Source: Caldisericum exile
GTDB taxonomy: Bacteria; Caldisericota; Caldisericia; Caldisericales; Caldisericaceae
NCBI GenBank assembly: GCA_020722505.1
Contig: DYKR01000004.1
Location: 1 to 37,759 of the forward strand
Direction: 5' to 3'
DNA: 37,759 bases
The notes beneath the pieces are model-generated. The model had not been told where the DNA came from and did not search any database. It was given only the letters and a program-made list of their open reading frames with translations. Positions 1-37,759 of the stretch are shown piece by piece. Both the position numbers and the translations under genes were made by a program. How positions within the stretch are numbered: the first letter of the stretch is position 1; the number at the start of each line of letters is the position of its first letter.

Positions 1-5
1 CCTCC

Positions 6-701
6 CTAAACTATTAACGACAAATACTTTATAATCTTACTTTGAATAGGCTGGGACACGTGGTTTATATTTTCCCTAAACTTCTTTAAAATTGCATCAA
101 ATTTTTCAATTTCCTCTTTATCTAAAGGTATCTTCTCCTCTTTATACTTGTCTTCTACAATCCCATAAACGCTTTCAACAAAAAACATCAACACTGTTTG
201 AGCGTATATATTTGATTGGAGTAAAGCTTTTACGTTGTATAGGTTGTTAATCTCCACATTAAAAATTTTTGTAAGCATGGATACAAGGCTTATAGTGTAT
301 AAAACAACAAGGAATGGATTTTTCTCTTTTTCAACAAAACCGTAAACAAAATTTATTGCTGCATTGACACTCAACTTTCCAATTCTTTTATGAAAATCTG
401 TAAGTAAATTCCCAATTGATTTAACTGGAGCAAAATAAAAGCCACTCTTAACTAATTCTATTGCTCCTTCTGTTGGTGCATAAAGCACCTCAGATCGACC
501 TTTTCCTCCCACGGGGTGATATTTTAAGGTTAGATACCCCTTTTTATATAGCTCTTGGATGATATCGTAGGCAGTCCATCTACTTACTTCCATCGATACG
601 GCAACATCTTTGTAAGAAACAGGCAGATGCTCTTTTTCGTATAATTTCACAAGAGCCTCAAGAAATTGAAATTGCCTTCTTGTTAAGTTTTGCATTATCA
701 T
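6..701 (-). CDS. Winged-helix transcriptional regulator with uncharacterised C-terminal domain
   Basis: ORF of 231 aa; N-terminal LTRRQFQFLEALVKLYEKEHLPVSYKDVAVSMEVSRWTAYDIIQELYKKGYL looks like a wHTH; divergent from the 832 gene. Confidence 0.6.
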   Translation of the reverse strand: MIMQNLTRRQFQFLEALVKLYEKEHLPVSYKDVAVSMEVSRWTAYDIIQELYKKGYLTLKYHPVGGKGRSEVLYAPTEGAIELVKSGFYFAPVKSIGNLLTDFHKRIGKLSVNAAINFVYGFVEKEKNPFLVVLYTISLVSMLTKIFNVEINNLYNVKALLQSNIYAQTVLMFFVESVYGIVEDKYKEEKIPLDKEEIEKFDAILKKFRENINHVSQPIQSKIIKYLSLIV

Positions 702-818
702 AAATCCTTTATCCTCTAAATTTATCTAGTATTTTCATATGATATTATATGCTTAAAAATTTATTTGTCAATAAAAACCAAAAAAATAAAAAAGTTAGCA
801 TATAACTCTGTAGAGTGC

Positions 819-824
819 TATAAT
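819..824 (+). promoter_or_regulatory. Extended -10 promoter (TGCTATAAT, 816-824) 7 nt upstream of the ATG at 832
   Basis: TGn-TATAAT; weak -35-like TTAGCA at 795-800; no Shine-Dalgarno between the -10 and ATG. Confidence 0.6.
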
Positions 825-831
825 TTAAACA

Positions 832-2007
832 ATGGAAAATGTTTTTGATGTAGTTATCATTGGCGGTGGTCCAGTTGGATTAAGGGTTGCTTTATCCTTG
901 GGAAGGGCAAAACTTAGAGTTTTAGTTTTAGAAGCAAAATCAAGGGTTGGTTATCCAAACCACTGCTCTGGCTTAGTTCCAATTGAATTTATCAACATTG
1001 GAGAAGTTAAAGACAATCTTATCTTAAACTACATAAAAGGTAGTGCGGTATATTCTTTTAAAGAAAATTCTTTCCTATTTAAAAGAGACATTCCCTATGC
1101 AGCTGTTATAGATAGGACGAATTTTGACATTTACACTGAAAAACTTGCGAAAAGTGCTTCTGCCAAGATTATCTACAATGCCTATGTTAAGGAAATTAAA
1201 AAAGAAGGTAAAAATACCCTTGTTAGACTAAATAGCGGAGATGAATATTTTGCAAGAGTGCTTGTGGTTGCAACGGGTGCAGCAAATGCAATTCAAAGTA
1301 AAATTGGAGTGGAATTAAAAAGTGAGACGATTTACACCGTTCAAGTTGACGGGGAAGTCTCTTTAGAGGATTACGAAGTTGCATACATCTATATGAACAA
1401 TAGAATTGCAACCGATTGGTTTGCATGGATTATCCCAACAAAAGATGGCTTTGTAAGAATTGGTCTTGGCACATCCAAAGGAGAGAACATACTTAAAAAA
1501 CTCGACGAGTTATTTTCAGAGTGGAGTTTGCTAAAACATGCTCGCATTGTAAGTAAGCCAGTTGTATGGAGTATACCAATCGGAATCCCAAAAAGGATTG
1601 TCTTTGATAACATTCTATTTGTTGGTGATAGTGCAAGACAGGTAAAACCTTTTTCTGGTGGTGGGCTTCTTACAGGATTTATTGGCGCAGATGACTTATC
1701 GAAAGCAGTTTTAAAAGCTTTTAATGGCCCAGATGAAAGTTTTTACAAGGCGCTATCTTCCTACGAAAGTAATGTGAAAGAAAAACTCTATAAAGAATTT
1801 GGAAGGGAGCTATTTTTAAGAGACATTTACAAAACACTATCAGATGAGAGTAAAGATAAAATCCTAAGAAGTATCAACAAAGATAAGGTGGTAGATGTTC
1901 TTTTAAAATTCGGTATGATGGATAAGCCATCGATTACAGGGTTAAAACTCCTTAAAGAAATGCCACTTATGCTATTTTTGTATCTTAAAGATAAACTAAG
2001 TGTTTAG
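832..2007 (+). CDS. Geranylgeranyl reductase family FAD-dependent oxidoreductase
   Basis: N-terminal FAD motif VVIIGGGPVGLRVALSLGRAKLRVLVLEA, then NHCSGLV and LFVGDSARQVKPFSGGG as in the GGR family. Confidence 0.85.
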   Translation: MENVFDVVIIGGGPVGLRVALSLGRAKLRVLVLEAKSRVGYPNHCSGLVPIEFINIGEVKDNLILNYIKGSAVYSFKENSFLFKRDIPYAAVIDRTNFDIYTEKLAKSASAKIIYNAYVKEIKKEGKNTLVRLNSGDEYFARVLVVATGAANAIQSKIGVELKSETIYTVQVDGEVSLEDYEVAYIYMNNRIATDWFAWIIPTKDGFVRIGLGTSKGENILKKLDELFSEWSLLKHARIVSKPVVWSIPIGIPKRIVFDNILFVGDSARQVKPFSGGGLLTGFIGADDLSKAVLKAFNGPDESFYKALSSYESNVKEKLYKEFGRELFLRDIYKTLSDESKDKILRSINKDKVVDVLLKFGMMDKPSITGLKLLKEMPLMLFLYLKDKLSV

Positions 2008-4046
2008 TGTAATAACAATTTTTCAATCCTTGGAGAGCCAACAAGCACTACCTTGTTTCTTCCCCTTGTGATAGCAAAAGACAAATTGAAGTTATCTTTA
2101 AAAACGGGAGGTAGATCTCCCTCATCAACAAAGTTAATTATCACAACTGGTTTTTGCACGGCTTCAAAAACTTCTTTTACGGCAACATCATCAATATGCG
2201 CTTCCTTCAATAGTTCATTTATGTATGCTTTTTGTCTTTCGTATGGCACAATCACTTCTAAAGAAGACCTTTCAACTCCACTTTTAAGGAAGTTTGAGAT
2301 AAGTTCAACTGTAAATTCACCTTCTTGCTCATTGAATTTGTTTTTGTTAAACGTTGTGCTTCCTAAAATCCGCACAAACTGCACAACTTTTTCAGGGTTT
2401 ATAATTGGGATAAACTCCTTACTTATGTTATTTTTATTTACAATCTTAAGTTCGTTTAATTCAAGTTTAGAAGAGGCACTTAGTTTAAAAAACTTTGACA
2501 CAAAATTGTAAATGGACTTATCAAAACCAAAAACTTCGTTTAATAACCGTAGGTTTGTATTTTTAACTTCTTCTTCAAAAGGCACAGAAGTGGTAGGATA
2601 AGTGAATACAATGAGATTTTCCGTAAATGAGGCAAGGTTGAGTAAATCTTCATAGAGGATTTCCTTATCAAAATAAAAGATATCATCGTAATAGTCGGTA
2701 ATTGAATTTATATCGTTACAGACCAAATTACCAAACACTTCATAAAGGGAAGCATACACATTTTTTGAATATATAATCACTTTTTTAGAAGGAAAGTCTC
2801 TTATGAATTCTCCTATAAGGTGCTTTTTACCTGTTCCAAAATCACCTTTAATGATAGCAAAAATTGGGTTTGCGCTTATTAGTTCTTTTGGTGTGTAATC
2901 TAACGAAGGAAGCGGTGGCAAGGGTGCCGAATGGATAAGAAAATCTTTCAAAAGGGACTGCTTTTCTTTTAACTTTACAATACCCTTTATACTTCTTTCC
3001 ATTGTTTTTAGTGGGACAACGGAGTCAGCGGATGCTGTATTATAATCGGTTAAAATTTTTATGGTTTTAAAATCTACTTCTTTTACAACTCCAAATACCT
3101 TCATACTGAAGGGAGGTTTCTCTAAAATTACAACGGGTGCGTCTTTTTTAAGGTTAAATTCGTTATCTTTTATGTTTGCTTCAACTTCATACCCCTCGAT
3201 CTTTTGATTATATAATTTGAGCCCTTCTATACTTTCATTGCTTGCTTCAAGGACTTTCTTTACAAACTTTCTTGTGTTTCGTAAATCTTTTAAAAATCTT
3301 AAAATATACGACGCTAAAGATTCTTTTTCATCTAAAAGAAACCTACAATTTTTGTAATGGGGATTTTCTTCATTAAGAAATTTTTCAAGAAAATCAAAAA
3401 AGTGATAGATTGCAAAAACAAATTGGTTTCTTTTATCAACGATTTTTTTTCTATTAGGGGCAGTGATAGTCCTTTTATCAAAAGTGCCTGTAGAACTCAT
3501 TACAAGATACTGATCCTGGTTTGTAGAGAGTGCTTGGATTACGCCTTTGGTATCATTTCCTTCAAAAACAACTGGAAATTTACCAAAGGATAGAGCGTCT
3601 TTGACAAAAAAACCATAGGTTGTATTAAAAACATAGGGCCTAAAACTAAATTTTGCTTTAACATCTTTGGGTAGGCGTTCCTTAAGGTATTTAAACTGCT
3701 CAGAAGTTTTAATATCTCTAATCGCTAAAAATATTTCTTTTTCATAGGATGCTTTTAGAGCACTTCCTGTAAAAAGTGCAAAAAGAGTTTCAAAAATGTC
3801 AACGTCAATTTCTTCTGCCTCTACAAGAAAGCCAGGGTAGTAAGAAATTAAAGAATCTTCTCTTACCTCATAAAATGATTTAAGAAAACTTTTCTCTCTA
3901 TAAACGTTTATTAAACTCAACTTTTTTACGTTGTTTAGTTCTAACGGGTTTTTAAAAACTACATCCACAAGCCCTGCTTCTGTTGATAATAAGATTTTGT
4001 TTTGCCCTTTTATTTCTTTTACAACAACCCCTTTTAAATTAACCAT
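2004..4046 (-). CDS. Divergent Dna2/Upf1-like SF1 helicase-related protein
   Basis: Walker-A-like GDFGTGKK and C-terminal motif-VI-like FAITRGRNKVVLVGS; start moved from 4232 to 4046 (MVNLKGVV) because the upstream 62 aa overlap the SCIFF gene and promoter region. Confidence 0.6.
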   Translation of the reverse strand: MVNLKGVVVKEIKGQNKILLSTEAGLVDVVFKNPLELNNVKKLSLINVYREKSFLKSFYEVREDSLISYYPGFLVEAEEIDVDIFETLFALFTGSALKASYEKEIFLAIRDIKTSEQFKYLKERLPKDVKAKFSFRPYVFNTTYGFFVKDALSFGKFPVVFEGNDTKGVIQALSTNQDQYLVMSSTGTFDKRTITAPNRKKIVDKRNQFVFAIYHFFDFLEKFLNEENPHYKNCRFLLDEKESLASYILRFLKDLRNTRKFVKKVLEASNESIEGLKLYNQKIEGYEVEANIKDNEFNLKKDAPVVILEKPPFSMKVFGVVKEVDFKTIKILTDYNTASADSVVPLKTMERSIKGIVKLKEKQSLLKDFLIHSAPLPPLPSLDYTPKELISANPIFAIIKGDFGTGKKHLIGEFIRDFPSKKVIIYSKNVYASLYEVFGNLVCNDINSITDYYDDIFYFDKEILYEDLLNLASFTENLIVFTYPTTSVPFEEEVKNTNLRLLNEVFGFDKSIYNFVSKFFKLSASSKLELNELKIVNKNNISKEFIPIINPEKVVQFVRILGSTTFNKNKFNEQEGEFTVELISNFLKSGVERSSLEVIVPYERQKAYINELLKEAHIDDVAVKEVFEAVQKPVVIINFVDEGDLPPVFKDNFNLSFAITRGRNKVVLVGSPRIEKLLLH

Positions 4047-4076
4047 TGCAATTTCATTATACCAAAATAAAAGGTG

Positions 4077-4105
4077 TTGCAAAATTTTATAAAAAATTTT
4101 ATAAT
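4077..4105 (+). promoter_or_regulatory. Sigma-A-like promoter for the SCIFF operon
   Basis: TTGCAA (4077-4082), 17-nt spacer, TATAAT (4100-4105). Confidence 0.65.
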
Positions 4106-4129
4106 TTAAAAGTAAGTTGGGAGGTAAAA

Positions 4130-4294
4130 ATGAAACACATAAAAGTTGTAAGCAAAAGACCTTTTTGGAATATTGACAAGGCACACGATTGTAGAGCCTG
4201 CCAAACACCTTGCAAGTCTGCTTGTAAAACAAGCGTTACAGTAGGTAACCAAGTTTGCGAAGTTAAAAAACCAGTAAAAAGGTGGATTTGGTAG
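4130..4294 (+). CDS. SCIFF (six-cysteines-in-forty-five) ranthipeptide precursor, 5-Cys variant
   Basis: 54 aa MKHIKVVSKRPFWNIDKAHDCRACQTPCKSACKTSVTVGNQVCEVKKPVKRWIW; MKHIK start and CxxCQTxCxSACKTSxTVxNQxCE match SCIFF; GGGAGG RBS at 4119-4124; followed directly by the maturase. Confidence 0.9.
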   Translation: MKHIKVVSKRPFWNIDKAHDCRACQTPCKSACKTSVTVGNQVCEVKKPVKRWIW

Positions 4295-4297
4295 TTA

Positions 4298-5686
4298 ATG
4301 TTCGATAGATCACTTGTCCATCTTTTCCCCTTTAACGGGGGATATTTTGTTTTAGATGTAAACTCTGGAAGTTTTTTTAATGTAGACGAAACAACATTCC
4401 TGTATATTAACAAACTTGTTGAAACAGGGTCAAAAGAAGCTGCGGTAGATAAGTTAAAGAAGCAATTTCCATATATTGAAGAAGTTGCAGACGAAGTAGA
4501 AAAACTAATAAAAGAGAGGTTATTGTTTTCCAAACCACCTTCATACTTTGTTTCAAACTTAACACTTAAGTCAATGTGTCTTAATGTAGCACATTCCTGC
4601 AATTTTGGGTGTCTCTACTGCTTTGCAAAAAAGGGAAACTACGGTGGAAAAGAAGCACTTATGAGTTTTGATGTTGCAAAAAAGGCAATTGATTTCTTAT
4701 ACAATAACTCGGATGGAAGAGAATCTCTTGAGGTTGATTTCTTTGGTGGTGAACCTTTACTAAATTTCGAAGTGGTTAAGAAAACAATTGAATATGCAAG
4801 GTCAACTTATAAAGATAAATCTTTTAGGTTTTCAATTACAACAAATGGAAACCTTCTTAACGAAGATATAGAGAAATTTTTATTTGATAACGATGTAAGC
4901 ATTGTCTTAAGCCTTGATGGGGATAAAGAAACAAACGATAAATACAGAGTTTTAAGAAATGGAAGCGGCACGTTTGATTTTGTTTACCCAAAGATAAAAA
5001 TGGTTGTAGACCATAGAGCTGAATACGGTGGATACTATGTAAGAGGCACGTATACACACACAACAATGGATATTGCTAAAACTGTTTTGTCTTTAAAAGG
5101 TTTTGGATTTAAATACATCTCCCTTGAGCCAGTTGTGACAAAAGACGATAAGATAAGCATTAAAGAAAGCGACCTTCCTAAATTAAAAAAAGAATACGGA
5201 AAATTGGCTGAAGCCTACGTAGAATCCCAAAAAACTAACCAATGGACTTTCTTTCATTTTAATATTGACCTTGAGGCTGGCCCTTGCATACAGAAAAGAA
5301 TCAATGGGTGTGGTGCAGGAGTTGAATACATCGCAGTTTCTCCCGATGGTTCAATTTATCCGTGCCATCAGTTTGATGGTATTAAAGAGACAAAACTCGG
5401 AGATGTCTTTAATGGAATAGTAAATATGGGACTTCAAGAAAAGTTTAGAAAAGCAAACTTTTTATTCAACAAACCTGAATGTGCAAACTGTTGGGCACGC
5501 TTTTACTGTTCCGGTGGGTGTCTTGCAAATAACTACATCATAAACGGAGATATTTTTAAGCCGTATGCAATTGGATGTGAAATTCAAAAGATGCGTATAG
5601 AAGCCGCCCTATACGTGCAATACAAGTTAAAAGAGCTTGGGTTAGAAGTCCCCACAACTCAAATTTCAGACGGGCATTGCAGTTAG
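4298..5686 (+). CDS. SCIFF thioether maturase, radical SAM/SPASM
   Basis: CNFGCLYC radical SAM motif; SPASM region CGAGVEYIAVSPDGSIYPCH...CANCWARFYCSGGC; N-terminal RRE-like region; adjacent to the SCIFF precursor. Confidence 0.92.
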   Translation: MFDRSLVHLFPFNGGYFVLDVNSGSFFNVDETTFLYINKLVETGSKEAAVDKLKKQFPYIEEVADEVEKLIKERLLFSKPPSYFVSNLTLKSMCLNVAHSCNFGCLYCFAKKGNYGGKEALMSFDVAKKAIDFLYNNSDGRESLEVDFFGGEPLLNFEVVKKTIEYARSTYKDKSFRFSITTNGNLLNEDIEKFLFDNDVSIVLSLDGDKETNDKYRVLRNGSGTFDFVYPKIKMVVDHRAEYGGYYVRGTYTHTTMDIAKTVLSLKGFGFKYISLEPVVTKDDKISIKESDLPKLKKEYGKLAEAYVESQKTNQWTFFHFNIDLEAGPCIQKRINGCGAGVEYIAVSPDGSIYPCHQFDGIKETKLGDVFNGIVNMGLQEKFRKANFLFNKPECANCWARFYCSGGCLANNYIINGDIFKPYAIGCEIQKMRIEAALYVQYKLKELGLEVPTTQISDGHCS

Positions 5687-5748
5687 GAAGTTTTAAAGAA
5701 GGATTAGTCCTCATTTTTTGCTAGGCCAAACTAAGCTCTACTCTCAAA

Positions 5749-6065
5749 ATGATAAAAATTGACTACACGAAAGAAGCACAGACAACAAAAACCCCAATGT
5801 AGGATGGGTAGAAATAAAGAATACGGGCTCAACGTCTATAAACTTAAAAGGATTTATACTGAAAGATAAAGCAAACCATAAATTCGTATTCCCTAATTTT
5901 ATACTTGCTCCTGGAAAAATTGTTAAAGTTTATTCGGGGAAAGGAACATCAAACCCAAGTTCTCTATATTGGGGGTCAAGCATTGCCATATGGAATAACA
6001 CTGGAGATACTGCTTACCTTTATGATAGTAGCGAAAAACTAATTGACACTTACAAGTATCCATAA
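5749..6065 (+). pseudogene. Remnant or frameshifted lamin-tail-domain (LTD) protein fragment
   Basis: Not in ORF track. Frame starting 5763 reads TDNKNPNVGWVEIKNTGSTSINLKGFILKDKANHKFVFPNFILAPGKIVKVYSGKG...AIWNNTGDTAYLYDSSEKLIDTYKYP*; preceding MIKIDYTKEA is in another frame. Confidence 0.75.
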
Positions 6066-6077
6066 ATTTTGTTCACC

Positions 6078-6106
6078 TTGACTTTCAAATTAAATTCTGT
6101 TAAAAT
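6078..6106 (+). promoter_or_regulatory. Promoter of nucleoside catabolism operon
   Basis: TTGACT (6078-6083), 17-nt spacer, TAAAAT (6101-6106) with extended TGT; ATG at 6113 lies where +1 is expected. Confidence 0.7.
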
Positions 6107-6112
6107 TACTTT

Positions 6113-7021
6113 ATGGAGAGCAAAAAGGTTTTTGTATTAGGAAGTATTAACGTTGACCTTGTTGTCTATGCGGAGCACTTCCCTGAAAAAGGAGAAACCG
6201 TATTCGGTAAAGAATTTTTAATAAATCAGGGTGGAAAAGGCGCAAATCAGGCAGTTGCATCAAAAAAGGCATCAGGTGATACTACTTTCATTGGAAGAGT
6301 TGGAAAAGACATATTCGGTAAAATTGCAGAAGATTCTCTAAAAAGTTTTGGGGTTGATTATTTCCTCATCCATGATGAAGATACTCAAACAGGTGTTGCA
6401 CTTATAAATGTCGATAAAGAGGGAAATAATAGAATTACCATTATTGAAGGTGCAAACGGAAAAGTAGGAAAAGAAGAAATTGATTACCTTGAAGAAAATA
6501 TTAAAAGTGGCGATATTTTACTTCTCCAAGGTGAAATAGAAACTACCGAACTTCTAAAGGCAGCAAAAATTGCAAAAGATAAAGATGCTTTAGTAATTTT
6601 TGACCCTGCTCCAGTAAGAAAAGATCTTGTGAGTATCATCCCTTATGTAGACTACGTAACACCCAATGAGATTGAACTGCAAAAACTAACACTTTCTTCC
6701 GATCCAAAAGAACTCTTAAAATTTGGCGCTAAAAATGTGATCTTCAAAATGGGAGAAAAAGGTGTTTTATTTATAAACGAATCAAAAGAGTTATTTGTAA
6801 AGGCATACAGCGTAAATGCCATTGATACAACAGGGGCAGGTGATACCTTCAACGGGAGTTTTGCTTCTGCACTTTCCAAAAATGTGGAGATTGAAAAAGC
6901 GTTAAAATTTGCAACTGCTTCGGCTGCAATTTCTGTTACAAGAAAAGGGGCGGCAATCTCTTCTCCAACATACGAGGAGATAATCAAATTTTTGGAGGAA
7001 CACCATGAAAAATTCATTTAA
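6113..7021 (+). CDS. rbsK: Ribokinase (PfkB family)
   Basis: GSINVDLVVYAEHFPEKGET, GGKGANQAVA, DTTGAGDTFNGSFA motifs. Confidence 0.88.
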   Translation: MESKKVFVLGSINVDLVVYAEHFPEKGETVFGKEFLINQGGKGANQAVASKKASGDTTFIGRVGKDIFGKIAEDSLKSFGVDYFLIHDEDTQTGVALINVDKEGNNRITIIEGANGKVGKEEIDYLEENIKSGDILLLQGEIETTELLKAAKIAKDKDALVIFDPAPVRKDLVSIIPYVDYVTPNEIELQKLTLSSDPKELLKFGAKNVIFKMGEKGVLFINESKELFVKAYSVNAIDTTGAGDTFNGSFASALSKNVEIEKALKFATASAAISVTRKGAAISSPTYEEIIKFLEEHHEKFI

Positions 7022-7922
7022 GATGATTATTGACACTGATTGCGGTATTGATGATGCAATTACAATAATTACTGTAATAAAATATGGTATTGATGTTGTT
7101 GGTATAACAACTGTATCTGGAAACGTAAATGCAGACCAAGTAACAGACAACGTATTGAGGATTTTACATTTCCTTAAGAAAGACAATATCCCCGTGTTTA
7201 AAGGTGCACACAGGCCTTACGTATCGTTAAACTCAACTCCTGCAAAAATTCACGGAAATAATGGAATAGGTGATATAGTATTAGAGCCTCCTTATAAAAC
7301 ATACAACGAAGAACCTGCTCCATATGCAATCTACAAATTGGCAAAAGAAGCAGGAAACGTTATCCTTTTAACTCTTGGTCCTTTAACAAATGTTGCAATG
7401 GCACTTAATCTTTACCCTGATTTACCAAAATACATATCAAAAATTGTTGCCATGGGTGGTGCAGTTAACGTTGGCAATGTAACAAGATTTGCAGAATTTA
7501 ACTTCTTTTTTGACCCAGAAGCTGCGGAGTTTGTTTTAAGACATGGGGTACCAATTCACCTTGTCCCATGGGACCCTGTTGTAGCAACACCTATTTTTGA
7601 AAGTGAGCTTAAGGAAACCTTCCAGGGAGAAGAGGGAGACCTTATTTTAAATATGGAAAAAAGCGTAATGGATTTTGTAGAAAAAGCACGTGGTATTAGA
7701 GCAGTATTTCTTCCAGACCCGATGGCTCTTGCAACATTCCTTGATGAAGAAATTATTAAGTATAAAATAAATAGTTCCTTACATATGGAACTTTCACACG
7801 GGAGCCTTTTAAGAGGTGCCTCCATAATCGGCGAAGGAAGTGGTATCGACATTGTGGTGGAAGTTGACAAAACTCGGTTTTTAAATTTCTTTAAAAATAT
7901 TTTTGAAGGAGGTAAAGTATGA
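7005..7922 (+). CDS. Inosine-uridine preferring nucleoside hydrolase family protein
   Basis: IIDTDCGIDDAI, LLTLGPLTNVAMAL, MGGAVNVGN...AEFNFFFDPEAA. Confidence 0.9.
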   Translation: MKNSFKMIIDTDCGIDDAITIITVIKYGIDVVGITTVSGNVNADQVTDNVLRILHFLKKDNIPVFKGAHRPYVSLNSTPAKIHGNNGIGDIVLEPPYKTYNEEPAPYAIYKLAKEAGNVILLTLGPLTNVAMALNLYPDLPKYISKIVAMGGAVNVGNVTRFAEFNFFFDPEAAEFVLRHGVPIHLVPWDPVVATPIFESELKETFQGEEGDLILNMEKSVMDFVEKARGIRAVFLPDPMALATFLDEEIIKYKINSSLHMELSHGSLLRGASIIGEGSGIDIVVEVDKTRFLNFFKNIFEGGKV

Positions 7923-8983
7923 AAAAGGTTGTATTAGTATTAGTCGTAATTTCACTAGTCTTGAGTATGGCATTTGTAACAGGTTGCACCAAAACTGCAG
8001 AACCAAAACCAGAGAACAAGTTAAAGGTTACTCTTTACATTAACGGAACATTGGGAGACAAGTCGTTCTTTGACTCGGCAGACAGAGGACTTAAGATGGC
8101 AATGCAAGACCTTGGTGTTGATGGGAAAGTAATTGAGGGTGGCTATGACCCTGCAAAATGGCAACCAGACCTCGAACAGTTAGCCCAAGGAGATTCTGAA
8201 ATCATCATCATTGGCACTTGGCAAATGGTAGATGCTCTTACAGCAGTTGCACCTAAATATCCAGATAAGAAGTTCATTATTTTTGATACCTCAGTTGATT
8301 ACTCCAAAGGAAACCTTGGTAATGTCTATTCCATTCTTTACAAACAGAATGAAGGCTCATTCCTTGTAGGTGCTCTTGCTGCAATGGTAACTTCATCAAA
8401 CATGTCACTTGCAAACAAAGAGAAAATCATTGGTTTCTTAGGTGGAATGGATATACCTGTAATTAACGACTTTAAGGTAGGATACATCCAGGGAGCAAAA
8501 TACATTGACCCAGAGGTAAATGTTCTTGTTTCATATGCAGCAGCGTTTAACGATCCAGCAAAAGGAAAAGAGCTTGTCCTTGCACAGTATGATCAAGGTG
8601 CAGACATTTCCTTTAACGTAGCAGGAGAAACAGGTCTTGGACTTCTTGATGCAGCAAAAGAAAAGAATGCCTATGCTATTGGTGTTGATTCAGACCAATA
8701 CATTATGATAAAGGATAAAGACCCCGAAGCTGCATCTCATATTGTAACTTCCATGATGAAAAATGTTGATAAATCAATTTACAGAGCATTAAAACTATAT
8801 CTTGAAGGAAAACTTGAGTTTGGTAAGGCAGAATCCCTTGGACTTAAGGAAGACGGAGTTGGTGTTGCCGATAATGAAAACTACCAAAATTTAGTGCCAA
8901 AGGAATTCAGAGATAAAGTTGAAGAGTTAAAGCAAAAGATAATAAACGGTGAAATAGTAGTAGATACCGTATTTAGAAGTTAA
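7919..8983 (+). CDS. BMP-family (PnrA-like) nucleoside-binding lipoprotein
   Basis: Lipobox FVTGC; DKSFFDSADRG and IGFLGGMDIPVINDFKVGYIQGAKYI typical of BMP proteins. Confidence 0.88.
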   Translation: MKKVVLVLVVISLVLSMAFVTGCTKTAEPKPENKLKVTLYINGTLGDKSFFDSADRGLKMAMQDLGVDGKVIEGGYDPAKWQPDLEQLAQGDSEIIIIGTWQMVDALTAVAPKYPDKKFIIFDTSVDYSKGNLGNVYSILYKQNEGSFLVGALAAMVTSSNMSLANKEKIIGFLGGMDIPVINDFKVGYIQGAKYIDPEVNVLVSYAAAFNDPAKGKELVLAQYDQGADISFNVAGETGLGLLDAAKEKNAYAIGVDSDQYIMIKDKDPEAASHIVTSMMKNVDKSIYRALKLYLEGKLEFGKAESLGLKEDGVGVADNENYQNLVPKEFRDKVEELKQKIINGEIVVDTVFRS

Positions 8984-8992
8984 TTTGGATTA

Positions 8993-9022
8993 AAAAAGGG
9001 AAGCAGTACTGCTTCCCTTTTT
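8993..9022 (+). terminator. Intra-operon hairpin (attenuator or partial terminator / mRNA stabiliser)
   Basis: Perfect inverted repeat AAAAAGGGAAGCAG-TA-CTGCTTCCCTTTTT. Confidence 0.75.
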
Positions 9023-9042
9023 CTTTTATTTTGGAGGAACAA

Positions 9043-10566
9043 GTGGACGCTCAAATTTCTGTAAGAGATATTGTTAAGGTTTATCCAAACGGGGTTGTTG
9101 CAAACAAAAAGGTCTCTCTTGATATCCAAGAGAAGACGATTCATGCAATTGTTGGTGAAAACGGAGCAGGTAAAACGACTTTAACTAAGATTCTTTTTGG
9201 GCTTGAATTACCTCAAGAAGGAGAAATTTTTGTCAAAGGTAAAAAAGTCCATTTTAGGTCACCAATTGATGCAATAAAAATGGGTATTGGCATGGTGCAT
9301 CAACATTTCATGCTTGCAGAGAATTTGACTGTATTTGAAAATCTCATATTAGGTATTGAGCCAACAAAGTTTAAGATTTTTTTAGACAAGAAAACTGCCA
9401 AAGAAAAAATACTTAAATATATTGAAAAGTATAAGATCGATATACCATTAGAAAAAAAGATAAAAGAATTACCAATTGGGGTAAAGCAGAGAGTAGAAAT
9501 TTTTAAGGCACTCTTAAGAGACGTCGATATACTCATCTTAGACGAACCAACCGCAGTTTTAACTCCACAGGAAGCAGAAGTGCTTTTTGAGTCTTTAAGA
9601 GAACTGAAAAATCAAGGTGAAACAATAATCTTCATATCCCATAAGTTAAAGGAGATAAAAGCAATTGCAGATGTTATAACCATTATGCGTGACGGAAGAG
9701 TTATATCGACAAATTCAAATGAAGAACTCACGCAACACGATATTGCAAGGTTAATGGTTGGCCGTGAAGTATCTTTTGAAAGAGTGGAAGAACCAAAAGA
9801 AATAGGTAAAGTTGTGCTTACAGTGAAGAATCTTACGTATACCAATAGTGAGCGAATAAAAGTTTTGAAAAATATCAATTTCGAAGTAAGAGAAGGTGAA
9901 ATTGTTGGTATTGCAGGTGTTGAAGGGAATGGACAGACAGAGCTCGTTGAGTTGATAACAGGTTTAAAGACACCAACAGAAGGAGAAATTAGGCTTTTTG
10001 ATGAAAACATTTCAGGTAAATCCGTAAGAGAAATTAGAACAAGAGGTTTAGTGCACATTCCCGAAGACAGAATGAAAAATGGAGTTGCTGAGAAAGCAAA
10101 ATTAAAAGAAAATCTCATATCTGATAGATACTACAAACCTCCTTTTTCTAATAAAGGGGCTTTAAACTATAACTACATTGATAGCGAAGCTAATCGACTT
10201 GTTAAGGATTTTAATATCATAACTCAATCAATTGAAAACCCAGTGAGCTCTCTTTCTGGTGGTAACATCCAAAAGGTAATCGTTACAAGAGAACTTTCTT
10301 CTAACCCTAAGGTTATCATCGCATCCCAACCTGCAAGAGGTATAGATGTTGGCTCAGAAGAACTTGTGCATAACTTCATAAAAGAGGCAAGAGATAAGAA
10401 ATGTGCCGTGTTACTTGTTTCAGCTGATCTTGATGAGATTCTAAAACTTTCAACAAGGGTCCTCGTTATTTACAACGGAGAAATTGTAAAATCATTCAAT
10501 GAGGTTAGCACTTTAAGAGCAGAAGATCTTGGTCCCTACATGCTTGGAGTTAAAAGAGGTGATTGA
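9043..10566 (+). CDS. Nucleoside ABC transporter ATP-binding protein (two ATPase domains, YufO-like)
   Basis: GENGAGKTTLTKILFG, LSGGNIQKVIVTREL; ORF-track start 9031 is a TTG overlapping the GGAGG RBS (9033-9037), so GTG at 9043 is preferred. Confidence 0.9.
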   Translation: MDAQISVRDIVKVYPNGVVANKKVSLDIQEKTIHAIVGENGAGKTTLTKILFGLELPQEGEIFVKGKKVHFRSPIDAIKMGIGMVHQHFMLAENLTVFENLILGIEPTKFKIFLDKKTAKEKILKYIEKYKIDIPLEKKIKELPIGVKQRVEIFKALLRDVDILILDEPTAVLTPQEAEVLFESLRELKNQGETIIFISHKLKEIKAIADVITIMRDGRVISTNSNEELTQHDIARLMVGREVSFERVEEPKEIGKVVLTVKNLTYTNSERIKVLKNINFEVREGEIVGIAGVEGNGQTELVELITGLKTPTEGEIRLFDENISGKSVREIRTRGLVHIPEDRMKNGVAEKAKLKENLISDRYYKPPFSNKGALNYNYIDSEANRLVKDFNIITQSIENPVSSLSGGNIQKVIVTRELSSNPKVIIASQPARGIDVGSEELVHNFIKEARDKKCAVLLVSADLDEILKLSTRVLVIYNGEIVKSFNEVSTLRAEDLGPYMLGVKRGD

Positions 10567-11651
10567 TGGAAAAATTTGTGCTTAAGTATTTTAATCTCAT
10601 AAGGACGATTATTGCCATCCTCATAGGTTTTGCCGTAAGTGTGCTTATTTTAGTTATTGTATCCACATCGTCCATTGAATCGATTAAATACCTTTTCCTT
10701 GGTCCTTTTATGTCTGTAAGTAGAATTGGAAACATCGTTGAGCTTGCAACACCAATTATTTTTTGTGGCATCGCCATAGCAATACCATTCCAAGCAAGTC
10801 AATTCAACGTTGGCGCAGAAGGAACATTCTTCATTAGCGCTGCTTTTGGAACTGCTTTTGCCCTTATAATACAAAAACTTAATTTGCCTGGATTTATTTA
10901 TATAGTTTTGGTTTTAACTTTTGCCACCCTTTTCGGAGGATTCTGGGGCTTTATTCCTGGTTATTTAAAAGCAAGGTTTAAAGCAAACATGGTTGTCTTG
11001 ACTCTTATGCTAAACTACGCTGCATACTTCTTGTCAATCTACTTAATAAACTACCACTTTAGAGATAAATCTGCAGGATTCCTCACATCGTATAGATTGC
11101 CTGAAAATATTTTTTTAAAACAGTTTGTGCCTAACACAAGAATCCACATCGGTTTTTTAATTGCAATTGCTTCTGTTTTTATTGCTTACTATTTCTTATA
11201 CCACACAACCCTTGGTTATGAAATAAGAATGGTTGGCTTCAATTTCCACTTCGCAAAATACAGTGGTATCGATGTGTTTAAAGTTATTGTGCTTTCTTCT
11301 GTTATTGGTGGCTTATTTGCAGGTTTAGGTGGTATGGCAGAAGTGATGGGCATCCACAGAAGGTTTCTTTGGCAAAGTCTTCCTGGATATGGATGGGATG
11401 GTGTAGTTGTTGCAATCATCGGGAAAAATAATCCTATTCTTATTATGTTTGCTAGCTTATTCCTTGCGTATCTAAGGATTGGTGGACGGGTATTAAACTT
11501 ACTTTCAGATGTGCCATTTGAAATGGTTGGTGTAATTGAATCCATCATCATATTGCTTATCACAGCAGAAGCTTTCCTTGAGAACGTAAAATACAGGATA
11601 ACAGTAAAAGAGGCCGAAAAGGAGGTTTTTAAAAATGGATCCCTTTCTTAA
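10563..11651 (+). CDS. Nucleoside ABC transporter permease (YufP-like)
   Basis: Multi-TM protein, FNVGAEGTFFISAAFG motif, position in operon. Confidence 0.88.
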   Translation: MMEKFVLKYFNLIRTIIAILIGFAVSVLILVIVSTSSIESIKYLFLGPFMSVSRIGNIVELATPIIFCGIAIAIPFQASQFNVGAEGTFFISAAFGTAFALIIQKLNLPGFIYIVLVLTFATLFGGFWGFIPGYLKARFKANMVVLTLMLNYAAYFLSIYLINYHFRDKSAGFLTSYRLPENIFLKQFVPNTRIHIGFLIAIASVFIAYYFLYHTTLGYEIRMVGFNFHFAKYSGIDVFKVIVLSSVIGGLFAGLGGMAEVMGIHRRFLWQSLPGYGWDGVVVAIIGKNNPILIMFASLFLAYLRIGGRVLNLLSDVPFEMVGVIESIIILLITAEAFLENVKYRITVKEAEKEVFKNGSLS

Positions 11652-12558
11652 AAGTATACTTTCAACAAGTTTCTTGTTTTCCGTTTTAAGAGTGGCAACT
11701 CCAATTATTTTTCCTGCGCTTGGTGTTGCAATATCGGCTCTTTCGGGTTCTGTAAACATCGCTCTTGAAGGAATTATGCTTGTTTCTGCTTTTACTGGGG
11801 TTGTTGTATCTGCCTATACTCAAAACCTTTGGATATCCTTGTTTTCGGCAATTCTTGCAGGTGTTTTTATTGCTTTACTACTTGGTTATTTTAGTTTAAA
11901 ACTCAAGGCGGATATTATACTTGCGGCAATTGCTTTAAACTTATTTTCTTCGAGTATCACTGTTTTTTTACTGTATATCATCGCTCATGATAAGGGAGTT
12001 TCAAGTTCATTAAAAAGTTTAGTATTCCCTTCAGTTAAATTTGCTTTTCTTGAAAAAATTCCAATATTGAGTGGTATATTCAACAACCAAAACATCCTTG
12101 TTTACATTGCGTTCCTCTCTGTATTTGTATACTATTTGATTGTTTTTCATACACCTCTTGGCTTAAAAATAAGAGCAGTAGGACAAAACCCAGAAGCCGC
12201 AAGTTCAGTTGGTGTGGATGTTGTTAAGATAAAACTTTATGCTCTTATTTTATCGGGTGTTTTTGGTGCTTTAGGTGGTGTTTATCTCTCCATGGGTTAT
12301 GTTTCGTGGTTTGGTAGGGATATGACGGCAGGAAGAGGTTTTATAGCAATAGCAGCCTCTTCAATTGGTGGAAATTTACCTTTAGGAACTTTCTTTGGTT
12401 CATTTTTATTTGGCGTAGTATACGCACTTACAAACTTTCTTGCCCCTTTGAACATACCTTCAGAAATCATTCAAGTTATCCCTTATATCGTTACGATTAT
12501 TGTCCTTACTTTTTATTCTGCAAGGGTATCTAAAGAAAAAGAAGTTGGCGAGGAATAA
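11635..12558 (+). CDS. Nucleoside ABC transporter permease (YufQ-like)
   Basis: Multi-TM protein, GSVNIALEGIMLVSAFTGV motif, overlaps preceding permease. Confidence 0.88.
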   Translation: MDPFLKSILSTSFLFSVLRVATPIIFPALGVAISALSGSVNIALEGIMLVSAFTGVVVSAYTQNLWISLFSAILAGVFIALLLGYFSLKLKADIILAAIALNLFSSSITVFLLYIIAHDKGVSSSLKSLVFPSVKFAFLEKIPILSGIFNNQNILVYIAFLSVFVYYLIVFHTPLGLKIRAVGQNPEAASSVGVDVVKIKLYALILSGVFGALGGVYLSMGYVSWFGRDMTAGRGFIAIAASSIGGNLPLGTFFGSFLFGVVYALTNFLAPLNIPSEIIQVIPYIVTIIVLTFYSARVSKEKEVGEE

Positions 12559-12561
12559 CAG

Positions 12562-13857
12562 ATGGAGTTTGATACCGTTTTAAGAAATGCAAACACCATT
12601 GATAAACAAGGCATAATAAGTAAAAAGGTAAATATTTACATAAAAGATGGTGAAATAGTAAGAGTAGACGATAGTTTGAGCGGAAATATTTCTGCAAAAG
12701 AAGTGATTGACTGTAGTAATCTATTTGTTACTCCTGGTTTTGTAAATCTGCATACGCACTCCCCCATGAATGTTTTTAAGGGTATCGCAGAAGATGTTGA
12801 TATCGACAGTTGGTTTAATAAAGAAATATGGCCTTATGAAAGTAAACTAACCGAAGATGATGCTTATTATGGTTCGCTTCTTGCAATATTAGAGATGCTT
12901 GATAATGGTGTCACTGCTTTTGCTGATCACTATTTTTACGCCGAGAAAATAGCAAGTGCTGTGCTTGAGACTGGTATTAGAGGAGATATTGCTATCACAT
13001 TATTTGGCGTAAAGGAAAGTTTTGAAGAAGACCTTGAAAAGGCTACCCAACTTATAAAAGAAAAAAATAAGTTAAATAGCAGATTAAGTTTTCGCCTTGG
13101 GCCACATGCACCTTATACTTGCCCACCTAAAACTTTAGAAAAGGTAGTTAACTCTGCAAAAACTCTTTCAGTTGGAATACACATCCACATGGCAGAAACA
13201 GAAAAGCAAGTAAAAGACAGTCTTAGAGATTACGGGAAGACACACTTTGAAATCCTTCATGAAGCACACGGTTTTGATTTGCCTGTAATCGTAGCACATG
13301 GTATTTACATCCAGGAGGGTGATCTAAAGTATATTGGTAATAACACTTATTTTGCTTTAGTCCCTAAAACATACATGAAACTCGGTATGGGTTTTCCGAG
13401 TATCTTTAAGTATCGTAAAGAATTAAAATTGGCAATTGGAACAGATGGAGCAGCAAGTTCTAATACCTTAAATCCACTTGAAGAGGCAAGGCTTTTTGCA
13501 CTTTTAGGTAAATTACAAGACAATGCAACTGAATTTACCTTGTTTGATGTGTGGAAAACTTTAATGGAAGGGCATAACGCACTTAATTTTAAAACAGGAG
13601 ATATTGCTCAAGGGTATAAGGCAGACCTTATCTTTTGGAATTTGAACAAGCCAAATACATTTCCTTTACATAATCCACTTGCTTCGATTATTTACAGTGG
13701 AGATGCCCAGAATATTGTTCATGTAATGGTTGACGGAGTTTTTCTCAAAAAAGATGGCAAACTTCTCTTTGATAGTTCAAAAATCTTCAAAGAGGCAAAT
13801 AGCCACATAAAAAACCTACTTAATAGGGGAAAAGGAAGAACAAATTTATCTTTTTAA
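12562..13857 (+). CDS. Amidohydrolase, MTA/SAH/adenosine deaminase-like (MtaD family)
   Basis: PGFVNLHTHSPMNVFKGIAEDVD, HIHMAETEKQV, VAHGIY, IGTDGAASSNTLN metal-ligand motifs. Confidence 0.85.
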   Translation: MEFDTVLRNANTIDKQGIISKKVNIYIKDGEIVRVDDSLSGNISAKEVIDCSNLFVTPGFVNLHTHSPMNVFKGIAEDVDIDSWFNKEIWPYESKLTEDDAYYGSLLAILEMLDNGVTAFADHYFYAEKIASAVLETGIRGDIAITLFGVKESFEEDLEKATQLIKEKNKLNSRLSFRLGPHAPYTCPPKTLEKVVNSAKTLSVGIHIHMAETEKQVKDSLRDYGKTHFEILHEAHGFDLPVIVAHGIYIQEGDLKYIGNNTYFALVPKTYMKLGMGFPSIFKYRKELKLAIGTDGAASSNTLNPLEEARLFALLGKLQDNATEFTLFDVWKTLMEGHNALNFKTGDIAQGYKADLIFWNLNKPNTFPLHNPLASIIYSGDAQNIVHVMVDGVFLKKDGKLLFDSSKIFKEANSHIKNLLNRGKGRTNLSF

Positions 13858-13875
13858 TTTTAAAAGAGGTGAGAA

Positions 13876-14811
13876 ATGAAAAAAATTATACTTGATTGCG
13901 ATCCAGGGCATGATGATATGCTTGCGATAATTCTTGCACTTGCAAGTAAAGAGATAGAGGTCTTGGGTATTACTACAGTTGCAGGCAATCAAACAGGTGA
14001 AAAGACTTATACAAATGCTTCAAGAGTGCTTAATCTTATAGGTAGAACAAATATTCCTGTTTCGCGTGGGTTTGACAAACCAATCTTAAGAGAGCTTGTT
14101 ACCGCTCCGCAGATTCACGGAGTTTCCGGACTTGATGGTGCAAACTTACCAGAGCCTTTAGGATTAAAAACAGAAAAACATGCAATCGATTTTATTATTG
14201 ACACACTTTTGCAATCAAAGGAAAAAGTTTACCTTGTGCCTACAGGTCCTTTAACTAACATTGCAGTATCAATCTTAAAAGAACCAAAGATAAAAGATAA
14301 AATTGAAAAGATCGTGCTTATGGGTGGTGCTGTGCATGATTCTAATTTCACACCTGGAGCAGAATTCAATATCTATGTTGACCCAGAAGCGGCGAAGATT
14401 GTTTTTGAAAGCGGATTACCAATCGTTATGGTAGGACTTGATGTTACCAACAGGGCTTTACTTACCTTTGATGATATCGATTACCTTGAATCCATAAATG
14501 GTAAGGTATCAAGCGTTATTGCCCCTCTTTTGAGATTTTTCGCAAACGCAAACAAGGAGTTCTTTGGTCTTAATGGAGCGCCAATCCATGATGCCCTTGC
14601 AGTTTCGTATCTTATTGATGAATCAATACTTTCACTTAAGTATCTTCATGTAGACATTGAAACGTTGGGTGAATTTACAAGAGGGCAAACCGTTACCGAT
14701 ATCTACGGCATCACTAAAAAACAACCTAATGCTTATGTTGCATTAGATCTTGACCTTGAAAAGTTTAAGCATTTAATGATTGACGCAATAAAATTTTTTG
14801 ATACTCTATAA
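13876..14811 (+). CDS. Nucleoside hydrolase (Rih-like)
   Basis: LDCDPGHDDMLAIILAL, VPTGPLTNIAV, GAEFNIYVDPEAA. Confidence 0.92.
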   Translation: MKKIILDCDPGHDDMLAIILALASKEIEVLGITTVAGNQTGEKTYTNASRVLNLIGRTNIPVSRGFDKPILRELVTAPQIHGVSGLDGANLPEPLGLKTEKHAIDFIIDTLLQSKEKVYLVPTGPLTNIAVSILKEPKIKDKIEKIVLMGGAVHDSNFTPGAEFNIYVDPEAAKIVFESGLPIVMVGLDVTNRALLTFDDIDYLESINGKVSSVIAPLLRFFANANKEFFGLNGAPIHDALAVSYLIDESILSLKYLHVDIETLGEFTRGQTVTDIYGITKKQPNAYVALDLDLEKFKHLMIDAIKFFDTL

Positions 14812-14829
14812 TATATGTGGAGGTGAATT

Positions 14830-15318
14830 ATGGAGGTAAAAATTGAAAGCGTAAAGATAGAGAAACCCGAAGATATGAATTGCATTCTTGGGCAAGCTCA
14901 TTTTATAAAGACTGTTGAAGATTTAAGTGAAGCACTTGTAAATAGCGTGCCAAATATAAAATACGGCATTGCCTTTAATGAGGCATCGTCTGATGCGCTT
15001 GTAAGGTTTGAGGGTAACGACGAAGAGCTTCTGGAACTTGCAAAGAAAAACGCATACGCAGTTAAAGCAGGGCACTTCTTCATTATTTTTATTAAGGGAG
15101 CGTTTCCTATAAATGTCCTCAATGAAATAAAAATGGTGAAAGAAGTTTGCCATATCTATGCTGCTTCAGCAAATCCTATGGAGGTAATCGTTGCAGAGAC
15201 TCTTTTAGGAAGAGCAGTGCTTGGTGTTGTAGATGGAGTAAAACCAAAAGGGTTTGAAGATGTTGAAGACATCAAACAAAGAAAAGAACTTTTAAGAAAA
15301 TTCGGTTATAAGTTTTAA
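14830..15318 (+). CDS. Adenosine-specific kinase (PF04008 / DUF355)
   Basis: ILGQAHFIKTVEDLSEALV, GIAFNEASSDALVRFEGND, AGHFFIIFIKGAFPINVLN, IYAASANPMEVIVAET, RAVLGVVDG. Confidence 0.88.
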   Translation: MEVKIESVKIEKPEDMNCILGQAHFIKTVEDLSEALVNSVPNIKYGIAFNEASSDALVRFEGNDEELLELAKKNAYAVKAGHFFIIFIKGAFPINVLNEIKMVKEVCHIYAASANPMEVIVAETLLGRAVLGVVDGVKPKGFEDVEDIKQRKELLRKFGYKF

Positions 15319-15327
15319 TTGACAATT

Positions 15328-16419
15328 TTAAGTATGAACTTTGTAAGTGTGAGGTGTCCTAAACCACTCTGTTTTGTTGTATGTAAACATTGCCAACAGT
15401 ATCGCAAATAGATTTGTGATATTAAAGAAAAACAACAAAGAGATGTCATATGGCTTTACGTCTTTTAGTTCGTATTCTTTAAGGCTAAGTAAGAATATTA
15501 GCGAATGGAGTAAAAAGGAAACAATTGGAATGGAAATGTAAAGCGGATTGGGAAGCATAATAAGAAAACTCACAATACCCAAAGAAGATACCACAATAAG
15601 AGGAATCGTGTAAAGATTTTTAACAACTCCGTTCTCTTTAAATACGGTATAGAAATAGCCTCTATACCATCTTAAACGCTGCCTAAATGATAGCATAAAT
15701 TGAGTTGGTTTTTCATCGTAGACGGTTGCATCTTCTACAAAAACAACTTTTATTGGAAGTTTGACTGTGTATTCAAAGTCTTCAAGAACTGAATTGCAGT
15801 TAAATTTATGGAGGTTAAAAACCCATCCGTATGCCCCCCAACCGTACCCTGAGATTATTGAAGAAAGTCCAAGTAAAGTAAGAGCTTTTTGTATCCTTAA
15901 ATAAATAGCATCCATAAATATGTACATTCTTGGGATAACACCTTTGGTGTTGAGGTTGTAAAGATTGGTTTGGACCACAGGATAAGATTCAACGTATGGT
16001 TTAAGTTTTGTTAAGTAGTTTTCTTCTAATACGTTATCTGCATCAAACACCATGTAAAACGAGTTTAAGCCGAATTTTTCTACTATCTTTGGGATTGCAT
16101 GTGTTAGTGATTTTCCTTTTGAACGAAAATTTACAAACATAACCTTAGCACCAAGTCCTGCAGCAATGACTGGGGTATCATCAGTGCAATTATCAAGTAA
16201 TACAACTACTTCATCAAATCCTGCTTTTTTACAAGACAAAATTGAGTTTGCGATGGTATTTTCTTCATTGTGGGCAGGAATTATCGCAACAAATTTTTTA
16301 ACAGTATACCTTTTTTTCAGAGGGACTTTTTTATTAAGTTTTCCTAAAAGGATTAAAAAAACTACTCCTAAAATAAAAATGTACCCAAAAATTCCAAAAT
16401 AAATTTTTATATGTTCCAT
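15328..16419 (-). CDS. Glycosyltransferase family 2, membrane-associated
   Basis: IPAHNEENTIANSILSC, DDTPVIA, VFDADNVL, RQRLRWYRG (QxxRW); C-terminal TM segments; ATG 16419 (MEHIK) preferred over 16437. Confidence 0.85.
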   Translation of the reverse strand: MEHIKIYFGIFGYIFILGVVFLILLGKLNKKVPLKKRYTVKKFVAIIPAHNEENTIANSILSCKKAGFDEVVVLLDNCTDDTPVIAAGLGAKVMFVNFRSKGKSLTHAIPKIVEKFGLNSFYMVFDADNVLEENYLTKLKPYVESYPVVQTNLYNLNTKGVIPRMYIFMDAIYLRIQKALTLLGLSSIISGYGWGAYGWVFNLHKFNCNSVLEDFEYTVKLPIKVVFVEDATVYDEKPTQFMLSFRQRLRWYRGYFYTVFKENGVVKNLYTIPLIVVSSLGIVSFLIMLPNPLYISIPIVSFLLHSLIFLLSLKEYELKDVKPYDISLLFFFNITNLFAILLAMFTYNKTEWFRTPHTYKVHT

Positions 16420-16543
16420 CCTAAATACATTATACACGAATATTGGATTAACTTCATAATTGGGTAGATATACCTCCTAAAAGAAAGGAATAAACAATGC
16501 CAAAAAGGGGTAAAGAATTAGAGATACTTTCCCTCAACTTCAA

Positions 16544-16953
16544 GATCCTTTGTCTTTATCACTCCTAAGGATGACTAAGAAGAGATCATTCTGAGGTGCC
16601 ATCTAATGGGTCATTCTGACGAGCGAACTTAATGAGCGAGGAAGAATCTTAAATTCGAGGGGTGAAATAATTCCTCTCGATACTTCCCCAAAAGGATGAG
16701 ATCCTTCGCTATCGCTCAGGATGACCAGGAAGGAAGTGCTCGGGATATGGTGTAGGTGTCATTCTGCACTCTTTTCCTTGACGAAGTCAAGTGGAGGCGT
16801 TTTTTTGCCTTTATGGCGTCATTCTGAGGAGCACGTTCGCTTCGCTCAGTGTAAACTCTGCGACGAAGGATCCTGATGTTTGGGGGAGTACCGAGGGGCT
16901 TTTTACACCCTTCTATTATAAAGGATGAGATTCTTCGGCTTCGCCTCAGAATG
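16544..16953. repeat. Cluster of degenerate palindromic intergenic repeats in alternating orientation
   Basis: Units related to GTCATTCTGAGGAGCGAA..GAAGAATCTCATCC: 16544-16575(-), 16585-16600(+), 16609-16650(+), 16694-16726(-), 16758-16791(+, degenerate), 16818-16877(+), 16923-16953(-). Confidence 0.75.
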
Positions 16954-17085
16954 TTTCCTCAATAACCACAACCTGGTATATTATATACGATGACGTGGAG
17001 GATGGGAGATCGAGGAAATACCCTTTCAAACCTTAGCGATTTTTTGTAAAATACCCAGTAAAATATATGGTATTTTTTCTAAAAA

Positions 17086-17094
17086 TGTTATAAT
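17086..17094 (+). promoter_or_regulatory. Extended -10 promoter TGTTATAAT upstream of the small NrdD-tail-like gene
   Basis: TGn-TATAAT, followed by AGGAG RBS at about 17101-17105. Confidence 0.55.
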
Positions 17095-17114
17095 GTTAAA
17101 AGGAGATGGTGAAC

Positions 17115-17297
17115 ATGGCTAACACTACAAAAGGAAAAGACCTTGTGCTTGAAGATGGAACGATTATTCCAGAACGTTTACGAACAAAATGTGAAGTTTG
17201 GAGCAGGCCTGTTGGTTATCTAAGGCCAGTGCAGCACTGGAACAAAGGAAAAAAAGAAGAATTTAAAGAAAGAAAAAATTACAATATCGAAAAGTAA
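17115..17297 (+). CDS. Small stand-alone protein resembling the C-terminal glycyl-radical tail of anaerobic ribonucleotide reductase (NrdD)
   Basis: MANTTKGKDLVLEDGTIIPERLRTKCEVWSRPVGYLRPVQHWNKGKKEEFKERKNYNIEK; matches the CEVYSRVVGYLRPVxxWNxGKxxEFxxRKxY type NrdD tail; ATG 17115 better spaced from the RBS than 17106. Confidence 0.8.
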   Translation: MANTTKGKDLVLEDGTIIPERLRTKCEVWSRPVGYLRPVQHWNKGKKEEFKERKNYNIEK

Positions 17298-17303
17298 ATA
17301 TTA

Positions 17304-17327
17304 AAAGGCAGGCGTTTGCCTGCCTTT
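17304..17327. terminator. Bidirectional terminator between convergent genes
   Basis: AAAGGCAGGC-GTTT-GCCTGCCTTT perfect 10-bp stem. Confidence 0.8.
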
Positions 17328-17345
17328 ATAGTTTTCAACAATTAA

Positions 17346-18074
17346 TTAGTCAAAAGTAAAAATAACATTAACCGTCACGTTAACCTTTAAGGTTCCTCCT
17401 TCAATAGGGACTGATGCTTCATTTTCTACTCCTGCAATTGATTTAAACAAAGGCACAGGATAACTAACTGATTCAATTGAAATGGTTTTAATGCCTGTAA
17501 CTTTGTAGTTTGTGCCCTTAAGTGCTGCATCTGCCTTTGCTCTTGCGTTTTTCATAGCATTCTCAATTGCTTGGAGCTTTAGTTCATCTCTATTTGATGC
17601 ATCAAAGACAATACCTCCAATGTTATTAACACCAGATTTTACAACGGCAGAAAGAACTTTTGAAGCTTTTTCAATTTCTGTTATTACAACAAAATTTTCA
17701 GAAGCGCGGAAGCCTTTGAGTTTTGATTCTCCTGTTTGTGGGTTGTAATCATAAACTGGATTCAGGCTAAAGATAGATGTCTTTATTTTCTCTTTAGGTA
17801 TTCCCAAATCAAGCAGCGCCTTAATAACAGCATTTGCCTTTTTACTAAGTAAATCCATCGCTTGTTCAGGATCGGGGTTCTCGGCAAAAATACCAAAATT
17901 TAAATTAACTACATCAGGGGCAACCTCAACTACTCCTTCTCCTGTAACTGAAATAGTGTGGTTAATTGGATCTTCATTTGCCTTAACTTCTCCTTTGGGA
18001 AGAGTCTTTCCACCAATAAAAATTACACTTAAAATTGCAATGACTACAAACAAAGCTAATAATTTTTTGTTCAT
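17346..18074 (-). CDS. SIMPL (DUF541) domain secreted protein
   Basis: Signal/TM segment then ITVTGEGVVEVAPDVVNLNFGI-like start and NAMKNARAKADAAL. Confidence 0.9.
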   Translation of the reverse strand: MNKKLLALFVVIAILSVIFIGGKTLPKGEVKANEDPINHTISVTGEGVVEVAPDVVNLNFGIFAENPDPEQAMDLLSKKANAVIKALLDLGIPKEKIKTSIFSLNPVYDYNPQTGESKLKGFRASENFVVITEIEKASKVLSAVVKSGVNNIGGIVFDASNRDELKLQAIENAMKNARAKADAALKGTNYKVTGIKTISIESVSYPVPLFKSIAGVENEASVPIEGGTLKVNVTVNVIFTFD

Positions 18075-18160
18075 TTTCTTTCACCTCCACTAATTAGATA
18101 TTAGATAAGTAAAAAAAGTTCCAACGGTTTTTTAAAAATTTCAAAAATTCTTACAAAAAC

Positions 18161-18186
18161 TAAAAAAGGGGGTAAATTACCCCCCC
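18161..18186 (-). terminator. Rho-independent terminator of FAS-II operon
   Basis: On minus strand GGGGGTAA-T-TTACCCCC followed by TTTTTT. Confidence 0.8.
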
Positions 18187-18210
18187 TTCCTCCTTTAATA
18201 TATAAATAGG

Positions 18211-19452
18211 TCAGCCTTCAAATTTTTTGAAAACAAGAGCTACGTTATGCCCACCAAAACCAAAAGAGTTCTTCAAAGCCACTTTTACGTTAGCTTCCCT
18301 TGGTGTGTTTGGCACATAATCAAGGTCAAGTTCGGGATCTTTCTCTTCATAATTGATTGTTGGGAAGATGATACCTTTTTCAATTGAAAGGACTGTTGCA
18401 ACCGACTCAACAGCAGCTGTAGCACCAAGTAAATGCCCAATCTGTGATTTTGTAGAACTCACTGGTATCTTGTATGCCATATCCCCAAAGAGTTGCTTAA
18501 TTGCAAAAGTTTCGTTCTTATCGTTTAGAGGTGTCGATGTGCCGTGTGCGTTTATGTAGCTTACATCCTCTTTTTTAACGTTTGCCTTGTTTAAAGCCAA
18601 TTCCATTGCTCTTATTACTTCTTTTGCAGTAGGATCTGGTGCAGTAACATGGTAGGCATCAGTTGTAGTTCCGTAGCCAACAAGTTCTGCATAGATGTGT
18701 GCTCCTCTTTTTTTTGCAGAAGTAAGAGACTCAAGCACTAAAATACCCGCACCCTCCCCCATTACAAAACCATCTCTATTCTTATCAAATGGGCGAGATG
18801 CATGTTCGGGATCATCGTTTCTTCTTGATAGCGCTCTCATTACTGCAAAAGCAGCAACTGCCGTTGGAGTAAATGGTGCCTCTGCGCCTCCTGCAACAGC
18901 AATATCAAGGTCGCCTCTTTCAATTGCAAGCATAGCAAGTCCAATAGTTTTTGCAGATGAAGCACATGCTGCTACGGCTGCATTCGTTTCACCTCTAAAA
19001 CCATACTTTAAAGCAATATAGGCAGGAATTGCATCAATAATCATTTGAGTTATAAGGAATGGGCTTACTCTTGAGGGACCTCTTTCTTTATTTACTAAAA
19101 TTTGCTGTTCCAAGGTAATAACTCCACCAATTCCAGAAGTTACATACACGCCAACCCTCTCGGGGTCAACGTCACTTCCGATTTTTGCATCTTCAATTGC
19201 TTCTTTTGCGGCAGCAAAAGCAAAATGTTGCACTCTATCAAGGCGAGAAATTTCTTTTTTGTCAATGTAGTTTTCAGGATTAAAATCTTTTATTTCTGCT
19301 CCAATCTGAACAGAGTAGTTAGAAACATCAAAAGATGAGATTTTTGAAACACCAGACTTACCACTCTTAAGGCCATCTAAAAATGCATCTTTTCCGATTC
19401 CAATGGGAGAAACAACACCAAGGCCAGTAATTACTACTCTTTCCTTTTCCAT
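18211..19452 (-). CDS. fabF: Beta-ketoacyl-ACP synthase II
   Basis: VVITGLGVVSPIG, AACASSAKTIG, NAHGTSTPLND, KSQIGHLLGA, NSFGFGGHN. Confidence 0.97.
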   Translation of the reverse strand: MEKERVVITGLGVVSPIGIGKDAFLDGLKSGKSGVSKISSFDVSNYSVQIGAEIKDFNPENYIDKKEISRLDRVQHFAFAAAKEAIEDAKIGSDVDPERVGVYVTSGIGGVITLEQQILVNKERGPSRVSPFLITQMIIDAIPAYIALKYGFRGETNAAVAACASSAKTIGLAMLAIERGDLDIAVAGGAEAPFTPTAVAAFAVMRALSRRNDDPEHASRPFDKNRDGFVMGEGAGILVLESLTSAKKRGAHIYAELVGYGTTTDAYHVTAPDPTAKEVIRAMELALNKANVKKEDVSYINAHGTSTPLNDKNETFAIKQLFGDMAYKIPVSSTKSQIGHLLGATAAVESVATVLSIEKGIIFPTINYEEKDPELDLDYVPNTPREANVKVALKNSFGFGGHNVALVFKKFEG

Positions 19453-19453
19453 A

Positions 19454-19696
19454 CTAACTTAGATGCTCCTTAATGTAAGAAATTGTTTTACCCACCGTGT
19501 CAATTTTACCTAAGTCTTCATCAGGAATTTTTACACCAAACTCATCTTCAAATGCCATTGCAATATCAACAAGTGCAAGCGAATCTGCACCGAGGTCTTT
19601 AACATACTCTGCAGAATCAACAACTCTTGTTTCGTCAACACCCAATTTCTCTGTAATTACTTTTGCTACTTTCGCTCTAATTTCATTTTCTTCCAT
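19454..19696 (-). CDS. acpP: Acyl carrier protein
   Basis: 80 aa, KDLGADSLALVDIAMAFEDEFGVKIPDED with phosphopantetheine Ser. Confidence 0.97.
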   Translation of the reverse strand: MEENEIRAKVAKVITEKLGVDETRVVDSAEYVKDLGADSLALVDIAMAFEDEFGVKIPDEDLGKIDTVGKTISYIKEHLS

Positions 19697-19721
19697 GTTT
19701 TTACCTCCTTAAAATTTATTA

Positions 19722-20477
19722 TTAAGTTAAAGATAAACCGCCATCAACTACAAACACACCGCCTGTAATGTATGAAGCAAGAGGAGATACAAGAAAAACA
19801 ACCGTATTTGCAATATCCTCAGGAAGCCCTGCCCTTTTAAGGACAACCTTATTTAGGAAAGTCTCTTTTATATTCTTGGGTAATTTTTCAGTCATTTCAG
19901 TTTCGATATAACCAGGTGCAACAAGATTTGAGGTAATATTTCTTCCGCCGTATTCTAACGCAACTGCTTTTGTAAAACCGATAAGTCCTGCTTTAGAAGC
20001 TACATAATTTGCTTGCCCAATATTGCCAGTAATCCCCACAATTGAGCCAATGTTAATGATTCTTCCAAAACTATTTTTCATCATGAATTTAAGTGCATGC
20101 TTTGTCATTAAAAATGCACCTTTTAAATTGGTGTCTAAAACAGCATCCCAATCACTCTCACTCATCCTTAAAAGGAGTGTATCTTTCGTAATTCCTGCAT
20201 TATTTACAAGTATGTGAATATTCCCAAACTGTGAAACAATATCATTTATAACATGCTCTACCTCATTTTCAGAAGAAACATCACACTGGAAAATTTGAGC
20301 AACACCGCCAAATGAAGCAATTTCTTCTTTTACCTTCAAGGCACTTTCGGTTCTACTTGCATAGACAATTGCAACCTTAGAGTTAGCCTTCGCAAGACCT
20401 AAAGATATAGCTCTTCCAATACCTCTTGAACCCCCAGTCACAACTGAAACACTTCCTGAAAGGTCAATTTCAACCAT
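19722..20477 (-). CDS. fabG: 3-oxoacyl-ACP reductase
   Basis: VTGGSRGIGRAI, NNAGIT, YVASKAG; start trimmed to MVEIDLSG at 20477 (AGGAGG upstream), overlapping fabD by 8 nt. Confidence 0.95.
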   Translation of the reverse strand: MVEIDLSGSVSVVTGGSRGIGRAISLGLAKANSKVAIVYASRTESALKVKEEIASFGGVAQIFQCDVSSENEVEHVINDIVSQFGNIHILVNNAGITKDTLLLRMSESDWDAVLDTNLKGAFLMTKHALKFMMKNSFGRIINIGSIVGITGNIGQANYVASKAGLIGFTKAVALEYGGRNITSNLVAPGYIETEMTEKLPKNIKETFLNKVVLKRAGLPEDIANTVVFLVSPLASYITGGVFVVDGGLSLT

Positions 20478-21369
20478 TAAATACCTCCTCAGCAAGTTCA
20501 ACCCTAACATTACTAAGTGTTTTATCAATAAGGCCTTTCAAAACATTTTTTGGACCAACTTCATAAAACTCCCTAACAAGTAAGGAATCCATCTTAAGGA
20601 GAGTATCCACCCATTTAACTGAACCTGTTAACTGCTTTTTTAAATTCTCTTTTATTTTTTCGGGTTCTGTAGTAATCTCGGCGTTAACGTTCTGAATAAT
20701 GGGAATTTCCGGTTTTTTAAATTCCTCTTTGTCGATTGCGTTAGACATCTCGGCAACAATAGGTTCCATTAGAGGTGAATGAAATGCGGCAGACACATTA
20801 AGAGGCCTTGCAAGACGAGCCCTTTTTTCTTTTGCAACAAGTGTCGCTTGATTTATTGCTTCAACACTACCAGATAGCACAACTTGATCAAAAGAATTGT
20901 AATTTGCTAACACAATCACACCAAATTTTGATGCTTCAGAAATAACTTCGTCAACCTTCTCTTTGCTTAGACCAACAACTGCAAGCATACTTCCTGGGGA
21001 TTTATCGGAAGCACCCTTCATAAGAAGTCCTCTTGTGCGCGTTAACCTTACACCTGTTTCAAAAGAAATTGCTTGAGCTGAAAAAAGTGCTGAATATTCA
21101 CCAAGACTATGTCCTGCAACTATATCAGGCTTGATTGCACGTTCTTTTAAAAGGATATCGTAAATAGAAGAAACTGTAAACAACGCTGGCTGAGTGATAT
21201 CTGTTGAGGTTAATAGACTGTCTGGTCCTTTTTCACATACTTCAAGAAGATCAAAACCAACAATAGAAGAAGCCTTGTCAAATAATTCTTTTTTAATACT
21301 ACTTTCAGGGATCTTTGAAGCCATCCCTACATACTGCGAACCCTGTCCTGGAAAAACAAATGCTAACAT
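20470..21369 (-). CDS. fabD: Malonyl-CoA:ACP transacylase
   Basis: FVFPGQGSQYVGM, AGHSLGEYSAL, SAAFHSPLM. Confidence 0.96.
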   Translation of the reverse strand: MLAFVFPGQGSQYVGMASKIPESSIKKELFDKASSIVGFDLLEVCEKGPDSLLTSTDITQPALFTVSSIYDILLKERAIKPDIVAGHSLGEYSALFSAQAISFETGVRLTRTRGLLMKGASDKSPGSMLAVVGLSKEKVDEVISEASKFGVIVLANYNSFDQVVLSGSVEAINQATLVAKEKRARLARPLNVSAAFHSPLMEPIVAEMSNAIDKEEFKKPEIPIIQNVNAEITTEPEKIKENLKKQLTGSVKWVDTLLKMDSLLVREFYEVGPKNVLKGLIDKTLSNVRVELAEEVFNG

Positions 21370-21372
21370 ATC

Positions 21373-22353
21373 TCACCACCTCATTAAAATTGCACCCGAT
21401 GTCATTCCTGCACCGAATGACACCATTAATACCAAATCACCTTTTTTAAGTTTATCCTGTTTTCTTAAGAAGTCAAGAGAAACAGGAATGGAAGCAGCTG
21501 ACGAATTTCCAAATTTATCAATTGTTACAACAACTTTTTCCGTTGGTATTCCAAGCTTTTCTGCACCTGCTTGAATGATCCTTAAGTTTGCTTGATGGGG
21601 TATAAACCAATCAACATCTTCAATTTTTGTGTTTGTCTTTTCAAGAAGAACACTTGAAATCCTTGAGATTTCTCTTACAGAAAATTTGAAAACTTCGCTG
21701 CCATTCATCTGAGTAAAATAACTTCTTTCTTTTAAAACTTGCTCAGAGAAAGGTTTTCTTGAACCGCCTGCAGGTAGTGTAAGGTATTGTGATAAAGAGC
21801 CATCTGCAAAAAGTTCAAAACCTAAAAAACCACCCTCTTCAACTTCAGAGAGGACAACTGCACCTGCACCGTCTCCAAATAGCACATAAGTGCTCCTATC
21901 GGTTGGGTCCATCATACGGGTGATAGCTTCAGCACCTATTACAAGGACATTTTTATACGCTCCACTCTGTATAAACTGACTCCCAACAACTGTTGTATAA
22001 ATCCATCCAGGACAGCCTGCTTGTAAATCAAAAGCAGCACACTTTTTTGATAGGTTAAGTTTTTCTTGGACAAGACACGCCGTTGCAGGGTAAAGCATAT
22101 CGGGAGAATTCGTGCCAACAATGATGAGGTCAATATCTTCAGGAGAAATCTTTGCATCTTCTATGGCACGTTTTGCTGCAATTGTAGCTAAATCAGAAGT
22201 TGCTTCACTTTCTTTTGCATACCTTCTTTCTACTATGCCTGTGCGAGTTCTAATCCACTCGTCAGAAGTGTCAAGAAATTTTTCAAGATCAGTATTTGTT
22301 ACAACTTTCTCTGGGATATAACTTCCCAAGCCGATGATGCCTACTTTTCTCAC
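21373..22353 (-). CDS. fabH: Beta-ketoacyl-ACP synthase III
   Basis: GIIGLGSYIPEKVVTN, LQAGCPGWIY, PHQANLRII, GNSSAASIPV. Confidence 0.96.
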   Translation of the reverse strand: MRKVGIIGLGSYIPEKVVTNTDLEKFLDTSDEWIRTRTGIVERRYAKESEATSDLATIAAKRAIEDAKISPEDIDLIIVGTNSPDMLYPATACLVQEKLNLSKKCAAFDLQAGCPGWIYTTVVGSQFIQSGAYKNVLVIGAEAITRMMDPTDRSTYVLFGDGAGAVVLSEVEEGGFLGFELFADGSLSQYLTLPAGGSRKPFSEQVLKERSYFTQMNGSEVFKFSVREISRISSVLLEKTNTKIEDVDWFIPHQANLRIIQAGAEKLGIPTEKVVVTIDKFGNSSAASIPVSLDFLRKQDKLKKGDLVLMVSFGAGMTSGAILMRW

Positions 22354-22808
22354 TTCAAACCTCCTTTTGTATCTACAAAATAAGCTTTTATTACTCCTTT
22401 CGAAAAAATTGTATCGCCATTAAAAATTTCAACTTTTGTTCTTGCAATGTTATGTCTAAAGTCAAGAAGCTCACTTCTACAATAAACTTCCATTTCTGGA
22501 AGCACCTTCCTTAAAAACCTAAAATCCTCTACTTCTGAAAGATACCCAAACGTATCTTTGTAATCATCATTAAGAAGAATCATAAAGGCGGAAACCTGTG
22601 CTGAGAATTCAATGAGAATAACACCTGGCACAATGGGATTATTGGGGAAATGCCCTTTAAAGAAATATTCGTCTTCTTTAAAAACTTTTTTGCCGATTAC
22701 ATAACTTCCAACACCAACTTCAATGACTTCATCTACAAATAGAAATGGCACTCTATGAGGTAATATCTTCTCAATATCGCTTTTTGAAAGATTTTTTGCA
22801 ATTTTCAC
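22350..22808 (-). CDS. fabZ: 3-hydroxyacyl-ACP dehydratase
   Basis: ILPHRVPFLFVDEV, KGHFPNNPIVPGVILIE. Confidence 0.93.
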   Translation of the reverse strand: MKIAKNLSKSDIEKILPHRVPFLFVDEVIEVGVGSYVIGKKVFKEDEYFFKGHFPNNPIVPGVILIEFSAQVSAFMILLNDDYKDTFGYLSEVEDFRFLRKVLPEMEVYCRSELLDFRHNIARTKVEIFNGDTIFSKGVIKAYFVDTKGGLK

Positions 22809-22833
22809 TTTTACCTCCTAAATTTTCAATCCT

Positions 22834-22842
22834 ATTATAACA
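22834..22842 (-). promoter_or_regulatory. Extended -10 promoter for FAS-II operon
   Basis: Minus-strand TGTTATAAT upstream of fabZ. Confidence 0.6.
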
Positions 22843-22870
22843 AAATTTCCAAAATTTCCAAATAATACAA

Positions 22871-22894
22871 AAAAGCCACATAAAAGTGGCTTTT
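22871..22894 (-). terminator. Terminator downstream of ilvE
   Basis: AAAAGCCAC-ATAAAA-GTGGCTTTT hairpin. Confidence 0.75.
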
Positions 22895-22923
22895 AATGTA
22901 ATAAGTTGTCTTTATAGTCTAAA

Positions 22924-23847
22924 TTAATATGCTTTTGCTTCGACAAACTCTAACCAATTAAACGGGTCAACTCCATCGATTACTATCTCCCTAAACTTTT
23001 CCGATATGAGTTTTGTAACTTTTCCTACTTTACCGTCGGAAACAGGAATTCTATCCACAGAAACAATTGGAGTAACTTCAGCGGCAGTGCCACAGAAGAA
23101 AATTTCATCTGCAACGTAGAGCATTTCCCTTGGAAGGTTTTGCTCTTTTACCGTAAGTTTTAAATACTCGGCGATTTTAATAATAGAATCCCTTGTAATA
23201 CCTTTAAGAATAGATGAGCCTAAAGGCGGTGTATAAATTACCCCATCTTTAACAAGGAAGATATTTTCTCCGGGACCTTCTGCAACATATCCGAACACAT
23301 CAAGCATGATTGCTTCGTCGTATCCGTTTTCTTCTGCCTCTATCATGGCAAGCTCTGAGTTTAAATAATTGCCGGTTGCCTTTGCAAGAGCCAAAGTCGT
23401 ATCTGGAGCAAACCTTCTATAAGAAGAAACACAAGCATTTATTCCAGAAGAGGCTTTCTCATTAAAGAGGTTTGGCATCTCAAAAGCGGCAATTGCCGTT
23501 TCTACAGGTGCATGTAGAGGATTGGGAGATATAGAGCCAAGTCCTCTATAGACAACAGGCCTTATATACGCACTTTTTAGTTCATTTCTTAAAAGGAGTT
23601 CCTTTGTTATGCTAATGTAGTCTTCGACTGTTTCTTTTGTTTCCATTCGGTATATCTTCATCGATTCCTTAAGTCTTTTGTAGTGGTCGTATGCCCTAAA
23701 AATTGCAGTTCCCAATTTTGTTTCATATGCCCTAATCCCTTCAAATACTCCCGATCCATACTGAATTACATGCGAAAGGATGTGGATTTTTGCATCATTC
23801 CAACTGACAAAATCTCCGTTAAAGTAAATAAACTTTGACTCCAACAT
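22924..23847 (-). CDS. ilvE: Branched-chain amino acid aminotransferase
   Basis: GSGVFEGIRAYET, AKATGNYLNSELA, YDEAIMLDVFGYVAEGPGENIF. Confidence 0.95.
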   Translation of the reverse strand: MLESKFIYFNGDFVSWNDAKIHILSHVIQYGSGVFEGIRAYETKLGTAIFRAYDHYKRLKESMKIYRMETKETVEDYISITKELLLRNELKSAYIRPVVYRGLGSISPNPLHAPVETAIAAFEMPNLFNEKASSGINACVSSYRRFAPDTTLALAKATGNYLNSELAMIEAEENGYDEAIMLDVFGYVAEGPGENIFLVKDGVIYTPPLGSSILKGITRDSIIKIAEYLKLTVKEQNLPREMLYVADEIFFCGTAAEVTPIVSVDRIPVSDGKVGKVTKLISEKFREIVIDGVDPFNWLEFVEAKAY

Positions 23848-23941
23848 AAAAAACCTCCTTACAAAATTTTAACATTATATAAGATTTTTGAAAAATAGTA
23901 TAATATAAAACAAAATTAGAGTTTTTTTAAAAATACTGCCT

Positions 23942-25483
23942 ATGAAAGATTATCCTTATGCAAATTTTACTTTTAAAAGGAGTGTAAAAACCTATAGAGG
24001 TTTACTTAAAGGGGTTTTGGTTGAGGAAAAAAACTTCTTTAAAACACTTTCCCTTGAGCATGTTAATACATTAAAAGAACTTGTAAGAATTTCACCAACA
24101 ATAAAGCATCTATTAAAGCTATTTGCACTAAATCAGAATAGAACATTCGTTGGTTTTACCCACCTAAAAGAAGAGTTTGTAATTGAAGCACTAATCAAAA
24201 ACAAAAAGCCTTACACAATCTCTTTAAGAATTACAAAAGAAAGCCTCATTCATACATTCAAAAATATTACAGACTTATCTCCAGTTGCTATGGTTTTATT
24301 AGATGAAAATTCCAACATCATAGAGGTAAATAAAAAATTCGAGGAACTCTTTGGTTATAAAGAATCTGAAGTCATTGGGAAAAACATAAATAAAATCACT
24401 GTCCCACCTTCGGAAATAGAAGACGGAGAAACACTTGACAAAATTGCAAAAAAGGTAGGCTATTTAGAAGTTGAAAGAAAAAGGCTAACAAAGGATGGAA
24501 GAATTATCTCTGTTCTTGTTTCAGGGGAGAGTCTTGAATTAGGAGGAGGTAAATTTGGCGTTGTTGGCACTTATGAAGATATAACAGAACTTAAAAAATT
24601 GCAAGAAAAACTGCACTATGAAGCAACACATGACCTTTTAACAAACCTTCCCAATAAGAGGGTTTTAATCGATAGATTTGCATTTGAAAAAGCCTACGCC
24701 GATAGGAATAACACAAAAATTGCCATATTTTTCATGGACATATACGAATTTAAACTTATAAACGATACCTACGGGCACGAATTTGGAGACAAAGCAATAA
24801 AACTTGTGGCAGAGAAAATCCTTTCGGCGGTTCGTTCAACAGACCTGGTTGTTCGGTTTGGAGGAGATGAATTTGTAGTCTTGTGTAGTGGTATGAGAAA
24901 ACTTGAAGATATAGTAGGTATTGCTTTAAAAATTTTAAACGAATTTACAGAACCTATAAAAATTGACGGTATGGAACATTCAATTGGAATTAATATTGGT
25001 ATTGCTGTGTATCCAGATGATGGAACAGACCTTGATGACCTAATCCGTAAAGGTGATATTTCAATGTTCAAAGCAAAAGCAAATGGAGTAAACAATTTTG
25101 TTTTCTACACAGAAAATATAGAAAAAAACTTTAAGAAGACTATAGAAATTAAATCAAAAGAAATCATGTTCAGCACTATTTTTGAGAACACTTCAGTTCC
25201 TTTACTGATACTGGATAAAGATTTAAGAATCATAAGGGCAAACAGAAAATTTAAAGACGTGTTTAAAAAAGCAACCAAGGAAATATTCTTAAAAAGTATT
25301 TCTGATGTTTTAAATAGCGGTATTTTATCCGAACACATCAAACGACTAGAAAAAGAAGGAGCGGTATTTTATCCGTTTAAATATAAAATAGAAAATAAAG
25401 AGTATAATTTTAGGTGTATGATGAATGCAATTAAAAGTTTTGGTGAATTGCATTATTTAATCGCTTTCGTGAAGGAGGAATAA
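23942..25483 (+). CDS. PAS-GGDEF diguanylate cyclase with extra C-terminal PAS-like segment
   Basis: PAS region (SPVAMVLLDENSNIIEVNKKFEELFGYKESEVIGK), RFGGDEFVVL active site, RSTD I-site 5 aa upstream. Confidence 0.92.
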   Translation: MKDYPYANFTFKRSVKTYRGLLKGVLVEEKNFFKTLSLEHVNTLKELVRISPTIKHLLKLFALNQNRTFVGFTHLKEEFVIEALIKNKKPYTISLRITKESLIHTFKNITDLSPVAMVLLDENSNIIEVNKKFEELFGYKESEVIGKNINKITVPPSEIEDGETLDKIAKKVGYLEVERKRLTKDGRIISVLVSGESLELGGGKFGVVGTYEDITELKKLQEKLHYEATHDLLTNLPNKRVLIDRFAFEKAYADRNNTKIAIFFMDIYEFKLINDTYGHEFGDKAIKLVAEKILSAVRSTDLVVRFGGDEFVVLCSGMRKLEDIVGIALKILNEFTEPIKIDGMEHSIGINIGIAVYPDDGTDLDDLIRKGDISMFKAKANGVNNFVFYTENIEKNFKKTIEIKSKEIMFSTIFENTSVPLLILDKDLRIIRANRKFKDVFKKATKEIFLKSISDVLNSGILSEHIKRLEKEGAVFYPFKYKIENKEYNFRCMMNAIKSFGELHYLIAFVKEE

Positions 25484-25484
25484 A

Positions 25485-28091
25485 ATGGACCAAAACAAAT
25501 TTACAGAAAAGGTTCAAGAAGCACTCATTAAAGCAAAAGAAATAGCCATAAAAGAAGGTAATCAGGCAGTAGATGTTGAGCATCTACTTATTGCGATGAT
25601 AAACCAAAAAGAAGGTTTTGTGCCGATTATTCTTGATTTCCTTAAAGTAGATGAAGAAAAAATTATAAAAGATTTGTATTATAACATCGAAAGATTTCCA
25701 AAAACTCATGTAAGTGAAGATTCGCAGTTCTACATCACAAATAGACTTAACGCACTCTTTATAAGGGCAGAAAACGAGGCAAAAGCAATGGGCGACGAGT
25801 TTATAACAACTGAACACCTATTCCTTGCAACCCTTGGCGATTATGAGATTGGAAGCATTTACACAAAATACGGAATTACAAGAGAGAATGTCCTTAAAGC
25901 AATTCAAACAATTCGAGGAGGTGAAAAGGTGGTTGATAAAAACCCTGAAGCAAAATACAAAGTTTTAGAAAAATACGGAAGAGACCTTGTTAAACTTGCA
26001 AGAGAAGGAAAACTTGACCCAGTAATAGGAAGAGACGAAGAGATAAGAAGGACAATACAGATCCTCTCAAGAAGAACAAAAAATAACCCAATTCTCATTG
26101 GGGAAGCAGGAGTTGGAAAAACAGCCATAGTTGAAGGTATTGCACAGAGAATCGTTTCACAAGACGTTCCAGAAACCTTAAAAGATAAAACCATATTTCA
26201 ACTTGATATGGCAGCACTCATTGCTGGGACAAAGTTTAGAGGAGAGTTTGAAGATAGGCTTAAGGCAGTGCTCGATGAAATTAAAAAATCCGATGGACAA
26301 ATCATCCTCTTCATTGATGAGATACACACAATCGTAGGTGCAGGAGCCTCTTCAGAGGGAGGAATGGATGCATCAAACATGCTTAAACCCGCTCTTGCAA
26401 GAGGAGAAATAAGAACAATTGGCGCAACAACAATAGATGAGTACAGAAAATATATAGAAAAAGATGCTGCTTTACAGAGAAGATTTCAACCAGTGCTTGT
26501 AAAAGAACCAAGTGTAGAAGAAGCAATTGCCATTTTAAGGGGTTTAAAAGAAAAATACGAAGTCCATCACGGAGTCCGAATTAAAGATTCTGCAATTGTT
26601 GCGGCAGTTAAACTCTCCTACAGGTATATAACCGACAGATTCCTTCCAGATAAAGCAATAGACCTTATTGATGAAGCAGCGTCTCTATTAAGAATGCAAA
26701 TTGACAGTATGCCTGTTGAACTTGACGAAGCAACAAGAAAATTAAGACTTCTTGAAATGGAAAAGAAGGCACTTGAAAAAGAAGAAGATGAAGAATCAAA
26801 GGCAAAACTTTCTCAAATAGAAAAAGAAATTGCCAACCTAAAAGAAACTGTTGATCGTTTAACAACGAAGTGGAAGCAAGAAAAGTCAATTATCGAAGAA
26901 ATTAGAAAGATAAAAAGCCAAATAGAAGATCTTAAGACAAAAGCAAACCTTAGTGAAACCCAAGGAGATCTTGACATAGCCGCAAAAATCCTCTATGGGG
27001 ATATTCCAAACCTAAATAAAACTCTTGAAGAAAAATACAAAGAACTTGAAAAAGTGCAAGGTAATAACCCTCTTCTTAAAGAAGAAGTAGGAGAAGAAGA
27101 AGTCGCACAAGTTGTTTCAAAATGGACAGGGATCCCAGTTTCAAGGATGCTTAAAACAGAAAAAGAGAAATTACTCAACCTTGAAGATTCTTTAAGAAAA
27201 AGAGTCAAAGGACAGGATCAGGCAATCTCTGCCGTTGCAAATGCAATAAGACGTGCAAGGGCAGGGCTATCAGATCCAAACAGGCCATTTGGGTCTTTCA
27301 TTTTCCTTGGTCCAACTGGTGTAGGCAAAACAGAACTCGCAAAGGCACTGGCTGAAGCACTCTTTGATACAGAAAAAGCACTCATAAGAATTGATATGTC
27401 TGAATACATGGAAAAATTTTCTGTTTCAAGGCTCATTGGGGCACCTCCAGGGTATGTAGGATACGAAGAAGGAGGACAACTTACCGAAGCTGTAAGAAGA
27501 CAACCCTATTCGGTAATCCTTCTTGACGAAATTGAAAAGGCTCATCCAGATGTATTTAACATCCTCTTACAGGTGCTCGATGATGGAAGGTTAACAGATT
27601 CAAAAGGAAGAACCGTTGACTTTAGAAACACAATCATAATAATGACTTCAAATATTGGAAGTAAATACATCGCAGAAATTAGCGCAATTCCTGGAACGGC
27701 AGAATACATGGAGCAATACGAAAGAATAGTCGATAGAGTTAACGACGAAATGAGACACATCTTTAGGCCAGAATTCCTTAATAGAATTGATGAAATCATC
27801 GTATTTAACCCTCTTTCCATGAGAGAGTTAAAACAAATCGTTGAACTCCTCCTTGAAAGAACAAATGAAAAACTCAAAGAAAAGGATATTATCTTAGATT
27901 GTTCAGAAGATGTAAAAACATTCATCATTAACAAGGGATTCGACCCAATTTACGGTGCAAGACCACTGAGAAGAGCCATTCAAAAGTACATAGAAAACCC
28001 TCTTGCAGAATTTTTACTCCGTGAAAACTTAGAAAAAGGTGTTGTGGAGTGTTTTATGGATAAAGGCGAAGTTAAATTCAGAACAAAATGA
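25485..28091 (+). CDS. clpB: ATP-dependent disaggregase ClpB
   Basis: 868 aa; two Walker A motifs GEAGVGKT and GPTGVGKT; Clp N-domain and coiled-coil middle domain. Confidence 0.97.
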
Positions 28092-28822
28092 ATTTTAAAG
28101 AATTATTAGCAAACGCCCTTAAGGAAGCATCAATTCCATTTGACGAATCCCACTTAACTTACTTTGAAATTTATAAAAATATTCTTGTAGAATGGAATAA
28201 GTCCATAAATTTAACTGCTATTGAAGATGAAGAAAATATAATTTACAAGCACTTTATAGATTCCCTTATGGTGCTTAAGGTAGTAGATGAATTTTCAAGT
28301 CTACTTGACATAGGAAGTGGAGCAGGTTTTCCAGGTATTCCTCTAAAAATTGCAAAAAGAAATTCAGAACTCACACTCATTGAATCTCAAAAGAAAAAGG
28401 CGTTGTTTCTTGAAATTTTACTTGAAAGACTTTCGTTAAGCGAAAGTATCGTATACACAACAAGAGCAGAAGAACTTGCAAAAGGAGACCTAAGAGAACA
28501 TTTTGACCTTGTTTGCGAAAGGGAGTTTGGAAAACTTTCCTTAAATCTTGAAATTGGGTTGCCTTTTGTTAAAAAAGGAGGGTACCTTGTTCTACATAAA
28601 GGAGAAAAAGATATAAAAGCATTGCACAACTACGAACCTTTTATAGAAGAATTAGGTGGTTCAATAGAAAGTATTTTTTCATACAAGTTAAACGACTCCC
28701 TAAATCGGTATCTTATAAAGATTAAAAAAGAGTGGCACACACCAAAAAAATACCCAAGAAGTTACTCCACACTTCTGAAAGAGGTTAAAAGGTGGGAAGG
28801 TATAAACCACACAAACAATTAG
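28088..28822 (+). CDS. rsmG: 16S rRNA (guanine527-N7)-methyltransferase
   Basis: WNKSINLTAI, HFIDSLM, LLDIGSGAGFPGIPLKI, LIESQKKKALFLE. Confidence 0.95.
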   Translation: MNFKELLANALKEASIPFDESHLTYFEIYKNILVEWNKSINLTAIEDEENIIYKHFIDSLMVLKVVDEFSSLLDIGSGAGFPGIPLKIAKRNSELTLIESQKKKALFLEILLERLSLSESIVYTTRAEELAKGDLREHFDLVCEREFGKLSLNLEIGLPFVKKGGYLVLHKGEKDIKALHNYEPFIEELGGSIESIFSYKLNDSLNRYLIKIKKEWHTPKKYPRSYSTLLKEVKRWEGINHTNN

Positions 28823-30561
28823 TAAAATACTTTCTCATTATAGGGCTTACTCTATTTTTGATGTTTTCCAATACTTTAAAGGCAACGGGAGCGTATTTTA
28901 ATAACTTTTCTAACTCTCATAAAGAAAACGTAATCGTAATTAGTAGTGGGAATTTAATAAACACACTACTTGAACTTAAAAGCGAATTCACAGATTATAA
29001 CTTCTATTTTATTAAAATTGAAGATATTGGAAGTTCTAACCCAAAAGACATAAGAAACTATATTTTTGAAAGATTTAACTCAGGCTATTTACTCATTGTT
29101 GCAAGTGAAGAAACCATCCCTCCCTTCCCTCTTACAATTACAGAAGAAGGTAATTTTTCTCCTAAAGAGGTTCAAACGGATGCTTTCTTTGGTATTGAAG
29201 AATTAGATTTTGATAACGACGGGAAACTTGACGAACTAAACGATGATATCATTAAAACAGGATTACATTTTAGGTTTGTTGTTGGGCGTATCCCTTTTGA
29301 CACAGAAGAAGAAGTGCAAAATTACATAGATAACCTTGAGAAGTTTAAAACTTTAAAAGATAACATCCTATTAGCTTCATCTTTTATTTCATTTCCAAAC
29401 GAAATTTACGAGAATGCTAACATCCTCACAGGAGATGGCGCAAGACTGATGGAGTTAATAAAAAATGAGTTTTTTAAAAACGCTACCACTCTTTATGAAA
29501 AAGGTGGTGATTTTCCATCCGCATTTAACTCACAACCCCTTACAAAAGAAAATTTTATTAACGAGATAAAAGACAAAAAATTTATTCTTTGGGATGCACA
29601 CGGTTCTAAATACGGGGCTTACTCTGAAACATGGATTGACAAAAACCTAAATGGCTTTCCAGAGAAAAACGAAGAATATTTTACTCCCTTCATAACAACC
29701 ACCGATAGATTTACAACAAACGGCGTTGTTTTTTCTTTAAGTTGTTTAAATTTGAGTGGAAATGACAACCTTGGAAAAACATTCTTAAAAAATGGGGCAG
29801 TTGCCTTTATAGGATCAAGAGATGTGTCATACTCGCCTTCTTATTTTACGCTTCCTCAGGATGGTGGTTCTTCAAGTATCGCATACTATTTTGTTAAAGA
29901 CATATACGATGAAGTTGCCATTGGCAAAGCACTTTACAATTCTTTTACATACTATTTTGAGCACCTTTTTGAAAACGACCTTGAAGACCCGAAAGAAGCG
30001 AATCTTCTTAACATTTATGATTTTAACATCTATGGATTACCTTTTCTTAAATTCAACTTTGAGAATACGGAAGATTTTGAGAATACAACAAAAAGTTGTG
30101 AAAAAATAGTTGATTATAAACTTCATATAGATTCAGGGAGATTTTCTCTTCAAGTAGTTAACCTAAAGGATGCTTTTATAGTTCTCCCCAAAAATTTCTA
30201 TGTAAAAAATCTCTATTTTTTAGACTCCAATTCAAAGCCTATCTACGATTGGTATTTTAACATGATAAGGGTAAATAGCCGCCACAGTTTGCAAATAGAA
30301 GGATACATAAGAGGAGATGTTAATTCAGTAATACAGGTTATAGATAGTGAGTGTAAAAGTGTAATAAACGTAAATGCAAAAGGCTTTAGTCCAACTGATT
30401 TTAATTTTGATGGTGTAGTAAACTCAAAAGATTACGAGATCATTAAAACAAGTTTTGGAAAGACTTACATGTCAAGTGGTTTTAACAATCTATGCGATAT
30501 CAATTACGACCTTAAAGTAGATGGAGTTGATTTATTCCTGTTTTCCATAAATTATGGATAA
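28792..30561 (+). CDS. Secreted C25 (gingipain-like) peptidase with C-terminal type I dockerin
   Basis: Signal peptide; candidate catalytic His (LWDAHGS) and Cys (VFSLSCLNLSG); C-terminal DFNFDGVVNSKDYEIIKTSFGK...CDINYDLKVDGVDLFLFSINYG duplicated Ca-binding repeats. Confidence 0.85.
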   Translation: MGRYKPHKQLVKYFLIIGLTLFLMFSNTLKATGAYFNNFSNSHKENVIVISSGNLINTLLELKSEFTDYNFYFIKIEDIGSSNPKDIRNYIFERFNSGYLLIVASEETIPPFPLTITEEGNFSPKEVQTDAFFGIEELDFDNDGKLDELNDDIIKTGLHFRFVVGRIPFDTEEEVQNYIDNLEKFKTLKDNILLASSFISFPNEIYENANILTGDGARLMELIKNEFFKNATTLYEKGGDFPSAFNSQPLTKENFINEIKDKKFILWDAHGSKYGAYSETWIDKNLNGFPEKNEEYFTPFITTTDRFTTNGVVFSLSCLNLSGNDNLGKTFLKNGAVAFIGSRDVSYSPSYFTLPQDGGSSSIAYYFVKDIYDEVAIGKALYNSFTYYFEHLFENDLEDPKEANLLNIYDFNIYGLPFLKFNFENTEDFENTTKSCEKIVDYKLHIDSGRFSLQVVNLKDAFIVLPKNFYVKNLYFLDSNSKPIYDWYFNMIRVNSRHSLQIEGYIRGDVNSVIQVIDSECKSVINVNAKGFSPTDFNFDGVVNSKDYEIIKTSFGKTYMSSGFNNLCDINYDLKVDGVDLFLFSINYG

Positions 30562-30563
30562 TT

Positions 30564-31082
30564 TTATTTAAGGATAAAAATACCTGTAAAACCTGCAAGA
30601 AGAAGGATTAAAACAGGTGATTTTTTATAAAGCGTAAAAATAAACAAACCGCAAAGAGCCATAAGATAGTATATGGGATTTGAAAAACTATGCTGAATGA
30701 TTAAATAGGATGCATTTATAAGAAGAGCAATTATAACAGGTTTTACACCGAGCATAAATCTTGTGTAAAGGGCGTTTTCTTTAAACTTTTGTTCAAAACG
30801 TGCCACAATAAGAATAATAATAAAGGAAGGCGATACAACTCCAAGTGTTGCAATAATAGAACCAATTACTCCTCTTAGCTCATAGCCAATAAAGGTTGCC
30901 ATATTTAACGCAACAGGCCCTGGTGTAACCTCGGCAACAGAGACAAAATAAAGAAACTTCTCCTGACTTATCCAGTGTAACTCTCTTACAAGAGAATGCT
31001 GAAGGATTGGAAGCATCGCCTGTCCACCGCCTAAGGTTACAATACCAATCTTAAAAAATTCCAAAAACATTCTAAGGAGCAT
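30564..31082 (-). CDS. chrA: Chromate transporter half-subunit
   Basis: FKIGIVTLGGGQAMLPILQ, EVTPGPVALNMATFIGY. Confidence 0.9.
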   Translation of the reverse strand: MLLRMFLEFFKIGIVTLGGGQAMLPILQHSLVRELHWISQEKFLYFVSVAEVTPGPVALNMATFIGYELRGVIGSIIATLGVVSPSFIIILIVARFEQKFKENALYTRFMLGVKPVIIALLINASYLIIQHSFSNPIYYLMALCGLFIFTLYKKSPVLILLLAGFTGIFILK

Positions 31083-31620
31083 CTTTTACCTCAAAAAACT
31101 TTCCAAAAACTATACCCAAAGCCCCGCCAATTAGAATAACATAGATCGGATCAATTCTTATCACAAACAACTCGATAACGGAAAGTAAAAGTATCGATAA
31201 GTAAAAAATTGTTTTTTTTGCTTTTATAAAGAGGTCAAATGTAATATAGACAATTTCTGCAACAACACCAGTAAGAATACCAAGAAAAAATTTTTTTACC
31301 CAAGGAATATCAATAAAATTTGTAAAGTAAATCGATATAAGCAAAATTGTAATAAGAGACGGCAAAGAAACCCCCACAGTTGCAAAGATAGAACCAATTA
31401 AACCTCCCTCTCTATAACCAACAAACGTAGCCATATTTATTGCAATAGGTCCTGGTGTTATTTGGGAGATAGCAAGCATTTCAAGAAATTCATCTTCAGT
31501 TAAGGAATTGTCTCTATAAACTAAAGTTTCTCTCATAAGGGGTATCATTGCATAACCACCACCGATGGTGAATAGTCCTATTTTAAAGAAATTAAAAAAC
31601 AATGAAAAATACTTCCTCAT
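31072..31620 (-). CDS. chrA: Chromate transporter half-subunit
   Basis: FKIGLFTIGGGYAMIPLM, QITPGPIAINMATFVGY. Confidence 0.9.
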   Translation of the reverse strand: MRKYFSLFFNFFKIGLFTIGGGYAMIPLMRETLVYRDNSLTEDEFLEMLAISQITPGPIAINMATFVGYREGGLIGSIFATVGVSLPSLITILLISIYFTNFIDIPWVKKFFLGILTGVVAEIVYITFDLFIKAKKTIFYLSILLLSVIELFVIRIDPIYVILIGGALGIVFGKFFEVKDAP

Positions 31621-32939
31621 TTTTTAGGGAAGTTTCCTTCGTAAGGCCCACTTGCATGCCTTACATTTAAAGAGCTAACTCCAAAAATTTTACTGTAATG
31701 CTTAAGGTAAATGTATATTACCGAAATCAAAATGATCACACCAACAAAAACAAAAGTAAAATTAACCGATACCTTTTCACTTAAAGTTCCTGTAAGAAGA
31801 GAGCCAAACGGAGTAAAACCAAGTAATATAAGTGAGTAAATACTCATAACTCTACCTCTGTAAGATTCCTCGAGTTCCATCTGCAAAAGAGTATTTGCCG
31901 TATTAAGAAAAAGCACCATTGCAAAACCAGATAAGGTAACAAACACTGAAACATAAGTTAAATGATGTATAAGCCCAATAAAAATCTGAGTTAAGCCAAG
32001 AAGTAACGCACTAAAAAATAGATACAGATGTTTTACTCCCTTATAACTAATGACGGCAAGTAATGTGGAGCTCGTTAACGCCCCAACTCCTAAAAGGGAC
32101 ATAAGAAAACCGTATTCAGTTGCGTGTAAATTAAACACATCTTTTGCAAGCGTAGGGATCAACACGTTAAAATTGAGTCCAAAGATATTTACAATGGTAA
32201 ACAATGCAAATATTAAAAGGATAATGGGAATTTTAGCAATGTACTCTAAACCAGCAACAACATCCTTGTTTACATTTTGAAGTTCTTTTAAAGAGAATTT
32301 CCTAACGGATTCTGTTCTTTCAACTATAAAGAATAGAGCAACAATTACAGGTAAAAAGCTTATGGCGTTCAAATAAAAACTCCAAGAGTAGCCCACAAGG
32401 CCAATGAGGATACCTGAAATTACAGGTCCAAAGATACGTGCAAGATTAAACGCAGATGAGTTCAAAGCAATAGAATTCATAAGATGTTCTTTTGGAACAA
32501 GTTCAATATAGAAAGATTGTCTTGCAGGCATATCAATCGTATTGATAAGTCCCATTAAAAAGGCAATGATTAAAATTTGGTAATATTGTATAACTTTGAG
32601 TGTTATAAGTAATCCTAAAATAAAGGCAAGGATAGCTAAAGAAGATTGTGTAAATATAAGGATTTTCTTTTTAGAGAATTTATCAATGAAAACTCCTGCA
32701 TAAAGTGATAAAAATAGCGCTGGTAAAAATTGCACGGCAGATAAAAGCCCGAGTTTGAAAGGGGAATTCGTAATCTGTAATACAAGCCAACCTTGGGCTG
32801 TAGCTTGCATCCAACTGCCTATAACTGAAACAAGTTGACCAAAAAAGAATAGTCTAAAATTCCTATACTTAAAGGAAGGAAAGTGTAGATAAAATCTATT
32901 TTTAATTTTCTCAAAAATTTGATTTTCTTTATTTTCCAT
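31617..32939 (-). CDS. MFS transporter (EntS/DUF894-like)
   Basis: FRNFRLFFFGQLVSVIGSWMQATAQGWLVLQITNSPFKLGL; about 12 TM helices. Confidence 0.9.
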   Translation of the reverse strand: MENKENQIFEKIKNRFYLHFPSFKYRNFRLFFFGQLVSVIGSWMQATAQGWLVLQITNSPFKLGLLSAVQFLPALFLSLYAGVFIDKFSKKKILIFTQSSLAILAFILGLLITLKVIQYYQILIIAFLMGLINTIDMPARQSFYIELVPKEHLMNSIALNSSAFNLARIFGPVISGILIGLVGYSWSFYLNAISFLPVIVALFFIVERTESVRKFSLKELQNVNKDVVAGLEYIAKIPIILLIFALFTIVNIFGLNFNVLIPTLAKDVFNLHATEYGFLMSLLGVGALTSSTLLAVISYKGVKHLYLFFSALLLGLTQIFIGLIHHLTYVSVFVTLSGFAMVLFLNTANTLLQMELEESYRGRVMSIYSLILLGFTPFGSLLTGTLSEKVSVNFTFVFVGVIILISVIYIYLKHYSKIFGVSSLNVRHASGPYEGNFPKK

Positions 32940-33024
32940 AAGGTCCCACAGATTTAAATTTTACCACAAATTTTATTTATTGAAAAATTTTTGCAAAAAT
33001 TTTTCAAAATCCTTTAAAAACTTA

Positions 33025-33052
33025 TTGACAAGATTAAAAATTTGTATAAAAT
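33025..33052 (+). promoter_or_regulatory. Sigma-A-like promoter
   Basis: TTGACA (33025-33030), 16-nt spacer, TAAAAT (33047-33052). Confidence 0.6.
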
Positions 33053-33088
33053 TCAAATCGTTTGAATAATAAATAGGGGGAAGAAGAA

Positions 33089-33877
33089 TTGGCATACAAA
33101 TACATTTATGGGCCTATTATTTCAAGGAGGTTGGGAGTCTCCTTGGGTGTAACTACAATACCTCACAAAGTATGTAGTTTTAATTGTATTTATTGTGAGA
33201 TTGGATTTACTACACTTCAAACCTTACAAAGAAAAGAATACATAAAGGCAGATGACATCTTAAATGAACTCAAAGACTTTTTAGCTAACAACACAAACAA
33301 AATTGACCACATCACCTTTTCAGGTTTAGGTGAACCAACCCTTAATATAAAACTTGGCTACATAATAAGAGAACTCAAAAAGATAACAACCATACCTATT
33401 GCAGTTTTATCGAATGGTTCCCTTATAACCCAAGAAGATGTAAAAGCGGACTTATTAGAGGCAGATATAGTTAAATTTACATTAAATGCAGCAGATGATA
33501 CAACTTATAGAAAGATCAACCTAAATCCTCCCCAAGTAAAAGTTGAAGATGTTATTAAAGACATCGTTGATTTTAGAAAAGTTTTTAAAAATGAACTCTG
33601 GATAGAAGTCCTATTAGTAAAAGGAATCAACAATACCATTGGAAATTATCTAAATCTTTACAACGCCCTTTCTTTAATTAGGCCCGATAAAATACATATA
33701 AATACCGTTGTAAGAGCACCTGCTCTAAAAGTTTCTGAGCCTTTATCGTTTTCTGAACTGCTTGAAGCATCACGTATCATTAACCACGGTTCAGAGGTAA
33801 TATACAAAAAGGGAAGCAGAAGGATTGCACCTCAAACCCAAATTATAAATGCTTCAAATTCAAAATCACTTAGTTAA
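33089..33877 (+). CDS. Radical SAM protein (COG0731, TYW1-related)
   Basis: GPIISRRLGVSLGV, CSFNCIYCEIG, TFSGLGEPTLN; TTG start with AGGGGGAAG upstream. Confidence 0.88.
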   Translation: MAYKYIYGPIISRRLGVSLGVTTIPHKVCSFNCIYCEIGFTTLQTLQRKEYIKADDILNELKDFLANNTNKIDHITFSGLGEPTLNIKLGYIIRELKKITTIPIAVLSNGSLITQEDVKADLLEADIVKFTLNAADDTTYRKINLNPPQVKVEDVIKDIVDFRKVFKNELWIEVLLVKGINNTIGNYLNLYNALSLIRPDKIHINTVVRAPALKVSEPLSFSELLEASRIINHGSEVIYKKGSRRIAPQTQIINASNSKSLS

Positions 33878-34599
33878 CTATTTTCATTGATTATTTGGGA
33901 GAGCACAAATTCTGCCGTTGAAATAAACGTCTGGTCTTTTAAAGTGTCAATTGTCCTTGGATGGGGAATATCCACATTGACAATTTCTTGCACTTTTCCA
34001 GGATAATCATGCATAATAACAACTATATCTGAAAGGAATACCGCTTCTTCAACATCATGGGTCACCATAATTGTTGAAAAATAAAATTTTAACCTCATTT
34101 CCTCAAGATAAAGCCAAAGTTTTCTTCTGTTTAGGGCATCCACTGCACCAAAGGGTTCATCTAAAAGAAGAAGTTTTGAATCCGTTAAAAGAGTTCTGAG
34201 TAAAGACGCCCTTTGATACATACCACCTGAAAGCACCTTAGGATAATTGTTTTCAAAGCCTTTTAGACCAAATTGTTCAAGTAGCGGGTATATTCTTTCT
34301 TTTGCTTTTTTTGAAGAATACCCCCTTATTAGTAAGGGGATTTCAAGATTTTTAAGAACAAAAAACCATGGAAGTAGCACGCCTTTTTGTGGCATATATC
34401 CTACAGGCCCCTCAGGGCGTAAAATTTCACCTTCATAAGGCATGAGGCCTGCAACTGCTTTAAGAAGTGTGGTTTTACCGCAACCTGAGGGACCAATTAT
34501 TGCAAGATGCTTACCTTGGGGAAGTGAAAAACTTACCCTATCTACTGCAAGAAAACCTTCATAATAGACGCTAACTTCTCTAACCTCTACTTTTGACAT
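33874..34599 (-). CDS. thiZ: Thiamine-precursor ABC transporter ATP-binding protein
   Basis: IGPSGCGKTTLLKAVAGL, LSGGMYQRASLLRTLL, LLLDEPFGAVDALNR; operon downstream of TPP riboswitch. Confidence 0.88.
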   Translation of the reverse strand: MSKVEVREVSVYYEGFLAVDRVSFSLPQGKHLAIIGPSGCGKTTLLKAVAGLMPYEGEILRPEGPVGYMPQKGVLLPWFFVLKNLEIPLLIRGYSSKKAKERIYPLLEQFGLKGFENNYPKVLSGGMYQRASLLRTLLTDSKLLLLDEPFGAVDALNRRKLWLYLEEMRLKFYFSTIMVTHDVEEAVFLSDIVVIMHDYPGKVQEIVNVDIPHPRTIDTLKDQTFISTAEFVLSQIINENS

Positions 34600-35585
34600 G
34601 GCAAAAATTCATTTGTAAAAAGTTCGTTTAGGTCTTTAGGGAAAGAGTTTATTACTTTAAGTTTAAGCATTAGATTGGTAAAGTTCTCCCATACAGATGG
34701 TTTCATATAACCAAAACAACCATTTTCATCAAGATAAAGAGGTGATAGCCATTTTTGAGATTCCATAACAAGGTCTTTATTGAGTTCAGGTGCATACTTA
34801 AGAAGTATGGAAGCTGCCTCTTCTGGGTTTTTCGCTGCGTATGTGTAACCTTCAGAAATCGCCTCAACAAAAGCTCTTACAATATCTTTTTTGTTTTCTA
34901 CCATATCTCTACTTGTAATAAAAATGGGCGTGTAGTGGTCAAACCCTTCAACATGGTCTTTCAAACTGTAAAATGTAAAATCTAAGTTTCTTAATTTTGC
35001 GTCAATTCCTTCCCAACCATAAAAAATCCATGTAAAATCGTAAACATGCTTCTCAAGTCCTGTAATCTGGTCAAAAACTCCGAGTTCTACCTTTCTAATG
35101 GTTTTAGGGTCTACTCCGTTTTGTTCTGCAACATAATCAACGATAGTATTTTCCCAACTCGAACCCCAACCCCCATAAGTTTTATTAGCAAAATCTTTTG
35201 GTGAATTAATTCCGCTTTCTTTAAGCCATATAAATCCTGATGTATCATGTTGAAGTATCGCTGAAATTGCAACAATTGGGGCATTCTCATTAACAACATA
35301 ACGTGTTAAACCCTCTTGGAAGGAGATACCAAAATCGGCTTTACCCGAGGATACTGCACTCTCTGGCCATACTTCAGATGGTTGAATGATTTTCACATTG
35401 AGATTCCTTTTAGAAAAGTACCCTTTTTCAACGGCAACGTATATACCTGTGTGGTTTGTGTTTGGTGTCCAATCAAGCATAAGTATGACATCCGTTGTGT
35501 TAGAAAGTTTTGTTTCTTTTGGCGTGCAACCAGTTGAAGCCAAAAATAACACAAATACTACTAAAAAAACTACTAACTTCTTCAT
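34587..35585 (-). CDS. thiY: NMT1/THI5-like substrate-binding lipoprotein
   Basis: Lipobox STGC; VILMLDWTPNTNHTGIYVAVEKGYF. Confidence 0.9.
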   Translation of the reverse strand: MKKLVVFLVVFVLFLASTGCTPKETKLSNTTDVILMLDWTPNTNHTGIYVAVEKGYFSKRNLNVKIIQPSEVWPESAVSSGKADFGISFQEGLTRYVVNENAPIVAISAILQHDTSGFIWLKESGINSPKDFANKTYGGWGSSWENTIVDYVAEQNGVDPKTIRKVELGVFDQITGLEKHVYDFTWIFYGWEGIDAKLRNLDFTFYSLKDHVEGFDHYTPIFITSRDMVENKKDIVRAFVEAISEGYTYAAKNPEEAASILLKYAPELNKDLVMESQKWLSPLYLDENGCFGYMKPSVWENFTNLMLKLKVINSFPKDLNELFTNEFLPCQK

Positions 35586-36460
35586 TTTTCACCTCCTAAA
35601 TATCTTGTAAATCTTCTACGGAGGGATACTGCAATGCCCCAAGTGATGAGGCTGAAGCCTATGATTATCACTGCCCCTGCAAAAACCTGTCCGAGTTCAA
35701 AGGAAGAGAAAGATCGTCTTATGTAAAGGCCCATACCTATATCAGTGCCCATCCACTCAGCCGTTAGAGTGCCTAAAATCGCATAAGGAGACGAAATTTC
35801 AATACCAGTTAAAATGTATGTAAGAGTGTGGGGTAATACCACGAACTTAAAGATATCCGAAGTTTTTGCGCCAATTGCCTTAAGCACATCAACCATATCA
35901 GGATCAATACTCTTTAGGCCAACAAGTGTATTTACTGTAATGGGAAAGAATGTAGCCCATACAACCACTCCAATTTTAGGAAGGCTTCCAAAACCAAACC
36001 AAAGTATGATAAGAGGCGCAATTGCGATTGTAGGAGTAGACTGAGAAATAACAGCCACTGGGTAAATGAAGTCTTCAATTGGTCTAATAAGGTGCATCAA
36101 AAAGGCAAGAGAAACACCAAACAGAATTGAAAGCGTAAAACCAAAGAAAGTTATCTTGAGTGTGGAGATGAGGTTAGGTATAATAACATCTTTTTGGGAA
36201 ATAATAATGTGTAAAACTTTTACAGGAGAAGGCAGTATATAGGAAGGAATAAGAAGAAGGCAATCCGTTACAAGATACCATAAATAAACAAAAATGAAGA
36301 ATGAAAGGATTTTAAGTATACGTGAATCTTTAATGAAAAGTGAAAGGCTTACAACAAGCAAAAGAAAGGCTGATAAAGTAACGAATTTATTTGGTGTAAA
36401 AGTAAGTAGAAATAGAAACACAAGGAGTGCAACCTTAAAGGTGGTTTGGTACTTTTTCAA
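35582..36460 (-). CDS. thiX: Thiamine-precursor ABC transporter permease
   Basis: Permease motif ISSPYAILGTLTAEWMGTDIGMG; start reassigned to TTG 36460 (LKKYQTTFK) behind AGGAGG, since ORF-track start 36514 is inside the TPP aptamer. Confidence 0.85.
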   Translation of the reverse strand: MKKYQTTFKVALLVFLFLLTFTPNKFVTLSAFLLLVVSLSLFIKDSRILKILSFFIFVYLWYLVTDCLLLIPSYILPSPVKVLHIIISQKDVIIPNLISTLKITFFGFTLSILFGVSLAFLMHLIRPIEDFIYPVAVISQSTPTIAIAPLIILWFGFGSLPKIGVVVWATFFPITVNTLVGLKSIDPDMVDVLKAIGAKTSDIFKFVVLPHTLTYILTGIEISSPYAILGTLTAEWMGTDIGMGLYIRRSFSSFELGQVFAGAVIIIGFSLITWGIAVSLRRRFTRYLGGEK

Positions 36461-36469
36461 ACTTTTAAA

Positions 36470-36488
36470 CCTCCTAAAATTTAGGAGG
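36470..36488 (-). promoter_or_regulatory. SD-sequestering hairpin (riboswitch expression platform)
   Basis: CCTCCTAAATTTTAGGAGG: AGGAGG of thiX paired with upstream CCTCCT. Confidence 0.75.
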
Positions 36489-36510
36489 GCACAGGGCAAT
36501 AAACCTTGCA

Positions 36511-36601
36511 CCATCTCCCTACGCCGGCATTACCCGGATCAGGTTCCAGGGGTCGAGCAAATACTTTGCTCCTCTCAGCTTCAAAAAGCTCCCCCGTAGC
36601 C
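36511..36601 (-). ncRNA. TPP (THI element) riboswitch
   Basis: Minus strand CTACGGGGGAGCTTTTTGAAGCTGAGAGGAGC...GACCCCTGGAACCTGATCCGGGTAATGCCGGCGTAGGGAG matches THI-box consensus. Confidence 0.97.
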
Positions 36602-36671
36602 ATATTAATTGTAACAAAATTTAGAAAAATTTCAAACATTTTATCATTCAACCTTATAAAATTCGTTAAAA

Positions 36672-37548
36672 TCATTCCTGTGTAAAATCGATAGAAAAGG
36701 AGTTATTTTTTTCAAATATTACAACTACCATTTTAGTAAAAATTTCTTTTAACACTGGAACTTTTACAAACAAACTTAGAAAACTTCTCAAGGGAACTTC
36801 TCTATAATATACTAAAGACAATTTGGTATTTGAATATATATGTTTAAATTTTTTTATAGTCATTTTATTTATATATGAGAAAAATTCTTTGCCTTTTTCG
36901 TCTCTTGAAATCCTGAATTTTATTCTCTCTTCAGAATCGGGCAGATTTTTTGCAAGATCCTTATAAACTTCTATTAATGTATCATCATCAAAAAAAATCT
37001 GTACCCAGGGGATACCTACTAAATCGCTTAAATGAGCACCATAGGGGTGATAATAAGGTGGAAAATTCACATACAACCTGCCCTTTGGTTTTAAAACTCT
37101 GTAACATTCGTTAAGCACCTCAAGAGGTTTTTGCAAATGCTCCATTGCATCGTTCATTATTATTGTGTCAAAAAAATTATCTTCGAAAGGTAGTTTTGAA
37201 GCATCAGCTAAAACAAACTCAAATCTATCGATGAGATTTTTCTTTCGGGCAAGAGTAAGTGCTTCTTCTTTGTATTTTGGAATGATATCTATTCCGTATA
37301 TTTTTTTCACGCCGCACGATGCATAATACAGAGTTTTACCCGCAGCACCGCAGCCAATATCAAGAACAGTTTTATCTTTAAACATTTCTTCAACTGTGGA
37401 ATATTCAAGAAAATACTTGATAGTTTCCACTCCTCTTTCAAATTGCCACTGCGCATACGTTTTTACACCATCTTGCTCAAGATTGAAGGGAGGAAGGCAG
37501 AAATAATCTATTTACTAATTTACAAATGTTTTTCTTAAATTCACTCAT
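36672..37548 (-). CDS. Class I SAM-dependent methyltransferase with apparent +1 frameshift near the N-terminus
   Basis: VLDIGCGAAGKTLYYASCG...NDAMEHLQKP; coding continues upstream of 37430 (FNLEQDGVKTYAQWQFERGVETIKYFL), and a good start ATG 37548 with AGGAG lies one frame off. Confidence 0.75.
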
Positions 37549-37759
37549 ACTTAATCTCCTTCTTTTTACTACAAGTTTACCCTTAATATGGTATTTTTGT
37601 CAAGTGCCTACTTTTCGTAAGACAACCACTGCCTTTTTAAAACCTTTTTGTATTTACTTTATCAAAACTTAGAAATTTTTATTAGCCAATAATACTAACC
37701 CAATATCTTATGGGATTAGCACAGTAATTAATCTAATATTTGAAAAAGGGGGAGTCTTG

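Follow-up and report, generated by a model that had tools for sequence, protein, structure and literature searches.

A five-cysteine SCIFF precursor with an aromatic tail and its putative maturase in Caldisericum exile

The DNA analysed here, a 37,759-nucleotide stretch from Caldisericum exile (hereafter, the window), encodes a SCIFF precursor peptide with five cysteines and an aromatic tail, followed directly by a maturase gene. We consider it likely, with a probability of about 0.8, that these genes form a working SCIFF ranthipeptide system in which a thioether would join Cys32 to a threonine without any need for Cys36, and in which the tail would be a separate selected trait. We favor this reading because both proteins pass their family models and because all radical SAM and SPASM cysteines are kept. 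The type of system is already known, and the NCBI model would already name the peptide SCIFF. Few crosslinked peptides are as widespread among anaerobes as SCIFF, and the lineage variants provide a natural map of the peptide parts that evolution can spare.

The precursor (ScfA/CteA-like, 54 aa; positions 4130-4294, on the forward strand like all features below unless noted) runs from an ATG at 4130 to a TAG at 4292-4294. Its translation is MKHIKVVSKRPFWNIDKAHDCRACQTPCKSACKTSVTVGNQVCEVKKPVKRWIW, with cysteines at residues 21, 24, 28, 32, and 43. The peptide scores 59.4 bits against TIGR03973 (E = 2.4e-16; cut-off 50) and 59.6 bits against PF13165 (SCIFF; cut-off 27). Together with the adjoining maturase, the TIGR03973 score bears out the preliminary description of a SCIFF precursor with five cysteines. 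The SCIFF name calls for six cysteines in ~45 residues, one more than this peptide has, though the curated model accepts it; given that Cys36 varies across the family, the six-cysteine wording is best read as descriptive. A sequence search returned no relative of the precursor with a solved structure. The leader region (residues 1-20; 4130-4189) starts with MKHIK, like Clostridia SCIFFs, and is predicted by analogy with CteA to bind the RRE. The core includes Cys32 (4223-4225), the thioether donor known from CteA and Tte1186a, as well as both candidate acceptors, Thr34 (4229-4231; Hudson et al. 2019, as cited in PMC8326336) and Thr37 (ACA, 4238-4240). Val36 (GTT, 4235-4237) occupies the fifth canonical cysteine position; the Clostridia peptides have Cys36 in the same frame, so the replacement noticed earlier is genuine. 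The C-terminal tail, EVKKPVKRWIW, spans 4259-4291. A GGAGGT ribosome-binding site is located at 4120-4125. The promoter-like sequence further 5' (TTGCAA-17-TATAAT, 4077-4105; 10 of 12 matches) is weak evidence, as eight such sites occur in the region versus 6.3 expected by chance.

The maturase gene (ScfB/CteB-like radical SAM/SPASM enzyme, 462 aa; 4298-5686) starts three bases past the precursor stop, and its product scores 509 bits against TIGR03974 (cut-off 425). We identified the features typical of CteB-type maturases: the radical SAM CX3CX2C motif (Cys101, Cys105, and Cys108; 4598-4621), a SPASM domain (5309-5563) that keeps all eight cysteines aligned with those of CteB, and an N-terminal recognition domain. 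The closest relative of solved structure, and the sole close one, is CteB (5WGG; 437 bits, E = 5.6e-130), a similarity that settles the predicted fold. Two other assignments were rejected, namely the ScfB-related orphan maturases (NF040492; 485.9 bits, where more than 855 are needed) and freyrasin-type PapB (NF047865; 280 bits, below the cut-off of 340). The precursor is gained and lost along with the maturase: the seven of 54 genomes in the phylum without the peptide, three in the window's family and four elsewhere, are also without a maturase-level match. Past the genus, only these two genes stay paired in the loci examined, where no conserved exporter, protease, or other neighbor was found.

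The absence of Cys36 and the aromatic tail are, as judged from related genomes, fixed lineage traits. SCIFF peptides occur in 15 of the 18 genomes of the window's family (Caldiserica), and all 15 have both Val36 and KRWIW. Val36 is encoded by GTT in five of them, GTA in nine, and GTG in one, and residues K50, R51, W52, I53, and W54 are invariant, with K, R, and I codons that differ only synonymously. Because Val36 and these tail codons change only synonymously, both features bear the mark of purifying selection on the protein sequence. The preliminary description had treated the peptide as an isolated divergent case and had allowed for a base error that resequencing might turn back to cysteine. 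Instead, many SCIFFs with Val36 and the same tail exist inside the window's lineage, and three synonymous valine codons across 15 genomes rule out the error. Taken alone, the window comes from a draft genome of 694,550 bases that is 57% complete, and this would leave room for a sequencing mistake or a decaying copy. With the recurrence in 15 of 15 genomes, the intact maturase, and the conserved tail, we give either explanation virtually no weight, and a pseudogene is rejected on the same genomes and codons.

Beyond the family, residue 36 varies widely. We collected 202 SCIFF peptides (~195 after removal of seven double fetches), of which 147 have Cys at residue 36, 15 have Val, 14 Ser, seven Met, five Asn, three Leu, three Ala, and one Ile; the Clostridia share of these counts is a stratified sample of best, mid-range, and weakest matches rather than a random one. 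By these counts Cys36 is the most frequently replaced of the six SCIFF cysteines. A tree of 84 maturases, built by a quick method with SH-aLRT as the only support measure, implies at least 10 changes at this residue. Within Caldisericia, family f1 has Val, f2 Ser (codons TCG or TCC), f3 Met, f4 Asn, and f5 and f6 Cys. Elsewhere, Met occurs in a small separate phylum (G098), Ala in the Coprothermobacter type (to which we take genome G088 to belong), and Leu or Ile in a few Clostridia. The earlier suggestion that divergent variants could reveal which cysteines are dispensable is supported. Cys32 is kept in 189 of the ~195 peptides, Thr34 is present in all of them, and Cys28 is the only cysteine found in every one.

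In published work on Tte1186a and CteA, a Cys32-Thr37 thioether was found in vitro, and co-expression gave a Cys32-Thr34 thioether instead, formed at the gamma carbon (PMC8326336, PMC8172795). The active form of SCIFF and the acceptor threonine are described as unsettled (PMC8326336). Of the Cys32-Thr37 pair initially proposed for the window peptide, both residues are in place, but the choice of Thr37 as acceptor is less secure in light of the co-expression result (PMC8326336, PMC8172795). The donor in the published SCIFF thioethers is Cys32, never Cys36 (PMC8326336, PMC8172795), and for this reason Cys36 is probably dispensable for the bond. The genes, residues, conservation, and maturase motifs are observed here; the chemistry is modelled on CteA and Tte1186a, and the acceptor and the role of the tail are proposed. 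The leader (residues 1-20) would bind the N-terminal recognition domain of the maturase, as the CteA leader binds its RRE (PMC8326336). The radical SAM cluster would then generate a 5'-deoxyadenosyl radical, which would abstract a hydrogen atom from one threonine of the CKTSVT segment, and the Cys32 sulfur would join the radical-bearing threonine, as in CteA and Tte1186a. Cys36 would have no part in that thioether, which makes Val36 probably a spectator, and in the window's family valine has permanently taken the place of the cysteine. KRWIW would be a distinct, selected feature of the clade that probably serves recognition or the activity of the mature peptide. Val36 might be offset by a change in the enzyme.

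Alternatively, Val36 could signal a different crosslink, with another donor such as Cys28 or another acceptor, so that the family would make a distinct ranthipeptide. Cys28 is, as noted, alone among the cysteines in its universal presence, and the sister family f4 appears to manage without the usual donor. In its five genomes from two genera (L042, L043, L044, L045, and L048), the peptides read CQTPCKSAAKTANT (SAAKTANT), with Cys32 replaced by Ala and Cys36 by Asn while Thr34 and Thr37 are retained. No cluster cysteine is missing from the f4 maturases, which still match TIGR03974 best of all families, albeit below its cut-off of 425 (387 bits for L045). A Cys32 bond would accordingly not be universal in the clade, as peptides of the same class without Cys32 keep their maturase. 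In the window's family, however, Cys32, Thr34, and Thr37 are unchanged, and known bonds make no use of Cys36, which render a different crosslink there quite unlikely. A broader reading, which we hold tentatively at slightly under even odds, is that the maturase clade of Caldisericia and Coprothermobacterota forms a distinct ranthipeptide branch in which cysteines evolve freely around a minimal C28-x3-C32-K-T34 unit, that the f4 enzyme must use another donor or modification, and that Thr34 is the general acceptor family-wide. Bearing on the acceptor, Gly37 (CKTSCG) occurs in all six SCIFF-bearing genomes sampled from the Clostridia-phylum family G106, and the Clostridia family G449 has Gly37 in three peptides and Ser37 with Ser32 in one. 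Thr34 stays in both families, and their maturases are full length (the loci with Gly37 are L176/L208, L224-L226, and L228-L233). Because glycine has no gamma carbon, Thr37 cannot be the acceptor in the Gly37 peptides, where Thr34 persists, and Thr34 would be favored over Thr37 as the general acceptor. The Ser32 and Ser37 form (CQSASKTSCSIVNQ; L179/L209/L227 in G449) comes from a single species, retains Cys36, and is accompanied by a 493-aa maturase. In Coprothermobacterota, all nine genomes encode the maturase, and the peptides (L049/L055, L164, L165, L234, and L236-L241) have only Cys28 and Cys32, or Cys28, Cys32, and Cys36; the two-cysteine form scores 22.5 bits, below the NCBI cut-off of 50. 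The maturases of these genomes carry Ser or Asp in place of the first SPASM cysteine (position 339 of the CteB chain). In the CteB structure, substrate Cys21 is seen bound to the auxiliary cluster, and the loss of the SPASM cysteine is possibly linked to the missing substrate Cys21.

A further explanation assigns Cys36 in Clostridia a separate role, in metal binding, disulfide formation, or redox sensing, which Caldisericia would have replaced or abandoned and which the tail would have taken over. Consistent with this, Cys36 is kept in most Clostridia and variable in the tail-bearing Caldisericia clade. Among the 50 distinct peptides (duplicates removed) from the maturase clade to which Caldisericia belong, 47 have an aromatic-x-aromatic (or aromatic-x-Leu) end, the three exceptions being of the Coprothermobacter type; none of the ~145 peptides sampled from the Clostridia-type clade has one. 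However, families f5 and f6 and one Cryosericum-family genome have Cys36 and a tail (RWIW, KWIW, or RFIW), so the tail is no substitute for the cysteine, and some Clostridia have Leu36 or Ile36 and no tail. On these grounds we judge this explanation unlikely, and compensation for a lost cysteine, considered more generally, was rejected. As six-cysteine Caldisericia carry it too, the tail and cysteine loss are independent traits. Our guess is that the tail is a C-terminal element for recognition or for activity of the mature peptide.

The window genes share with CteA/CteB of Clostridium thermocellum (PDB 5WGG/5WHY) and with Tte1186a/Tte1186 the placement of precursor beside maturase, Cys32, the CKTS-x-T core, the maturase domains, and all cluster cysteines. 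Clostridia SCIFFs collected here have the same MKHIK start and the same Cys21, Cys24, Cys28, Cys32, and Cys43. They differ from the window precursor in having Cys36 rather than Val and about four non-aromatic residues after Cys43, in place of 11 ending in KRWIW. The tail had already been described as extending past the usual SCIFF end, and canonical Clostridia peptides do stop ~3-4 residues after Cys43. The SCIFF of Cryosericum (f2, e.g., Candidatus Cryosericum odellii) resembles that of the window in its core (CRECQTPCKSACKTS-x-TVGNQVCE) and aromatic tail (RFIW) but has Ser36 (Cys36 in one genome) and another leader. Freyrasin (PapA/PapB) likewise depends on a radical SAM/SPASM maturase of non-alpha thioethers; it has six Cys-Asp crosslinks (PMC8172795), versus the Cys-Thr core of SCIFF in the window precursor.

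In the literature searched, which left most subscription journals outside its scope, we found neither the lineage-fixed five-cysteine form with an aromatic tail nor any mention of SCIFF together with Caldisericum. Natural variants with five, four, three, or two cysteines, those lacking Cys32, and those carrying Gly37 all have a maturase alongside; such ready precursor-enzyme pairs make the questions of active form and acceptor directly testable. The peptides with no Cys32, with Gly37, or with two cysteines are more interesting leads than the five-cysteine form itself.

Several other features of the window were noted. At 832-4100, next to the SCIFF genes, lie a geranylgeranyl-reductase-like gene and, in divergent orientation, an IGHMBP2-like helicase gene; both are common to the two same-genus genomes examined (51-56% identity) and lie away from SCIFF in other families. 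On the 3' side of the maturase, an open frame at 5763-6065 (forward strand) encodes a Lamin Tail Domain (PF00932, 82.9 bits). It contains no ORF of at least 80 aa from a usual start codon and is perhaps the remnant of a larger gene. A TPP riboswitch was predicted at 36498-36605 on the reverse strand (76.3 bits).
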